In this document: piece by piece, positions 1 to 64,000 of the stretch
Layout: every line of letters starts with the position of its first letter
How positions within the stretch are numbered: the stretch's first letter is position 1
Assembly (NCBI RefSeq): GCF_001045435.1
Contig: NZ_LFNG01000009.1
Location: 1-64,000 of the forward strand
DNA: 64,000 nt
Direction of reading: 5' to 3'
DNA from: Chryseobacterium koreense CCUG 49689
Lineage (GTDB): Bacteria; Bacteroidota; Bacteroidia; Flavobacteriales; Weeksellaceae
Translations under genes and position numbers: made by a program
Notes under the pieces: generated by a model
Databases searched by the model: none
Told to the model about the DNA's origin: nothing
What the model saw: only the letters and a program-made list of their open reading frames with translations

Positions 1-252
1 GGTACGGTCGAGGTTTCGGGAACTCTCGAAGCTGATTTCCTCGATGCTGGATTTGTAGTGGAACCTGGCGTTCTTAATGCTTCTCTCGATGCGTCTGTTG
101 TGTCTTTCGTCCCATTCGGCGTCTACAAGCATCGAGACAAACTCATCGATGGTGTAATGGTCTGTTTTTCAGCTTTCAACCGCGGCTTGGAAGGAGCTGT
201 GCATGCCGTGGAGCTGCATCTGTTTCATTTTGGTAAGGGTGGGTTCGTTCAT
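1..252 (-). pseudogene. istB: IstB-type transposition helper ATPase, 5' part, interrupted by an in-frame stop
   Basis: Translation from the ATG at 252-250 gives an IstB-like N-terminus (MNEPTLTKMKQMQLHGM). The frame meets TGA at 171-169, codon 28, directly after residues AAVES. The same frame then continues without further stops to the window edge with typical IstB sequence: YTIDEFVSMLVDAEWDER followed by RRIERSIKNARFHYKSSIEE. IstB proteins are AAA+ ATPases that assist the IstA transposase; the ATPase core would lie beyond the edge. A single base change (for example GGA to TGA) would explain the stop. Restart at a downstream codon is possible but would lose the N-terminal DNA-binding segment. 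It sits 76 bases after istA. Confidence 0.75.
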
Positions 253-328
253 AATTTGGATGGTTTTTGATTGTTGTTTTTGTTTGTTTCTTGATTCTTT
301 TCTCTTTTCTCTTGGTTTCTGTTTACCA

Positions 329-1882
329 TCAGTTGTAATAATGTTTTCCGCGGATATTGGCATGCTCGGGAAGCTGATCTCCGCTGTGCTGTTCTTCCTC
401 AGGGCTGCGCTGGTCCAGGTTGTTCTCCAAAATCCGTTCGATGGCTTTGTAGCTGAAGTTTTCGAACTCTTGACCGCGCTTGCAGGCGTTGATCAGGCGT
501 TCTCTGCCCACCCTTTTCTCGAAGCTCAGTATTCCCATACAACTCTTGTAGGCCTGTTCCGGATGGTTTCTGCTCTCAATGATTTGCAGGATATAATCGC
601 CTACTGCCGGATCGATCCCGCCTGCCCAGTCCAAAAACCGGGACGCACTCCATTCCGACACGAAGCGGTGCGTGCTGGCCAGATGGGCGGGCTCGGTAGT
701 ATAAGAGAAGGGCTTGTAACTGCGTTTGTGAAGGGCTATCCTGTTGTATTTGTGGTAAATTTCCACAGTGCTTGAGGTGTACAGTATCTTGACTTTCTTG
801 CGGATGTAAGGGTATGGCACGCTGTAGTAAGCCTTGTCATGCCCCAGCAGCACATGTCCGTTTTTCATGACGGTGGCAACGCACTGGTATTTAATCTCGA
901 AGCGTGTCGCAGGCAGCGGCCGAAGCACAGGCTTTTCGTCCTCCAGAAAAAGATCCTTCCGTGAATAGGGACGATTGGTCAGTTTTCGTTCATTATGGAT
1001 GGCCAGAAGCCGCCATATCTCGGTATTGAGTTCCCCAAGGCTGTAGAACTTCCTGTCCTTGAGATAGGCGTAAATCCTCCGGTAAAGGATCTTTACCGCA
1101 CCCTCTACCAGAGATTTATCCCTTGGTTTGTAAACTCTTGCAGGAAGAATGGAGGTGTCGTAATGTTCCGCCAGATCTGCCAAAGTCTCGTTGATGGTAG
1201 GTTCGTAGCGGTTGCTCTTTACTACGGCTGATTTAAGGTTGTCAGGAACAATGGCCGCCGGAACACCTTCAAAATGGATCATCGCGTTCTCCACCGAACG
1301 TACAAAATCCTCCTTCTTCTGGCTCGGTGAGGCTTCCGCATAGGTGTACTGGCTTGCGCCAAGGATGGCGACGAAGAACTGTATCTCGCGGGATTCACCC
1401 GTGGTGCGGTCGTACACCAAAAGGGTTTGCCCGGCGTAGTCCACATACATCTTGTCGCCGCTCTTGTGCTGCATACGCATCACAGGGTTCACCTGTTTGC
1501 TCCAAATCCGGTAATAGTGCCGAAACTGGGACTCCTGAAAACCGTCTTTATGCTGGGAGATATACTCCTCCCACATCATGCGCACGGTGACACCGACCTT
1601 CTTCAGTTCTCTTTCCATTCCCGGAAAATATTCGTGCAAAATCCGAACTTTAGGGCTTACGGGCTCGTTTTTCCCCTGCGAAAATAGAAGTTCGAGTTCC
1701 GAGTCGCTCTTCTCGGCAATATCTTCAGGTCCAAGACCTAACCCTTTTAAAAGGGAAATGTACTTCTTGACGGTGTTGCGAGATAGGGAAAGATAGTTGC
1801 TGATAAACAGCTTGCTCTTGCCCGAATGGTGCATTTTGATTGCTTTTCTGATCTTGTTCATGTCTGTTAAGTGGTTTGCCAT
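329..1882 (-). CDS. istA: IS21-family transposase IstA
   Basis: This 517-residue protein has the length and layout of IstA. A helix-turn-helix lies at about residues 22-45 (LFISNYLSLSRNTVKKYISL). An RNase H-like DDE catalytic core follows, with candidate acidic residues D148 (in YVDYAGQ), D214 (in VPDNLKSAVV) and E260 (in DKSLVEGAV). A C-terminal Mu-transposase-like beta-barrel region comes after that. IstA cuts and joins the element ends; IstB is its helper ATPase. The frame is intact, so this half of the element looks functional even though the adjoining istB has a premature stop. The start is the first ATG after the terminal repeats. Confidence 0.93.
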   Translation of the reverse strand: MANHLTDMNKIRKAIKMHHSGKSKLFISNYLSLSRNTVKKYISLLKGLGLGPEDIAEKSDSELELLFSQGKNEPVSPKVRILHEYFPGMERELKKVGVTVRMMWEEYISQHKDGFQESQFRHYYRIWSKQVNPVMRMQHKSGDKMYVDYAGQTLLVYDRTTGESREIQFFVAILGASQYTYAEASPSQKKEDFVRSVENAMIHFEGVPAAIVPDNLKSAVVKSNRYEPTINETLADLAEHYDTSILPARVYKPRDKSLVEGAVKILYRRIYAYLKDRKFYSLGELNTEIWRLLAIHNERKLTNRPYSRKDLFLEDEKPVLRPLPATRFEIKYQCVATVMKNGHVLLGHDKAYYSVPYPYIRKKVKILYTSSTVEIYHKYNRIALHKRSYKPFSYTTEPAHLASTHRFVSEWSASRFLDWAGGIDPAVGDYILQIIESRNHPEQAYKSCMGILSFEKRVGRERLINACKRGQEFENFSYKAIERILENNLDQRSPEEEQHSGDQLPEHANIRGKHYYN

Positions 1883-1967
1883 TATCCGCTGCTTTTTTAC
1901 AGCGAATTTATGAGCTTAACATCATGAAAAAAGACAAGCTAAAATGAATGAAAATGGAAAGAAAATC

Positions 1968-2057
1968 AGGTGGTCAATTTGCTCCGAATCTCGGTGGTCA
2001 ATTTAAACCGAAATTCACTGGTCACTTTGCTCCGAAATCAGGTGGTCAATTTGACCG
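1968..2057 (-). repeat. IS21 multiple terminal repeats, exact 24-base period
   Basis: The sequence TGGTCA recurs at 1971, 1995, 2019 and 2043, exactly 24 bases apart. Copies 1 and 3 continue TTTGCTCCGAA and copy 2 continues TTTAAACCGAA. Copy 4 reads TGGTCAATTTGACCG and then departs from the consensus, so the element probably ends in or just before it. Repeated binding sites at the ends are typical of IS21 elements and serve as transposase binding sites. Confidence 0.8.
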
Positions 2058-2090
2058 TTTTTTCCACCTGAAAAAGAGAACTTTAAAAAC

Positions 2091-3056
2091 TTGTTTAATC
2101 TTGAAATAGGCAAAAAAGCCGTAGTTCTGATTGAACTAGATAAAACTTTGTTTGAACTATTTGATGTTTTTACGAAAGAAGAGTCTTTGCTGAATCTATG
2201 GTCTATTAAGACACAGGCAAAAATGAAAACTTTCAAAAAGCATTTGAAAACATTTGATGAAAATCTAAGTTTTAAATCCCTGGATGAAAACAAATTAATA
2301 AAATACCAATATTTTTTACAAGATGATCTAAAACTCCAAAACTCCACAGCCTTAAAAAATTTTTCGTTCCTCCGGTGGTTTTTAAGATGGGCGACTAAAA
2401 AAGGTTTTAATGAAAACAAAGCATTTGAACTTTTTAAACCGAAGCTCAAAACTATTCAGAAAAAGATAATTTTTCTTACTCAACCCGAGCTAAGTAAATT
2501 GAAGAATTTTGACATTCCAAAAGAGAAAAAATATTTAGAAAGGGTGAGAGATGTTTTTATGTTCCAATGTTTTACCGGTTTGAGATATTCGGATGTAGAA
2601 AATTTAAAACGAAGTGACATTAAAGATAATTCCATCGAAATAATAACAGTTAAAACTTCTGATAGTTTAATTATTGAACTTAATGATCACAGCAGAGCAA
2701 TACTTGAAAAATATAAAGATGAAGTATATGAAAAATCTAAAGCTTTGCCAGTGATTAGCAATCAAAAAATGAATGAATATTTACGGGAACTAACGGAATT
2801 GGCAGAAATTGATGAACCGATTCGCGAAACCTACTATAAAGGTAATCAGAAATTCGATGAAGTTTCCCCAAAATACGCGCTTATGAGCTCTCACGCCGGG
2901 AGACGAACTTTTATCTGCAACGCTTTGGCTTTAGGAATTCCACCGCAGGTCGTGATGAAGTGGACAGGTCACAGTGATTATTCTGCAATGAAGCCCTATA
3001 TTGATATTGCAGATCAAACTAAAATAAATGCGATGGCAAAGTTTAATATGCTGTAA
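2091..3056 (+). CDS. Tyrosine recombinase/integrase, 5'-truncated next to the IS21 end
   Basis: The catalytic domain is complete: R165 (TGLRYSD), K188, H268 and R271 (SHAGRRTF), H294 (WTGHSDYS) and nucleophile Y303 (MKPYIDI). A SAM-like core-binding domain spans about residues 38-105. Related Bacteroidota integrases are near 400 residues and begin with an arm-DNA-binding domain, which is missing here. The frame is open from 2055, just inside the IS border, and its first possible start is TTG at 2091; the first ATG is at 2223 (Met45). This is probably the integrase that brought in the adjacent metal island. Without the arm domain it is unlikely to work normally. Confidence 0.82.
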   Translation: MFNLEIGKKAVVLIELDKTLFELFDVFTKEESLLNLWSIKTQAKMKTFKKHLKTFDENLSFKSLDENKLIKYQYFLQDDLKLQNSTALKNFSFLRWFLRWATKKGFNENKAFELFKPKLKTIQKKIIFLTQPELSKLKNFDIPKEKKYLERVRDVFMFQCFTGLRYSDVENLKRSDIKDNSIEIITVKTSDSLIIELNDHSRAILEKYKDEVYEKSKALPVISNQKMNEYLRELTELAEIDEPIRETYYKGNQKFDEVSPKYALMSSHAGRRTFICNALALGIPPQVVMKWTGHSDYSAMKPYIDIADQTKINAMAKFNML

Positions 3057-3252
3057 TCTGATTTAATCTGATTTTGTTTCCGGTAGATAATTATGTGATC
3101 TGTGAGGTCTCTCTGTGGAATAACACTACAAGAACGTCTTTCGCGAAGCACATGATTAATAATAAATAATGGCTTACCAAAATACTTTTTCTAACTTATC
3201 ACCGCGAAAATTTTTGCAATGCAGTAAGGATTCAGAAGATGAAATTAAATTT

Positions 3253-3275
3253 AGCGGGCTGCGGTCCGCTTTTTC
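3253..3275 (+). terminator. Intrinsic terminator-like hairpin
   Basis: AGCGG and CCGCT arms enclose an 8-base GC-rich loop and are followed by TTTT. It lies between the integrase and the promoter of the copper operon and would insulate the two. Otherwise 3057-3309 shows no convincing gene. Confidence 0.5.
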
Positions 3276-3309
3276 ATCACAATCTTCAATTAAGTTAAAA
3301 ATAATTTCC

Positions 3310-3317
3310 TATATTTG
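3310..3317 (+). promoter_or_regulatory. -7 box of the copper operon (TATATTTG)
   Basis: TATATTTG matches the Bacteroidota TAnnTTTG -7 consensus and sits 17 bases before the ATG at 3335. The 13-base context TTTCCTATATTTG is identical to that upstream of the second metal module at 18342-18354. No clear -33 TTG is seen. Confidence 0.6.
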
Positions 3318-3334
3318 TACTGTTTTACTTTATA

Positions 3335-3751
3335 ATGCAAGGAAATTTAAAAACTTTATTGCTTTCCCTCACACTCGCGTTATTTCTGGCGCCGGGGATT
3401 TCCTTAGCCTGCAGTAAAAAGAACAAGCAGATTTTGAAATCAGAGGCTCATGCCGAAACTTTCATTAAACAGTCATTCGCGAAATTTCATCCGTCTTGCG
3501 ACAGCGGCGATTGCAAAGATGAGTGCTGTCACCCCCAATCTCACAATTGTCAAACGGAAGGATGCTCAGGAAACTGCAGCGGCAACCTTTGCAGTTCTGC
3601 TCAGTACACTGTTTTTGCGGACAATAAATTTTTAGAGGATTCTAAAAATGGAATGTCCGGTTACTATGACAAAAATTCTAATTTCTATTATCAGAATCCC
3701 CTGTACTCAGGTGGATTCCATACCATTTGGGAACCGCCCAAAATAGGTTAA
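3335..3751 (+). CDS. Small secreted Cys-rich protein leading the copper operon
   Basis: This 138-residue protein has an N-terminal hydrophobic signal (residues 8-25) ending near Cys26. A cysteine-dense core follows at about residues 53-85, with CDSGDCKDECC, CQTEGCSGNCSGNLC and nearby histidines. Its C-terminus reads FHTIWEPPKIG. The gene at 18359 encodes a shorter protein with the same plan: signal, Cys cluster, Phe/Tyr-rich segment and final IWQPPQLG. Small proteins of this type (I believe the DUF6660 family) occur beside RND metal pumps in Bacteroidota. A periplasmic metal-binding role is likely from the cysteines, but no biochemical function is established here. It is the first gene after the TATATTTG promoter. 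Confidence 0.7.
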   Translation: MQGNLKTLLLSLTLALFLAPGISLACSKKNKQILKSEAHAETFIKQSFAKFHPSCDSGDCKDECCHPQSHNCQTEGCSGNCSGNLCSSAQYTVFADNKFLEDSKNGMSGYYDKNSNFYYQNPLYSGGFHTIWEPPKIG

Positions 3752-3976
3752 TACCTTCTATTACATCCCGTATTATGTCCGGTCGTGAAGTGTTTTGGCA
3801 CTTTATCCCTGATTATTTAACGGCGCTGTATTTCCCTTCGAACTGCCACTTCTCCTTTAAGAGTAAATTTCACAAAAGAATTTTCTTTTTTGAGCAAGGA
3901 CACCTTGAAGATTAGGATCTTCGTAAGCAGTTTCTAAACACGGAGGCTCAAAAATTAACCTATAATCTAAAATTTA

Positions 3977-4363
3977 ATGAAGAATATTCTTTTGGGAATA
4001 CTCGCTTTTATAGCAGTATTCCTCGTTTCCTGCACCAATACAAAAGCAGAAAATACCCAAATTACCAATGCACAGTTTAAGACGGGCGACATTGTTCCCC
4101 ACGACCAGGTTTGTATGGTAAACAATGCCTACATGGGCAAAAAACAGCTCGAAGTAAAACATGATGGTAAGACGTATTACGGCTGCTGCGAAAACTGCAA
4201 GCTCAGAATCCCGCAGGAAGAAAACGCACGCATGGCCTACGATCCTATATCTCATCAACTCATCGATAAAGCAACCGCTATTATTGCAATCTCCGATAAG
4301 AATGATAACGTCGTGTACTTCGAAAATAAAGCAAACTACGAAGCCTTTTTCAATAAAAAATAA
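3977..4363 (+). CDS. Lipoprotein with YHS/TRASH-like metal-binding domain
   Basis: The 128-residue product starts with a lipoprotein signal (FLVSC, Cys19). The core VCMVNNAYMGKKQLEV followed by YYGCCENCKLRIP resembles the YHS/TRASH type of small metal-binding domain (MlpB-like in Bacteroidota), with Cys ligands at about residues 46, 71, 72 and 75. In copper clusters such proteins are thought to bind Cu in the periplasm. It follows the Cys-rich leader by 225 bases, a stretch with no convincing gene, and precedes the DUF3347 lipoprotein by 23 bases. The exact function is inferred from family and neighbours. Confidence 0.7.
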   Translation: MKNILLGILAFIAVFLVSCTNTKAENTQITNAQFKTGDIVPHDQVCMVNNAYMGKKQLEVKHDGKTYYGCCENCKLRIPQEENARMAYDPISHQLIDKATAIIAISDKNDNVVYFENKANYEAFFNKK

Positions 4364-4386
4364 ATAACCTTTAAACTTATAAAAAA

Positions 4387-5010
4387 ATGAAAACAGTATT
4401 ATTCAGCCTTTTGGCCATCGGCACATTTGCATTCACTTCTTGTAAAGAAAATAAAGAACAGAAAAGCACCACTGAAACATCCATGCAGCATGACATGAGC
4501 ACAATGTCCGACAGTGTAGCGATGGACAATATGCCTATGGACGCAAAGGTAACCGTAATCGACGCAAAAAAAACTTCCGCTGATCTTTCGGAACTTTTTT
4601 CCCATTACACCCACCTTACATTCGCTTTGTCCGGAGATGATGATAAAGAAGCGGTAAGTGCAGCAAAAGGGATCCTGGCCTCCTTTCCTAAAATAGAAAA
4701 GAGCGGGTTTTCCGCTGAACAGAAGAAAGAATTTGCTGACCTCGAATCAAGCATCCGGGAACACGCCGAGCACATTGCAGATAATGCCGGAAAAATTGAT
4801 CATCAGCGCGAACACCTGGACATAATGAGTGCAGATTTTTACGACCTACTGAAGGATTTCGGAACTCCAAAACCGGTGTACAAAATATTCTGCCCAATGT
4901 TTAATGACAACAAAGGAGCATTCTGGCTTAGCGATTCACGTGAGGTGAAGAATCCCTATTACGGCAAAGAAATGCTGTCGTGTGGCGAGGTTCAGGAAAA
5001 GATTAAGTGA
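4387..5010 (+). CDS. DUF3347 lipoprotein, putative periplasmic copper-binding protein
   Basis: The 207-residue product has a lipobox ending at Cys19 (TFAFTSC). A Met/His-rich stretch follows (about residues 33-53: MQHDMSTMSDSVAMDNMPM), then a helical DUF3347 domain. The domain includes EHLDIMSADFYDLLKDFG and the typical ending IFCPMFNDNKGAFWLS. DUF3347 domains are found in or beside CusB adaptors of Bacteroidota and are believed to hold copper or hand it to the efflux complex. It lies 14 bases before the pump gene and is surely co-transcribed with it. Confidence 0.85.
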   Translation: MKTVLFSLLAIGTFAFTSCKENKEQKSTTETSMQHDMSTMSDSVAMDNMPMDAKVTVIDAKKTSADLSELFSHYTHLTFALSGDDDKEAVSAAKGILASFPKIEKSGFSAEQKKEFADLESSIREHAEHIADNAGKIDHQREHLDIMSADFYDLLKDFGTPKPVYKIFCPMFNDNKGAFWLSDSREVKNPYYGKEMLSCGEVQEKIK

Positions 5011-5024
5011 AAACATACTGAACC

Positions 5025-6308
5025 ATGATTCAAAATTTAATTAAACTGTCCCTCCGCAACAGGTATTTCGTTTTGCTAATTGCAACCGGCCTTTTTATCT
5101 GGGGTATTTTTGCGGTAAGGGACAATCCCATCGATGCGATCCCCGATCTGAGTGAGAATCAGGTCATCGTTTTTACAGAATGGATGGGCAGAAGCCCCCA
5201 GATTATTGAAGATCAGGTTACTTTCCCACTGGTCAGCAACCTTCAGGGCATTCCTAAAATTAAGAACATCCGGGCTTCTTCCATGTTTGGGATGAGTTTC
5301 GTATATGTCATTTTCGAAGATAATGTGGACATCTATTGGGCCAGAACGCGGGTAATGGAACGGCTCAACTATGCCCAGCGTTTACTCCCGCAAGACGTTA
5401 CGCCTACTCTCGGACCGGATGGCACCGGTGTAGGTCACGTCTTCTGGTACCATTTCGATGCACCCAAAATGGATTTGGGAGACCAGCGCGCCCTCCAGGA
5501 CTGGTATGTAAAGTTTGCGCTTCAGACGGTTCCCGGTGTGGCGGAAGTGGCCTCCTTTGGCGGTTTCGAAAAACAGTATCAACTCATTGTAGATCCAGTA
5601 AAACTGCAATACTATAACGTCTCCCTGATGGATGTGATGAACAAAGTGAAAGCCAACAATAATGATGTGGGCGGACGTAAATTTGAGATGGCCGATATGG
5701 CCTACATCATTCGCGGTCTGGGTTACATCAAGAACGTAGCCGATATCGAAGAAATTGCTTTGGGAAATTACAACGGTATTCCCGTGCGGGTCAAAGATAT
5801 TGGCTCTGTACAGATGGGTGGTGATCTGCGTCTGGGTATTTTTGATGCAGACGGTGAAGGCGAAGTCGTGGGCGGTATCGTGGTGGCACGGTATGGCGAA
5901 AATGCGGATAAGGTCATCAACGATGTGAAAGAGAAAATGAAGGATGTAGAAAAAGGCCTGCCCGAAGGCGTCACTTTCAAAACATCGTACGACCGCAGTA
6001 CTCTGATTGAAGGGGCAATCGACAATATTAAAACCAAGCTGATCGAAGAGATCATCGTGGTCGCCATCATTGTTATTCTGTTCCTCTTTCACTGGCGAAG
6101 TGCATTCAGTATCATTATTCAGATTCCGGTCACCATTGCCATCAGCTTTATTCTGCTCAATGCGTTTGGACTTTCATCCAATATCATGTCGCTTACCGGA
6201 ATTGCACTGGCAATCGGGGTGATCGTAGATAACGGAATTATCATGTCTGAAAATGCGTATAAAAATCTCTCCGATTGGCAGAACCATCATCAAAATAAAA
6301 ACCCATAA
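5025..6308 (+). CDS. cusA: CusA-type RND metal pump, N-terminal half (split gene)
   Basis: These 427 residues correspond to the first half of a CusA/CzcA inner-membrane RND pump, which exports Cu(I)/Ag(I) using proton influx. Visible are TM1 (residues 14-30), the porter subdomains and TM2-TM4. TM4 carries the expected acidic residue (GVIVDNGIIM, D near 402). The protein stops at NLSDWQNHHQNKNP, in the cytosolic loop before TM5. The next gene starts two bases later and supplies TM5-TM12, so together the two make one full-length pump of about 1,080 residues. A run of five A at 6297-6301 lies just before the stop; one extra A would join the frames. Whether this is a frameshift, sequencing error or working gene fission cannot be told from the sequence. 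Confidence 0.9.
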   Translation: MIQNLIKLSLRNRYFVLLIATGLFIWGIFAVRDNPIDAIPDLSENQVIVFTEWMGRSPQIIEDQVTFPLVSNLQGIPKIKNIRASSMFGMSFVYVIFEDNVDIYWARTRVMERLNYAQRLLPQDVTPTLGPDGTGVGHVFWYHFDAPKMDLGDQRALQDWYVKFALQTVPGVAEVASFGGFEKQYQLIVDPVKLQYYNVSLMDVMNKVKANNNDVGGRKFEMADMAYIIRGLGYIKNVADIEEIALGNYNGIPVRVKDIGSVQMGGDLRLGIFDADGEGEVVGGIVVARYGENADKVINDVKEKMKDVEKGLPEGVTFKTSYDRSTLIEGAIDNIKTKLIEEIIVVAIIVILFLFHWRSAFSIIIQIPVTIAISFILLNAFGLSSNIMSLTGIALAIGVIVDNGIIMSENAYKNLSDWQNHHQNKNP

Positions 6309-6310
6309 CA

Positions 6311-8281
6311 ATGAAAACCAACTGGTTAAAAAATATATTCAGAAAGAAAGATAAGGAGAAAGACAGTTACGTTAAAATTCCCGAAGACATTCGGATGAAG
6401 ATTATCGAAAAATCATCCTTACAGGTATCCAGAGGCGTATTTTTTTCTACGGTGATTATCGTGGTTTCTTTTCTCCCCGTATTTATGTTGACAGGTCAGG
6501 AAGGTAAACTTTTTCACCCCCTGGCGTTTACCAAAACCTTTATCCTGATCGTTGATGCAATCCTGGTGCTTACCCTTGCACCGGTGCTGATCTCCTTTTT
6601 TATGAAGGGTAAATTTAAGGACGATAATAAAAACCCAATAAACAGGGGCCTGGAGCGGGTGTACGAACCCATCATTCGCTGGTGCATGGAATGGAAAAAA
6701 ACGACCCTCGGAATCAATATTCTTGCCCTTCTCATCAGCATCCCTTTAATTATGAACCTCGGCCGTGAGTTTATGCCGCCCTTAGATGAAGGATCTTTGC
6801 TCTTTATGCCGGTCACTTTGCCTGATATTTCCAACTCCGAAGCTAAAAGATTACTGCAGGTACAGGATAAAATCATTAAAGGAGTCCCCGAAGTGGATCA
6901 TGTCCTCGGAAAAGCAGGAAGAGCCAACACAGCGACAGATAATTCACCCATTTCAATGATTGAAACCATTATTTTGTTGAAGCCTCAGGACGAATGGCGC
7001 GACGGCCTTACAAAAGATGATCTTATTAATGAATTGAATGCCAAACTGCAGATTCCGGGCGTAACTAATGGCTGGACTATGCCGATTTCCAACCGGATCA
7101 ATATGCTTTCCACAGGGATTAGAACTGACGTTGGGGTGAAGGTGTATGGACAGAATCTGGATAGTATCGCGGTCCTTTCCGAAAAAATAAAAAAGGAACT
7201 CACCGGTATTGAAGGAATAAAAGACATGTACGTAGAACCGATTACCGGCGGAAAATATGTGGATATTGAAGTGAAACGCGAAGAAATAGGAAGATACGGC
7301 CTAAGTGTGGATGACGTAAATGCCGTGGTGGAAAGTGCCCTCGGCGGAATGAAACTCACCACCACCGTGGAAGGCCGACAGCGCTTTTCGGTAAACGCCA
7401 GATACGGCCAGGATTTCAGAAATAATTTGGAATCTCTGAGAAGACTCCCAATGCAAACGATGGAATTTGGTTCCATCCCCCTGAGTGCAGTGGCCGACGT
7501 TCGCCTGACTGAAGGTCCTCCAATGATCAATTCGGAAAACGCAATGTTGCGCGGAACCGTTCTGTTCAACGTGCGTGACCGGGATTTGGGCAGCACCGTA
7601 GAAGAAGCACAGAAAAAACTCAACAGCATGGTCACCAAAATGCCCAAAGGCTATTTCGTGGAATGGAGCGGCCAGTATGAAAACCTGATTCGCGGCGAGC
7701 AGACCTTAAAGATGATTATGCCCCTCGTATTAATCGTGATCTTTCTTTCCATGTACTTTGCATTCAATTCTTACCGTGAAGCTTTCTTTAATCTCATCAG
7801 TATTCCTTTTGCCTTAATCGGCGGTGTCTTTATGATTTCGATTTGGGGCGTCAATCTCTCTGTAGCTGTAGCAGTCGGCTTTATTGCACTGTTCGGACTT
7901 GCGGTAGAAACCGGAATTGTGATGGTCATTTACCTGAACGATGCCATGATTCAGCTTATTGCCAAAAATGGAAACTCACGGGAGACCATTACCAATGAAG
8001 AACTTCGTGAATATGTAATCAATGGTGCAGCCAAAAGATTAAGACCTAAAATTATGACCGTGTGTGTCACCCTCTTCGGACTTGTACCCATCCTTTGGAG
8101 CCACGGCGTGGGAAGTGATATGATGAAACCAATCGTATTACCCATGGTCGGTGGCGTTTTTACTTCGGCAATTCACATCCTTTTGGTAACACCTGTTATC
8201 TTTTATATGCAGAAAAGAGTGGGAACTGAACAAACTGGGGAAAATCGACGTGCTCGACGCTTCCCATTAATCCTTAAATGA
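6311..8281 (+). CDS. cusA: CusA-type RND metal pump, C-terminal half (split gene)
   Basis: This 656-residue protein starts with a basic segment (NWLKNIFRKKDKEKDSY) and then the normal CusA region beginning at TM5 (VFFSTVIIVVSFLPVFML). It includes the second large periplasmic porter domain (LGREFMPPLDEGSLLFMP) and TM8-TM12 (from IMPLVLIVIFLSMYF). The -1 frame is open back to 6299, within the coding region of the first half, so a single-base change in the A5 run restores one continuous pump. As it stands, TAACAATG places stop and start two bases apart, which would favour coupled translation. No residue of the family's usual core appears to be missing across the junction. Confidence 0.9.
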   Translation: MKTNWLKNIFRKKDKEKDSYVKIPEDIRMKIIEKSSLQVSRGVFFSTVIIVVSFLPVFMLTGQEGKLFHPLAFTKTFILIVDAILVLTLAPVLISFFMKGKFKDDNKNPINRGLERVYEPIIRWCMEWKKTTLGINILALLISIPLIMNLGREFMPPLDEGSLLFMPVTLPDISNSEAKRLLQVQDKIIKGVPEVDHVLGKAGRANTATDNSPISMIETIILLKPQDEWRDGLTKDDLINELNAKLQIPGVTNGWTMPISNRINMLSTGIRTDVGVKVYGQNLDSIAVLSEKIKKELTGIEGIKDMYVEPITGGKYVDIEVKREEIGRYGLSVDDVNAVVESALGGMKLTTTVEGRQRFSVNARYGQDFRNNLESLRRLPMQTMEFGSIPLSAVADVRLTEGPPMINSENAMLRGTVLFNVRDRDLGSTVEEAQKKLNSMVTKMPKGYFVEWSGQYENLIRGEQTLKMIMPLVLIVIFLSMYFAFNSYREAFFNLISIPFALIGGVFMISIWGVNLSVAVAVGFIALFGLAVETGIVMVIYLNDAMIQLIAKNGNSRETITNEELREYVINGAAKRLRPKIMTVCVTLFGLVPILWSHGVGSDMMKPIVLPMVGGVFTSAIHILLVTPVIFYMQKRVGTEQTGENRRARRFPLILK

Positions 8282-8288
8282 TTACAAA

Positions 8289-9536
8289 ATGAAAAAATTC
8301 ATAATAACAGCAGTACTTGCTTTGCTTTGCACCACCAGTTATGCTCAGCGGATGCCGTTGCCGGCTGTAATGGACAGTATTGCAGCCAACAATCCTGTGG
8401 TTAAAATGTATAATGCGGAAGTCCGGTCAATGGACGCTGCAGCCAAAGGCGCAAGAAACTGGATGCCACCAACCGTTGGAGCCGGGTTGTTTATGACACC
8501 TTATAATCCACAACTCTGGCAACGCGATGGCGACATGCTCGGCATGGGTTCCGTAGCAGTTTCTGTGGAGCAGATGTTTCCCAACAGAAGGAAACTTGAT
8601 GCCAACGAAAATCTGATGAAGGCAATGTCTTCTGTAGAAAAGGAAAAACTCTATGCCAACCTCAATGAAAACTTTCAGGATGCGAAAAAACTATATTACA
8701 GTTCAATCGTCCTGGATAAAAAGCTGAAGGTCGTAAAGGAAAACGAAAAGATGCTGGATTTCATGATCAGAAACGCCGAGATCCGGTACAAAAACGGACT
8801 CGGTAAAATATCAGCCTATTACAAAGCGAAAGCTGCGCTTGGCAGTTCCAAAAACATGCAGCTCATGTACGAGAACGACCTTAGGGTGAACCGGATTCGT
8901 CTAAATGCCCTCATGGGAAGAGACGCGCTCGCACCGCTGGAGATTGAACCGGAATACAACCTGAATGACTATTCTCTCGATACTTTTGGTCAGGATCTCT
9001 TTTATCAGAACAGAAGTGATCTTCGCGGCATTGATAAGGAAATTAATATTGCCAAACTGAAACAGGATCTGGAAAAACAGAATCTAAAGCCGGAATACGG
9101 AGTGAAGTTCGAAAACATGTTCGGTTTCGGCGGCCAACCCATGCAGTTTTCCCTTATGCTGATGGCAAAGCTGCCTTTCGTGTCCTGGGCTTCAGGCATG
9201 AGTAAAGCCAATATTGAAAGCCTGAAACTGAAAGAAGAAGCCTTGCAGGCACAGAAAGAAATGATGGTAAACGAATACAGTGGAATGGCCTACGGAATGC
9301 GCAATGAACTGGATCTGAATAAAAATCAGCTCAAACTCTATGAAGACACCATCATTCCGGCCTTAAAAAACAACTACAAATCCATGCAGTTGGGCTACGA
9401 GCAGAATACGGAAGAACTCTTCATGTTGTATGATGCCTGGGAACAGCTGAATATGACCCAGTTGGAATATTTCGATATCCTTACCAAAGCACTGCAGACG
9501 CAAACTGAAATTGACCGCTTAATTGAAAGAAGATGA
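8289..9536 (+). CDS. cusC: TolC-type outer membrane efflux protein (CusC-like)
   Basis: The 415-residue product has a cleavable signal (residues 1-19, ending SYAQ) and two outer-membrane-efflux repeats rich in long amphipathic helices. Examples are LPAVMDSIAANNPVVKMY near the start and YEDTIIPALKNNYKSMQLGY near the end. It would form the trimeric exit duct of the copper RND system. It begins 7 bases after the pump and overlaps the next adaptor gene by four bases (ATGA), so the pump-channel-adaptor order is a tight operon. The length is normal for Bacteroidota CusC proteins. Confidence 0.9.
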   Translation: MKKFIITAVLALLCTTSYAQRMPLPAVMDSIAANNPVVKMYNAEVRSMDAAAKGARNWMPPTVGAGLFMTPYNPQLWQRDGDMLGMGSVAVSVEQMFPNRRKLDANENLMKAMSSVEKEKLYANLNENFQDAKKLYYSSIVLDKKLKVVKENEKMLDFMIRNAEIRYKNGLGKISAYYKAKAALGSSKNMQLMYENDLRVNRIRLNALMGRDALAPLEIEPEYNLNDYSLDTFGQDLFYQNRSDLRGIDKEINIAKLKQDLEKQNLKPEYGVKFENMFGFGGQPMQFSLMLMAKLPFVSWASGMSKANIESLKLKEEALQAQKEMMVNEYSGMAYGMRNELDLNKNQLKLYEDTIIPALKNNYKSMQLGYEQNTEELFMLYDAWEQLNMTQLEYFDILTKALQTQTEIDRLIERR

Positions 9537-10783
9537 GAAAGCTAATAATGTACACCATGCTTTTGTTGGCTTTAACGGCCTGTGATAAAGTGAAGTTCTG
9601 GGAAGATAAGCACACAGCAGAGGCGGCAATGCACACCTACACTTGTCCGATGCATCCGGAAATAATCTCAGACAAACCCGGTCAGTGTCCCAAATGCGGT
9701 ATGGATCTGGTCCTGAAAGATGCTCCTGCTAAAAAGGAAGAAGGGATTAAACTCGACGATTTGCTGAAACCCACCAATGAATTTGTCGTCTCGGAATTGC
9801 CGGTCGTAAATTTAAAAAAGGAAAATATTCCCACCACCGTTGATGCTTTAGGGACGGTGGAATACGACACGCGGCAGATTGGCAGTATTTCGTCCCGCGT
9901 AGCTGGAAGGATCGAAAAACTCTATGTGCGGTACAAATACCAGAAAGTGTCCAAAGGGCAGCGTATTTTAGATATATACAGCCCGGAACTGTTAACCGCG
10001 CAGCAAAACCTGCTCTTTGTTCTGAAAAATGACCGCTCAAACAAAACAATGATCGATGCCTCACGGCAGAAACTACTTCTTTTGGGAATGCCTGCTTCAC
10101 AGATTCAGAAAGTTATCCAGAGAGGAAAACCTGATCTCACAATTCCGGTTTTCAGCAATTACAGCGGACATATTCAGCAAGCAGGAGCGGCAGGAAGCAT
10201 GGGACCCGCACAGCAACCCGCACCGGAAATGGAGGCTACCAGTGCGGTGACCGCTGAATTACCGCTGAAGGAAGGAATGTACCTGCAGAAAGGACAGAAT
10301 ATTTTCAGTGTCTATAATCCCAACAGAACCTGGGCCCTGATCAATATTTTTTCTGAAGATATTGGCTTGGTCAGCAAAGGACAGTCTGTAATGGTCATTC
10401 CGGAATCCAATCCGAACAGCCGCTTCAAAGGAACCATAGGTTTTATTGAACCCTTTTTCAGGCAGGGCAGCAAAACCGTAACGGCGCGCGTCTATTTTGA
10501 TAATTCCACCGCAAAAATTCCTGTTGGAAGTCAGGTTAAAACGGAGATTATGAGCCACAATAGAATGGCAGACTGGCTTCCGAAATCAGCGGTGGTTTCA
10601 TTGGGCATTGATAAAATCGCGTTCAAAAAAGTAGAGGGCGGTTTTATTGCCCATAAAGTTGTTACTGGCGCTGTGGTAGGGGATAAAATTCAGATCATAA
10701 GTGGTTTGCTTCCTGAAGATGGTGTTGCGGAAAACGCACAGTACCTTATGGACAGCGAAAGTTTCATAAAAATTAACAGATAA
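9533..10783 (+). CDS. cusB: RND periplasmic adaptor (CusB-like) with heavy-metal-binding domain
   Basis: This is a 416-residue lipoprotein (Cys17, LLALTAC). A heavy-metal-binding domain (HMBD) lies at about residues 36-63: [20 protein letters not shown] then GMDL. A CusB/HlyD fold follows, with the barrel-sandwich segment SRVAGRIEKLYVRYKY and a membrane-proximal C-terminal domain. Adaptors link the RND pump to the TolC channel, and CusB also receives Cu(I)/Ag(I) from periplasmic donors. It is the first of two adaptors in this operon, and its start overlaps the end of cusC. A Gln/Ala/Pro-rich insertion (about residues 222-242) interrupts the lipoyl region. Confidence 0.88.
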   Translation: MRKLIMYTMLLLALTACDKVKFWEDKHTAEAAMHTYTCPMHPEIISDKPGQCPKCGMDLVLKDAPAKKEEGIKLDDLLKPTNEFVVSELPVVNLKKENIPTTVDALGTVEYDTRQIGSISSRVAGRIEKLYVRYKYQKVSKGQRILDIYSPELLTAQQNLLFVLKNDRSNKTMIDASRQKLLLLGMPASQIQKVIQRGKPDLTIPVFSNYSGHIQQAGAAGSMGPAQQPAPEMEATSAVTAELPLKEGMYLQKGQNIFSVYNPNRTWALINIFSEDIGLVSKGQSVMVIPESNPNSRFKGTIGFIEPFFRQGSKTVTARVYFDNSTAKIPVGSQVKTEIMSHNRMADWLPKSAVVSLGIDKIAFKKVEGGFIAHKVVTGAVVGDKIQIISGLLPEDGVAENAQYLMDSESFIKINR

Positions 10784-10794
10784 AAATTGATAAG

Positions 10795-12000
10795 ATGAAA
10801 TTCAATATTTTAATGTTGGCCTTGCTGGTTTTTCTTTACTCCTGTAAAAAGGAAGAAGATCCTCATGCGGGTCACGATATCTATTACACCTGTTCCATGC
10901 ACCCACAGGTGGTATCTGACAAACCGGGAAAATGTCCCATTTGTCACATGGATTTGGTACCGGTGGAGAAGAAAAAGAACGCGGATCCCAATGAACTCAT
11001 CCTGAATGACGAACAGATTAAATTAGGAAATATAAAGACACTCGCGCTTTCTGACGGTTCCATGGCCGATAAACTCACGCTTACCGGAACACTCAATTTT
11101 AACCAGTACCAGATGCAGGCGGTCAGTTCCAGAGTAATGGGCAGAGTTGAACGTTTGTATTATAAAAACATTGGCGATTTTGTTCCGAAGGGGGCGCCGC
11201 TGGTCGATATTTACAGTGAAGAACTCAACAATGCAAAGCAGGAATATCTGCTGGCACTGGAAAGACGAAAACTTTTCGTCGGCAATACATCCATTGATTT
11301 CGATCAGTTGCTCCAAAGTTCCCGTAACAAGCTTTATTTATGGGGAATGTCGGAAAACCAGATCAAACAATTGGAAAAATCAGGAAAAGCTACGCCTACC
11401 ACTACCGTGTTCAGCAATGCAGCCGGGTACATCACCGATCTCAGCATTGCCGAAGGCGATTATCTTGCCGAAGGTGGCACCATCGTGAATCTGGCAGATC
11501 TTTCATCGCTGTGGGCGGAGGCGCAGGTTTATTCTTCTCAAATGTCACTCCTTCAGAAAGACAGCAAAGTCACGGTGTATATACCGGATATGGATAATTT
11601 GAAGATTAATGGGAAGATCGATTTTACAAACCCTGAAATAAGCGCCTCCAGCAGGATAAATCTGGTTCGCATTTCCGTGCCCAACAAAGGAAACCTGCTG
11701 AAACCCGGAATGCCGGTATATGTTCTGGTGGAAAACAAATCCCGCGATGGTCTTTCAATGCCTGTGGATGCGGTAATCAGGGATGGTAAATCCTCCACGG
11801 TCTGGGTGAAAACCGCGAAGAATACCTTCGTAAACAGAATGGTGGAAACGGGTCTGGAATATGAAGACAGAATTGAAATCACCTCTGGAATTAAAGCAGG
11901 TGACGAAGTAGTGGTTTCGGGGGCCTACCTGCTAAACAGTGAATACATATTCAAGAAAGGAGTCGATCCAATGGCGGGTCACGATATGAGCACCATGTAA
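10795..12000 (+). CDS. Second RND periplasmic adaptor with heavy-metal-binding domain
   Basis: This 401-residue lipoprotein (Cys17, FLYSC) has an HMBD at about residues 31-58. In it the usual CPMHP is CSMHP and the second half is CPICHMDL. The rest is a CusB-type adaptor: SRVMGRVERLYYKNIGDFVP, a helical hairpin, a lipoyl half-motif and a beta-barrel. It is clearly related to the preceding adaptor but diverged, which suggests an old duplication and possibly a hetero-oligomeric adaptor ring. The C-terminus ends in a short Met/His tail (DPMAGHDMSTM). The next gene follows after one base. Confidence 0.87.
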   Translation: MKFNILMLALLVFLYSCKKEEDPHAGHDIYYTCSMHPQVVSDKPGKCPICHMDLVPVEKKKNADPNELILNDEQIKLGNIKTLALSDGSMADKLTLTGTLNFNQYQMQAVSSRVMGRVERLYYKNIGDFVPKGAPLVDIYSEELNNAKQEYLLALERRKLFVGNTSIDFDQLLQSSRNKLYLWGMSENQIKQLEKSGKATPTTTVFSNAAGYITDLSIAEGDYLAEGGTIVNLADLSSLWAEAQVYSSQMSLLQKDSKVTVYIPDMDNLKINGKIDFTNPEISASSRINLVRISVPNKGNLLKPGMPVYVLVENKSRDGLSMPVDAVIRDGKSSTVWVKTAKNTFVNRMVETGLEYEDRIEITSGIKAGDEVVVSGAYLLNSEYIFKKGVDPMAGHDMSTM

Positions 12001-12001
12001 T

Positions 12002-12454
12002 ATGAGAAAATTGAATATCATAGGTTGGCTGTCGGTGATCGTGGTGGCGGTTGTATTAGCCATTCACTTCATACCGGTGGAGCGTAATGTCTCCACCGTT
12101 CCGGCAGGTCAAAGTTTTGAAAGAACCGAAAAGGTGCCCGCCAACGTGGCTGCAATACTTAAAGTTTCGTGTTATGACTGTCATTCCAATAACACCCGCT
12201 ATCCGTGGTATTCGGAATTGCAGCCAGGAGCATCGTTTATGGCTCAGCATATTAAAGAAGGCAAAGAAGAACTCAATTTTGATGAGTTCAATGATTATTC
12301 AAAAAGACGTAAAAAAGCGAAAATAAAAAGCATCATCAGCCAGATTGAAAAAGACGAAATGCCCTTGAAATCGTACCGCATGATGCACGGAGGTTTCAAC
12401 TTATCAACAAAGGACAAAAAGGAGCTGCTCGATTTTTTTAATAAACTTAACTAA
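12002..12454 (+). CDS. Membrane-anchored haem-binding-domain protein
   Basis: The 150-residue product has one N-terminal membrane helix (residues 6-23). It also has the haem-binding domain signature CYDCHSNNTRYPWYS at about residues 57-71, which includes a c-type CxxCH motif. A C-terminal MMHGGFNLSTKDK region is typical of the family. The domain is annotated as haem-binding from its CxxCH motif; its role in copper clusters is unknown, though electron transfer to or from the multicopper oxidase is one possibility. It starts one base after the second adaptor, so it belongs to the same operon. Confidence 0.8.
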   Translation: MRKLNIIGWLSVIVVAVVLAIHFIPVERNVSTVPAGQSFERTEKVPANVAAILKVSCYDCHSNNTRYPWYSELQPGASFMAQHIKEGKEELNFDEFNDYSKRRKKAKIKSIISQIEKDEMPLKSYRMMHGGFNLSTKDKKELLDFFNKLN

Positions 12455-12472
12455 CTTTTAAAAACGCAAAAT

Positions 12473-13036
12473 ATGGAAAATTCACAACACAGCCACAAAG
12501 TTTCTCGGAACCATGACGCCTCGGGGGAAACTCATTCTACACAGAATACGGATTCAAAAAAAGAAGATGGGCAAATGGGTCATAGCGGCGCATACAAAAA
12601 ACTTTTTTGGATGCTTCTGATTTCCTTTGTATCGATGTTTATTTTAATGTATGCGATGGTCGATCGGTTAGCCAACGTAATTCCCAATATCAATCAGTTT
12701 TATATGGCCGGGCTCATGGCTTCTCCTATGTTGATCATCGAACTGCTGTTAATGGGAAAGATGTATCCCAATAAAAAATTCAACAAAGTCCTGATAGGTG
12801 TCGGTGTGTTGTCGATGGTGCTGTTTTGGTCTGGCATTCGGCAGCAGACCGCCGTTGGAGATATGCAGTTCTTAAAGTCAATGATCCCGCATCACGCCGG
12901 TGCAATCTTGATGGTTGAAGAAAGTAATTTAGTTGATCCGGAAGTCAGAAAATTGGGCGAGGAAATTATCAAAGCACAGGAGGAAGAAATTGCTGTCATG
13001 AGGGCGAAAATTAAGGAACTTCAAACCCGGAAGTAA
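12473..13036 (+). CDS. DUF305 membrane protein with His-rich N-terminus
   Basis: In this 187-residue protein the N-terminal 40 residues are hydrophilic and contain several His. Three predicted membrane helices (about residues 43-65, 76-97 and 103-120) come next. A C-terminal DUF305 motif then gives MIPHHAGAILMVEES and a helical tail. DUF305 domains are ferritin-like helical modules common in copper-resistance clusters, with the HH pair a probable metal site. The gene lies 18 bases after the haem-binding protein and 37 bases before the ATPase. Its precise function is not known. Confidence 0.8.
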   Translation: MENSQHSHKVSRNHDASGETHSTQNTDSKKEDGQMGHSGAYKKLFWMLLISFVSMFILMYAMVDRLANVIPNINQFYMAGLMASPMLIIELLLMGKMYPNKKFNKVLIGVGVLSMVLFWSGIRQQTAVGDMQFLKSMIPHHAGAILMVEESNLVDPEVRKLGEEIIKAQEEEIAVMRAKIKELQTRK

Positions 13037-13073
13037 TCTCAAATAGCAGAATTGAACGCAAAAAAATTAAATT

Positions 13074-15200
13074 ATGAAAAAATACACCTGTCCCATGCAT
13101 CCCCAGATATTGAAGGACGAACCGGGGAAATGTCCGCTCTGCGGAATGAACTTAATTCCATTGGGAGGAACGGCTCAGGCTGTAAAAGAGCAGCACGGCC
13201 AACATCATCAGAATCATGATCATCACACAGAATTAGAAGGTTCTGGGGCGGGATTTGACAAACATGCGGGTCATCATACACCGGATTTCCTGAAGAGATT
13301 CTGGATTACACTGGTGCTTTCTGTTCCGGTGCTGCTGCTTTCACATATGATTCAGCAGTGGCTTGGTTTCACCATAGTTTTTCAAGGCGATAAATACGTG
13401 CTGTTGGTTTTAGGAAGTATTATTTATTTCTACGGTGGAATGCCTTTTTTAAAAGGGTTTTTGGGTGAAGTGAAAGCCGGAGCTATTGGGATGATGACGC
13501 TCGTTGCTTTGGCTATTACTGTAGCTTATGTCTATTCCGTTGCAGTCGTATTCGGGCTGCCGGGCATGGATTTCTTTTGGGAGCTCGCCACCTTAATCGT
13601 CATCATGCTGCTTGGCCATTGGCTCGAGATGCGTTCACAGATGGCTGCTTCAAAAGCGTTGCAATCTCTAGTTGCCTTACTACCAAATGACGTCACCGTC
13701 GAGCAGAACGGAAGTCCGGTTAAAATAAAACTGGAACAGCTGAAAAACGGAGATACCGTAATCATAAGACCGGGCGAAAAAGTCGCCGCAGACGGTCTGA
13801 TTGTCGAGGGCAGTTCCTATTTGAATGAAAGTATGCTTACCGGAGAAAGTGTTCCTGTAAGAAAAGAGTCCGGCGGAAAGGTAATCGCAGGGGCTATTAA
13901 CGGAGACGGGGCTTTAAAGATAAAAGCAACAGGGGTTGGAAAGGATTCGTACCTCAATAAGGTCATAAATTTGGTTCAGGATGCGCAGGCAGCAAAGTCG
14001 AACACTCAGAATCTGGCGGATAAAGTAGCCAAATGGCTTACTATAGTAGCAATTGTGGTGGGAGTAGGAACTTTCGCTTACTGGTACATCACCATGGGAG
14101 ATTTGGCTTTTGCTCTGGAACGGATGGTAACGGTAATGGTAACGGCCTGCCCTCATGCTTTAGGAGTGGCAATTCCTTTGGTTGTGGCCATTTCCACTAC
14201 GCTTTCAGCTACAAATGGTTTACTCATCAGAAACCGTACAGCTTTTGAAACAACCAGGAACTTATCCACCATAATTTTCGATAAAACCGGCACCCTTACG
14301 AAAGGTTCCCACACCGTGCAGAAAATCATTCCTCTAACGGAACACTATTCGGCAAACGATTTACTCCAGTATGTAGCGGCAGTGCAGCAGAATTCCGAAC
14401 ATCATATTGCAAAGGGAATCATGCAGACCCTCGCCGAAAAAAAACTGGACTTATGGAAGTCAGACAATTTCCGCTACATGCAGGGAATTGGAGTTACAGG
14501 AATGGTAAGTGGTAAATCGGTAGTCGCGGCCGGTCCTAATTATTTTGTTCAAAACAATAAACAGGTACCTGCCATTCCGGAAGAAATCAACCAGGATGCA
14601 GAAACAGTGAACTTTATTCTGATTGATGACGTGCCCGTGGGTATTGTTTCTTTAGCAGATACAATTCGCGAAGGCGCAAAAGAAGCCATTGACCAATTAC
14701 GCAGCATGAACATTAAATCATTCCTGCTTACAGGCGATAACGAAAAGGTAGCGGCAGCGGTGTCGAAGCAGTTAGGGATGGATGGATATTTGGCCAATGT
14801 ACTTCCGCACCACAAACAGGAAAAAGTAAAAGAATTCCAGGACAAAGGAGAAATCGTTGCCATGACAGGAGACGGCGTAAATGATGCACCGGCTTTGGCA
14901 GCAGCAGATGTAGGCATTGCAGTTGGCAGTGGAACTGATGTTGCTGCCGAAACCGCAGATATTATTCTGGTCAACAGTGACCCTCGTGACGTCGTGAAAA
15001 TGATAGATTTTGGAAAGAAAACCTACAGCAAAATGATTCAGAATCTCGTATGGGCAGTGGGCTACAACGTCGTGGCTATTCCACTTGCTGCAGGTGTTCT
15101 GTATCCCACATTTGTCCTGAGTCCCGCCATGGGCGCAGTGCTGATGAGTGTCAGCACCATCGTGGTCGCACTTAATGCAAGTTTGTTAAAAATTAAATAA
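13074..15200 (+). CDS. copB: Copper-exporting P1B-type ATPase (CPH class, CopB-like) with N-terminal HMBD
   Basis: The 708-residue protein begins with an HMBD at residues 2-29 ([20 protein letters not shown] then GMNL). A His-rich linker at about 40-66 and eight membrane helices follow. The actuator motif is TGES (near 257). The membrane metal motif is TACPHALG (near 355), whose CPH places it in the P1B-3/CopB group of copper exporters. The phosphorylated Asp is in DKTGT (near 403) and the hinge motif is GDGVND (near 600). The nucleotide-domain dipeptide that is usually SEHP reads SEHH here. It shares the operon with the RND pump and would move cytosolic copper to the periplasm. Confidence 0.92.
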
Positions 15201-15207
15201 TCACAAG

Positions 15208-18162
15208 ATGAAATATATATTTTCGCTCTTTCTATTTATGGCAATGTCCATAAACAGTTATTCACAGAGCACCAAAACTGTGTACACCTGCCCGATGCAT
15301 CCGCAGGTCGTGAAATCAGCACCCGGTAACTGCCCTATATGCGGAATGAGTCTGGTGAAGAAAACCGTTGCCGTAAAAAAGCCACAGGCGAAGCCAGCAC
15401 CCGTGGTGAAGAAACCACAACCGGCTCCCGCTCCCGCCAAAAAGGCAGCAGTAAAAAAGGTGACACCTCCGAAAGCTAAGGCCATTCCTGCAAAAGCAGT
15501 GGCGAAACCTGCAGCTAAGCCGAAAGCGGCGGTCAAAAAACCTACGGCACCCAACGTTAAAGCTGCTGCAAAAGCAACCGATTCAGTACCCGTGCATCAA
15601 CACGTGGAGCCTAGGACGGACGCCGCTCAGAAAGAAATGGTGCACAAAACGTTTACCTGTCCGATGCACCCCGAAGTGGTTTCTGATAAACCCGGAAAGT
15701 GTCCGAAATGCGGGATGAACCTCGTCCCAAAAAACGAAAGTGAGCAGCACACTGCCCCAGTCAATAAACAGGCAGATCCCACTTCAGATAATCATCAGCA
15801 TGAAGCTACGCAAAAAAAATATACCTGTCCGATGCACCCCGAAGTGAGTTCAGATCAACCGGGCAAATGTCCGAAATGTGGAATGAACCTGGTGCTTAAG
15901 GAAGATCATTCAAAAATGGATCACAGCAAAATGAATATGGAAAGTATGGATTCAACAAAACCTGTTTTGCCGCTTCCAAAAATTAAATATACTGACGGAA
16001 AAAAGAAAACCTATCACCTGTATGTAAAAGATACGCTCGTGAATTATGCCGGAAAACAAAAAAGAGCAATCGCAGTTAATGGACAGATTCCCATGCCTAC
16101 GCTGAACTTTACTGAAGGAGATATCGCAGAAATTGTGGTTCATAATTTAATGGATGAAGAAACTTCCCTCCACTGGCACGGCCTGCATTTGCCGAATAAA
16201 GAAGATGGCGTTCCATGGCTTACCCAAAAACCAATTCCGCCCCATTCTATCTATACCTATTCTTTTCCGATTATCCAGAGCGGAACGCATTGGTACCATT
16301 CGCATTCCGGCCTTCAGGAACAGATTGGGATGTACGGATCTCTTATTCTGGAAAAACGGAATGAAGATCCCACCTACCGGAAAGGAATTGATGATCTTCC
16401 CACTGTAAACCTGATATTAAGTGAATGGACAAACATAAATCCTAACAATGTTCAACGAATGTTACGAAACGCAAATGATTGGTTTGCCATCAAAAAACAT
16501 ACTACACAAAGTTATTCCGAAGCCATTAAAGAAGGTCATTTCAAAACAAAGCTCACCAACGAATGGAAAAGAATGCTTGCAATGGACGTTAGTGATGTAT
16601 ATTACGACCGCTTTTTAATTAATGGAACCTGGGATCAGCAACTGTCACAGTTTAAAACAGGTGATAAAGTTCGGTTGAGAATTTCTAATGCAGGAGCTTC
16701 CTCTTACTTTTGGCTTACCTATGCAGGCGGCAAAATCACTGTCGTGGCAAACGATGGAAACGATGTTGTTCCCGTGGATGTAGATCGTTTAATAGTTGGG
16801 GTTTCAGAAACCTACGATGTGGTGGTTACCATTCCTCAAAAGGATCTTTCTTACGAGTTTATGGCAACCCCCGAAGACCGTACAAAATCGGTGTCTGTTT
16901 TTCTCGGTGAAGGTAAAAAAGAGCTGGTTGCACCCCTACCGAAACTGAAGTATTTCGAAGGAATGAAAATGATGAACGATATGATGGATATGAACGGAAA
17001 TATGAAGGATATGGGCATGAACATGAGCCTGCAGAAAATGGATATGAACAGTGTGATGTATCCGGAAGTTACGGGAGACGGCAAAGCCGAAGATCATTCA
17101 GAAATGCAGATGGTCGACGATCATTCCGTGCACAACATGAGCAGTTCGGAAATCACCACGCTCAACTACAATATGTTAAAATCTCCTTATGACACCTCAC
17201 TCCCTAAAAAAGCGCCGGTTCGCGAAATGACTTTTACCCTCACGGGAAATATGAACCGTTACGTTTGGAGTATGGATAACAAGGTCCTGGCCGAAAGTGA
17301 TAAAATACTGGTAAAAAAAGGAGAAGTTTTACGCCTCAAACTCGTTAATAATTCCATGATGAGGCATCCGATGCACCTTCATGGTTTCGATTTCCGTGTA
17401 ATCAATGACAATGGAGTACAGTCTCCACTGAAAAATGTATTGGATATCATGCCGATGGAAAGCGATATCATTGAATTTGAAGCAAAAGAAGACGGAGATT
17501 GGTTTTTCCACTGCCATATCCTATACCACATGATGGCAGGAATGAACCGTGTTTTTGCCGTTGGCGACTATCAGAATCCTGAACTGCCTGATAAAAATGC
17601 CGCCTACAAAAAGCTTCAGCGCGAAAGCAACATGCTTCACTTATTTGCAGAAAATGATTTTGCGTCTAATGGTAATGATGGCCAGGTGATGGTTCACAAT
17701 ACCAGATGGAATATAGGAACCGAATGGCGTTTGGGCTATAACGGTGAACATGGCTACGAAGTAGAAACACATATCGGAAGATATGTAGACCGAATGCAGT
17801 GGTTCATGCCGTTCGTTGGCTTTGATTACCGATACAGAACAATGGGCAGTCACGAAATTGAAAAAAACATGTTCGGACAGAAAAACACCAAAAACGAAAG
17901 AGCCAAATTTTCTGCTGGTTTTGTTTACACCCTGCCAATGCTCGTTAATTTCCAAACCGAGATTTTTACGGACGGAAATGTAAGGTTACAGTTGTCCAGA
18001 GAAGATATTCCGTTGTCACCTAGAATGCGCGGTGCATTTATGGTAAATACCGATAAGGAATATATGGCGGGTCTAAAATATATTTTAACCAGGAATTTCT
18101 CGCTTTCGACCCACTATGACAGTGATATGGGATGGGGAGCAGGATTTACACTAACTTATTAA
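15208..18162 (+). CDS. Multicopper oxidase with three HMBDs and a C-terminal CopB-like barrel domain
   Basis: At 984 residues this is far longer than a usual CueO/CopA oxidase. In order it has a signal peptide (1-20), HMBD 1 (about 25-52), a Lys/Ala/Pro-rich linker (about 53-126), HMBD 2 (about 148-175) and HMBD 3 (about 206-233). The multicopper oxidase core has copper motifs LHWHG (near 321), HWYHSHSG (near 361), [10 protein letters not shown] (near 720) and [12 protein letters not shown] (near 768). A Met-rich stretch lies at about 586-617. The last 175 residues are beta-rich and resemble the PcoB/CopB outer-membrane copper protein. Expected role: oxidation of Cu(I) in the periplasm with metal capture. 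The gene starts 7 bases after the ATPase. Confidence 0.9.
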
Positions 18163-18195
18163 AAGTAAGGTTTCGTTCAGATATTAAAAGAACAG

Positions 18196-18219
18196 AAAGG
18201 TGCAGTAATGTGCCTTTTT
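18196..18219 (+). terminator. Intrinsic terminator of the copper operon
   Basis: Arms AAAGGTGCA and TGTGCCTTT pair over 9 bases (two G-U pairs) around a 4-base loop and run into TTTTT. It lies 34 bases after the oxidase stop and separates module 1 from module 2. Confidence 0.7.
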
Positions 18220-18298
18220 GTTGCTTATAGGTTTATACTCATTTCTGTATCCGTAACAGCCAATTATATAAATAGGAAAGATATCTGCCAATTGCATA

Positions 18299-18314
18299 AT
18301 TGTTAAAAAACAAT
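18299..18314. promoter_or_regulatory. Inverted repeat upstream of the module 2 promoter, possible operator
   Basis: ATTGTT and AACAAT form 6-base arms around AAAA, 33 bases before the -7 box at 18347. The position suits a regulator site, and a Fur-family regulator is encoded in the same module, but AT-rich repeats like this also arise by chance. Confidence 0.3.
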
Positions 18315-18346
18315 GTACGAAAGAAATGTCTTTTTCAATTTTTTCC

Positions 18347-18354
18347 TATATTTG
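18347..18354 (+). promoter_or_regulatory. -7 box of the second metal operon (TATATTTG)
   Basis: TATATTTG fits the TAnnTTTG consensus and sits in the block TTTCCTATATTTG shared with the copper operon promoter. Transcription would start near 18360, so the GTG at 18359 would be read with essentially no leader. Confidence 0.55.
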
Positions 18355-18358
18355 CACC

Positions 18359-18676
18359 GTGCGATCTCTGTCATTCATATTTGCAATATTCTGTGCATTT
18401 CTGCTCACTGCTCCTTGCAGTGATGTTTCGGCATCGACTAAGGGTACACATACGACAGTTCAACACGACAAAAAATCCGAAAAACAGAAACATGCAGATT
18501 ATTGTTCACCATTTTGCACATGCAGTTGTTGCGGTGCTCAGTTAAGTATAGTTTCAATAGAATGGTTTTTCTTACCAAAAGAAGCAATATTCTACTCCAA
18601 AAAAATTAGTTCTTATCATTCTTTATTCAATCCGGGGATTCCTTCCGGCATTTGGCAACCCCCTCAATTAGGTTAA
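18359..18676 (+). CDS. Small secreted Cys-rich protein leading the second metal operon
   Basis: Read from GTG at 18359 the product is 105 residues: a signal segment (RSLSFIFAIFCAFLLTAPC), a His/Lys-rich stretch, a Cys cluster (CSPFCTCSCCG), an aromatic segment and the tail SGIWQPPQLG. The plan matches the protein at 3335 and, as far as I recognise, the DUF6660 family found next to RND pumps. An ATG at 18326 is in frame, but its codons run through the -7 box, so it would lie upstream of the transcript start. The protein is probably periplasmic and metal-binding; its function is not established. It lies 93 bases before the pump-channel fusion. Confidence 0.65.
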   Translation: MRSLSFIFAIFCAFLLTAPCSDVSASTKGTHTTVQHDKKSEKQKHADYCSPFCTCSCCGAQLSIVSIEWFFLPKEAIFYSKKISSYHSLFNPGIPSGIWQPPQLG

Positions 18677-18685
18677 TAAATTAAG

Positions 18686-18706
18686 CAAAAAAGCATGTCT
18701 TTTTTG
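18686..18706 (+). terminator. Weak AT-rich hairpin after the leader gene, possible attenuator
   Basis: CAAAAAAG and CTTTTTTG arms enclose CATGT. It lies between the Cys-rich leader gene and the pump gene. It has no T-run after the stem, so it could at most be a partial terminator or processing site. Confidence 0.25.
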
Positions 18707-18769
18707 TAAAACTGCATTTTCATCGCAAAGTGCCGTCTTTTTTACGTTTTAATCTAATTTATTTTTCCA

Positions 18770-21700
18770 ATGCTAAATAACATTATTGAATTTTCTATCA
18801 AGAATAAGCTGGTGGTGGGAATATTCACCATAGCTTTAATTATATGGGGCGTTATGTCCCTTCGAACTCTTCCTATAGATGCCGTCCCGGATATTACAAA
18901 TAATCAGGTGCAGGTCATAACATTAAGTCCATCATTGGCAACCCAAGAAATAGAACAGTTCATCTCTTACCCTATTGAACAAACTATGTCCACTATTCCT
19001 GAAATTCAGGAAGTGCGGTCTATCTCTCGTTTTGGTTTATCTGTTGTAACCATTATTTTTCATGACGACATAGATATTTACTGGGCTCGTCAACAAGTTT
19101 CAGAACGGCTTCCCGAAGCCAAAAGTTCTATTCCTGCTGGTCTTGGCAATCCTGAAATGGCGCCAGTTTCTACTGGTTTAGGCGAAATTTACCAATATAC
19201 CGTACATGCTAAACCAGGTTTTGAGGATAAATATGATGCTACAAAATTGCGTACAATTCAGGATTGGATTATTAGAAAACAACTTTTGGGCACACCGGGA
19301 ATTGCCGAAGTAAATAGTTTTGGTGGTTTCCTAAAGCAATATGAAATAGCCTTAAATATAAATCAATTAAGGAGTTACAACTTATCTATATCTGATGTTT
19401 TCACAGCGCTTGAAAAAAATAATCAGAATACCGGCGGATCATATATTGATAAAAAACCAAATGCCTATTTTATTAGAAGCGAAGGTTTAATTACAAGTCT
19501 TGCCGATATCGAACGGATTGTGGTCAAAAATTCTGAAAATGGTTTACCTATTACCATTAGAGATGTCGCAAAAGTTCAGTTTGGAACTGCAACACGCTAC
19601 GGCGCACTTACCCGAAACGACAAGGAAGCTGTGGGAGGAATAGTTTTGTTGTTGAAAGGGAGCAATGCTTCTGAAGTAGTGGGAAGAGTAAAGGAAAAAA
19701 TTGACCAAATACGGAAAACTTTACCCGAAGGTGTTGAAATAGAACCCTTTTTAGATAGAAGTGAATTTGTGGATAGGGCTATGAGTACTGTTCAAAAGAA
19801 TTTAGTAGAAGGTGCTTTAATCGTAATATTAGTCCTTGTTCTTTTCCTTGGTAATATTCGATCAGGCTTAATTGTGGCTTCCGTAATACCTTTAGCAATG
19901 CTCTTTGCGGTCTCCATGATGAAAGTTTTTGGCGTATCTGGAAACTTAATGAGTCTTGGAGCCATAGATTTTGGATTGATTGTGGACGGAGCAGTGATTA
20001 TTGTGGAAGCAACCATGCATCAGTTAGCAAGGCAAAAAGCAGGAAAAATTTCGCAGGCAGAAATGGATACACAGGTTTCAGGTTCTGCCAAGAAAATGAT
20101 GAACTCGGCAGCATTCGGTCAATTAATTATTCTAATTGTTTATTTGCCAATATTAGCTTTGGTAGGAATTGAAGGCAAAATGTTCCGCCCGATGGCACAA
20201 ACAGTTTCCTTCGCAATATTTGGAGCATTGATTCTTTCGCTTACTTACGTTCCGATGATCAGTTCACTTTTATTAAGTAAAAATATTACTCATAAAAAGA
20301 ACTTCTCTGATAAAATGATGGATAAATTTCAGCGCGCTTATAATCCTTTAATTAATGGTGCGCTTCGATTTAAGAAGGCTGTTCTCATTATTGCAATTGC
20401 ACTACTAGGAGTGTCGGTAGTCATTTTTAATTCTCTAGGAGGTGAGTTTTTGCCAACATTGGAAGAAGGTGATTTTGCAGTGGAAACAAGATTGCTTGTG
20501 GGAAGTTCCTTGGATCAAACTGTAGAAAAAATAGAACAGGCATCCAGTTTATTAATGAAAACTTATCCGGAAGTAAAAGAAGTGGTGGGAAAAATTGGCG
20601 CATCTGAAATCCCTACAGATCCAATGCCGATAGAGGCTACAGATATTACTATTTTATTAAAACCTAAAAATGAATGGACTAGTGCAGATACACGCGAAGA
20701 ATTAGCGGAGAAAATGCAGAAAACTTTAGAGCAGGTTCCGGGTGTAACTTTCGGTTTTTCTCAACCCATACAACTGCGAACCAACGAATTAATTTCTGGA
20801 GTAAGACAAGATGTGGGAATCAAGATTTTTGGTGATGATTTAGAAACACTTTCAGATTTAGCAAAGAAAATCGGTGCGCTAATCCCATCAATTGATGGTG
20901 CGGAAGATTTGTATATAGAACAGGTAAGTGGTTTGCCGCAAATTTCCATAAAATTGAACAGAGATAATATTGCGCGATATGGATTTAATGTTGAAGAAAT
21001 AAATAACGCGATAAATACCGCATTTGCTGGTGGTATTGCAGGTACTGTTTTCGAAGGTGAAAAACGTTTTGATCTCGTTGTAAGATTAGAACATGACGAA
21101 AGACAAAGTATAGAAGATGTAAAAAGACTTTTTGTAACATCCAGCACTGGAAATCAAGTTCCTTTGGAGCAGCTCGCAGACATCAGTTATCAACTTGCAC
21201 CTAACCAAATACAACGTGAAGATGCCAAAAGACGAATTATTGTTGGCTTCAATGTTAGGGGCAAAGATATCGCCTCGGTAGTAAAAGATGTTCAGGCGAA
21301 GATTGACCAAAAAATAAAAATGCCGACTGGATATTTTATAACCTACGGTGGTCAATTTAAAAATCTTGAAGAAGCCAATAAAAGATTGTCAATTGCTGTA
21401 CCTGTCGCGTTGGGCTTAATTCTCTTACTACTCTATTTCGCATTTGGCTCTATAAAGTATTCTTTATTAATTTTTACCGCAATACCAATGTCAGCCATAG
21501 GCGGAATATTTGCCCTTTGGTTAAGAGGTTTACCTTTTAGTATTTCTGCGGGTGTAGGTTTCATCGCTTTATTTGGTGTCGCAGTTTTAAATGGAATCGT
21601 TTTAATAACGGAATTCAATCAACTTAAAAAACAAGGTATGAAAGATGTAAAACAGAGAATTCTGGCAGGAACAGCTATAAGATTGAGACCTGTTTTAATG

Positions 21701-23167
21701 ACAGCTACAGTTGCTTCATTAGGGTTTTTACCAATGGCACTCGCAACTGGAGCAGGAGGAGAAGTGCAGAAACCATTGGCAACAGTTGTTATTGGCGGAT
21801 TAATTACTGCAACTTTTCTAACATTGGTGCTTTTACCAGTGCTTTACGCATACGCTGAGAATATAAAACCTTCTGGGTGGAAAAGGAAAAAATCAAAAAT
21901 TGTGGGCACAACAACTGTAATTCTCTTATTTCTTTTTTCGGGATTAAATAATGGAGTAAAAGGACAAGTCATTACGAATTCATCTGCATCTTTAAATATA
22001 ATTGATTTGAATTCTGCAGTTACCGCCTCAATAGGATCCAATCCAAATACCAGAATTGCTCGATTGGGTGAAGAATACCAATCTGCATTAAAAGGATCGG
22101 TCAGAGATTATGGCAAAACCAACATTAACCTAACTTTTGGACAGTACAATAGTCTTATTGCTTACGATAATAATATTACCATTAGCCAAAACATTCCGAA
22201 TCCGATTTATTTGAAAAGATTGACAGAGCTTGCAGATGCTAATATAAATGCATCGCGAATGCAGGCAGGTATCTATAAAAATCAGATTACGTATCAGGTA
22301 AAAAGTATATACTACAGTTTACTTTACAGAAAAGAGCAGAAAAAGCTGAATGAAGATTTAATTACGCTCTATGAGAAAATACTTCGTGCTGCAGATATAA
22401 GATTTAGAACTGGAGAAACTAATATTTTAGAAAAATACAATGCGAACACTAGATTGCAGGAAGCAATTTCTCAAAAATTGCAGACTGAAGAATATATAAA
22501 AATTCATTTGGAGCAATTGAAAAGATATACCGCAAACCAAACCATCGAAGATATCGCGGATAATACTCTTACCGAAAAGTTTTTAGATCTTTCTGCAGAT
22601 GGAAAAATGTTTAATAAAAATCCAGACTTGCTTGCTTTGAAGAGCCAAATAGAAGTTGCTAAAGAAGAAATAAGGGTTGAAAAAAGTAAACTGCTGCCAG
22701 ATTTTAGTGTGGGTTATTTTAATCAATCTTTAGTGGGTAATTTTGAGAAAAATGGGGTCTCGAAGTTTTATGGAGTTGGTAAAAGATTTCAAGGTGTAGA
22801 ACTGGGAATAAGCATACCTATTTTTGCAAAGGCGCAGAAGGCAAAAATAAAAGCCGCCGAAATTCATCAGGAGTTGCAGGAAGCACAGGTAGATGCATTT
22901 TCTTTCAGTCTTTCCCAGCGAGGTTCTACATTGCTTTCTGATCTAAAACGATTGCAAATACAGATTGACTTTTACCGAGAAACAGCATTGCCACAAGCAA
23001 AGTTGCTCATTTCCAAATCACAGCGCGCCTTTGAGGTGGGTGAAATGGACTATTATCAAGTGAGTCAATCCATTAATAATGCAGTAGAAGTTCAAAAACA
23101 GTACATCGAAAGTTTAAATCAATACAATCAAATAGCCATAGAATTAGAATTAATTTCTGGTTTATAA
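18770..23167 (+). CDS. czcA: CzcA-type RND metal pump fused to a TolC-type channel
   Basis: This 1,465-residue protein joins two parts. Residues 1 to about 1,040 are a complete CzcA/CusA RND pump: TM1 at 13-30, DIYWARQQV in the porter, the acidic TM4 motif FGLIVDGAVIIVEA near 404 and GGEFLPTLEEGDFAVETRL in the second half. Residues about 1,042-1,065 form a hydrophobic segment like a signal peptide. About 1,070-1,465 are an outer-membrane-efflux domain with TolC-like helices (ITISQNIPNPIYLKRL, YRETALPQAKLLISKSQRAF). Such fusions are known in Bacteroidota. The acidic TM4 and Zn-type neighbours (ZIP, Fur family, CPC ATPase) suggest Zn/Cd/Co export. The DNA is clearly more AT-rich than module 1. 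Confidence 0.92.
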   Translation: MLNNIIEFSIKNKLVVGIFTIALIIWGVMSLRTLPIDAVPDITNNQVQVITLSPSLATQEIEQFISYPIEQTMSTIPEIQEVRSISRFGLSVVTIIFHDDIDIYWARQQVSERLPEAKSSIPAGLGNPEMAPVSTGLGEIYQYTVHAKPGFEDKYDATKLRTIQDWIIRKQLLGTPGIAEVNSFGGFLKQYEIALNINQLRSYNLSISDVFTALEKNNQNTGGSYIDKKPNAYFIRSEGLITSLADIERIVVKNSENGLPITIRDVAKVQFGTATRYGALTRNDKEAVGGIVLLLKGSNASEVVGRVKEKIDQIRKTLPEGVEIEPFLDRSEFVDRAMSTVQKNLVEGALIVILVLVLFLGNIRSGLIVASVIPLAMLFAVSMMKVFGVSGNLMSLGAIDFGLIVDGAVIIVEATMHQLARQKAGKISQAEMDTQVSGSAKKMMNSAAFGQLIILIVYLPILALVGIEGKMFRPMAQTVSFAIFGALILSLTYVPMISSLLLSKNITHKKNFSDKMMDKFQRAYNPLINGALRFKKAVLIIAIALLGVSVVIFNSLGGEFLPTLEEGDFAVETRLLVGSSLDQTVEKIEQASSLLMKTYPEVKEVVGKIGASEIPTDPMPIEATDITILLKPKNEWTSADTREELAEKMQKTLEQVPGVTFGFSQPIQLRTNELISGVRQDVGIKIFGDDLETLSDLAKKIGALIPSIDGAEDLYIEQVSGLPQISIKLNRDNIARYGFNVEEINNAINTAFAGGIAGTVFEGEKRFDLVVRLEHDERQSIEDVKRLFVTSSTGNQVPLEQLADISYQLAPNQIQREDAKRRIIVGFNVRGKDIASVVKDVQAKIDQKIKMPTGYFITYGGQFKNLEEANKRLSIAVPVALGLILLLLYFAFGSIKYSLLIFTAIPMSAIGGIFALWLRGLPFSISAGVGFIALFGVAVLNGIVLITEFNQLKKQGMKDVKQRILAGTAIRLRPVLMTATVASLGFLPMALATGAGGEVQKPLATVVIGGLITATFLTLVLLPVLYAYAENIKPSGWKRKKSKIVGTTTVILLFLFSGLNNGVKGQVITNSSASLNIIDLNSAVTASIGSNPNTRIARLGEEYQSALKGSVRDYGKTNINLTFGQYNSLIAYDNNITISQNIPNPIYLKRLTELADANINASRMQAGIYKNQITYQVKSIYYSLLYRKEQKKLNEDLITLYEKILRAADIRFRTGETNILEKYNANTRLQEAISQKLQTEEYIKIHLEQLKRYTANQTIEDIADNTLTEKFLDLSADGKMFNKNPDLLALKSQIEVAKEEIRVEKSKLLPDFSVGYFNQSLVGNFEKNGVSKFYGVGKRFQGVELGISIPIFAKAQKAKIKAAEIHQELQEAQVDAFSFSLSQRGSTLLSDLKRLQIQIDFYRETALPQAKLLISKSQRAFEVGEMDYYQVSQSINNAVEVQKQYIESLNQYNQIAIELELISGL

Positions 23168-23190
23168 TAAATAATCAAAGTTCAAAAATC

Positions 23191-24387
23191 ATGAATAAAT
23201 CAAAATATTTATATATCATCGTCTTAAGTTTTTTGTTATCAGCTTGTAATTCCGATAAAAAGGAAGAAACTACTGTAACTGCAAATGTAGAAGTTCCACA
23301 CGATGCAAATAGTGTAGAATTCAGTGAAGCACAGTATAAAAGTGTCGGTATGGAATTGGGAAACATTACCAATACCAATTTATCCAATTACATAAAAGCC
23401 TCTGGTGCCATTGAAGTTCCACCACAAAATTTGACGAGCATCACCTCTTCTTTTGGAGGTCATGTAAAATCAATGAATGTGATTGAAGGAAAATACATTG
23501 GAAAAGGAACAGTAGTAGCAACCATAGAAAACCCAGAATTTCTACAAATTCAGCAGGACTACATGGAAAGCAATAGCCAGATGTCCTATTTAAGACAAGA
23601 TCTCGCACGGCAAAAAGAATTAGTAAAAGAAAATATTGCAGCCCGAAAATCTCTACAACGTGCACAAAGCGAGTACAATAGTATGGCAGCAAGAGTTGCC
23701 GGACTAAGAGCGAGATTACAAGTTGCCAATATTAATCCAGCATCTGTTGCAAAAGGAAATATCTCTTCCCGTGCAAATATTTATGCACCACAAAGTGGAT
23801 ATGTAACGAAAGTTTATACTAATATCGGCAAATACGTTGGGACTAATGAGGTGGTGGCAGACCTTGCAAATACAAGTAATATGATGGTCAAAGTGCAAGT
23901 TTTTGAAAAAGATATTGCAAAAATAAAAGAAGGGCAAACCATTCGCTTTCAGGCTACAGGTGATAGCGAAGAAAAGATTGCAAAAGTTTATTTAATAGGA
24001 AAAGACATACACACCGACAGAACTGTAGATGTTTTAGCGCGAATTCAAAACGTCTCTCAAAATATTTTACCCGGAATGTTTGTAAATGCCATTATAGAAC
24101 TTGGTTCTGCACAAACACCCGCATTGCCAGATGCTGCAATTGTAGGATCGGGAGGTAAAAATTTTATTTTTATTTTAGAGAAAACAGTAGAAAAATCTAA
24201 AGACAAAGATGGGACAGAAAAAGAAAAACAATATATCTTTCGCAAAGTAGAGGTGCAAACAGGTGTAAGCGAAAATGGTTTCACAGCAGTTACTTTGCCT
24301 GAAAAATTTAATGAATCCAGTAAAGTGGTTTTAAAAGGTGCCTATGATCTGCTTTCCAAAATGAATAATATGGAAGAAGAGGAATGA
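23191..24387 (+). CDS. czcB: RND periplasmic adaptor lipoprotein (CzcB-like)
   Basis: The 398-residue product has a lipobox at Cys19 (FLLSAC). The adaptor fold shows a barrel-sandwich half (ITSSFGGHVKSMNVIEGKYI), a helical hairpin rich in Gln and Arg, the second half (ANIYAPQSGYVTKVYTNIGK) and a beta-barrel. It has no HMBD, unlike the two adaptors of module 1, in keeping with a metal other than copper. It begins 23 bases after the pump-channel fusion, so this operon carries pump, channel and adaptor in just two genes. The ending is acidic (NNMEEEE). Confidence 0.88.
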   Translation: MNKSKYLYIIVLSFLLSACNSDKKEETTVTANVEVPHDANSVEFSEAQYKSVGMELGNITNTNLSNYIKASGAIEVPPQNLTSITSSFGGHVKSMNVIEGKYIGKGTVVATIENPEFLQIQQDYMESNSQMSYLRQDLARQKELVKENIAARKSLQRAQSEYNSMAARVAGLRARLQVANINPASVAKGNISSRANIYAPQSGYVTKVYTNIGKYVGTNEVVADLANTSNMMVKVQVFEKDIAKIKEGQTIRFQATGDSEEKIAKVYLIGKDIHTDRTVDVLARIQNVSQNILPGMFVNAIIELGSAQTPALPDAAIVGSGGKNFIFILEKTVEKSKDKDGTEKEKQYIFRKVEVQTGVSENGFTAVTLPEKFNESSKVVLKGAYDLLSKMNNMEEEE

Positions 24388-24413
24388 TAATAAAAATCTA
24401 AAAAAATAAGGAA

Positions 24414-25136
24414 ATGATCAGCCTTTCAAACATTTTATTATTCGCACTTATTCCTGTCGCCACTATGCTGATAGGAGGTGGAATTGCCATCTTTAAACAG
24501 CCATCGGGTAATGTGCGGAGTTTAATACTTCATTTCGCAGCAGGCGTAGTTTTTTCTGTAGTCGCAGTAGAAATTTTACCTGACGTAATAAAAATCCATA
24601 AAGCAGTGCAAACCATTATTGGCTTTGCACTGGGTTTTTTACTGATGATTTTTGTAAAAAAATTAACATCCAAAAGTGACACAATAGAAAATTCCTCTGG
24701 CAATATTCCGTGGGGTTTATTAATAGCGATTGGCGTAGATATTTTTATCGATGGTTTACTTCTGGGTATTGCTTTTCATGTAGGTAATACAGCGGGAATA
24801 CTATTGGCAATTGCTTTAAGTTTAGAGTTGTTATCCTTAGGTATCGCTACGGCTTCCGAATTAGGGAGCAAAAATTTCTCTAATGGGAAAAAAATATTTT
24901 GGATCGGAATTTTAGCCTCACTATTCTTTATAAGTTCGCTTCTGGGGGCTACACTTCTTAATAATTTGAGCCACGGTGCGATGGAAATCGTGTTGTCTTT
25001 TGGCCTTGCAGCCTTACTATTTTTAGTTACCGAAGAATTACTGAAGGAAGCACACGAAGAAAGGGAAACCGTTTGGCATACTGCCGCATTTTTTGGTGGA
25101 TTTTTATTATTTATGATTTTAGGAATGTACGCATAG
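24414..25136 (+). CDS. ZIP-family metal transporter
   Basis: This 240-residue integral membrane protein has about eight hydrophobic helices. The family's helix IV/V metal-site motifs are visible as DIFIDGLLLGIAFHVGN and LGIATASELGS. ZIP proteins carry Zn2+ and related ions towards the cytosol, though some bacterial members work as efflux facilitators, and the direction is not readable from sequence. It lies 26 bases after the adaptor, inside the metal operon, which suggests balance of the same ion that the pump exports. Confidence 0.85.
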   Translation: MISLSNILLFALIPVATMLIGGGIAIFKQPSGNVRSLILHFAAGVVFSVVAVEILPDVIKIHKAVQTIIGFALGFLLMIFVKKLTSKSDTIENSSGNIPWGLLIAIGVDIFIDGLLLGIAFHVGNTAGILLAIALSLELLSLGIATASELGSKNFSNGKKIFWIGILASLFFISSLLGATLLNNLSHGAMEIVLSFGLAALLFLVTEELLKEAHEERETVWHTAAFFGGFLLFMILGMYA

Positions 25137-25201
25137 AGGATGATATTTAATAATTTTCATAAAGCATTAATATCTAGTAGTTATTTTTAATAAATTTTAG
25201 A

Positions 25202-25618
25202 ATGAACGCAATAGAGGAAAAATTAACTAAGAATGGCATTCGACCAACGGCAATGCGACTTTTGATCTATCAATTTATGGCGAAAACTAAGGTCGCTGTA
25301 GCACTCACAGATATTGAAAATAACTTTGCAAAAGCGGAAAGAACGACACTATTTAGAACACTAAAAACCTTTGAAGAAAAAGGAATTGTGCATCAAGTAG
25401 AAGATGGTACGGGAATATTTAAATATGCACTATGTGAACCGGGATGTAATTGTGCAATCAACCAAGATTTGCACTTGCATTTTCATTGCAATATTTGTAA
25501 TGAAACCATTTGTCTGACGGAATATAAAATACCAACTATTAATCTGCCCGAAGGTTATATCTCAGAGGATGCGAATTTAGTGGTAAAGGGAATCTGTGAA
25601 AAATGCAGCGGTCAATAA
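25202..25618 (+). CDS. Fur-family metal-responsive repressor
   Basis: The 138-residue product has the Fur layout: a winged helix (RPTAMRLLIYQFMAK, ERTTLFRTLKTFEEKGIVHQ) followed by a dimerisation domain. The domain carries metal ligands HLHFHCNICNETICL and a final CxxC (CEKC). The two CxxC pairs are the usual structural zinc site. Position between a ZIP transporter and a Zn/Cd-type ATPase suggests a Zur-like sensor, but Fur subtypes are hard to separate by sequence alone. It starts 65 bases after the ZIP gene. An inverted repeat directly after its stop could be its own operator for the ATPase gene. Confidence 0.85.
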   Translation: MNAIEEKLTKNGIRPTAMRLLIYQFMAKTKVAVALTDIENNFAKAERTTLFRTLKTFEEKGIVHQVEDGTGIFKYALCEPGCNCAINQDLHLHFHCNICNETICLTEYKIPTINLPEGYISEDANLVVKGICEKCSGQ

Positions 25619-25635
25619 ATGCACTTCTGTTGCAT
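25619..25635. promoter_or_regulatory. Inverted repeat ATGCA-N7-TGCAT before the ATPase gene, possible repressor site
   Basis: Five-base arms with a 7-base spacer lie immediately after the repressor stop codon and about 90 bases before the ATPase start. The surroundings have no gene. It is a candidate operator only; no second copy was found in the window. Confidence 0.3.
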
Positions 25636-25726
25636 CCTCTAAATAATTAATTTGCGCAAACTTTAAATGCCCCTTTTCCCAAACAATATAAAATTTTTAA
25701 AACATATTTAATAAATCGATAATATA

Positions 25727-27850
25727 ATGAGAGATAAAAAACCACATATCCACATCTACGACGAAAACGGCAATCAGCTCTGCTGCACTCCTCAGGAAGG
25801 TAAAATATATAAAGATGCAGGAGCGGAAAACTTACTAGAAGAATCTTGTTGTGCGACTACCGATAAGGCGTACAATATTCAAAAGAAACCAACGGATAAA
25901 AAAAATGTACATTCTGCCGATGATGGTCATAATCATGACAGCGGTGGCGCAGAAGACGATCATGGTCACAGCCATGATAATACCGATAAATCAACCCTTC
26001 AGTTATTCTTGCCTGCAATAATTTCGTTCGTATTACTTATAGTTGGCCTCGCGCTGGACCATTTGCTCAAGCCCGCAGGGTTTGAGGGTTGGATCCGAAT
26101 TGCGCTTTACAGTTTGGCATATATTCCCGTCGGATTACCCGTTATAAAAGAGGCGGTACAAAGTATTCGTTTTAACGATTTCTTTTCAGAATTCTTTCTG
26201 ATGAGTATCGCAACAATCGGCGCTTTTGCCATTGGCGAATATCCCGAAGGCGTTGCGGTAATGCTCTTCTATGCAGTGGGTGAAATTTTTCAGACGCTGG
26301 CTGTGCAGCGAGCCAAAATGAACATTGCTTCCCTGCTGGATCAACGACCAGATGAAGTCACTATTTTAGAGGGCAACGTTCCAAAAACCATCAAAGCAGA
26401 ATCAGCGGTAATTGGGCAGATCATCCAATTGAAACCAGGGGAAAAACTGGCTCTGGATGGCGAACTTGTTTCTGATTCAGCTTCCTTCAATACAGCGGCA
26501 TTAACGGGTGAAAGTAAGCCAGATACTAAAAAGAAAGGCGAGGTCGTTCTCGCCGGGATGATTAATGTAAATTCCGTTTCCTTAGTTCAGATCAACACTG
26601 CTTATAATGATTCCAAACTTTCAAAAATCTTGGAACTGGTGCAGAACGCAACGGCACAGAAAGCCAAAACCGAGCTTTTCATCAGAAAATTTGCAAAAGT
26701 TTATACTCCAATTGTTGTATTTCTTGCCATAGCAATATGTTTGCTGCCTTATTTCTTTGTACAGGATTATGAATTTCGAACTTGGCTTTACAGAGCATTA
26801 ATATTCTTGGTTATTTCCTGTCCTTGCGCCTTAGTGATTTCGATTCCGTTAGGTTACTTTGGTGGAATTGGTGCCGGAAGTCGGAATGGTATTCTTTTTA
26901 AAGGAAGCAATTTCCTGGATACTTTGGCTGAGATTAAAAATGTCGTAATGGACAAAACGGGAACCATGACGGAAGGAGTGTTCAAAGTCCAGAAACTCTT
27001 CATAGAACCTGGATTTGATGAAAAGGAAATACTCAAATATCTGAATGTTATTGAAAGCAAGTCTACACATCCAATTGCTACAGCAGTCCACGAATACGCT
27101 GGTGAGATTGATCATGCTGTAAGTATGGAAAATGTGGAGGAAATTTCAGGGCATGGCCTGAAAGCAACTATTAATGGAAAAGATTTCCTTGCTGGTAATT
27201 TTAAACTCATGGATAAATTTTCCGTTCCCTATACAGTGGATCACAAATCGGTTGCAGATACCCTTATTGCTGTGGCTTATGGAGGTAAATTTGCGGGCTA
27301 TATCACCATTTCCGATAAAATTAAAGAAGATGCACAATCGACAGTGGATGCATTAAAGAAATTAGGAGTAAAAGTAACCATGTTGAGTGGTGATAAAACC
27401 ACTGTAGTAGAAGAAGTCGCAAAACAGATTGGTATTACAGATTATTTTGGAGACATGCTACCGGAAGATAAGGTCAATAAAGTGAAGGAAATAAAAGCCA
27501 GAAACCAATCTGTAGCATTTGTAGGTGATGGCGTAAATGACGCACCGGTAGTTGCTTTGAGTGATGTGGGTATCGCGATGGGCGGCCTGGGAAGCGATGC
27601 TACAATTGAAACCGCAGATGTCGTCATCCAAGATGATAAACCCTCTAAGATTGCAATGGCTATTAATATTGGAAAGCAGACCAAAAAAATTGTTTGGCAG
27701 AATATCATTCTGGCATTTGCCGTAAAAGCCGTTGTTTTAGTTTTAGGAGCAGGAGGTTTGGCAACAATGTGGGAAGCTGTTTTCGCAGATGTTGGTGTGG
27801 CCTTATTGGCAATTTTAAACGCTGTAAGGATACAACGGATGAAATTTTAA
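25727..27850 (+). CDS. cadA: Zn/Cd/Pb-type P1B ATPase (CPC class, ZntA/CadA-like)
   Basis: The 707-residue protein lacks a standard HMA domain. Instead its first 100 residues hold Cys pairs (QLCCTPQEG, EESCCATTD) and a His/Asp-rich run (HNHDSGGAEDDHGHSHD), both plausible metal-catching tails. The ATPase core has LTGES (near 263), the membrane motif SCPCALVISIPLG (CPC near 365), DKTGTMTEG (phosphorylated D near 409), STHPIATAV with the normal HP dipeptide, and [10 protein letters not shown]. The CPC motif with the following residues fits the divalent Zn/Cd/Pb exporters. It follows the Fur-family regulator by 108 bases and is the last intact gene of module 2. Confidence 0.9.
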   Translation: MRDKKPHIHIYDENGNQLCCTPQEGKIYKDAGAENLLEESCCATTDKAYNIQKKPTDKKNVHSADDGHNHDSGGAEDDHGHSHDNTDKSTLQLFLPAIISFVLLIVGLALDHLLKPAGFEGWIRIALYSLAYIPVGLPVIKEAVQSIRFNDFFSEFFLMSIATIGAFAIGEYPEGVAVMLFYAVGEIFQTLAVQRAKMNIASLLDQRPDEVTILEGNVPKTIKAESAVIGQIIQLKPGEKLALDGELVSDSASFNTAALTGESKPDTKKKGEVVLAGMINVNSVSLVQINTAYNDSKLSKILELVQNATAQKAKTELFIRKFAKVYTPIVVFLAIAICLLPYFFVQDYEFRTWLYRALIFLVISCPCALVISIPLGYFGGIGAGSRNGILFKGSNFLDTLAEIKNVVMDKTGTMTEGVFKVQKLFIEPGFDEKEILKYLNVIESKSTHPIATAVHEYAGEIDHAVSMENVEEISGHGLKATINGKDFLAGNFKLMDKFSVPYTVDHKSVADTLIAVAYGGKFAGYITISDKIKEDAQSTVDALKKLGVKVTMLSGDKTTVVEEVAKQIGITDYFGDMLPEDKVNKVKEIKARNQSVAFVGDGVNDAPVVALSDVGIAMGGLGSDATIETADVVIQDDKPSKIAMAINIGKQTKKIVWQNIILAFAVKAVVLVLGAGGLATMWEAVFADVGVALLAILNAVRIQRMKF

Positions 27851-27924
27851 CGAACGCATCGAGTAAAAAATTTATCACTTATTATAAATTCTTATTTTAG
27901 TAATTGTTGGAAAATTTGACAGGG

Positions 27925-28259
27925 AGAATATCGAGAAAACTTATTTGGGCAGGCAAGCACTAAAAATGAGAGAAAAACTTTCAGTGCTGGTATCATGTAC
28001 AAACTTCCGCTGTTGGTAGATTTGCAGGCAGAAATATTTACAGACGGTATTGTAAGATTCCAATTAAAGCGTGAAGATATTCCGCCAACGCCGCGTTTGC
28101 GCGGGGCATTCATGGTGAATACTGATAAGGAATATGGCTGGCCTCAAATACATCGTTACAAAGAATTTTGGTATATCCACACACTACGACAGCGATATGA
28201 GCTGGGGTGCGGAACTTACGCTGAATTTATTAAACAAGTTATTGATAAGTCTTCATTAG
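27925..28259 (+). pseudogene. Relic of the 3' end of a second multicopper oxidase (CopB-like barrel part)
   Basis: The first frame gives NLFGQASTKNERKTFSAG and then [37 protein letters not shown]. These match [34 protein letters not shown] and the rest in the oxidase at 15208. After GATAAGGAATAT the frame shifts: the homologous continuation AGLKYIVTKNFGISTHYDSD is in another frame, as if two bases (AT) were lost near 28,134, and it ends at TAG 28257-28259. Upstream of about 27,930 similarity is lost at a stop codon. About 100 codons of the original gene end remain, so this is a decayed fragment and not an active gene. Confidence 0.85.
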
Positions 28260-28262
28260 TGG

Positions 28263-28302
28263 AGTGCAACAGGTAAAATAGAGACCGGTTGCACTTTATT
28301 TT
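28263..28302 (+). terminator. Intrinsic terminator after the oxidase relic
   Basis: AGTGCAAC and GTTGCACT arms (8 bases) with a 17-base loop are followed by TTATTTT. It sits directly behind the relic, in the same place as the terminator behind the intact oxidase. Confidence 0.65.
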
Positions 28303-28377
28303 GCTCATACTAGCCCAGATATGCAATAAAGGATAGGAAAAAATACGTATTACGAAGAAAATTGAAGTATAAATTTT

Positions 28378-28405
28378 TAGTCCCTACTTCTAAAATCAGG
28401 GACTA
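28378..28405. repeat. Inverted repeat TAGTCCCT / AGGGACTA in the island's right border
   Basis: Perfect 8-base arms with a 12-base spacer. It has no T-run on either strand, so it is not a clear terminator. The remaining sequence from 28,303 to 28,546 shows no gene that I can support. Confidence 0.45.
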
Positions 28406-28546
28406 AATCGGGGATTGTTTAATAGTTTATACGATGCCTTATCCTTTTATAAAATTAGCTAACTTACTTACTGTCAATAAAATGATGACGTACATTGCTT
28501 TATTGGTTTAAACAAATACTCCCTGTGGGTCTACAAATTTTGATCA

Positions 28547-28580
28547 AACGCTCTGATTTTCAGGGCGTTTTTTATTTTTT
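28547..28580 (+). terminator. Intrinsic terminator at the right end of the island
   Basis: AACGCTCTGA pairs with TCAGGGCGTT (one G-U) around a 3-base loop and is followed by TTTTTATTTTTT. It faces the SDR gene on the opposite strand and marks the border between accessory and core sequence. Confidence 0.75.
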
Positions 28581-28595
28581 TGGCATAAATATTTC

Positions 28596-29474
28596 TCAAT
28601 TTGATTTCTTCGCCTTAATCATCGCTTCCAGCATGTCCCACATTTCCTGAGGAATTTGCTCCAACATATTGAATTCCCCCGCTCCTTGTAGCCATTCCCC
28701 TCCATCAATGGTTACCACTTCGCCATTCATGTAAGCCGAATAGTCGGAAACCAAATAAGCAGCTAGGTTTGCCAGTTCCTGATGTTCGCCAACCCTTCTC
28801 AATGGCACCTTTTTCCGCATATCGAATTTTTCTGCCAAATCTCCAGGCAAAAGTCTTTCCCAGGCACCTTTCGTAGGGAACGGACCCGGCGCAATCGCAT
28901 TAAAACGAATATTGTATTTCGCCCATTCCACCGCTAAACTTCTGGTCATAGCAAGAACTCCGGCTTTCGCACAAGCGGATGGAACTACATAAGCAGATCC
29001 GGTCCAAGAATAGGTAGTGACAATGTTGAGCACTGTTCCCGGAATTTTATTTTCAATCCAATATTTCCCGATGGAAAGTGTACAGTTCTTTGTTCCCTTC
29101 AAAACGATATCCAGAATTGAATCGAATGCGGAATGAGTCAGTCTTTCAGTAGGCGCAATGAAATTTCCGGCGGCATTGTTCAGCAAAATATCGATTTTTC
29201 CATATTCTTTGATCACCGAATCTTTCATGGCTTCCACTTCGTCCCAGTTTCTCACGTCGCATGAAACGCAAAGTACTTTTCCGCCGGTTTGTTCTTCCAG
29301 TTCCTTCGCAGTAGTTTGCAATTTTTCCAGATTTCTGGAAGTAATCACCACTTTAGCGCCGAGTTCGAGAAAATATTTGGTCATGGCTTTTCCCAATCCA
29401 CTTCCGCCTCCGGTTACGATGGCGACTTTATCTTTTAGCGCTCCTTCCCGGAGCATTCCTTCTGTGTACTTCAT
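28596..29474 (-). CDS. SDR-family oxidoreductase (2,4-dienoyl-CoA reductase-like)
   Basis: The 292-residue product is a classical short-chain dehydrogenase. The NAD(P)-binding motif is VTGGGSGLGKAM (residues 20-31), NNAAGNF follows in strand 4, and the C-terminal motif NAIAPGPFPTKGAW is present. The usual catalytic YxxxK appears shifted: YVVPSACAKAG has SACAK where classical enzymes have YxxxK. This variant is familiar in peroxisomal-type 2,4-dienoyl-CoA reductases, so a role in unsaturated fatty acid breakdown is likely. It stands alone on the minus strand at the island border. The start ATG at 29474 follows a non-coding stretch with a dispersed-type palindrome. Confidence 0.85.
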   Translation of the reverse strand: MKYTEGMLREGALKDKVAIVTGGGSGLGKAMTKYFLELGAKVVITSRNLEKLQTTAKELEEQTGGKVLCVSCDVRNWDEVEAMKDSVIKEYGKIDILLNNAAGNFIAPTERLTHSAFDSILDIVLKGTKNCTLSIGKYWIENKIPGTVLNIVTTYSWTGSAYVVPSACAKAGVLAMTRSLAVEWAKYNIRFNAIAPGPFPTKGAWERLLPGDLAEKFDMRKKVPLRRVGEHQELANLAAYLVSDYSAYMNGEVVTIDGGEWLQGAGEFNMLEQIPQEMWDMLEAMIKAKKSN

Positions 29475-29483
29475 TTTTAGTTG

Positions 29484-29527
29484 AGGTTTAAAGCCTGTCT
29501 GCCGACAGGTAGATTTCAGGTTTAAAG
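29484..29527. repeat. Palindrome CCTGTC-TGCC-GACAGG flanked by direct repeats AGGTTTAAAG
   Basis: The palindrome is at 29494-29509. The 10-base sequence AGGTTTAAAG occurs at 29484-29493 and again at 29518-29527. The unit looks like a small mobile or REP-like palindromic element placed between genes. Sequences of this GACAGG type recur in flavobacterial intergenic regions as far as I recall; no second copy is in this window. Confidence 0.5.
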
Positions 29528-29652
29528 TTACGGATAAACAATGGATGCAAATAATTTTCTTTAATGCAAAACATATTACACCAGGAAATCCCGATCATCT
29601 TTTGGATTTGAATCTTTAAATTAAATAACCTTTTGGGATTTGCGACCAGGTT

Positions 29653-29685
29653 CAAAAAAAACTGCCCCAATTTCTGGAGCAGTTC
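29653..29685 (-). terminator. Intrinsic terminator of the M16 peptidase gene
   Basis: On the minus strand AACTGCTCC and GGGGCAGTT arms enclose AGAAATT and lead into a run of T. It begins 20 bases after the peptidase stop codon. Confidence 0.75.
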
Positions 29686-29704
29686 AAAATGATTTTTCTG
29701 GGAA

Positions 29705-32629
29705 TTAGTAGCCAAAAAGTTCTTCCAAAGAAATTTTCTTCACTTCGCCCAATTTCTTCATATCGTCCATATTTACCTTTTTTTCTGATGCAACCAAGGC
29801 ATAGGTATAAGGTTTTCCGGAAATATTTGTGGCGTGGAACTTCTTCAGGTCATCCATTGAAATTTTATCTACACTGCTATAAACTTGTTTACGAATGTCG
29901 TCCTTCAATCCAAGTTGTTTCGCAGTCAAGTAACTGAAAATAATGTCGTCCTGCATAATTCGCTCGGTTTGGATATCTTTCTTCACAGAAGATTTCGCCA
30001 ATTCCAAATTTACCGGAAGTTCTGGCATTTTGGTAAGAAGCTCGTTCATCGCCACAGTGGCTTCATTGAATTTATCTGCCTGACTTCCGACATAGCTCAT
30101 CATATAATATTCATCGGTTTGCTTTGTTGGTTGCACATAAAATCCGTACGTACTGTATGCCAATGCTTTACTCTCTCGAATAGTCTGGAAGACAATCGAT
30201 CCCATTCCACCGCCGAAATAGTTGTTGAAAACATTAACAATCGGCGTGTTTGCCGCATCATATTTGGAAGTGTTCCTGATCCATCTCGTTTCAGCCTGAA
30301 CCATATCATAGTCCGTGAATAGAACCTGATTTTTGGTTTGTGGAATTTGCGCAAACGTTTTCAGCGGACTCGGTTGCACAAAATTTGCAGGAACTTTGTG
30401 GACTTTCTCCAATTTCGCAGTGAGATTTTTCAATGATTCCGGACCATAATAAATGACGGTTTGCTCATAATTGTTGAGGTTTTTCATCTTGTCCACCAAT
30501 TCCTGTGCGGTAATTGCGTTTAACTCGGCATCAGAAAATGTGTTGTTGAATTTGTTTTTGGGACCGTAAAGCGCATAACTCGTCAAACCTTGCAGAATGG
30601 CGCCTTTGTTGGCTTTTGCATCTTTTCTTGCTTTGGAGATTCTCGCTTTCAAAGCAGCAAGTGCAGTTTCGTCTGGTCTTGCATTTAGTATCAAATCTTC
30701 ATACAATTTCACAGCCTGGTCGAAATTTTCCTGAAGACCTTCAATTGTAACTGTAGTATATTCCTCTCCCGCTGCAACACTGAAACTGGAAGCAATTTTG
30801 TAGAAATCCTTCGAAATCTGTTCCGAAGATTTTTTGTCGGTTCCCAAAAACTGAAGATACTGCGCCGCCAAAGACTGCTTCAAATCGTTTCCTGTACCGA
30901 TTTTGTATCGATAGCGTAATCTGTAAAGCTGGTTGTCTTTATTGGGAACATAAAGAACTTCCGCTTGTCCTAATTTGGATTTTTGAATGTCTTTATCAAA
31001 ATCCAGGAAAACCGGCTCTGAGGCAGTTGCCGGTAAATCATTCACCGACTTTACAAAAGCGGATTGCTTGTCTGCATTGGTTTCTACCGGAGTAATGGCA
31101 GGTTTGTCAATTTTCTGGGAATCTTTGTTCTCGCCCTTTCTTTTTAAAACTGCAACATAATTATTTCCCAAATATTTATTGGCAAAGGCAACCACGTCTT
31201 CTTTTTTGATTTTGGAAAGGTCGTTTACATAAGCCACCTGGTCCTTCCAATCAATTTCGTCATTGAAAGCGCTTTGCAGAAGTCTAGCACGGTCGCCATA
31301 TTTTTCAGTAGATTGGATTTTTTGCTTCTTAATGTTGTTTACAATCGATGGCAAAAGATCGGCATCAAAATTTCCTTTTTTAAGATTTTCGATTTCATTA
31401 AGCACCAATTTTTGCACCTCCTCCAAACTTTGTCCTGTAGTTGGAGCCGCATTCAGCCAAAGAACTCCATAATCCTGAAGGGTAAAAGTGAACGCGCTGG
31501 CTCTCAATAATTTCTGCTGCTTCACCAGGTTCAAATCCAGCAATCCTGCTTTTCCGTTCGTTAAGATCTCCCCTACCAAATCCGCCAGAAGCACGTCTTT
31601 ATCCTTGTTTCCAGGAAGTCTAAATGCAATGCCGATATTTTCAGCATCCGGACCAATCACCTCTTTTACAATTGGAGCCGTGATCGGTTCTTCCGGTTGA
31701 AAAGTGTATTTCGGAACCGGCTTGCTTTGCATATAAGAGAACGTTTTGTCGATTTTTGCAATGGCCTGATCCGGATCAAAATCTCCAGACATGATCACCC
31801 CCATATTATTGGGGACGTAATAGGTATTGAAATATTTACGGATTTCTACAAGGGACGGATTTTTCAGATGTTCAATCGTACCGATGGTCGTTTGCTTTCC
31901 GTAATTGTGATTTTTGAAAAGATTTGAAAACAGGGTCTCGAAAACTTTGCTTCCATCGCTGTCCAAAGACCGGTTTTTTTCTTCATAAACCGCTTCCAAC
32001 TCGGTATGGAAAATCCTAAGAACCGGGTTTCTGAATCGTTCACCCTGAACGGCGAGATATTTATCCAAAGAGCTTGAAGGCACATCATCGGTATAAACCG
32101 TTTCTTCAAAACTTGTCCATGCATTGGTCCCTTGAGCACCCATCGCAGTCATCATTTTGTCGTATTCGTTGGCGATGGCGTATTTGGATGCGACTCCGGA
32201 AACCGAGTCGATCTTTTTGTAGATTGCCTTCCTCTCGTTTTCATTTTTCGATTTGTTATACTGCTCGTAAAGCGCATCTATTTTGTCGAGTTCCGGTTTT
32301 TCTTTAGCCCAATCGAGCGATCCGTATTGATCTGTACCTTTGAAAAGCATGTGCTCCAGATAATGCGCCAAACCGGTATTCGTGGAAGGATCGGTCTTGC
32401 TTCCTGCCTTTGTCGCCACAAAAGCCTGAATTCTCGGGTCTTTCTTGGTGGGACTCAGAATTACGGTAAGTCCGTTTTTCAGCGTGTAGAAACGTGCCTG
32501 AGTGGGATCATTGGTCACATACCTGTAGGTGTAACCTCCGCTTTTAGCTTCTTTCCATTGGTATTCCTGCGCGTTTGCAGAAAACATGATTGCTACAGCA
32601 GAAAGCATCAATAATTTTTTCCTGATCAT
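29705..32629 (-). CDS. M16-family zinc metallopeptidase
   Basis: The 974-residue product has a signal peptide (residues 1-20) and four M16 (pitrilysin) domains in two halves. The inverted zinc motif HYLEHMLF gives ligands H89 and H93 and catalytic E92, with the third ligand expected at the downstream ELEAVYEEKNR motif. The second half lacks a zinc motif and contains the usual RESKALAYSTYGFY signature. Such periplasmic or secreted proteases clear peptides; the exact substrate is unknown. The gene is monocistronic, with its own -7 box upstream and terminator downstream. The length is usual for Bacteroidota two-unit M16 proteins. Confidence 0.93.
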   Translation of the reverse strand: MIRKKLLMLSAVAIMFSANAQEYQWKEAKSGGYTYRYVTNDPTQARFYTLKNGLTVILSPTKKDPRIQAFVATKAGSKTDPSTNTGLAHYLEHMLFKGTDQYGSLDWAKEKPELDKIDALYEQYNKSKNENERKAIYKKIDSVSGVASKYAIANEYDKMMTAMGAQGTNAWTSFEETVYTDDVPSSSLDKYLAVQGERFRNPVLRIFHTELEAVYEEKNRSLDSDGSKVFETLFSNLFKNHNYGKQTTIGTIEHLKNPSLVEIRKYFNTYYVPNNMGVIMSGDFDPDQAIAKIDKTFSYMQSKPVPKYTFQPEEPITAPIVKEVIGPDAENIGIAFRLPGNKDKDVLLADLVGEILTNGKAGLLDLNLVKQQKLLRASAFTFTLQDYGVLWLNAAPTTGQSLEEVQKLVLNEIENLKKGNFDADLLPSIVNNIKKQKIQSTEKYGDRARLLQSAFNDEIDWKDQVAYVNDLSKIKKEDVVAFANKYLGNNYVAVLKRKGENKDSQKIDKPAITPVETNADKQSAFVKSVNDLPATASEPVFLDFDKDIQKSKLGQAEVLYVPNKDNQLYRLRYRYKIGTGNDLKQSLAAQYLQFLGTDKKSSEQISKDFYKIASSFSVAAGEEYTTVTIEGLQENFDQAVKLYEDLILNARPDETALAALKARISKARKDAKANKGAILQGLTSYALYGPKNKFNNTFSDAELNAITAQELVDKMKNLNNYEQTVIYYGPESLKNLTAKLEKVHKVPANFVQPSPLKTFAQIPQTKNQVLFTDYDMVQAETRWIRNTSKYDAANTPIVNVFNNYFGGGMGSIVFQTIRESKALAYSTYGFYVQPTKQTDEYYMMSYVGSQADKFNEATVAMNELLTKMPELPVNLELAKSSVKKDIQTERIMQDDIIFSYLTAKQLGLKDDIRKQVYSSVDKISMDDLKKFHATNISGKPYTYALVASEKKVNMDDMKKLGEVKKISLEELFGY

Positions 32630-33038
32630 AATTTAATTGGAGTTGATATTTATTTATGTGTCTAAATTTTTGCCGAAATGTTTCACCAGCGGAAACTTCA
32701 CTAAAATCCGATTTTATGTCAAAGCAGTTCCTCACTTCCATTTTACCATTATCGACAACGGATTCCAAAGATATCATAATTTTACCGAACTGGAAATCAT
32801 TCCTTTAACAAAAAACCATAGTGCAATAACGTAAGAAAGCATTACTGAAAACCAATCCCAAAATAATAGCTTTCACAGGCTTTATGGTTTGATTTCTAGA
32901 TTCAAAAATATAAACCAATTCTATTTGGACATGAGCAAAGTCCTAGTAAAAGTCCTGAGCTCCTGCTAAATCTGTGACAAATCCGCAAGGAAAACAGCCC
33001 CTAAAACCAACTGCAAATTAGTGGTCCTGTTACGGAAA
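32630..33038. other. Intergenic region of 409 bases with a minus-strand promoter
   Basis: No supported gene. The only recognisable element is the -7 box at 32766-32773 for the M16 gene, which would give a leader of about 130 bases. The half next to dihydroorotase (32,800-33,038) shows nothing I can name; a clear terminator for dihydroorotase is not visible. Confidence 0.5.
32766..32773 (-). promoter_or_regulatory. Candidate -7 box (TATCTTTG) for the M16 peptidase gene
   Basis: TATCTTTG on the minus strand matches TAnnTTTG and lies 136 bases before the start codon. No clear -33 TTG is present at the usual distance. Confidence 0.4.
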
Positions 33039-34373
33039 TCACCGGTCAAACAACAATCTTTCCCCATGTTTTTCCGCGGAAATATTCCCATTTTCATAAG
33101 CCAGAAAACCATTCACAAAAGTGTGGGTGACTTCTGAATGAAATGTGGTTCCTTCCAGTGGACTCCAACCGCACTTGTAAAGGATATTCTCTTTGGAAAC
33201 CGTCCATTCGGCATTCAAATCCACCAAAACCAAATCGGCTTTGTAACCTTCTCGGATGAAGCCCCGTTTTTCAATTTCAAAAAGAATGGCCGGATTATGG
33301 CACATTTTATTCACGATTTTTTCAAGGGTGATGTGCCGCTTTCTGTGATTTTCCAACATCACCACCAATGCATGCTGCACCATGGGAGCTCCGGAAGGTG
33401 CTTTGGTGTAAACGTTTTGTTTTTCTTCCAAAGTATGCGGCGCGTGGTCCGTGGCAATCACATCAATTCTACCATCCAGAACCGCTTTCCAAAGTGCTTC
33501 TTTATCTTTTTCTGTTTTAATGGCGGGATTCCATTTGATCAAAGTTCCTTTCTTTTCATAATCCTCATTCGTGAAAGTCAAATGATGGATGCAGACTTCC
33601 GCAGTGATTTTTTTCTCGCTTAAGGGAATATCATTTCTAAAGAGTTCCAGTTCTTTCGCAGTAGAAACATGGAAAATATGAAGTCGCGCTCCCGTTTTTT
33701 GGGCAAGTTCAACCGCTTTTGACGATGACAAATAACACGCTTCTTCACTTCTGATCAAGTGGTGGTATTTCATCGGAATATCATCGCCATACTTTTCCCT
33801 ATAAATTTCGGTATTTCTTCTGATTGTTCCTTCATCCTCGCAATGGACGCAAATCAACATTTTGCACTCGCTAAATATTTTCTCCAGGGTTTCCGGATTG
33901 TCCACCAACATATTTCCGGTGGATGATCCCAGAAAAAGCTTAATTCCGGCTACATTTCGCGGATTGGTTTTCAAAACTTCTTCCAGATTGTCATTGGTCC
34001 CGCCCATGGTGAAGGAGTAATTGGCAAAAGATTTTTCCTCCGCAATTTTGTATTTTTCCTCCAAAATTTCCTGAGTAACCGCATTGGGAACAGTATTCGG
34101 CTGTTCAATAAAACTGGTAATTCCGCCCGCAATCGCAGCTCTGGATTCACTTTCGATATCGCCTTTGATGGTGAGTCCCGGCTCCCGAAAATGCACCTGG
34201 TCATCAATAATTCCCGGCAAAAGATGTTTTCCGGTGGCATCAATCACTTTGTCGACTCCTACATCGGAAATAGAAGTCCCGATTTTTGAAATGATGTCGT
34301 TTTCGATGAGCAGATCACTTTTAAAATATTGATCCTCATTCACAATGGTGGCATTTTTTATAAGGGTTTTCAT
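33039..34373 (-). CDS. pyrC: Dihydroorotase (class I type)
   Basis: This 444-residue amidohydrolase carries out the ring closure of carbamoyl-aspartate to dihydroorotate in pyrimidine synthesis. Visible are the N-terminal metal motif DDQVHFREPG (residues 57-66), the barrel segment GIKLFLGSSTGNM, later His residues in HCEDEG and FHVSTAKE, and the catalytic Asp in ATDHAPHTLEEK. In most dihydroorotases the first motif is HxH; here the first His is Gln. I recall this variant from other Bacteroidota, but it is worth checking. The gene is divergent from the flippase gene, with a 9-base inverted repeat in between. Confidence 0.9.
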   Translation of the reverse strand: MKTLIKNATIVNEDQYFKSDLLIENDIISKIGTSISDVGVDKVIDATGKHLLPGIIDDQVHFREPGLTIKGDIESESRAAIAGGITSFIEQPNTVPNAVTQEILEEKYKIAEEKSFANYSFTMGGTNDNLEEVLKTNPRNVAGIKLFLGSSTGNMLVDNPETLEKIFSECKMLICVHCEDEGTIRRNTEIYREKYGDDIPMKYHHLIRSEEACYLSSSKAVELAQKTGARLHIFHVSTAKELELFRNDIPLSEKKITAEVCIHHLTFTNEDYEKKGTLIKWNPAIKTEKDKEALWKAVLDGRIDVIATDHAPHTLEEKQNVYTKAPSGAPMVQHALVVMLENHRKRHITLEKIVNKMCHNPAILFEIEKRGFIREGYKADLVLVDLNAEWTVSKENILYKCGWSPLEGTTFHSEVTHTFVNGFLAYENGNISAEKHGERLLFDR

Positions 34374-34425
34374 GAATTCTAACTTTGGATTTATTTCAGT
34401 GTAAATTTAGTCATAAAAACCACCA

Positions 34426-34459
34426 CTCACCAAAGCAAACTCCCCAATCGTTTGGTGAG
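34426..34459. promoter_or_regulatory. Inverted repeat CTCACCAAA / TTTGGTGAG between divergent pyrC and flippase genes
   Basis: Perfect 9-base arms with a 16-base spacer. The right arm contains the TTG at 34452-34454 that would be the -33 element of the flippase promoter. It could be an operator serving one or both genes, or a transcribed hairpin. Confidence 0.45.
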
Positions 34460-34476
34460 GAAATAAAACTAATAAT

Positions 34477-34484
34477 TACCTTTG
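34477..34484 (+). promoter_or_regulatory. -7 box (TACCTTTG) of the flippase-dut operon
   Basis: TACCTTTG fits TAnnTTTG, is preceded by a TTG 22 bases upstream, and lies 17 bases before the TTG start codon at 34502. Confidence 0.6.
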
Positions 34485-34501
34485 CGAAAAATATTTAGCA
34501 A

Positions 34502-35953
34502 TTGTATAAGAAATTACTCGGACAAACTGCAATTTATGGATTAAGCACGGTGATAATCCGGTTATTTCCTTTCATAATAAGTCCTTTTGTAACCCATGCT
34601 TTTGGCCCGCAAGCACTGGCTCCTTTTATCGACTTCTATTCGGTGGCGGGAATCATCATTGTGCTTTTGTCTCACGGTATGGAGACGACTTTTTTCCGTT
34701 TCGCCGAAAAAGAAAACGACAGCCGAAAACTGATTTCTACCTCCACAATCAGCGTGGTGGGAGCTTCGTTTCTTTTCATGCTCTTCTGCTACATTTTCCG
34801 GCAGGATCTGGCAATCGCCTTCAAGACTCCCGACCAGGTTGACCTTTTGACGATGATGCTGTTCGTTCTCGGATTAGACGGTCTTTCCACCATGCCGTTC
34901 GTGATTTTAAGGAAAACGGGACGTCCAAAAAAATATGCCGCCATCAAGATCATTAATGGAATCATCAATTTCCTGCTGGTTGTTTTATTCATCGTGATTT
35001 TACCCACACTCGGCCAAAAAGGAATATTTGGATTCAGCTATGACAAAGACTTTGGAATTGGGTATGTTTTCGTGGCAAACCTCGTGGCGAGCGCCGTTAC
35101 TTTCTTGCTGCTGTTTTCGGAATTAAAATCGGTTCGTCTCCATGCATTCAGCTGGGATTTATGGAAAAAGATGATGGCGTATTCCTGGCCAATCACCATC
35201 GCCGGTTTAGCTGGCGTCATCAACGAAACCATGGACAGACAGTTTCTAAAATACCTGCTTCCAGACGGCATCAATACCGAGCAAATGGCGATTTATGGTG
35301 CGGTTTGCAAAATTGTTACTTTTTTGACTTTATTTAGACAGGCCTACCTTTTGGGCATCGAACCCTTTTTCTTCGCTCATGCGAAAAATGAAAACTCCGG
35401 CCGTTCCTATGCGAAACTGATGGACATGTTTGTGATTATCAACAGTGTGACCTTACTCGCTCTTTGCGCAAATCTGGATTGGCTTGGTAAACTTTACCTT
35501 TCAAATCCGGCTTATAATGAAGGAATTCCCATAGTGCCAATCGTTTTGATGGCCGCTGTTTTCCTGGGAATATATCTCAACATGTCGGTTTGGTACAAAC
35601 TTTCAGATAAAACGATTTATGGAGCCTATCTTTCGGTTTTAGGGGCGTTGGTCACCATTTTGGTGAACTTCTATTTTATTCCTAAATATGGATATTGGGC
35701 TTCAACCTGGGCTACTTTTTTAAGCTATTTTTCCATGATGACGGTGTCCTATTTTCTGGGGCAATATTATTATCCGGTTTCTTATAACATCAGGAAAATT
35801 TTGGGTTATTTGGGGTTGAGCATTTTGTTTTCCGTTTTGTCCTATTATGTATTTGATGGAAATTTATTTTTAGGAAACACATTATTAATCGTATTTTTAG
35901 CCCTGGTTATTTACCTGGAAAAAGACAACTTGCGCAAATTAAGAAACAGTTAG
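34502..35953 (+). CDS. MOP-superfamily polysaccharide flippase (Wzx-like)
   Basis: The 483-residue membrane protein has about 14 hydrophobic helices and the N-terminal look of oligosaccharide flippases ([20 protein letters not shown]). These carry lipid-linked saccharides across the inner membrane. The predicted start is TTG at 34502, as no ATG precedes the conserved N-terminus and the -7 box lies only 17 bases upstream. It is followed by dut after one base and heads a plus-strand gene run that includes a sugar nucleotidyltransferase, which supports a role in surface glycan assembly. The substrate cannot be named. Confidence 0.88.
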
Positions 35954-35954
35954 C

Positions 35955-36386
35955 ATGAAAATTAGAATTATCAATAAAAGCAAACACGCTTTGCCAAAAT
36001 ACCAAACCGCAAGTTCTGCAGGAATGGATCTCTATGCAAATCTTGACGAAAGCATCACGATCAAAACATTGGAGAGAAAATTAATTCCGACCGGACTTTT
36101 CATTGAACTTCCGGAAAATCATGAAGCACAAATTCGCCCCAGAAGTGGATTGGCCATTAAAAACGGAATTACCGTCCTGAATGCTCCAGGAACTGTGGAT
36201 GCAGATTACCGCGGCGAAATCGGGGTGATTTTAGTAAATTTGTCAAAAGAGGATTTCACCATCAATGACGGCGACAGAATCGCTCAAATGGTCATCGCCA
36301 AACATGAAAGTGCAATCTGGGAAGAAGTTTCAGAACTGAACGAAACCGAAAGAGGCGAAGGCGGTTTTGGAAGTACTTCAAAATAA
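35955..36386 (+). CDS. dut: dUTP diphosphatase (dUTPase)
   Basis: The 143-residue product has all five trimeric dUTPase motifs: [35 protein letters not shown] with the catalytic Asp, GDRIAQMVI, and the C-terminal Gly-rich RGEGGFGST that closes over the nucleotide. It hydrolyses dUTP to dUMP, which supplies thymidylate synthesis and keeps uracil out of DNA. It starts one base after the flippase stop, so the two are translationally linked. The length is standard. Confidence 0.97.
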
Positions 36387-36427
36387 TTTCAGAATATACC
36401 AACAATTTAAAAAAAGTTAAAAAAACC

Positions 36428-37453
36428 ATGAAGATCATCGTTCCGATGGCGGGAAGAGGTTCCCGTTTAAGACCACACACATTAACTGTTCCAAAACCAC
36501 TAATCCCGATTGCCGGAAAACCAATTGTGCAAAGATTGGTGGAAGACATCGCGAAAGTAGCCGGAGAAAAAATTGACGAAATCGCTTTCATCATCGGTGA
36601 TTTCGGCGCTGAAGTAGAAGAATCTTTGCTGAAAATTGCCGAAAAATTAGGCGCAAAAGGAAGTATCTACGTTCAGGATGAACCGCTCGGAACTGCACAC
36701 GCGATCAAATGCGCGGAAAAATCAATGCAGGGAGATGTGGTAGTAGCTTTTGCGGATACTTTATTTAAAGCAGATTTCCAACTGGATAAAAATTCTGATG
36801 GCGTAATCTGGGTGAAAAAAGTGGAAGATCCCACCGCATTTGGAGTGGTGAAATTAGACGATTATGGTTTTATCACCGATTTCGTGGAAAAACCAAAAAC
36901 TTTTGTTTCGGATTTGGCAATTATTGGGATTTACTACTTCCATTCTGCAGAAAAACTGATGGATGAAATCAACTTCATCATGAACAACAACATCAAGGAA
37001 GGCGGTGAGTACCAATTGACTACCGCACTTGAAAACCTTCGACAAAAAGGCGCAAAATTCTCTCTGGGGAAAGTCGATGACTGGATGGACTGCGGAAATA
37101 AGAACGCCACGGTGGAAACCAACGGAAAAGTTCTAAACTACGAAAAAGAAGGATTCTCCCAATTTCCCGCATCCGCAAAAATTGAGAATTCTCTCATCAT
37201 TCCGCCATGTTTCATCGGTGAGAAAGTAACTATTTCAAACTCTAAAATCGGACCTTATGTTTCGATTGGCAACAACACGGCGATCATCAATTCCAATATC
37301 GATAATTCCCTGATCCAGGAAAACACGGTAATCGACCACGGTAACCTGAGCAATTCCATGATCGGCAGTTCCGCAAAATATTTCGGGGTTGCAAGAGAAA
37401 TTTCCCTGGGTGATTTCTCCGTTTTGGATTTCCTCTCGAAAGATGTCGATTAA
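36428..37453 (+). CDS. Sugar-phosphate nucleotidyltransferase
   Basis: The 341-residue product has the nucleotide-binding signature MAGRGSRLRPHTLTVPKPL at its start and EPLGTAHAI further in. DDWMDCGNKNA is typical of RmlA/GlmU/UDP-glucose pyrophosphorylase-type enzymes. From about residue 240 a left-handed beta-helix follows (SLIIPPCFIGEKVTISNSKI), as in bifunctional or acetyltransferase-like members. It activates a sugar 1-phosphate to an NDP-sugar; which sugar is not readable. It lies 41 bases after dut in the same run as the flippase. Confidence 0.88.
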   Translation: MKIIVPMAGRGSRLRPHTLTVPKPLIPIAGKPIVQRLVEDIAKVAGEKIDEIAFIIGDFGAEVEESLLKIAEKLGAKGSIYVQDEPLGTAHAIKCAEKSMQGDVVVAFADTLFKADFQLDKNSDGVIWVKKVEDPTAFGVVKLDDYGFITDFVEKPKTFVSDLAIIGIYYFHSAEKLMDEINFIMNNNIKEGGEYQLTTALENLRQKGAKFSLGKVDDWMDCGNKNATVETNGKVLNYEKEGFSQFPASAKIENSLIIPPCFIGEKVTISNSKIGPYVSIGNNTAIINSNIDNSLIQENTVIDHGNLSNSMIGSSAKYFGVAREISLGDFSVLDFLSKDVD

Positions 37454-37582
37454 AAAGAAATTAGCTTCCGACCATTTCCAAAAACTTAAAACAAAAATCT
37501 CAAGCCAGGCCACACAAAACAATTTGTGTGGTTTGGCGTTAATATTGCAAAACTTTTGGCCACAACCTTTATCGCAAGAAAA

Positions 37583-38377
37583 ATGAAGAAATATATTTTA
37601 GCGCTGTTGACATTGACATTCGTACTCTCATGTAAGACGAAATCCGCGGTCCAAGCACCAATCAGTACCACTACGCCGATCAGTTCCACCACTGAATTCT
37701 TTAACAAAATCAAAGCAAAACCGGATTTCCAGCAGGTGAAAATCAACTCCAGAGTCAGCGTGGAAACGGGAAATTTCATCCCAACTTTAGACGCAACCAT
37801 CTATATTGAAAACGGCCAAAAAGTTTGGATGAATATGGTTGCCATCATTCTTAATGTCGGTCGTGGAATTGCAACTCCGGAAGGAATCCGCGGTTATGAA
37901 AAGTGGAACAGAACTTATATCGAATCCGATTTCACCTATCTGAACAACCTGATGAATGTGAATTTCATTGACTTTAATTCACTGCAAAATTTATTGCTGG
38001 GAAGAACGTTTATTCCAGTAAATGAGAAAGATTTCGTGCTCACCAAAAATGCGCAGGGCTACAACTTGAGTTCCACGAAAAATCTTAGGATTGAAAACAA
38101 AGATAAAATCTCGGAATATGCAGTTTCCCTGGATTATTCAGCCGATTTCGATTTGATGAGGGTCAACCTGAATGAAACCAAGACGGGCGACAATCTAGAG
38201 ATCACGTATGCAGACTATGAGTATTTTGAAAATATGAAAATGCCAAAAAATGTTAAAATAATTATAAAAGGTGCAAAAACAAGTCAGATTTTAATGGAAA
38301 ATACGAAATTTGACAGTTCTAGAATGGACACCCCTTATTCCGTCCCAAATAATTACACGAAAACTGAGATTAGATGA
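37583..38377 (+). CDS. DUF4292 lipoprotein
   Basis: Starting at the ATG at 37583 gives a 264-residue lipoprotein with signal KKYILALLTLTFVLSC. The upstream in-frame ATG at 37526 would add 19 residues before that signal and is unlikely. DUF4292 proteins are LolA/LolB-like in predicted fold and are thought to act in outer-membrane lipoprotein or lipid handling in Bacteroidota; this is a family-level inference. The stop overlaps the next start by four bases (ATGA), so it is coupled to the EnvC-like gene. Confidence 0.8.
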   Translation: MKKYILALLTLTFVLSCKTKSAVQAPISTTTPISSTTEFFNKIKAKPDFQQVKINSRVSVETGNFIPTLDATIYIENGQKVWMNMVAIILNVGRGIATPEGIRGYEKWNRTYIESDFTYLNNLMNVNFIDFNSLQNLLLGRTFIPVNEKDFVLTKNAQGYNLSSTKNLRIENKDKISEYAVSLDYSADFDLMRVNLNETKTGDNLEITYADYEYFENMKMPKNVKIIIKGAKTSQILMENTKFDSSRMDTPYSVPNNYTKTEIR

Positions 38378-39957
38378 TTAAGAAAATAGGCTTTTTAATG
38401 GGAATTTTCATGTTCGGAATTTTGTCTGCCCAGAAAAAGGAACAACTTCAAAAGCAAAATGCGGAATTGAAAAAACAAATCGCCGCAATCAACTCCAATC
38501 TGGCAAAAACTCAGCAACAATCAAAACTATCCATTGCCTATCTGAACGATGTGAACAAAAAAATTCAGCTTCGCGAAAAGGTTTATTCCAATACCCAGAA
38601 AGAAAAAAGGCTGATTGAAGACGATATTTATCTTCGTCAGCTGGAAATTAACCGCCAGAATCGGGAACTTGCGGTCTTAAGAAAAAATTATGCGGAAGTT
38701 TTAGTTAAAGCCTACAAAAACAAAGGGGTACAAAACAAAGTGACCTTTATCTTATCCTCCAAAAATCTTGGTGAAGCGCTGCGAAGAGTTCAGTATTTAA
38801 AAGATTATGCGGATTACCAGGATAAAAAAGCTGCAGAAATTTCTGATGCCGCCGAAAAGTTAAAGCAGTTCATCGCACTAAGACAAAAATCTGTGAAGGA
38901 TAAGGAAACCATCCTCACCAACCAGCAAAAAGACTTGCTCACCATAGAGGCTGAAAGAAAGCAGAAAGAAGCACTTTTGGAAGAATTCAAGAAAAATGAA
39001 GTGCAGCTAACCGCGGAATTGAAACAAAAACAAGCGGAATCCAAAAAACTTGAAGGGCAGATCCGATCAATTATTGCCGAGGAAATCAGAATTGCCAAAG
39101 CCAATGAAGAGGCCAGAAAAAAGGAAGAAGCAGAAAAAATCCGTTTAGCCAAAATAGCCGCCGAGAAAGAAAAAGCAAGGATTGAGGCGGAAAACAAGGC
39201 GAGATTGGAAGCTTTGGCTCTAGAAAAGAAAAAAGCTGATGAAGAAGCAAGGAGATTAAAAGATATCGCAGACAAGAAAGCCGCTGAGGAAGCAGAAAAA
39301 GCCAGAATTGCTGCTGCCGCAGATGCCAAAAAAACAGAAGACTCCAGAAAAGCTGCAGACGCTGAAAAGGCTGAAGCGCGAAGATTAGCCGCGGCAAAAG
39401 AAGCTGCAGACGCCGCAGCAAACGCAAAAGCCGCAGCAAATAAAGCAGCAGCAGCAGGTGCAGCAGAAGCAAATTTGGCCAAGAAAAATGAAGACGAAAA
39501 GAAAGCCGCCGAAACCAAAGTAATGACCAATTTCGGGGTGAACTCCGCAGTGGGAAGCAATTTCGCCGCCAATAAAGGCAGAATGAGCATGCCGGTTTCG
39601 GGTACGATTACCCACCGTTTCGGAAGGCAGCCGCATCCGGTTTTCAAGAATATCGTGGAGGAAAACAATGGAGTGAAAATTGCAGTAGCCAAAGGAACTG
39701 TGGCGAAATGCATCGCTCCTGGAACCGTTTCTAGGGTGGTTGCTTCCGGTGATGGATCCAAAACCGTGATCGTAAAACACGGTGATTATTTCAGCATTTA
39801 TGCAAATCTAGCTTCCACAATGGTTTCCGCAAATCAAAATGTTGCGGCGGGAACTTCTATCGGGACCGTTGCGGAAGATTACGACAGTACTTATACCCTT
39901 GATTTCCAGATTTGGTACGGAAGTAACCCGGTTGATCCGATGGGTTGGGTAAATTAA
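38374..39957 (+). CDS. EnvC-like murein hydrolase activator with degenerate LytM domain
   Basis: The 527-residue product has a signal peptide (ending ILSAQ, about residue 20) and long coiled coils (about 25-260). A low-complexity Ala/Lys/Glu helix (about 230-375) precedes a C-terminal M23/LytM domain (about 408-527: MPVSGTITHRFGRQPHPVF). The zinc ligands of active LytM enzymes are missing: the usual NHGxDI-type site reads NNGVKIAV, and the final HxH is LDFQIW. That is the EnvC situation, in which the protein activates amidases and does not cut murein itself. It is coupled to the DUF4292 gene by overlap, and TatA follows. Confidence 0.88.
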   Translation: MIKKIGFLMGIFMFGILSAQKKEQLQKQNAELKKQIAAINSNLAKTQQQSKLSIAYLNDVNKKIQLREKVYSNTQKEKRLIEDDIYLRQLEINRQNRELAVLRKNYAEVLVKAYKNKGVQNKVTFILSSKNLGEALRRVQYLKDYADYQDKKAAEISDAAEKLKQFIALRQKSVKDKETILTNQQKDLLTIEAERKQKEALLEEFKKNEVQLTAELKQKQAESKKLEGQIRSIIAEEIRIAKANEEARKKEEAEKIRLAKIAAEKEKARIEAENKARLEALALEKKKADEEARRLKDIADKKAAEEAEKARIAAAADAKKTEDSRKAADAEKAEARRLAAAKEAADAAANAKAAANKAAAAGAAEANLAKKNEDEKKAAETKVMTNFGVNSAVGSNFAANKGRMSMPVSGTITHRFGRQPHPVFKNIVEENNGVKIAVAKGTVAKCIAPGTVSRVVASGDGSKTVIVKHGDYFSIYANLASTMVSANQNVAAGTSIGTVAEDYDSTYTLDFQIWYGSNPVDPMGWVN

Positions 39958-39990
39958 AAAATAACTTTAACTTTACAGAAAATTTCAACA

Positions 39991-40194
39991 ATGTTTACAC
40001 TAACAATATTAGCGCTTTCTTGGCAACACCTTTTGATTGTCGCACTGCTTTTGCTCGTACTTTTCGGTGGAAAGAAAATCCCTGAAATGATGCGCGGTCT
40101 AGGTTCCGGAATCAAAGAATTTAAGGATGCGGTAAAAGAAGAAGACAAGAAACCGGCAGACGAGCCGAAGTCTAATTCAGAAAAAACCAACTAA
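39991..40194 (+). CDS. tatA: Twin-arginine translocase subunit TatA/E
   Basis: The 67-residue product has one membrane helix (residues 10-24: SWQHLLIVALLLLVLFGG), the hinge GGKKIPEMMRGLGSGIKEFK and an acidic/Lys-rich tail, the normal TatA plan. TatA forms the pore for export of folded proteins. TatC is not in this window. It lies 33 bases after the EnvC-like gene and 12 bases before the DUF4254 gene. Confidence 0.92.
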   Translation: MFTLTILALSWQHLLIVALLLLVLFGGKKIPEMMRGLGSGIKEFKDAVKEEDKKPADEPKSNSEKTN

Positions 40195-40206
40195 AAAATT
40201 TCGAGC

Positions 40207-40821
40207 ATGGATTTTTGCGAAAAAGCTTGGAAGATTTTTGATCAGTCGATTTCGGACTATCATGTGAAAGATGATGTGGACTCCGAGGTAAACAATCCTT
40301 TTGAAAATGGGAGTTTGGAACACCTTTTGTATGCAAAGAATTGGATTGACACCGTTCAATGGCATTTGGAAGATATTATTCGTGATGAAAATATCAATCC
40401 GGTTGAAGCTTTAAAAATTAAAAGAAGGATAGACTCTTCTAATCAGAAAAGAACTGATTTAGTGGAGTTTATCGACAGCTGGTTCTTACAAAAACACATT
40501 AATATCACTCCAAATTCCGATGCAAAAATCAACACGGAAACTCCAGCTTGGGCAGTTGACCGGTTATCGATTTTGGCGCTGAAAGTTTATCACATGGCAC
40601 TAGAAGCCAATAGAGAGTCCGCCACTGAAGAACACAGAGTAAAATGCACAGAAAAGCTGAATGTCTTGCTCGAGCAGAAAAAGGATCTCTGTGAAGCGGT
40701 AAACCAGTTGATTTTTGATATTGAGAGCGGTAAAGTTAAGATGAAAGTATACAAACAGATGAAGATGTATAACGATGAAAGTCTTAACCCGGTCCTTTAT
40801 CAAAATCAGAAAAATGGCTAA
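40207..40821 (+). CDS. DUF4254 protein
   Basis: This 204-residue soluble helical protein has the family's start (FCEKAWKIFDQSISDYH) and core (WHLEDIIRDENINP, KRRIDSSNQKRTDLVEFIDSWF). No catalytic motif is recognisable and the function is unknown. DUF4254 genes lie next to glycan and envelope genes in Bacteroidota, as here. The ATG at 40207 fits the conserved N-terminus. The stop overlaps the following lipoprotein gene by 8 bases. Confidence 0.8.
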   Translation: MDFCEKAWKIFDQSISDYHVKDDVDSEVNNPFENGSLEHLLYAKNWIDTVQWHLEDIIRDENINPVEALKIKRRIDSSNQKRTDLVEFIDSWFLQKHINITPNSDAKINTETPAWAVDRLSILALKVYHMALEANRESATEEHRVKCTEKLNVLLEQKKDLCEAVNQLIFDIESGKVKMKVYKQMKMYNDESLNPVLYQNQKNG

Positions 40822-41287
40822 GTTCAACGTAGGTTTCTCTTTCATCATATTTCTTGCTGTTTCTTGCTCAATAGAAAAGGTAAATCTTTCTCCGGTAACC
40901 GAATCTTCCCTTACCAATCAGGGACAAAGCAAAACGGTTAAAGCCAGTTACGATACCAAGAAAAACATCATTGTCTATTCCTCAGCGATTTCTAATTTGA
41001 TAGCTACATTTCCAAAATTCAGAAATGAAGCGGTGAACAAGGAAATCGCAAATCTAAAATTTCACCTTAAGGATTATCTTGATGCGATGGAAGCCTACAA
41101 TATCAATGGCATGGACAGATCTCAGCGGAAATACGAACAGGCCTACAAAAAAATTCAAAGTCTTAGAAAACATCTTAAACACGATGAAGATCAGGTACTT
41201 AACCGGTATCTGGTAAGCATTAAGACCAACATTTCACTTTTGGCAAGCAACTTTCCAAAAGATTCACTACCTTCGAGTAAAAATTAA
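40814..41287 (+). CDS. Putative lipoprotein of unknown function
   Basis: Starting at the ATG at 40814 gives a 157-residue lipoprotein with signal AKFNVGFSFIIFLAVSC. An in-frame ATG at 40775 would add 13 charged residues ahead of the signal and is less likely. The mature part is mainly helical and Lys-rich (EAVNKEIANLKFHLKDYLDAM). I do not recognise a family. It overlaps the DUF4254 stop by 8 bases and precedes ribA by 8, so it is co-transcribed with both. Confidence 0.65.
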   Translation: MAKFNVGFSFIIFLAVSCSIEKVNLSPVTESSLTNQGQSKTVKASYDTKKNIIVYSSAISNLIATFPKFRNEAVNKEIANLKFHLKDYLDAMEAYNINGMDRSQRKYEQAYKKIQSLRKHLKHDEDQVLNRYLVSIKTNISLLASNFPKDSLPSSKN

Positions 41288-41295
41288 GAACCTTC

Positions 41296-41928
41296 ATGTT
41301 ACAAATCCAAGCTGAAGCCAATGTACCTACAGATTATGGGTCTTTCAGAATCATCGCCTTTGCAGAAAATGAATCCGATTGGATGCCACATATGGCGATT
41401 GTGGCTCAACATACCGATTTCACCAAACCTGTAAATGTCCGAATCCATTCGGAATGTATCACTGGCGAAGTCTTCCATTCCAGAAAATGCGAATGTGGGC
41501 AGCAACTAGATACCGCCATGAAATACATTGAGGAGCACGGAGGAATCATCGTCTATTTGAGGCAGGAAGGAAGAAACATTGGAATCATCAACAAACTTCG
41601 CGCATACTCCCTTCAGGAAAAAGGTTTTGATACCGTGGAAGCCAATGTGAAACTGGGACTTCCGGCAGATGACCGGGATTTCAATGAAGCCATAGAGATT
41701 TTAAATATCTTAGGCGTCAAAGACATCAACCTTCTGACCAACAATCCCGAAAAACTGCAAGGAGTACAAAGTAGCAATATTCACCTCAATAAAAGAATTC
41801 CTCTGCAGATTCATTCTACAGAGGAAAGCAAAGGTTATTTGGAGGTGAAGAAAAATTTCTTCGGGCACCTTTTAATCGATGAGGACAATAAAAATTTCGA
41901 CAATCCCTCAACCGAAATAGCGGATTAA
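41296..41928 (+). CDS. ribA: GTP cyclohydrolase II
   Basis: The 210-residue stand-alone enzyme opens GTP in the first step of riboflavin synthesis. The signature HSECITGEVFHSRKCECG contains the three zinc Cys ligands, and YLRQEGRNIGIINKLRAYSL and LLTNNPEKLQG complete the active site. It has no RibB part, unlike the common bifunctional RibBA. No FMN riboswitch is visible upstream, and the gene appears to be read from the operon promoter. Its last four bases overlap the convergent nucleoside phosphorylase gene. Confidence 0.95.
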   Translation: MLQIQAEANVPTDYGSFRIIAFAENESDWMPHMAIVAQHTDFTKPVNVRIHSECITGEVFHSRKCECGQQLDTAMKYIEEHGGIIVYLRQEGRNIGIINKLRAYSLQEKGFDTVEANVKLGLPADDRDFNEAIEILNILGVKDINLLTNNPEKLQGVQSSNIHLNKRIPLQIHSTEESKGYLEVKKNFFGHLLIDEDNKNFDNPSTEIAD

Positions 41929-42632
41929 AGCTTCAATGCTGATTCCAGAGCGAGTTCCATCATTTTTCTAAGCGCAGTTTCCCTTTCATCTGCAGAAATC
42001 TGTTCGCGCGTGGGAATGATGTCTGAAACAGTGAGAATCGTGGAGGCGTTTTTGCCAAGATATTTGGCGTTGGCAAATAAAGCAAAAGCTTCCATTTCAA
42101 CGGCAGGACAATTGTATTTTTCAGCCACCGCGGGAATTGCCGGATCTTTCCGGTAAAAAATATCGCTCGTGTGAATATTCACCGACTTGATGTTTATCGC
42201 AAGTTCATTTGCCGTTTCATTGATTTTTTCAAAGGATTTTCCCTGGTTCTCAATGAGTTCTCCTTCGATTCCCCAAGCGAATTTTGCATAGGTGGATTCG
42301 CTCGCCGCATTTTGCACATTCAAAACGTCAAACAATTTCAGCTCATTGGTATATGCGCCGCAAGTTCCAATTCTGATGATGGTTTCCACATCAAATTCCG
42401 AATAGAGTTCATAAGAATAAATCCCAATACTTGGAATCCCCATTCCACTTGCTCCCACCGAAATTTCCTTTCCCTTAAAAAGCCCCGTGTAATAATAAAT
42501 ATTTCTGGTTTTACTGACCAACTTCACTTCAGACAAATAATTATCTGCAATAAACTTTGCGCGAAGTGGATCTCCAGGTTGCAAAACCGTTTTGGCAATT
42601 TCACCTTTTTTTGCTGCGATATGTACGCTCAT
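41925..42632 (-). CDS. deoD: Purine-nucleoside phosphorylase (DeoD type)
   Basis: The 235-residue product belongs to the PNP/UDP phosphorylase family. The phosphate-site motif is LQPGDPLRAKFIADNYL, the core is IIRIGTCGA, the ribose-binding motif is AVEMEAFALFANA, and the base-site Asp lies in TVSDII. It splits purine nucleosides with phosphate for salvage. The genes on either side converge (ribA overlaps by four bases) or are unrelated. The length is exactly that of DeoD hexameric enzymes. Confidence 0.93.
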   Translation of the reverse strand: MSVHIAAKKGEIAKTVLQPGDPLRAKFIADNYLSEVKLVSKTRNIYYYTGLFKGKEISVGASGMGIPSIGIYSYELYSEFDVETIIRIGTCGAYTNELKLFDVLNVQNAASESTYAKFAWGIEGELIENQGKSFEKINETANELAINIKSVNIHTSDIFYRKDPAIPAVAEKYNCPAVEMEAFALFANAKYLGKNASTILTVSDIIPTREQISADERETALRKMMELALESALKL

Positions 42633-42751
42633 AATTTTTCATTTTAAAGAGAAAGTAAAATTACTGATTTTTATGCAAAGTCCCATTATCAACGGAACAA
42701 ACCTGAAGGAAAACCTCCAGGTTTTGTGGTTGCAGGAATGGCTTTCAGTGA

Positions 42752-43276
42752 TTAGAAACTTTTCACTTTTGACTCGTCAATATGATAAAACTTAATGACA
42801 CTGTTGTAATCGCTATAGTCCAAATTTGCATTTTTCCCCTGTGATGCCGGAATCAGAACAATCCTGAAAGTCTGGTTATTCATGTAAGAATTAGCTTCGG
42901 CGGAGGTCATTGTCGCGGGATCAAAATTAGTGTCCGCATAAATTTCCACATTTTTAGTGTCGAAAAGAAAACTGTATTTAATAGAACGATTATTGGTCAA
43001 ATTCACCGTATCCGGTAGGATTTGCCAAACCGGAGCACCGGAACTTCCGGTATTGTATCTCCTATAAACCAGCACCACATTGGTCGCGGCATTGGTGATT
43101 CCCACACTGATTGTGTACTGGTTTGCCGCATTAAAGCTACCCGAAACATCTCCCATGATTGGATAGGTGTCATTATCTTGCTGCGGCGGCGCCACGGTTG
43201 TTGTTCTATCCACACAGCTGGAAAGTGTTCCCACTGTTGCGATTGCCATTCCGAAAAGTAAAAGATATTTTCTCAT
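42752..43276 (-). CDS. Putative lipoprotein of unknown function
   Basis: The 174-residue product has a lipoprotein signal (KYLLLFGMAIATVGTLSSC, Cys21) followed by a Pro/Gln stretch. A beta-rich domain comes next (NQYTISVGITNAATNVVLVY, SIKYSFLFDTKNVEIYADT). The fold looks like an immunoglobulin or carbohydrate-binding type, but I recognise no named family. It is single, on the minus strand, and divergent from the GH3 gene with 110 bases between. Confidence 0.75.
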   Translation of the reverse strand: MRKYLLLFGMAIATVGTLSSCVDRTTTVAPPQQDNDTYPIMGDVSGSFNAANQYTISVGITNAATNVVLVYRRYNTGSSGAPVWQILPDTVNLTNNRSIKYSFLFDTKNVEIYADTNFDPATMTSAEANSYMNNQTFRIVLIPASQGKNANLDYSDYNSVIKFYHIDESKVKSF

Positions 43277-43356
43277 TGTTTAAAATTTTTCATTGTTTAT
43301 AGTGAATAAGTCAAGATGTATGCCACGATTTGCAGCCAATTGAATTTTAAAAATTG

Positions 43357-43364
43357 TATTTTTG
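43357..43364 (+). promoter_or_regulatory. -7 box (TATTTTTG) of the GH3 glycosidase gene
   Basis: TATTTTTG fits TAnnTTTG and lies 22 bases before the ATG at 43387. Confidence 0.5.
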
Positions 43365-43386
43365 TTCGATGCTCTAAACTTAGATA

Positions 43387-45090
43387 ATGAAAAATTTAAA
43401 AAGTAAAATCACCTTATTTATATTCCTCTCTTTTTGCCTTAAAATCAGTGCTCAATATCAACCAAAAAACCTTTCTAAATCAGATTTAAAGAAAGCAAAC
43501 GATTGGGTAGAAAAAACCTACAACTCACTTTCTCAGGATGAAAAACTGGGACAGCTTTTCATTATTGCGCTTTATACGAACAAAGGCGAAGATTATATAG
43601 AGAACGTCAGAAATATTGTAACGAATGAAAAAATAGGAGGTTTGATTCTGATGCAGGATGATGCGGCGCGAGAAATTGACTTGGTGAATGAATTCCAATC
43701 GAAATCAAAAGTTCCGTTAATGATCGGTATGGATGCGGAATGGGGACTTTTCCAAAGAATTGCTACGGCGCATAAATTTCCCTGGGCGATGACTTTGGGA
43801 GCGATTCAGGATAAAAGTTTAATCAAGGAAATGTCCGCAAAAATTGCAGAAGATTGCCACAGAATGGGCATCAATTGGGATTTCGCACCTGTTGTTGATG
43901 TGAACACGAATCCGAATAATCCCATTATCGGAAACAGAAGTTTCGGTTCAGAAGTTTCGAATGTGGTAACTTCCGCACTCGCCTATTCCGAAGGTTTACA
44001 GGATCATCAGATTTTAGCGGCGATCAAGCATTTCCCGGGACATGGCGATACCGATACCGATTCCCATCTGGATTTGCCGGTGGTTTCCCACGATCTAAAT
44101 CGCTTGAACTCAGTGGAAATCGCTCCATTCAAAGCATTGATGGACAAAGGAATCGGCGGAGTGATGGTGGCACATTTATACGTTCCCGCTTTAGAATCCG
44201 GCAAAAATATTCCGGCTTCTATTTCAAAAAATGTCATCACTGGTTTGCTGAAGGAAAAACTTGGGTTTAAAGGCCTCATCATCACCGATGCTTTGAACAT
44301 GGGCGCGGTCGCAAAACGCTATAAACCGGGAGAACTGGATGCACTCGCTTTCAAGGCAGGAAACGACATCATGCTTTTTTCGGATGGGGTGAAGGAAGGA
44401 AAACGGTTGATTCAAATGGCCATCGACAAAAATGAAATTTCCCCAAACCGAGTGGAAGAAAGTGTGAAGAAAATTCTTTTGACCAAATACTTTTTAGGCT
44501 TAAATGAATACCAACCGAGAAATCCGGAAAATATCAATTACGATCTGAACAATGATTCCCACAAGAAAATTGTGCAGAAAATGTATTCGAACGCTTTGAC
44601 TTTGCTGAAGGACGAAAAGAAACTTTTGCCTTTGAGCTGCAAAGAAACCTACTACTTTGTCCCACTCGAAGAAGCACCTTATCAAACTTTTTTAGACCAA
44701 ATGAATTTGGGGGCCACCGTCATCATCAAAAAGCCGGAAGAAATCTCAACAATTCCTACGAATTCTAAAGTAATCGTGGGTTTACATAAAGATAATTCTT
44801 CAGCCTATAAACCCTATAAAATCTCCGATTCCTCAAAAAAGATTTTAGCTGATTTAAGTAAAAATCAAAATGTGATTCTAAACGTTTTCGGTTCCGCTTA
44901 CGCTTTGAAAGACGTGGATATCTCCAATGTTTCAACGGTTTTAGTAGCTTATGAAAACAACGAGGATTCGATGATTTCAACTGCAAATGCGCTGAACGGA
45001 AAAACTAAAATCTGGGGAAGACTGCCTGTTTTGGTGAATGATCAACTGAAAGCGGGAATGGGAATTGATTTGGATGCAAAAAAGAAATAA
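43387..45090 (+). CDS. GH3 glycoside hydrolase, beta-N-acetylhexosaminidase-like
   Basis: The 567-residue product has a signal peptide (residues 1-22, ending KISAQ) and a GH3 barrel with the NagZ-type signature KHFPGHGDTDTDSHLDLP near residue 213, whose Asp-His pair is the acid/base in that subfamily. The nucleophile motif is LIITDALNMGA (D near 302). After about residue 375 a second alpha/beta domain follows, unlike the compact cytosolic NagZ. It likely releases GlcNAc from murein fragments or glycans outside the inner membrane. It lacks the beta-lactamase-like extension seen in some longer Bacteroidota relatives. Confidence 0.88.
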   Translation: MKNLKSKITLFIFLSFCLKISAQYQPKNLSKSDLKKANDWVEKTYNSLSQDEKLGQLFIIALYTNKGEDYIENVRNIVTNEKIGGLILMQDDAAREIDLVNEFQSKSKVPLMIGMDAEWGLFQRIATAHKFPWAMTLGAIQDKSLIKEMSAKIAEDCHRMGINWDFAPVVDVNTNPNNPIIGNRSFGSEVSNVVTSALAYSEGLQDHQILAAIKHFPGHGDTDTDSHLDLPVVSHDLNRLNSVEIAPFKALMDKGIGGVMVAHLYVPALESGKNIPASISKNVITGLLKEKLGFKGLIITDALNMGAVAKRYKPGELDALAFKAGNDIMLFSDGVKEGKRLIQMAIDKNEISPNRVEESVKKILLTKYFLGLNEYQPRNPENINYDLNNDSHKKIVQKMYSNALTLLKDEKKLLPLSCKETYYFVPLEEAPYQTFLDQMNLGATVIIKKPEEISTIPTNSKVIVGLHKDNSSAYKPYKISDSSKKILADLSKNQNVILNVFGSAYALKDVDISNVSTVLVAYENNEDSMISTANALNGKTKIWGRLPVLVNDQLKAGMGIDLDAKKK

Positions 45091-45191
45091 TGCTGAAGAA
45101 GATAAATCCACCACTAAAAGGACAAATGGTTGGTACACAATATGGAATAACACCATTTTTAATTAATAATTTAGTTTAAGAAAACATACTC

Positions 45192-46331
45192 ATGAAAATC
45201 GGAATACTCTGTTACCCAACCTACGGCGGAAGCGGAATCGTAGCCACAGAACTCGGAATGTCGCTTGCCAACAAAGGTTATGAGGTTCACTTCATCAGTT
45301 CTGCGCTTCCTGCACGTCTAGACATTACGAATCCCAATATTTTTTTCCATAAAGTCAATGTCCAGACTTACCCACTCTTTCAATATCAACCGTATGATAT
45401 CGCGTTGAGCTCGATGATTTACCGCGTCGTGAATCTCTATAAACTGGATTTGCTCCACGCACATTATGCGATTCCGTATGCGTATGCGGCATTCACGGCG
45501 AAACAAATGCTGAAGGAGGAAGGAAAAGATATTCCTTTGGTCACCACGCTACACGGAACAGACATCACTTTGGTCGGCCAACATCCCAGTTACAAGCATG
45601 CGGTGGAATTCTCCATCAACCAGAGTGACACGGTGACTTCCGTTTCCGAGAGTTTAAAGGCGGACACCCTGAAATTCTTTAACATTAAAAAAGAAATACA
45701 GGTAATCACGAACTTCATAGACAACAATGATTTCAACAATATCGACTGCTGCCAAAGAAATCAGTTTGCCAACGAAGATGAAAAAATCCTGATCCACGTT
45801 TCGAATCTTCGCCCCGTAAAGCGTGTGGAAGATGTTTTGCAGATCTTTAAGAATGTAAATTCCAGAATAAAATCCAAACTCATCATCATCGGCGAAGGTC
45901 CAGATATGGAAAAGGTCAACGCGTTTATGGAAGAAAATCCAGACCTCATCGGCAAAATCCGCTTGCTCGGAAAAGTGAACGACCTGTACAGAATTCTGCA
46001 GCTTTCAGATGTTTTCCTACTTCCTTCCGAGCAGGAAAGTTTCGGTTTGGCGGCACTGGAAGCTATGGCTGCAAGCACGCCTGTTATTTCTTCCAATGCA
46101 GGTGGAATCCCGGAAGTCAATATTCAAGGTGAAACCGGCTATCTGGCAGAAATTGGAAATGTGGAAGCGATGAGCAACTACACCATCAAACTATTGGGTA
46201 ACGAAAAACTCCTGGCAAAAATGAAACACAACGCCAAAGAACAGGCGCTAAAATTTGACCTGAAAAACATTTTGCCCCATTATGAAAAGATGTATGAAGA
46301 AACCTTAAAACATTTCAAAGCACAAACGTAA
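45192..46331 (+). CDS. bshA: N-acetyl-alpha-D-glucosaminyl L-malate synthase
   Basis: This 379-residue GT4 glycosyltransferase has the very characteristic start MKIGILCYPTYGGSGIVATE and the C-terminal EQESFGLAALEAMAASTPVI nucleotide-sugar motif. BshA joins UDP-GlcNAc and L-malate in the first step of bacillithiol synthesis. The next enzyme, BshB1, is encoded at 54154; BshC is not in this window. Bacillithiol protects against oxidants and buffers zinc and copper, which is relevant given the metal island nearby, although bshA itself is core genome. It follows the GH3 gene by 101 bases. Confidence 0.95.
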   Translation: MKIGILCYPTYGGSGIVATELGMSLANKGYEVHFISSALPARLDITNPNIFFHKVNVQTYPLFQYQPYDIALSSMIYRVVNLYKLDLLHAHYAIPYAYAAFTAKQMLKEEGKDIPLVTTLHGTDITLVGQHPSYKHAVEFSINQSDTVTSVSESLKADTLKFFNIKKEIQVITNFIDNNDFNNIDCCQRNQFANEDEKILIHVSNLRPVKRVEDVLQIFKNVNSRIKSKLIIIGEGPDMEKVNAFMEENPDLIGKIRLLGKVNDLYRILQLSDVFLLPSEQESFGLAALEAMAASTPVISSNAGGIPEVNIQGETGYLAEIGNVEAMSNYTIKLLGNEKLLAKMKHNAKEQALKFDLKNILPHYEKMYEETLKHFKAQT

Positions 46332-46449
46332 TCGTTTCAGATTACTCTTTATTCGGAGCATTGCCGCGAATCCACCAATGAAAATTAGTGCATTTTGCGG
46401 CATTTTCATTTTCATATAATTCATTATCTTTAAAGTAAATTTTTTCGCA

Positions 46450-47712
46450 GTGAACGAAAAGTTGATTCAATACCTATGGAATTTCAAGATTTTTAAAAAT
46501 TTTGATTTTAAGGACGTGGAAGGAAATGAGCTGCAAATCCTCAATTTCGGGAAGTGGAATTTTGATTCCGGACCGGATTTCCTTTTAGGTAAAATTAAAA
46601 CGAAAGATTTAGTTTTAGCAGGAAACATAGAATTGCATGTAAAGTCTTCAGACTGGATTTTTCACCAACATTCCGGAAATCCAGAGTTTGAAAACCTCAT
46701 ACTTCATGCAGTTTTCATCAACGATGTGGAAATTGCGGAATTGAAACAGAAAAATATTCCAACCCTGGAACTGAAAGAATACATCGACGAATCCCTGCTT
46801 TGGAAATATGAGTCGATGCTCAAAGAAAACCAGTTCATCGCATGTGAAAGGATTTTTGTCCCGGAAAAAATTCCGTTTCATTTCTGGGAAGAATCCCTGC
46901 TGAAAAAACTTGATGAAAAATCCACCGAGATCGAGGAATCCCTAAAACTGAACCAAAATAATTACGAAGCGGTTCTGTTTCAAAATCTTGCTTATGCGTT
47001 TGGTTTAAAAGTTAATGCACCCATTTTCAAACAGATAGCGGAAAGTCTGGATTTCATCACCGTCAATAAGATCCGGCAGAATTTAACCCAACTTGAAGCA
47101 TTGTTTTTCGGGATGAGCGGTTGGTTGAAAAATCCCGAAGACGAACAAATGAAGGTCTGGAAAAGGGAATTCGATTTTTTGAGCGCTAAATTTAATCTGC
47201 CGCAAATCACCTTTAACCCCAAGTTTTCAAAACTTCGACCTCCGAATTTCCCTACGATAAGGTTATCGCAGTTAGCTTCACTGTATCATTTGAATCAAAA
47301 CCTGTTTTCCAAATTAATTTCTGCGAAGAAAATAACTCAGATTTATGAAATTTTCGAAAATGTAAAAGCAAGCGAGTATTGGAACAACCGATTTAATTTT
47401 GGGAAAATTTCCCCTGTAGAAGGCGAAAAGGCTTTAACTAAAGATTTCGTTGATCTGGTTTTAATCAACGCAATTTTACCCGTAAAATACACTTACCACA
47501 AAAATTTTAATGAAAACATCAACGATGAAATACTGGATTTTTACCGAAATATCTCCCCCGAAAAAAACACCGTGATCGAAGGTTGGAAATCATTAAAAAT
47601 TCCCGTAGAAAGCGCGTTAGAAAGTCAGGCGTTGCTGTTTCACCACAAAAACTATTGCCAGAGGAAAGACTGCCTGAATTGTGGAATCGGACTTCAGCTT
47701 TTAAAAAAGTAA
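46450..47712 (+). CDS. DUF2851 protein
   Basis: The 420-residue product has the DUF2851 pattern: QYLWNFKIFKNFDF at the start, GPDFLLGKIKTKDLVLAGNIELH in the first third and a C-terminal zinc-like motif KNYCQRKDCLNCGIG. The start is GTG at 46450; no in-frame ATG precedes the conserved N-terminus. The first domain resembles PD-(D/E)XK nuclease folds by its GNIELHVKSSDW strand, but the function is unknown. It is widely conserved in Bacteroidota. Confidence 0.85.
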   Translation: MNEKLIQYLWNFKIFKNFDFKDVEGNELQILNFGKWNFDSGPDFLLGKIKTKDLVLAGNIELHVKSSDWIFHQHSGNPEFENLILHAVFINDVEIAELKQKNIPTLELKEYIDESLLWKYESMLKENQFIACERIFVPEKIPFHFWEESLLKKLDEKSTEIEESLKLNQNNYEAVLFQNLAYAFGLKVNAPIFKQIAESLDFITVNKIRQNLTQLEALFFGMSGWLKNPEDEQMKVWKREFDFLSAKFNLPQITFNPKFSKLRPPNFPTIRLSQLASLYHLNQNLFSKLISAKKITQIYEIFENVKASEYWNNRFNFGKISPVEGEKALTKDFVDLVLINAILPVKYTYHKNFNENINDEILDFYRNISPEKNTVIEGWKSLKIPVESALESQALLFHHKNYCQRKDCLNCGIGLQLLKK

Positions 47713-47769
47713 AACATCCAAACTGACAAACTTCACTTTCGGTTCACACGCAATCATCGCTTTTAACCT

Positions 47770-47777
47770 TAATTTTG
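47770..47777 (+). promoter_or_regulatory. -7 box (TAATTTTG) of the YidE-like transporter gene
   Basis: TAATTTTG fits TAnnTTTG and lies 15 bases before the ATG at 47793. It contains the in-frame TTG at 47775, which rules that codon out as the start. Confidence 0.6.
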
Positions 47778-47792
47778 TATAAAATATCCGCT

Positions 47793-49481
47793 ATGTTCGA
47801 CTGGCTAAAAATATTACTGCTTCCGGCTGAAAACCCCACCGTTACGCAATCCATCGTGGCGATTATGCTTGCGATCGGAATGGGGATTTTCTTCGGCAGA
47901 TTGAAATTGGGAAAAATCACATTCGGCGTTTCTGCGGTGATGTTTACCGGATTGCTTTTAGGTCATTTTGGCTATCGAATCAATCAGCAGATTTTGGATT
48001 TCATCAGGGATTTCGGGTTGATTTTATTTGTTTACGGAATTGGATTACAAGTAGGTCCGTCATTCTTTTCGTCCTTTAGAAATGAGGGGTTGAAGTTTAA
48101 TATTCTCGCCGTTTCCACTGTTCTTTTGGGTGGAGTTGTCACGGTCATCCTGTATCAGTTCACCGGTTTGAAAATCGAAGATTTGGTGGGGATCATGAGT
48201 GGTTCTGTGACCAACACTCCAGGATTGGGAGCAGCTAAAAACACCATTGAGGAAATTAAAAACTCCTTTCCTGAAAGGGATTTCAACGATCCGACCATCG
48301 GTTATGCGATCACCTATCCGCTCGGAGTTTTCGGGATTATAGGCACCATTATCTTTTCCAAGTTTTTGCTCAAAATCCATAACGATACCGAAATGCGGCA
48401 GTTCAGGATATCGAAAATCAATCGCGAACTGCCTTTGATCCATAAAAAAATGCGCGTTACCAATCCTGAATTTTTTGGAAAAACGATTCACCAGGTGATG
48501 AAGGAATTGGGAAAGGAAATCGTGATTTCCAGACTGAAACACAGCGGAAGTGAAGCGGTGAAATCCCCTACTTTGGACATGGAACTTCGGGAGAGAGACG
48601 TTCTGATGTTGGTGGGAATTGAAAAAGAGGTGGACGAATTTATTGAAAAAGTGGGGCGTCCTTCAACCGATTTGTTCATTGAATCGGATTCAGACTTGCG
48701 CAAAAAAAATATTTTCGTCACCAAAGATTCTGCTATCCATAAAAATCTGGCTGAACTCGATTTGTTCAACACCTATGATTTAAAGGTAACACGGGTTTTC
48801 CGAGCGGGCAGAGAAATTTTACCGAGACCGTCATTAGAATTGTACTATGGCGACAAATTGCGGGTGATTGGTTCTGACGAGGCGATTGCGGAAGTAGAGA
48901 AAATTATCGGAAACTCCGAAAAGAAATTGCTGGAGCCGGATTTTCTGTCACTTTTTGGCGGGCTGTTTTTGGGGGTGCTTTTAGGTTCTATTCCCATTGT
49001 TATTCCAAGTCTTCCGGTTCCCATCAAACTGGGTTTTGCAGCGGGACCTTTGATTGTGGCGCTTTTGATTTCCAGATACGGCGGCATATCTTTCATTCAT
49101 TCTTACATCAATAATGGTGCGATTTACTTCATGAAAGATTTCGGAATCTGCCTGTTCTTTGCGGCGGTCGGAATTCATGCAGGTGAAGGTTTCTACGAAA
49201 ACTTCATCAAGTACAACGGCTGGAATTGGCTGCTTTTCGGTTCCGCGATTACGTTCATTCCTTTGGTCGCGATGGTCATCGTAGGAAGGTTTTTGATGAA
49301 GATCAATTTCCTTCAACTGGCGGGAATAATGAGCGGAAGCTATACTGATCCGGCGGCGCTTTCTTTCAGCACTAATTATTTGGATTCCGATATTCCGATC
49401 CAGAGTTACGCGCAGGTTTATCCTTTGGTCACGATTTTCAGGATTTTTGTGGCGAGTTTGCTGATTTTGATTTTTTCGTAA
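47793..49481 (+). CDS. YidE/AspT-family transporter with two RCK_C domains
   Basis: Starting at ATG 47793 gives 562 residues. Two membrane halves of about five helices each (starting TVTQSIVAIMLAIGMGIFFG and LSLFGGLFLGVLLGSIPIV) flank a cytosolic part with two TrkA_C/RCK_C domains (about residues 205-370). Both halves hold the family's repeated MSGSVTNTPGLGAA / MSGSYTDPAALSFS motif. AspT is an aspartate:alanine exchanger, but most members have unknown substrates. A TTG 18 bases upstream lies in the promoter and is not used. Confidence 0.9.
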   Translation: MFDWLKILLLPAENPTVTQSIVAIMLAIGMGIFFGRLKLGKITFGVSAVMFTGLLLGHFGYRINQQILDFIRDFGLILFVYGIGLQVGPSFFSSFRNEGLKFNILAVSTVLLGGVVTVILYQFTGLKIEDLVGIMSGSVTNTPGLGAAKNTIEEIKNSFPERDFNDPTIGYAITYPLGVFGIIGTIIFSKFLLKIHNDTEMRQFRISKINRELPLIHKKMRVTNPEFFGKTIHQVMKELGKEIVISRLKHSGSEAVKSPTLDMELRERDVLMLVGIEKEVDEFIEKVGRPSTDLFIESDSDLRKKNIFVTKDSAIHKNLAELDLFNTYDLKVTRVFRAGREILPRPSLELYYGDKLRVIGSDEAIAEVEKIIGNSEKKLLEPDFLSLFGGLFLGVLLGSIPIVIPSLPVPIKLGFAAGPLIVALLISRYGGISFIHSYINNGAIYFMKDFGICLFFAAVGIHAGEGFYENFIKYNGWNWLLFGSAITFIPLVAMVIVGRFLMKINFLQLAGIMSGSYTDPAALSFSTNYLDSDIPIQSYAQVYPLVTIFRIFVASLLILIFS

Positions 49482-49593
49482 TATGAATTAACTGCAGAAA
49501 TGACGTTTCGAGTTTCCCGCAAATCTCAAAGTCATGTGGATTCTGAACATATCACTCATGAACTGGTGACCGCCATAATCTGCGAACCTATGA

Positions 49594-49625
49594 AAACAAA
49601 AAAGCAACCGAAACCGATTGCTTTT
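49594..49625 (-). terminator. Intrinsic terminator of the nusB-DUF1573-yajC operon
   Basis: On the minus strand AAAAGCAA and TTGCTTTT arms enclose TCGGTTTCGG and are followed by TTGTTTT. It starts 20 bases after the yajC stop. Confidence 0.7.
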
Positions 49626-49644
49626 AAATATCATTTTGAAGTTT

Positions 49645-49977
49645 TTACTTCTTTTCTTCCTCACTATTATCCGGAAATCTCTGCTGTGTAAATTCTCTGG
49701 AAATTGCTGCTTTTTCGAATTTTAATTTTCCTGAAAGCGTTTCAATTATAACTCCATCATCTTGGATTTGTGAGATTCTTCCGTGCATTCCGGAGGTGGT
49801 AACCACTCTGGTTCCCACTTTCAGTGATTCCTGGAAGTTTTTTTCTTGCTTCGCCTTCTTCATCTGTGGACGGATCATCAGAAAATAGAATCCCACGAAC
49901 ATGGCGCCCATCATCAAAAGTGTAGGCATCATGGAGCTTTCTGGCGCTCCTGCTGCCTGTAAAAATATTGTTATCAT
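49645..49977 (-). CDS. yajC: Preprotein translocase accessory subunit YajC
   Basis: The 110-residue product has a single N-terminal membrane helix (about residues 17-36: SMMPTLLMMGAMFVGFYFLM). The family motif IRPQMKKAKQ follows, then a short SH3-like domain with VGTRVVTTSGMHGRI. YajC joins SecDF at the Sec translocon. SecD/F are not in the window. It is the last gene of a three-gene minus-strand operon, 18 bases after the DUF1573 gene. Confidence 0.93.
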   Translation of the reverse strand: MITIFLQAAGAPESSMMPTLLMMGAMFVGFYFLMIRPQMKKAKQEKNFQESLKVGTRVVTTSGMHGRISQIQDDGVIIETLSGKLKFEKAAISREFTQQRFPDNSEEEKK

Positions 49978-49995
49978 TATGAAATTTTATTTGGT

Positions 49996-50472
49996 TTATT
50001 TAGGCTGCACATCTGCCGAAAAAGTAATTACGATCGGTGCTTTTTCCACGTTGGCATAAACTTCTGCCTGTTTACTGACTAAGCCATCAAAATTAGAGGA
50101 GTCGAATTTCAGGGTAATTGATCCTTTTTGTCCAGGAAGGATCGGCTCATGCGTATAATCTGGTACAGTGCATCCACATCCCGGCTTTACCTGTGAGATG
50201 ATCAGCGGATTCTTTCCGGTATTGGTCACTTCGTAAACGTGCTGCACATGCTCTCCTTTTTTCACTTTTCCGAATTCGAAATTGGATTCTGACAAAGCCA
50301 GCGTGGTGAGCGGATTAGATTGTGCCTCTTTCACCATTTCCTCTTGTGTGGCTGCAGCAGGAGCTTCCACCAGATTGGTGTCTTCTATGAGTTGATCGGC
50401 TTTTTGGTCTTTTTTGCAGCCTGTTAAAGTCAGTGCTGCGATGAGCGGTAATACTTTAATTAAATTTTTCAT
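49996..50472 (-). CDS. DUF1573 lipoprotein
   Basis: Starting at the ATG at 50472 gives a 158-residue lipoprotein with signal KNLIKVLPLIAALTLTGC. A longer in-frame start at 50526 would bury this signal. The DUF1573 domain is an immunoglobulin-like beta-sandwich with the hallmark ISQVKPGCGCTVPDYTHEPI and LKFDSSNFDGLVSKQAEVYAN. The function is not known; such proteins are common in Bacteroidota envelopes. It lies between nusB and yajC in one operon. Confidence 0.85.
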   Translation of the reverse strand: MKNLIKVLPLIAALTLTGCKKDQKADQLIEDTNLVEAPAAATQEEMVKEAQSNPLTTLALSESNFEFGKVKKGEHVQHVYEVTNTGKNPLIISQVKPGCGCTVPDYTHEPILPGQKGSITLKFDSSNFDGLVSKQAEVYANVEKAPIVITFSADVQPK

Positions 50473-50558
50473 TATTATTTTTTGTAATGTTTTCAAAATA
50501 TGGATGGCCTGTAAAACAGCAAACAAGTCTATTTACTGTCCTTCTTTTAGTCCATTCC

Positions 50559-51464
50559 TTAATTTCTGTTGACTTCTTTGGTGTATTTGTCTAAAATTCC
50601 ATTGATAAAAATATTGGAGCGGTCGGTTGAGAAGACTTTGGAAATCTCGATATATTCGTTGATAATTACTCTTCCAGGAGTTAGTGGGAAAAAATCGATT
50701 TCAGTAATCGCGGCGATCAAAATGATTTTATCCATCAGAGAAATCCGGTCCATATCCCAGTTCTCGAGTTTGGTTTCCAGTTTCTTTTCGCTTTCTTCCC
50801 AATGGTTTAAAGTTTGTCTCAGAAGGTTGGATGCAAATTCGCGGTCTTCGTCATCTTTAATCATCTTGATCAAAGTGTGGCTGGGTTCATCTTCGCGGAA
50901 ATAGCCGATCGTCTTCTGGATCATGGAGTTTGAAATATGGAAATCATCTGCCCAACTCATTTCCTTTTCTTCCAGGTGGTCATGGAAATCTTCGTTTTCT
51001 GCGATGTATCTCAAAAACAGTTTCCCGATGAATTTTTGATCTTCTGCGAATGAGTAACCTTCTTCCTTCATAAAATCCTGGTAGCGTTTTCCGGAAGTCA
51101 TTCGCTGGAAAGTCTTCACCAATAAATCATCGTAGATATCCCATTTCAATTCCTGATGCTTGGAAGTGAAATCGAGACGTTCATCATTTTCCTCAATTTT
51201 TTTCAGAATCTGATTGTTGATGAACTTTTGGTTGGGATTGATTTCGTTTTCAGTTTTCAGGTATTTGTTTTTCCCGATTTCAATCTGTCTTTCTGCCAAA
51301 TCTTTCAATGCAACCAAAAAATTCAGCTGATAAATGTAGAGGTGATAAATTTTCTCGATTTCCGAGAACATATTTTTCTCTAAAACATCATATTTAAGGG
51401 GGTTTTGCTGGTAAGAATATAGCGATTCTACAACTTTTTCGCGGATTTGTCTTCTTCCTAACAT
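50559..51464 (-). CDS. nusB: Transcription antitermination factor NusB
   Basis: The 301-residue product is about twice the size of E. coli NusB. The N-terminal RRQIREKVVESLYSYQQ and the C-terminal half with AITEIDFFPLTPGRVIINEYIEISK are recognisable NusB parts, with a long helical insertion between them, as is usual in Bacteroidota. NusB with NusE aids antitermination on rRNA operons. The minus-strand -7 box TATCTTTG is 22 bases upstream of the start. Confidence 0.92.
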   Translation of the reverse strand: MLGRRQIREKVVESLYSYQQNPLKYDVLEKNMFSEIEKIYHLYIYQLNFLVALKDLAERQIEIGKNKYLKTENEINPNQKFINNQILKKIEENDERLDFTSKHQELKWDIYDDLLVKTFQRMTSGKRYQDFMKEEGYSFAEDQKFIGKLFLRYIAENEDFHDHLEEKEMSWADDFHISNSMIQKTIGYFREDEPSHTLIKMIKDDEDREFASNLLRQTLNHWEESEKKLETKLENWDMDRISLMDKIILIAAITEIDFFPLTPGRVIINEYIEISKVFSTDRSNIFINGILDKYTKEVNRN

Positions 51465-51486
51465 TTCAAAGAGCTTTTTATGGCTG

Positions 51487-51494
51487 CAAAGATA
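51487..51494 (-). promoter_or_regulatory. -7 box (TATCTTTG) of the nusB operon
   Basis: TATCTTTG on the minus strand fits TAnnTTTG and lies 22 bases before the nusB ATG. Confidence 0.6.
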
Positions 51495-51796
51495 AGAAAA
51501 CTTGGGATATGGGAAGCGGAAGATGGAAGAAAGATTTGGAGCTCTTCAGTGTTGAAAGAGCGGCACATTACGTAATATCGAATATTAAATATAAAATCAC
51601 AAACCCTATAATCATTAAAAATCCGTGGAGATGCACGGACAGATTAGGTAACGCAGGAAAACGGTAAACATGTTAACCACTGAAGAAAAATTTGAAACAG
51701 GACCGTTGAGCCAGATTTTTCGAAATAAATGCACTTAAAGAAATCTTCAATTAAACTTCTAAAAGAAATTCCTGTTCGCCATAAGCAAAATACATT
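51495..51796. other. Intergenic region between divergent nusB and ABC exporter genes
   Basis: About 300 bases without a supported gene. The only structure seen is a hairpin-like repeat at 51541-51561 (GCTCTTCA with TGAAAGAGC). The rest is AT-rich and unremarkable. Confidence 0.5.
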
Positions 51797-51799
51797 TCT

Positions 51800-51807
51800 T
51801 ATTTTTG
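51800..51807 (+). promoter_or_regulatory. -7 box (TATTTTTG) of the ABC exporter gene
   Basis: TATTTTTG fits TAnnTTTG and lies 33 bases before the ATG at 51841. Its last three bases are the in-frame TTG at 51805, which is therefore not the start. Confidence 0.6.
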
Positions 51808-51840
51808 CATCGCAATACTGATGATTGCCGAAAGCAAATT

Positions 51841-53502
51841 ATGAATGCGCTAAAAACCCTAAATCCCTTTTTCTGGAAACACCGAATTCTTTTGTTCTGG
51901 GGATTCCTGTTTATTGTTGCGAGTAATTTCTTCAACATCTACAAAGTTCAGTTCGTGGGGAAATCGGTCGATGCAATCTCGCAAACCAATAAAATCGGAT
52001 TCAACAAGCAGGTTTTGATTTATGTTGCCATCATCGTGGGATCGTCTTTACTCACTGGTTTTTTCACCTTCATGATGAGGCAAACCATCATTGTGGCATC
52101 TAGAAAGATTGAATACGAACTCAAAAATAAAATCTACAACCATTACCAGGAACTTTCGCTGACGGATTTCAAAAAAACCACGATCGGCGATCTGATGAAC
52201 CGTTTGAGTGAAGATGTGGTGGCGGTGAGAATGTATCTCGGTCCAGGAGTGATGTATGTGGTGAATTTGCTGGTTTTGCTTATTATCACCAGTATTTACA
52301 TGCTCCACACGAATGTCTCCATGACATTGTGGTCCCTTCTTCCATTGCCGATTTTGTCTTTTGTGATCTATAAGGTGAGTTCCATCATCAACCGGAAATC
52401 CAAGATTATGCAGAAAAGCCAGTCCGCGGTTTCGACTTTTGTGCAGGATAGTTTTTCCGGAATTCGGGTGATTAAGTTTTTTGCGAAAGAGAAATACATT
52501 GAAAATAATTACGGAATCAAGGTCAAAGATTATCAGGATAAGGCACTGGATTTGGCAAAGACAGAAGCTTACTTTTTTACCATCATTCTTTTCGTAATCG
52601 GTTTGCTGAATGTGGTCATTCTACTGATTGGTGGTCAAAGATATATGGCGAATGAACTTTCTGTGGGTAAAATCGCCGACTTTTTCCTTTACATCAATAT
52701 TTTGATATGGCCTTTCTCCATGGTCGGTTGGGTGACTTCAGTGAATCAAAGAGCAGATGCTTCCATGGCGAGAATTAATGAATTTTTGGACATGAAATCC
52801 GAAATCATTAACACCAATCATGAAATTTATCCGATCCGAGGTGACATCGAATTTAGAAATGTCTCCTATACTTATCCCAATACCGGAATCAAAGCTTTAG
52901 AAAATTTAAGCTTTAAAATCGAGGCCGGAACTTCTTTAGCCATCATGGGGAAAACCGGAAGTGGAAAATCCACGATCGCACTTTTGCTGGCGAGATTGAT
53001 TGATCCAACTGAAGGTGAAATCCTGATCGACGGAAAAAACCTGAAAGACCACAATCTGGAAAACTACCGGAAATTCATCGGTTACATTCCACAGGAAAGT
53101 TTCCTTTTTTCGGATACGATTGAGAACAATATCGGCTTCGCCATAGATAAACCTAATCTGAAACTGGTGGAAGAATACGCCAAAAAAGCTGATGTGGACA
53201 AAAATATCGTGGAATTCAAAGACCAATACAAAACCATGGTCGGTGAAAGAGGCGTAATGCTTTCCGGAGGACAAAAACAAAGAATCGCAATTGCGAGAGC
53301 TTTAATTAAGGAGCCGAGAATTCTGATTTTTGACGATTCACTATCTGCTTTGGATACGGAAACCGAAGAAAATATCCTTCAAAATATTGAAAACGAACTC
53401 CAAAGCACTACTTCCATCATCATCACTCACCGTGAATCAACCGCAAACAAGGCTGATAAAATCCTGAATCTCACCAAAATAGAGAATACCGCATCGGCTT
53501 AG
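51841..53502 (+). CDS. ABC exporter (fused membrane and ATPase domains)
   Basis: Starting at ATG 51841 gives 553 residues. Six membrane helices (about 15-300) precede an ATPase domain with Walker A MGKTGSGKST, Q-loop IPQESFLFSDTIENNI, signature MLSGGQKQR and Walker B ILIFDDSLSALD. The residue after Walker B is Asp instead of the usual Glu, as in the YheI/BmrC subgroup of heterodimeric exporters. Those normally have a partner half-transporter, which is not seen next door. The substrate is unknown. The gene is monocistronic. Confidence 0.9.
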   Translation: MNALKTLNPFFWKHRILLFWGFLFIVASNFFNIYKVQFVGKSVDAISQTNKIGFNKQVLIYVAIIVGSSLLTGFFTFMMRQTIIVASRKIEYELKNKIYNHYQELSLTDFKKTTIGDLMNRLSEDVVAVRMYLGPGVMYVVNLLVLLIITSIYMLHTNVSMTLWSLLPLPILSFVIYKVSSIINRKSKIMQKSQSAVSTFVQDSFSGIRVIKFFAKEKYIENNYGIKVKDYQDKALDLAKTEAYFFTIILFVIGLLNVVILLIGGQRYMANELSVGKIADFFLYINILIWPFSMVGWVTSVNQRADASMARINEFLDMKSEIINTNHEIYPIRGDIEFRNVSYTYPNTGIKALENLSFKIEAGTSLAIMGKTGSGKSTIALLLARLIDPTEGEILIDGKNLKDHNLENYRKFIGYIPQESFLFSDTIENNIGFAIDKPNLKLVEEYAKKADVDKNIVEFKDQYKTMVGERGVMLSGGQKQRIAIARALIKEPRILIFDDSLSALDTETEENILQNIENELQSTTSIIITHRESTANKADKILNLTKIENTASA

Positions 53503-53557
53503 TCTTTAAAATTCGCATTGATTTTTAAATTTTCTTAACAAAAAGTTAAAAATTATT

Positions 53558-53586
53558 TTGCAATTAAAAGAAATCTTATATATTTG
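53558..53586 (+). promoter_or_regulatory. Full Bacteroidota promoter (TTG-N18-TATATTTG) of the PUR-domain gene
   Basis: TTG at 53558-53560 is followed after 18 bases by TATATTTG at 53579-53586. The ATG at 53616 is 29 bases further on. This is the best -33/-7 pair in the window. Confidence 0.7.
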
Positions 53587-53615
53587 TTTCACAAGATTTC
53601 AAAATATATCGAAAA

Positions 53616-53954
53616 ATGAGTGATTACAAGGAACGCCACGAAAACGAAATTTTCACAAAGGTGTTGAAAGCAGGCAGAAGAACGTATTTCTTTGATGTGC
53701 GCGAAACCAAAGCGGGAGATTACTACCTGACCATAACCGAAAGTAAGAAGAATTTCAGCGAGAATGGGGAGGCCACTTTCGAAAAACACAAAATCTATCT
53801 CTACAAAGAAGATTTCAAGAGTTTTGAAGAAATGTTCAAAGAATCCACAGATTTCATCATCAGCCAAAAAGGGGAAGATGTGATTTCTGAAAAGCATGAC
53901 AAGGACTACAAATCACGTTCATTCACCATTGAATCGGACGACGAAATTCAATAA
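53616..53954 (+). CDS. PUR-family nucleic-acid-binding protein (DUF3276)
   Basis: The 112-residue product matches the small Bacteroidota/spirochaete PUR-domain proteins: EIFTKVLKAGRRTYFFDVRE, then DYYLTITESKK and HKIYLYKEDFKSFEEMF, and an acidic tail. Members bind RNA or single-stranded DNA as dimers, but the cellular role in Bacteroidota is not settled. It has its own strong promoter and terminator, so it is a single-gene unit that is probably well expressed. Confidence 0.88.
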   Translation: MSDYKERHENEIFTKVLKAGRRTYFFDVRETKAGDYYLTITESKKNFSENGEATFEKHKIYLYKEDFKSFEEMFKESTDFIISQKGEDVISEKHDKDYKSRSFTIESDDEIQ

Positions 53955-53959
53955 AATGA

Positions 53960-53987
53960 AAAACATCCCGAAACGGATGTTTTTTTG
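53960..53987 (+). terminator. Intrinsic terminator of the PUR-domain gene
   Basis: AAACATCC and GGATGTTT arms enclose CGAAAC and run into TTTTTT, ten bases after the stop codon. Confidence 0.85.
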
Positions 53988-54002
53988 TGGAGACCACACA
54001 CC

Positions 54003-54038
54003 AAAAAAAAAAAACGCACTGAATTTCAGCGCGTTTTT
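54003..54038 (-). terminator. Intrinsic terminator of tRNA-His
   Basis: On the minus strand AACGCGCTGAA and TTCAGTGCGTT arms (one G-U pair) with no more than a tiny loop are followed by a run of 12 T (plus-strand A at 54003-54014). It follows the tRNA 3' end by a few bases. Confidence 0.8.
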
Positions 54039-54043
54039 AATTT

Positions 54044-54119
<76 letters not shown>

Positions 54120-54153
54120 GTTTTGGTTTGCAAATATACTAATTTTGCGAAGA

Positions 54154-54873
54154 CTACAAAATTATTCCCTCGAAATTTTTTAGCGCCAAAAGTTTCTCGG
54201 TAGTGAATCCTTCAGCAAATCCCACCCCAGAAAGCCGCCCTAAATCTTGTGCCCTGTAAGTCAGACTTTCCAGGAAATCCTTAGTCGCTATCGGAGTCAT
54301 CGGTTCTTTAGATTTAGGATCATAGAATTGGGTTTTGTAGGCAAGACAAACTTCGATTTTCTTATCCATGAAATCTGAAATATCCACCACAAAATCGGGC
54401 TCTATATGCTTCCATTGGATGTAGTGGAAAACCTGTTTTGGACGCCACGGCTTTTGATTTTCTCCTTCCGAAACGGTCTCTATCTTTACCAAACCTGAAA
54501 GGAAACAGGCATCAGAAACCAGTTTGGCAGCTTTTGCGTGGTCCGGGTGTCGGTCGTCAATCGCGTTTGCGAAAATAATCGCAGGTTGATATTTCCGGAT
54601 CATCTTCACAATCTGCATTTGGTGTTCCTCGTTGTTCAAGAGGAATCCATCTTTCATCTTAAGGTTTTCTCTGGCGGAAATTCCCAGGATTTTTGACGCT
54701 TGCGCAGACTCTTCGGCCCTGGTAAAATTGGTTCCCCGCGTTCCCAGTTCTCCCTGCGTTAAATCCACGATTGCCACTGTTTTTCCTTCAGAAATAAGTT
54801 TTGCCAAGGTTCCGCCGCAGCCTAATTCCACATCGTCTGGATGGGCACCGATCGCTAAAATATCTACTTTCAT
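54154..54873 (-). CDS. bshB1: Bacillithiol biosynthesis deacetylase BshB1
   Basis: This 239-residue LmbE/PIG-L-family zinc deacetylase has the metal motif GAHPDDVELGCGGTLAKL at residues 8-25 and the later DDRHPDHAKAAKL. The family ending LGRLSGVGFAEGFTTEKL is diagnostic for BshB1. It removes the acetyl group from GlcNAc-malate made by BshA. It lies on the opposite strand and about 8 kb from bshA, in a run with a hypothetical secreted protein and a dTDP-rhamnose reductase-like gene. Confidence 0.95.
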   Translation of the reverse strand: MKVDILAIGAHPDDVELGCGGTLAKLISEGKTVAIVDLTQGELGTRGTNFTRAEESAQASKILGISARENLKMKDGFLLNNEEHQMQIVKMIRKYQPAIIFANAIDDRHPDHAKAAKLVSDACFLSGLVKIETVSEGENQKPWRPKQVFHYIQWKHIEPDFVVDISDFMDKKIEVCLAYKTQFYDPKSKEPMTPIATKDFLESLTYRAQDLGRLSGVGFAEGFTTEKLLALKNFEGIIL

Positions 54874-54912
54874 AATTCTTTATATAAAAAATTCAAATTC
54901 ACTTAATAACCA

Positions 54913-55590
54913 TTATTCCGAAAAGTCATAAATCGTGGTCAAAAACTGGCCAAAAGATTGTTCTAGTTTGATGATATCGCCCGATTTCAAATTGATTCCC
55001 GCTGTTCCGTACGGATTATTATTCACTGAAAATGCCGACAACTGAAAATACTGAACCGGCTGGTTTTGCTGGGCAGAAACTTTGATGGTGGATCCCAAAA
55101 ATTTTCGGGTAGAAATAGTGGTAATTCCTGCCGATTCCAGGTCCAATTTTCGGAAAGTTCTGGGTTCCAAATCCACCTTCTTCCCATCAATGGAAATCGT
55201 TTGTTTTTTTACCGCCGAAGCAATCAGGTAAATGACGTTGTCTTCTTTGGGAAGATTGCCCTGTGCAACGTAATACAGGTTTAATCTGTAATGCACCGGA
55301 TCAAACTTTTGATTCATTTCATCCACAGATTCGAACGGTTTCCATGAAAATGCGTTCGCACCTATTTCTTTCGCCTTTTTATAGACTTTGCCGAAAACTT
55401 CGGCATCGTTTCCAGAGAAACCCTGAACTTCAAGTTCACCGAGATATTCGGCAGAGATGATTTCAGGATCAATTTTGTAGAAAAACCGGTCTGAATTGGA
55501 GTGGGTTTTTTCAACTTTGTTTAAAATGACATTTTGCGCAAAACCCCAAACTGCGCTCATCATGAAAAACAAGAACGTGAACTTTTTCAT
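54913..55590 (-). CDS. Secreted protein of unknown function
   Basis: Starting at the ATG at 55590 gives 225 residues with a signal peptide (KKFTFLFFMMSAVWGFAQ). The ATG at 55590-55588 overlaps the stop of the RfbD-like gene by four bases (ATGA), which supports this start over the in-frame one at 55620. The mature protein is beta-rich (QPVQYFQLSAFSVNNNPYGT, AGINLKSGDIIKLEQSFG). I do not recognise a named family with certainty. It precedes bshB1 by 39 bases on the same strand. Confidence 0.75.
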   Translation of the reverse strand: MKKFTFLFFMMSAVWGFAQNVILNKVEKTHSNSDRFFYKIDPEIISAEYLGELEVQGFSGNDAEVFGKVYKKAKEIGANAFSWKPFESVDEMNQKFDPVHYRLNLYYVAQGNLPKEDNVIYLIASAVKKQTISIDGKKVDLEPRTFRKLDLESAGITTISTRKFLGSTIKVSAQQNQPVQYFQLSAFSVNNNPYGTAGINLKSGDIIKLEQSFGQFLTTIYDFSE

Positions 55591-56474
55591 GAATTGTTTT
55601 TTGTTAAGATTTCGATACATTCTTCCAGGGAATTTTCCCAGTGTTTTGGTTCAATTCCGTAATATTTTTCAATTTTATCCAAAGACATCGTGCTTCGATT
55701 TGGCCTTTTTGCGGCGGTTGGAAACTGAGCGGTGGTGATGGCTTTCAGCTTAATTTTGGAACCTGAAAATTCAGCAATTTTGGAGGCAAATCCAAACCAG
55801 GATGTTTCGGGTTCATTCGAAAAATGGAAAATCCCAAAAGTCTTCCTTTCAGTTTCGATCATTTTCATTACGGCTTCTGCCAAATCATTGGCATTGGTTG
55901 GTTGACCAAATTGGTCAGAAACAATTCCCAGCTCGTCCTTTGTTGAAAACAGATGCAGCATGGTTTTCACAAAATTCTTGTTGAATTCCGAATAGAGCCA
56001 TGAAGTTCTGACGATGATCGTTTTTGGATGAATGTCCAGCGCAAGTTCTTCGCCCTTCAATTTGGAGGCTCCATAAACCCCTTGCGGATTGGTGAAATCG
56101 TCTTCCGAGTAGGAGATATTGGTTTCGCCATCAAACACATAATCGGTCGAAATATGGATCAATATGCAATTGTTTTCTTCACACGCTTCGGCTAAATTGG
56201 CTACTCCGTCCGCATTTACCGCAAATGCTTTTTCCGCTTCGGATTCGGCTAAATCCACCGCGGTGTATGCGGATGCATTGATGCAGAAATCCGGTTGATA
56301 ATCATAAAAAAAATCGGAAACATTTGCAGAATCGGTGATATCTAAATTCTGTGAATCGGTAAAATTGAATTCGTAGCGGTCTTCAAATTCGGGCGCGATT
56401 TTACGAAAACAGTTGGCCAACTGACCGTTTCCTCCAATGACCAGAATCTTTTTTAATTTTAGGTTTTTCATCAT
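55587..56474 (-). CDS. rfbD: dTDP-4-dehydrorhamnose reductase-like enzyme
   Basis: This 295-residue extended SDR has the NAD(P) motif ILVIGGNGQLANCF near the start. INASAYTAVDLAESE and the catalytic YGASKLKGE (YxxxK) follow, as does the RTSWLYSEFNKNFVKTML segment typical of RmlD/RfbD. It reduces dTDP-4-keto-rhamnose to dTDP-rhamnose if the assignment is right; the other rml genes are not in the window. It begins 2 bases after the thioesterase gene and overlaps the next secreted-protein gene by four bases. Confidence 0.85.
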   Translation of the reverse strand: MMKNLKLKKILVIGGNGQLANCFRKIAPEFEDRYEFNFTDSQNLDITDSANVSDFFYDYQPDFCINASAYTAVDLAESEAEKAFAVNADGVANLAEACEENNCILIHISTDYVFDGETNISYSEDDFTNPQGVYGASKLKGEELALDIHPKTIIVRTSWLYSEFNKNFVKTMLHLFSTKDELGIVSDQFGQPTNANDLAEAVMKMIETERKTFGIFHFSNEPETSWFGFASKIAEFSGSKIKLKAITTAQFPTAAKRPNRSTMSLDKIEKYYGIEPKHWENSLEECIEILTKNNS

Positions 56475-56476
56475 TG

Positions 56477-56959
56477 TTAAAGGGCTTTATTCTGTTTTCT
56501 TAAAGTGGCCACCCTGCTTTGAAAATCCTTTTCCTGCAAATCGACCAGGAATTTTCTGAATAACTCCTGAGTGGCTTCCGGCTGGACTGCGGATTTCCGG
56601 GTTTTCAAGTCAAAATAAATTACGGTGAGCCACAAAATACAGTGGATGGTTTTTCCGTCTTCACTTTTCATTAAGATTTCCACTTTTGAAAGGCGATCAC
56701 TGATTGCAATGGTTTTGCTTGAAATGACCACTTTTGCATTGTAGTGCACTTCCTTCAGATAGGCGATTTCATTTTGAATGGTGATCCATGTGCAACCAGT
56801 TTTCCGGGTATATTCTTCGTAAGTGAAGCCATAACCGTCTTCCACATGGTCTTCTCTTGCGTTGAGCATGTATTCCAAATATTTCACGTTGTTGAGGTGA
56901 CCGATGGGATCACAATCACTGAAGCGCACTTTTACTAATGATGAGAGTTCTTTTTCCAT
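56477..56959 (-). CDS. Acyl-CoA thioesterase, 4HBT hotdog family
   Basis: The 160-residue product has the hotdog fold with the catalytic Asp motif RFSDCDPIGHLNNVKYLEYM near residue 13, typical of YbgC/FadM-like thioesterases. The rest (WITIQNEIAYLKEVHYNAKV) fits the central helix and sheet. The substrate is not readable. Its start lies only 4 bases after the -7 box, so the transcript is probably leaderless. It heads a run with rfbD, a secreted protein and bshB1. Confidence 0.87.
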   Translation of the reverse strand: MEKELSSLVKVRFSDCDPIGHLNNVKYLEYMLNAREDHVEDGYGFTYEEYTRKTGCTWITIQNEIAYLKEVHYNAKVVISSKTIAISDRLSKVEILMKSEDGKTIHCILWLTVIYFDLKTRKSAVQPEATQELFRKFLVDLQEKDFQSRVATLRKQNKAL

Positions 56960-56963
56960 TTTA

Positions 56964-56971
56964 CAAAATTA
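56964..56971 (-). promoter_or_regulatory. -7 box (TAATTTTG) of the thioesterase gene
   Basis: TAATTTTG on the minus strand fits TAnnTTTG and sits directly after the T-run of the upstream terminator and 4 bases before the ATG. Confidence 0.5.
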
Positions 56972-57000
56972 AAAAAACCATCCCGGATTCAGGATGGTTT
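56971..57000 (-). terminator. Intrinsic terminator of the bamA-skp block
   Basis: On the minus strand AACCATCC and GGATGGTT arms enclose an 8-base loop and run into seven T. It lies 20 bases after the first OmpH-like stop. Confidence 0.85.
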
Positions 57001-57019
57001 CTGCGACTGAAATATTTTC

Positions 57020-57517
57020 TTAAAGTCCCAATTCTTTTTTCACCAGCGGAGTGGCATCTGGACCACCTTTGTAGATCAATGCGCTGGAATCGATGATGAA
57101 GTCGTAACCGTTTGCTTTGGCCACTTTATTCACCGCATTGTTTAGTTTTTCGATGATGGGTTTCACCGCAGTATCTCTTCTTTGAGCCAGATCTTGCTGA
57201 GCGGTTTGCTGAAGCTGTTGCAAATTTTGGCTTTTTTTCTGCAACTCTCCTTCTTTAGCGGTTCTTTGTGCCTCTGTCATTTTTGGCCCATCAACCTGCT
57301 GATATTGCTGCACTTCCTTTTGGAATGCTTCTGCCTGCTTCTGAAGCTCATCGCCTTTAGTTTTGCTGAAAGTATCTAAATCGGCAGTCATTTTTTTAGT
57401 TTCCGGCATTACAGCAAGGACAGCTTCATAATCCATAGACGCTATCTTTTGAGCTTTTGCAACTCCTACAGCCAAAAACATCGTTACTGCTGCAAATAAT
57501 ACACTTAATTTTTTCAT
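57020..57517 (-). CDS. OmpH/Skp-family periplasmic chaperone (second copy)
   Basis: The 165-residue product has a signal peptide (KKLSVLFAAVTMFLAVGVAKAQ). The Skp layout follows: IASMDYEAVLAVMPETKKM at the base of the trimer, Gln-rich coiled-coil arms (about 50-115) and a C-terminal strand VAKANGYDFIIDSSALIY. Skp escorts unfolded outer membrane proteins to BamA, encoded just upstream in the same block. Two skp-like genes in tandem after bamA are the usual Bacteroidota arrangement. Confidence 0.92.
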   Translation of the reverse strand: MKKLSVLFAAVTMFLAVGVAKAQKIASMDYEAVLAVMPETKKMTADLDTFSKTKGDELQKQAEAFQKEVQQYQQVDGPKMTEAQRTAKEGELQKKSQNLQQLQQTAQQDLAQRRDTAVKPIIEKLNNAVNKVAKANGYDFIIDSSALIYKGGPDATPLVKKELGL

Positions 57518-57555
57518 AATTGAGGTTAAATAAATTTGATTGTTTTTCTTAATTC

Positions 57556-58215
57556 TTATTTTTTAGTTTCTTCTGCTCTTTTTATTTCTTCAGCAGTTTT
57601 GACCGTTTCTGCATTTCTAGCTGCTGCAGCGCTTCTGCTGGGTGTTCCGGGATTTCTCACGGGACTTCCCTGTTTTGGTGCTGTTTCTGGTTTTTTAATG
57701 TTTGAATTTTTGAGCAACAAATCTAACACTTTATCAGTATAGTCGTACTTTTTATCAAGAAAAATCACACTGATATTGTTGCTTTTATCAAGAACTATGC
57801 CTAAAGAATTTTTCTCGGAAACGGTTTTGATCGCATTCCAAATCTGGTCCTGAAATGGTTTGGTCATTGTGGATCTGGCGTTATTGATTTCGCCCAGTGC
57901 GCCAAATCTGTTGTTGATCATCGCCTTGATTTTTTTGTCCAGGTCATCAACTTCTTTTTGCCTTTGTTTCAACTGATCTCCTACCAAGAGGACCTTTTCA
58001 TTTTCCAGCGCCGCCTTCTTGTTATCATACTCGGTTTGCAGGGTTTGGATTTCTGTTTGCCAACTTGTAATTTGGGCATCAAGCCTTGATTGCGCCTCTT
58101 TGTATTGAGGGAGTTTGCTCAAAATATAGTCGGTATCTACCACTCCTATTTTTTGCGCAAAAACGGAGGTAGAAAAAACCAAAAGCAAAATAGCAAGAAT
58201 TCTAGTGGGTTTCAT
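57556..58215 (-). CDS. OmpH/Skp-family periplasmic chaperone (first copy)
   Basis: The 219-residue product has a signal peptide ending VFAQ (residue 21). The Skp strand IGVVDTDYILSKLPQYKEA comes next, then helical arms (about 45-115) and NSLGIVLDKSNNISVIFLDK. It is longer than its neighbour because of a basic, Pro/Ala-rich C-terminal tail (after about residue 175), unusual for Skp. It begins 11 bases after bamA, so the BAM barrel and its chaperones are co-expressed. Confidence 0.9.
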   Translation of the reverse strand: MKPTRILAILLLVFSTSVFAQKIGVVDTDYILSKLPQYKEAQSRLDAQITSWQTEIQTLQTEYDNKKAALENEKVLLVGDQLKQRQKEVDDLDKKIKAMINNRFGALGEINNARSTMTKPFQDQIWNAIKTVSEKNSLGIVLDKSNNISVIFLDKKYDYTDKVLDLLLKNSNIKKPETAPKQGSPVRNPGTPSRSAAAARNAETVKTAEEIKRAEETKK

Positions 58216-58226
58216 TTTAAATATTA

Positions 58227-60761
58227 TTAAAGTGATTGGTTCATTAAGAAGTGAGTTTTCCAGCCGGAAGGTTCTGAGCTATTGATTGTTTTATCAAATC
58301 CATACGCAAAATCAAATCCGATCAATCCAAAAGCACCCATATAAACTCTAACTCCAAATCCCGCCGATCTTCTCAATTGGAAAGGGTTATAGGTCCCGAA
58401 GGAATTCCAGGCATTACCTCCTTCCAGAAAGGTGAGTCCAAAGATTTTCGCGGTTTGGTTCAAAGAGATTGGATACCTCAACTCCAGCGCAAATCTGTTA
58501 TAAATTGTTGCTCCACCCATAGGCGTCACATCTCCTGTTTGTCCTCCACTGGATGTCGCGTTTTCATAACCACGCAACGGAACCAGTTCTCTACCATCAT
58601 ATCTCCCACCAATCAATCCGGTACCACCCACATAAAATCTTTCAAATGGCGGTGGTCCCAATTCCCGGTTATATCCATCCAGGAATCCCATTTCTCCTGA
58701 GGTACGGAGAACAAGTTTTCCGATTACCGTGTTGTAAATATCGCCTTTTAATTTGACTTTATAAAATTCTAACCATTTGTATTTTTCCATGGCCGACATG
58801 TTGGAATAATCTTTCTTTGAAAATAAAGAATAAGGCGGCGTGAATTTCACCGATGCTTCAATATTTGAACCCATGGTCGGGAATATGGGATCAAGTCCGG
58901 CTGAGTTTCTGCTCAAACCGACATTAAAACTGAAGTTTTTCGCTGATCCATCATATTCTGTGGCGTTCCCAAACTGGAATGGATAATTATTGAAATCGTA
59001 ACTCTGGTACTGAATCCCGGTGTACAGTGAAAAATAGTCATCCGGCCACTTCAGCAACCTGTTTAAACCGACACTTGCGGAGAAAATATTTAGTTTTTGT
59101 GCAGCGCCATACTGGTCGGTATATCTCACAAGCGATTGGTTCAATCCAACAGAAAGTGCTGTAGGACGGGTCCCGAAAAGCCATGGTTCCGTGAATGAAA
59201 TTCCATAATTCTGGAAAAACTGCCCTGCCTGTGCCTGGATCGATAGTGTTTGACCATCTCCTTGAGGAACCGGTCTGAAGTCTTTAAATTTAAGGAAATT
59301 TTTCAGTGAGAAGTTGTTGAAGGTCAATCCGAGTGTCCCAATGAAGGAACCTCCACCGTATCCAGCCTGAAGCTGAACCTGCGATGAGCCTTTCTCCACT
59401 AAAGTCCAGTGAATATCCACGGTGTTGTCGATCGCATTTGGACTCACCTGTTGGCCAATCTGTTGCGGATCAAAAAACTGCATACCGGCTAAATCAAAAT
59501 AAGTTCTTTTGATATCGCTTTTCGCGAAAAGGCTTCCCGGTTTTGTTCTTAAGGAACGAAGAATCACGTGGTCATGAGTGGTGGTATTTCCACTCCAGGT
59601 CACCCGATTCCAAGTGGCTTTTTCTCCCTCATTAATTCTTATTTCCAAGTTGATGGAATCTCCTTTCACCGATTTTTCCACCGGAGTCACATTGGAGAAA
59701 AGATATCCGTTGTTCATATAGATGGACTTGATATCGGAGTCGTCTTCTTTTCCACCGTCTTCACCTACTTTCTTGTTGAAACCTACCGCATCATAGATAT
59801 CGCCAGTTTTATAGCCTAAAACCTTTTGAAGATAATCGGTTGAAAACGCGGTGTTTCCGGTAAAATTGATATCACCGATATAGTATTTCTTTCCTTCGTG
59901 CAGTTTGATATTGATTTCGTAGTTATTCTGTGGATTTCTCCATACCGAATCCGAAACAATTTTCGCATCCCTAAAACCGAGAGACTGGTAATAGTTAACC
60001 AAGTTGATCTTATCCTGATCGTATTTATCCTGAATGAATTTAGACGGTTTCAAGATTCCCTTGATTCCGAATCTTTTCTGCTTGGTGTCTTTTAGCCCAT
60101 TTTTTCTCAGTTTTCTCGCCGAGATATTTTCGTTTCCTTCAAAGGTGATGTGGCTGATTTTTACCCGCTTACCTTTTTCAACATTGATTGTCCAGTCCAC
60201 CAAATTGGGATCATTTGCATTCACCTTGTCCTGGATGGTAATTTTTGCGTCGGCAAAACCTTTTTTCACATAATCCTTTGGAATATTTGTTTTCAGGGTA
60301 GAAATGAGGTTCTGTGTGATTTTGGTTCCTGGTTTCAGATTATTGTCTTTGGCAAGTTTCTCGTTTTTGGATTTTCCGATTCCTTTGCCGGTAAATTTCA
60401 CTTCACCTAAATCTTTCAGATCCTGAAGGTTGAACTTCAGAACGACTTGGTCACCTTCAATGCTTTCTACATAGACCTCCACCTCAGAAAACGACTGGGT
60501 TTCCCAAAGTTTCTTAATCGCATTGCTGATTTTCTGCCCTGGAATTTCAACGCTTTCGTTTTTGCTCAATCCGGTAAATCTCAGGATTTGAGCTGGGGTA
60601 TATTTCTTTACACCATCTACAACTATGTCCTTCAAAATATAGGTTCCTTCCTCTTTCTGCGCATGCACAGCAGTTTCCTGCTGATTTTTTTCCGGCGTAA
60701 TCTGTGCATAGAAATGTGCCGAAGCAACAAGCATGATGATGGGTAAGATTTTAAACTTCAT
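58227..60761 (-). CDS. bamA: Outer membrane protein assembly factor BamA
   Basis: The 844-residue product has a signal peptide (ending HFYAQ) and about five POTRA domains (residues 40-430), for example YILKDIVVDGVKKYTPAQIL and LVDWTINVEKGKRVKISHIT. The 16-strand Omp85 barrel has its signatures (RFYVGGTGLIGGRYDG, FGVRVYMGAFGLIGFDFAYG). BamA folds and inserts outer membrane proteins. It is the third gene in porG-uppS-bamA-skp-skp, a conserved Bacteroidota order. The C-terminus is LMNQSL, not the aromatic residue common in proteobacterial barrels. Confidence 0.96.
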   Translation of the reverse strand: MKFKILPIIMLVASAHFYAQITPEKNQQETAVHAQKEEGTYILKDIVVDGVKKYTPAQILRFTGLSKNESVEIPGQKISNAIKKLWETQSFSEVEVYVESIEGDQVVLKFNLQDLKDLGEVKFTGKGIGKSKNEKLAKDNNLKPGTKITQNLISTLKTNIPKDYVKKGFADAKITIQDKVNANDPNLVDWTINVEKGKRVKISHITFEGNENISARKLRKNGLKDTKQKRFGIKGILKPSKFIQDKYDQDKINLVNYYQSLGFRDAKIVSDSVWRNPQNNYEINIKLHEGKKYYIGDINFTGNTAFSTDYLQKVLGYKTGDIYDAVGFNKKVGEDGGKEDDSDIKSIYMNNGYLFSNVTPVEKSVKGDSINLEIRINEGEKATWNRVTWSGNTTTHDHVILRSLRTKPGSLFAKSDIKRTYFDLAGMQFFDPQQIGQQVSPNAIDNTVDIHWTLVEKGSSQVQLQAGYGGGSFIGTLGLTFNNFSLKNFLKFKDFRPVPQGDGQTLSIQAQAGQFFQNYGISFTEPWLFGTRPTALSVGLNQSLVRYTDQYGAAQKLNIFSASVGLNRLLKWPDDYFSLYTGIQYQSYDFNNYPFQFGNATEYDGSAKNFSFNVGLSRNSAGLDPIFPTMGSNIEASVKFTPPYSLFSKKDYSNMSAMEKYKWLEFYKVKLKGDIYNTVIGKLVLRTSGEMGFLDGYNRELGPPPFERFYVGGTGLIGGRYDGRELVPLRGYENATSSGGQTGDVTPMGGATIYNRFALELRYPISLNQTAKIFGLTFLEGGNAWNSFGTYNPFQLRRSAGFGVRVYMGAFGLIGFDFAYGFDKTINSSEPSGWKTHFLMNQSL

Positions 60762-60795
60762 TTTATTCTATCTATCTTTATTCTTATTTAATTTT

Positions 60796-61539
60796 TTAGC
60801 GAAGCTGTTCACTGGTTTTGCCAAACCTTCTTTCTTTGTGTTGATAATCGTAAATACACCGGAAGAAATCTTCTTTTCCAAAATCTGGCCAATAAATATC
60901 CAGAAATTGCAATTCGGCATAGGCGATTTGCCATAAGAGAAAATTGCTGATCCTCACCTCGCCGCTGGTTCTGATGAGTAAATCCACGGGTGGGATTCCT
61001 TTTGTATAGAGGTGGTTTTCAAAAACTTCGTCCGTGATGTCTTCCACGTTCAAGTCACCAGATTTCACCTCTGTACTGATTTTTTTCACCGCATTCAGGA
61101 TTTCTTCCTGCGAACCGTAACTCAATGCCAAAACCAGGTTTCCCCGCTTATTATTCTTGGTGACCTCTATGAGGTGCAGCATCTGGTCACGAACCAGGTG
61201 CGGCAATTTATCCATATTTCCTATAACGTGGATTCGCAAACCTTTGGTGAAAATTTCCTCTTCTTCTGAAAGCATGGTTTCCGAAATCAGCGTCATGAGG
61301 GTGGAGACTTCATCTGCGGGTCTCTTCCAGTTTTCTGATGAAAAGGTGTAAAGGGTAAGGTAGGGGATATAGATCTCATTGCAGGCGTTTACTGCATTCC
61401 GCACCGCCTGAATCGCATGTTTGTGACCGTAAGTTCTTTCTTCGCCCCGACATTTCGCCCACCTTCCGTTCCCATCCATAATGATGGCAACATGCTTGGG
61501 AAGTTGTTCCGGATTGATTTTCTCTTTAATCGACTGCAT
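60796..61539 (-). CDS. uppS: Isoprenyl (undecaprenyl) diphosphate synthase
   Basis: Starting at the ATG at 61539 gives 247 residues. The family motif HVAIIMDGNGRWAKCRG holds the catalytic Asp, YLTLYTFSSENWKRP follows, and the final RTSGEVRISNFLLWQIAYAE contains the substrate-binding Arg and Ser. UppS makes the C55 carrier for peptidoglycan and O-antigen. The start lies one base after the stop of the DUF6089 gene. The frame is open upstream to 61590, but that would overlap the previous gene and is not needed. Confidence 0.95.
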   Translation of the reverse strand: MQSIKEKINPEQLPKHVAIIMDGNGRWAKCRGEERTYGHKHAIQAVRNAVNACNEIYIPYLTLYTFSSENWKRPADEVSTLMTLISETMLSEEEEIFTKGLRIHVIGNMDKLPHLVRDQMLHLIEVTKNNKRGNLVLALSYGSQEEILNAVKKISTEVKSGDLNVEDITDEVFENHLYTKGIPPVDLLIRTSGEVRISNFLLWQIAYAELQFLDIYWPDFGKEDFFRCIYDYQHKERRFGKTSEQLR

Positions 61540-61540
61540 T

Positions 61541-62458
61541 TTACTGGCTACAATAACACGGTGGTCTTCCGAATGAGTAGGATAAACCAACAGAAAAGGT
61601 ATTCACCCAGTCTTTGGAGTTGGTATTACCGATTTGTCTGTCTCTGATGATCTCGCCTGCCCGCTTTGCAGCAATTGGCGCGTAAGGTCCTGTTTGCAAA
61701 AGGGAACTTTTCCCGTCTGGCGCGAGGTGATCCTTATTATAGGTGATTTTGACATCTTCATTATCAACCACACTATAATCAATAGTATCTGAAAATGTTG
61801 GCCTGAACATGAATTCCCCGAAAATAGCCCAATTGTAATTGAATTTATATTTCAGACCGACTCCAAATGGAATGGCCATGGTGATTTTTTTCACCGTGGT
61901 ATAAACTCCTTTCGTCTGAAAATCAGTCGGTGATTTGGGTACCAAAGCATTCCCATCCGCATCACGATTAAAATCGTTTAAGATCGCGAGTTGTGGCGCA
62001 TTTGCCATGATTCCTCCTACTCCACCAAATATATATGGACTTAGCAGGTCTTTCTGCTCGTCATTGACCGGAAAGAAATTATATTCGAAAATCGCGTCGA
62101 GTTCCAAAATGGAGTTGGTCCCCCACAGCTGTCTGTTTCTTCGGTAAGGTTCCTTCGCATATTCATCCACAAACTGCACATTGCTGTACCCGAAATTCAA
62201 CCTCACCGTTTGATAGGGATTGAAGTTCATGCGGTACATCACCGAGGCGTAAAATGGAATCCCATAATCTGAAATATTACTTAGGATTGGTTGCTGCAAA
62301 ATATAATTGGTTCTCCCTATGTCGCCCACCAGATTGCTCATTCCCAGCTGCACTCCGATTTCATGTCGTTGTCCTTTTGCGGAAAACGATAAGATCAAAG
62401 CGATGAAAAGGAAAAGATTAATTTTTTTATGCATCAAAGATCGGGAAAGACTTTTCAT
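61541..62458 (-). CDS. DUF6089 outer-membrane protein, PorG-like
   Basis: The 305-residue product has a signal peptide (LFLFIALILSFSAKGQ) and an eight-strand-type barrel. The family motifs HEIGVQLGMSNLVGDIGRTN and RLNFGYSNVQFVDEYAKE are visible, and the end is FSVGLSYSFGRPPCYCSQ. DUF6089 proteins include PorG of the type IX secretion system, so a gliding or secretion role is likely but unproven here. Starts at 62458 and 62434 are both possible; the -7 box at 62470 favours 62434 if a leader is needed. It heads the uppS-bamA operon. Confidence 0.85.
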   Translation of the reverse strand: MKSLSRSLMHKKINLFLFIALILSFSAKGQRHEIGVQLGMSNLVGDIGRTNYILQQPILSNISDYGIPFYASVMYRMNFNPYQTVRLNFGYSNVQFVDEYAKEPYRRNRQLWGTNSILELDAIFEYNFFPVNDEQKDLLSPYIFGGVGGIMANAPQLAILNDFNRDADGNALVPKSPTDFQTKGVYTTVKKITMAIPFGVGLKYKFNYNWAIFGEFMFRPTFSDTIDYSVVDNEDVKITYNKDHLAPDGKSSLLQTGPYAPIAAKRAGEIIRDRQIGNTNSKDWVNTFSVGLSYSFGRPPCYCSQ

Positions 62459-62469
62459 AAATAATTTTG

Positions 62470-62477
62470 CAAATATA
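62470..62477 (-). promoter_or_regulatory. -7 box (TATATTTG) of the porG-uppS-bamA operon
   Basis: TATATTTG on the minus strand fits TAnnTTTG and lies 11 bases before the first ATG and 35 before the second. Confidence 0.55.
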
Positions 62478-62617
62478 AAACATTTTTACTTTAAGGAAAT
62501 TCTTAAATTTTAGTTAAATAGACTCAAAAATACATAATTTCCTAGGTACAAAACGATAAAAATATTTTTTTATGATTTTTTAATGAAAAGTGAGTCTTAG
62601 CTTGATCCGATTTTGGC

Positions 62618-64000
62618 TCAATTATTTCCGAAGATTTTCCGCATTCTGTTTCTAATTTTGATCAGCCAGGGTTCACGGTAATTTTTGTCTTCTTCAAAAT
62701 AGCCATATCCGTATCCATATCCGTATCCATATCCATAGGAATTTGGCGCTTCAAAGCCATTATACACCAAACCTAGATTTCTAACCTCATGTTTATGATA
62801 TTTTTCGGTGATCATTCTCAGCATATGTTTTTCGGTGTATTGGTGTCGCACCACATAGATACTGGCATCCGCATATTTCATGAGTTCAAAAGGATCTGCT
62901 ACCAAACCCACTGGTGGAGAATCGATGATGATGAAATCGTATAGGTTTTTCAGCTCCTGAAGGAATTTCACATTCCTTTCACCCATCAGCAATTCCGAGG
63001 GGTTTGGCGGTATTGGCCCCGAAGTCGCCACATTGAGATCGGGAATTCTGGTTTGATTAATGATTTGCTGCACCTCCACTTCGCCAGTCAGGTAATTGGA
63101 GATTCCATATTTGTTGTCAATCTTAAAATCGCCGAAAATTTTTGGCTTTCTAAGGTCCATTCCCAAAAGAATGGTTTTTTTGCCACTCAGAGCCAGTACC
63201 GAAGCCAAGTTCATGGACACATAGGTTTTGCCCTCACTTCCAATTGATGAGGTGACCAGTATTATTTTGGATTGGCCATCTTCCTTATGCAGAAACCGAA
63301 GATTGGCCCTCACTCCTCTGAAAGCTTCAGCAACAGATGATCTGGGCTGCTCCAGTACCGTCAGGTTTGTTTCATGCGGATTTTTACCAATTACTCCAAG
63401 CAGAGGGATTCTGGTGGCCTTCAGAAGTTCTTTGATATTCCTGATCCTGTTATCTATCACCACATTGATCCCCAAAATGAGGAGCGGAAGCAGCAGCAAA
63501 CCTCCTATGATCATATATTTTGTTTTCTGCACATCTGGCGCGATGGGAGCTTGCCCCAAATTTTTAGCCGGATCAATCACGGTGATGTCTGATTTGCTGG
63601 TGGCAACCCGGATCTGGGTTTCGTTTTGTTTTGAGAGCAAACTGTTATAGGTGGCCTCAATCATGTTATAACTACGTTCTGCATCCAGGTATCTTCTCTC
63701 CTTTTCCGGATAACTGTTCAAATCAATATTGGATCGGGCAATTTCATGATCTATTCTGGCAATTTCATTATAATAAGTGGTAAAGTAACTTCTGAGCGAG
63801 CTGTGTGAGCTGGATCTTGCCTCGTTGATCAATCGGTTGATTTCCCTCACCGGTTCCGAATTGGGAGTGTATATCAGTTGAAGTTCGCGGCGTTTTGCGT
63901 AAAGGGCTTTTAATTCTGAAATTGTTGCGGTAAATAAACCATCTTCCACTCCTGCCGCGTTGGTGCTGATCATGCGGTCCAGATTTTGGGACGCCAACGA
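62618..64000 (-). CDS. wzc: Wzc-type polysaccharide co-polymerase and tyrosine autokinase, partial
   Basis: The gene runs off the right edge; the 5' part is missing. The visible 460 residues hold a helical periplasmic segment, the Pro-rich second membrane helix (KYMIIGGLLLLPLLILGINV) and the bacterial tyrosine kinase domain. That domain has Walker A TSSIGSEGKTYVSMN, Walker A' GMDLRKPKIF and Walker B DFIIIDSPPVG. The C-terminal Tyr cluster is (GY)6 followed by FEEDKNYREPW. Such proteins control capsule or exopolysaccharide chain length through cycles of Tyr phosphorylation. No biosynthesis genes are visible downstream. Confidence 0.93.
   Translation of the reverse strand, partial: SLASQNLDRMISTNAAGVEDGLFTATISELKALYAKRRELQLIYTPNSEPVREINRLINEARSSSHSSLRSYFTTYYNEIARIDHEIARSNIDLNSYPEKERRYLDAERSYNMIEATYNSLLSKQNETQIRVATSKSDITVIDPAKNLGQAPIAPDVQKTKYMIIGGLLLLPLLILGINVVIDNRIRNIKELLKATRIPLLGVIGKNPHETNLTVLEQPRSSVAEAFRGVRANLRFLHKEDGQSKIILVTSSIGSEGKTYVSMNLASVLALSGKKTILLGMDLRKPKIFGDFKIDNKYGISNYLTGEVEVQQIINQTRIPDLNVATSGPIPPNPSELLMGERNVKFLQELKNLYDFIIIDSPPVGLVADPFELMKYADASIYVVRHQYTEKHMLRMITEKYHKHEVRNLGLVYNGFEAPNSYGYGYGYGYGYGYFEEDKNYREPWLIKIRNRMRKIFGNN
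62700..62738 (-). repeat. Short tandem repeat encoding the Gly-Tyr run of the kinase tail
   Basis: Six-base units of GGATAT/GGATAC type alternate to encode (GY)6 at the end of the Wzc-like kinase. Units of this kind can slip and change the number of phosphorylatable Tyr in multiples of one without breaking the frame. Confidence 0.7.

Follow-up and report, generated by a model that had tools for sequence, protein, structure and literature searches.

The copper exporter CusA of Escherichia coli is made as one chain of 1047 residues, and RND permeases of this kind are treated as single polypeptides, with length filters that remove halves. A protein of the RND superfamily that occurs in both forms, fused as SecDF and as two genes, is provided by SecD and SecF, which separate at the boundary of the six-plus-six helix repeat. 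Two permease genes per pump are also found in MdtBC, a heteromeric RND permease whose subunits MdtB and MdtC are described, in the part of the paper available to us, as homologues that arose by gene duplication (PMC7015380). For CusA itself, the accessible text of PMC8092243 places D405, M391 and M410 on TM4, and the metal-site residues M573, M623 and M672 together with E625 are named there and in the corresponding part of PMC11213822.

In a search of the open-access literature, mostly outside the subscription journals, no paper came up that describes an RND permease in split form. One survey, which covered the RND permeases of 920 genomes, required alignments of more than 80% and discarded matches shorter than 852 aa, six sequences in all, filters that, as far as the available text describes them, would drop halves like those reported here (PMC10872679). 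In the available text on the copper genes of Bizionia argentinensis, which belongs to the same phylum as our organism, four CusA-like proteins are described, one of which is reported to carry R83 and the Met triad together (PMC11213822); this would mean a continuous chain in that species and counts against the two-chain reading given below. A study of czcA in Chryseobacterium, going by its accessible part, amplified part of a gene and has no bearing on the split (PMC6532875).

The window analysed here, 64,000 nucleotides of Chryseobacterium koreense CCUG 49689 (contig NZ_LFNG01000009.1), carries two adjacent open reading frames on the plus strand, 5025-6308 (427 aa) and 6311-8281 (656 aa). When aligned with E. 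coli CusA (PDB 3K07 and other chain sequences), the product of the first covered residues 8-433 and that of the second residues 439-1043, so that a few loop residues at most are missing. Coverage of the HME-RND profile TIGR00914 was likewise full-length and co-linear over both chains, at positions 1-430 and 425-1039 of 1051, and the Pfam ACR_tran model was matched at 2-419 and 420-1019 of 1021. Neither half passes the TIGR00914 cut-off of 701.45 bits alone, the scores being 473.7 for the N half and 620.6 for the C half; a fused relative discussed below (L075) scored 1091.6 bits. By topology transferred from CusA, the N half holds TM1, the first periplasmic domain, TM2-TM4 and a short cytosolic tail, and the C half opens with a cytosolic extension containing K and W residues, followed by TM5-TM12 and the second periplasmic domain. 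Judged from these alignments, the two frames together encode, in register, a single RND permease of the CusA type, with the break in the predicted cytosolic TM4-TM5 loop, as the first-pass annotation had proposed. Its description of the junction (6306-6313) also held: the TAA stop at 6306-6308 is followed by CA and then, at 6311, by an ATG; upstream of this start no stop interrupts the second frame as far as 6299, the nearest being a TAA at 6296-6298; and a run of five A is present at 6297-6301. Unlike MdtBC, which consists of two full-length paralogues, each gene here covers a different part of one permease profile, and unlike SecD and SecF, the pump is cut four-plus-eight, inside the first repeat.

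The likeness to CusA extends to individual residues. Counterparts of R83, D405, M391 and M410 lie on the N chain, and those of the metal site M573, M623 and M672 with E625, as well as E939, K984 and M1009, lie on the C chain. The proton-relay positions D405, E939 and K984 are D, E and K in the window, and both the M391-M1009 pair and M410 are kept. Apart from being two chains cut at TM4-TM5, the pump departs from CusA at M403, M486 and M501, positions mostly not occupied by Met in the split pumps and by I, L and I in the window. If the pump works as CusA does, its proton relay must form between two polypeptides, since D405 is on one chain and E939 and K984 are on the other.

The genes around the pump, all on the plus strand, supply partners of the OEP and CusB types, as for CusA. 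An outer-membrane factor of the CusC/TolC type (8289-9536, PF02321) probably shares an operon with the pump halves and is followed by two CusB-type periplasmic adaptors, each with an N-end heavy-metal-binding domain, at 9533-10783 (PF16576, PF19335, PF16572) and 10795-12000 (PF16576, PF19335). A DUF3347 protein (4387-5010, PF11827) is encoded 5' of the pump. When 81 loci, including four fused ones, were examined, an OEP gene was found directly 3' of the permease in all 76 that had at least 1.5 kb of flank, the other five having too short a flank; matches to OEP and CusB-type proteins were present in 69/69 loci with 4 kb of flank, where both adaptor queries may match one gene.

The same genome holds a second split copy on another contig, cut at the same place with the same 2-base gap, its N half being 84% identical to that of the window. 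The C-half terminal residues of the window (8213-8281), which begin near an A run at 8213-8216, are out of frame relative to all 11 sequences compared, the second copy included; this tail may be a single-strain indel or assembly error, unlike the split itself. Six further pumps of the CusA/CzcA group, which belong to the HME-RND family as well, exceeded the TIGR00914 cut-off (contigs C4, C9, C12, C13 twice and C15). Unlike the split pair, these have continuous frames, of 1035-1469 aa, and they are 33-38% identical to the N half. Within the window, the frame at 18770-23167 encodes 1465 aa, with the RND profile over about the first 1030 residues and some 430 further residues that look like an outer-membrane factor by eye. 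A broken RND gene of the CusA/CzcA family lies on contig C6 (L010, 2117-4176), where profile positions 2-399 and 747-1044 are matched and the middle, about 347 positions, is gone.

Relatives of the C half were collected by scanning one genome per species, and the best 80 of 107 loci were kept. Among these 80, two contigs lack the N half (L040 and L041) and two more start within it. The N half of L111 and of L113 lay outside the flank first examined. The pump was split in 74 and fused in four of the 78 loci that had both parts. The four fused relatives are 68-73% identical to the window in either half. Our whole-genome searches for split pumps covered the window's own phylum, where a scan of 395 genomes gave matches at an E-value of 1e-180 or better in 64. 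With the top three candidates per genome scored and the classes counted by hand from the resulting listing, split pumps accounted for 30 matches in 24 genomes, our own included (open frames of 643-728 aa), and fused pumps for 40 matches in 40 genomes (1031-1100 aa); in that listing every split match had at least 53% identity and every fused match at most 55%.

Split pumps also occur on plasmids. A megablast of the gene pair against plasmid sequences gave no match; a protein search did, with 12 of 3225 records at 60-80% identity and the other 3213 all below 60%. Five of the 12 were opened and are Bacteroidota by taxonomy, and the remainder are presumably Bacteroidota too, going by their names. 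Three records below 60% were also opened, of which those from Pelobacter and Comamonadaceae were fused and that from Hymenobacter radiodurans was split, with its C half itself broken. Of the six split plasmid records opened, five are annotated with two permease coding sequences: RefSeq gives two genes for an 'efflux RND transporter permease subunit' on the Runella, Haliscomenobacter, Mucilaginibacter and Hymenobacter radiodurans plasmids, and a Fibrella plasmid has two permease genes in its GenBank record as well, so both frames are already in databases. The sixth, a Pontibacter plasmid (L123), has two intact open reading frames with no gene annotated over either. These cases serve as a warning that annotation of metal resistance may take split copies for broken genes.

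Since many relatives also encode two genes, an old inherited split is most likely, rather than a sequencing error. We consider it very probable that the locus holds two real genes for one CusA-type permease, created by an ancient fission in the TM4-TM5 loop in a Bacteroidota lineage, since inherited or spread horizontally, and that their products form a two-chain protomer. The history of the split was followed in two trees, the first built from 50 loci and two outgroup rows after near-duplicates had been removed at 93%, the second a maximum-likelihood tree of 46 hand-chosen pumps (34 split, four fused and eight fused outgroup rows) with the junction columns excluded. Long-branch warnings were raised for L115 and L006 among others in the first tree and for L129, L142 and L146 in the second, where L142 and L147 were also flagged for odd letter composition. 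In the 46-row tree the 34 split and four fused rows formed one clade (bootstrap 100, SH-aLRT 100) apart from the eight fused outgroup rows, and the four fused rows formed a clade of their own (98/95) nested deep among the split rows. Two state changes were needed on this tree, and none of 200 bootstrap trees managed with one; trees from the N columns only and from the C columns only needed two each as well. Forcing all split rows into a single clade was rejected (p-AU 7e-5), a pattern already visible in the first tree. With the outgroup taken into account, the tree fits a single old fission and a single later re-fusion. The first-pass annotation had held that relatives with an identical continuous frame would make the break an artefact or a mutation of one strain; the four relatives with a continuous frame do exist, but their nested position makes them look re-fused.

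It could instead be argued that the pump broke repeatedly and independently at the same loop and that the four nested fused pumps were never split. Repeated breaks are conceivable in a loop of such variable length, and subclades differ in junction type; support is weak for two inner branches close to the fused clade (63/53 and 63/70), and the number of fissions needed is therefore uncertain. Without re-fusion, however, the 46-row tree demands ten fissions as against one fission and one re-fusion, and a topology that unites all split rows in one clade is rejected. In the four fused pumps, moreover, the linker appears to resemble the N-half tail of split neighbours run into a C-half head minus its charged extension. 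Thus we regard repeated fission as unlikely, and a single gene fission followed by apparent re-fusion as the case presented by these pumps.

The layout of the junction was compared over 97 split loci, a set that includes near copies (more than 20 near-identical) and from which 11 rows had been dropped before counting (the own-genome CzcA rows, L010, L124, L099, L033 and L034). The second gene stood in frame relation 0, 1 or 2 to the first in 6, 28 and 63 loci respectively. Taking the gap from the stop of the first gene to the nearest ATG, a measure biased toward small gaps, we found 2 bases in 28 of the 97, mainly close relatives, an overlap of 4 bases in 21 and spacers of 59-359 bp in 12. Six spacers were tested for inverted repeats, which were found in four, from one Nubsella, two Pedobacter and one Hymenobacter (L060 4747-4994, L069 4636-4994, L073 4765-4994 and L090 4878-4985), and not in those of L058 and L130. 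Stop-to-stop frames in the long spacers, the 620-bp one of L130 apart, reached 83 codons, and none was gene-like by eye. A permuted operon occurs in two genomes from other families, in the order C half, OEP, adaptor, adaptor, N half, placing the two halves at opposite ends with three other genes between them. Given the three frame relations, the long spacers and the permuted operons, the halves are independent genes.

These layouts bear directly on the suggestion, also made in the first-pass annotation, that a ribosome crosses the junction by a programmed -1 frameshift and so makes a full-length pump. Most close relatives do conserve the layout of the junction and the A run, and in them a minor frameshift product could still be made. 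As an account of the gene pair at large, however, a programmed frameshift is very unlikely, the frame relation being inconstant (6/28/63), spacers of 59-359 bp occurring in 12 of the 97 loci and the halves lying three genes apart in two genomes. A programmed -1 frameshift gene is marked by a conserved slip site and one frame relation throughout, a combination absent from these loci.

Were the pair a decaying, disused pseudogene, its halves should show relaxed selection and loss of essential parts, and neither was found. Eight pairs in all were compared for dN/dS; three of them, saturated in both halves, yielded no value. In the comparisons with four close relatives the ratio was 0.007-0.015 in the N half and 0.05-0.12 in the C half, and against the genome's own second copy 0.04 (N) and 0.03 (C), with dS near saturation. 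Both halves are under purifying selection. Counterparts of R83, D405, M410, E567, M573, D617, M623, E625, R669, M672, E939 and M1009 are kept in 34/34 split rows, M391 in 33 and K984 in 32, so that metal-site and relay residues are retained across deep branches; M573, M623 and M672 with E625 are also kept in all 12 fused rows. Arginine replaces K678 throughout the 34 split rows, where Met is found at M403 in none, at M486 in six and at M501 in one. The intact but unannotated frames of the Pontibacter plasmid could reflect a pseudogene call by the pipeline, and the window's C half has its out-of-frame tail. Against this stand dN/dS values well below 1 on both halves, the retained key residues, the adjoining OEP gene in every locus with enough flank, and the different look of L010, a truly broken RND gene of the same genome, and decay is thus extremely improbable. 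Two deep split paralogues, L127a and L128, carry L at the position of K984, and some split copies may therefore work differently from CusA.

A recent indel in this strain or a homopolymer sequencing error in a naturally continuous gene, which the small offset between the frames and the five A at 6297-6301 had brought to mind, has a negligible probability, as the same split is found in the genome's second copy, in the 74 of 78 loci from independent assemblies (among the best 80 of 107) and in L023, a close relative with a shorter A run, besides the other frames, long spacers and permuted operons described above.

If the two genes do encode one protomer, the cut in the cytosolic TM4-TM5 loop, made anciently in a Bacteroidota lineage, would leave the N chain ending and the C chain starting in the cytosol, by the topology carried over from CusA; with both of these ends cytosolic, neither chain would need an odd topology for separate insertion. 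Coupled translation could keep the chains in step, given the close spacing or overlap of the genes in most loci. Once inserted separately, the two chains would come together in the membrane as one protomer like that of CusA, packing as TM4 does against its neighbours in CusA before trimerising; three chain pairs (3+3) would give the trimer typical of these pumps, which would dock to the OEP and CusB products of the neighbouring genes. The proton relay would cross the chain boundary, with D405 on one side and both E939 and K984 on the other. Production of both chains, their 3+3 association, assembly and transport are what the gene pair leads us to expect. AlphaFold models of the separate halves, from 29-row alignments, were poor (mean pLDDT 49 and 65). 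The C-chain extension, with the consensus W-K-I-F-K, is present in many subclades and absent in others, for example L079, L100, L129 and L139, and is therefore not essential.

A broader reading, towards which we lean with only modest assurance, is that in one entire clade of Bacteroidota Cus pumps the protomers are obligately two-chain (3+3), with a subunit boundary that lies within the first six-helix repeat and is spanned by relay and metal channel, that one lineage has re-fused, and that the halves are permutable operon parts. Were a conserved natural split to lie within the first helix repeat of a working pump, the permease would be shown to tolerate assembly from two pieces that are made separately, and such a pump would lend itself to studies of the coupling between the proton-relay helix TM4 and the remainder.

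The surroundings of the pump hint at exchange. A segment of about 9.1 kb (window 3298-12391) recurs at 88.7-91.2% DNA identity in 20 of 26 loci compared, and its ends are similar in most of them; in three loci it extends to about 13.2 kb, and a Pelobium locus spans 4858-12008. Its carriers are, by their titles, mostly Chryseobacterium, Kaistella or Epilithonimonas. Together with the frame at 2091-3056, which is integrase-like by eye, the shared segment suggests horizontal spread. Recombination between the two half genes is hinted at by the comparison of the window with L031, in which synonymous divergence reaches 0.59 for the N half but 0.12 for the C half. In L127 two split pumps lie less than 10 kb apart, at 2845-6055 and 9177-12615, the first being 61% (N) and 54% (C) identical to the window halves and the second 77% and 73%.
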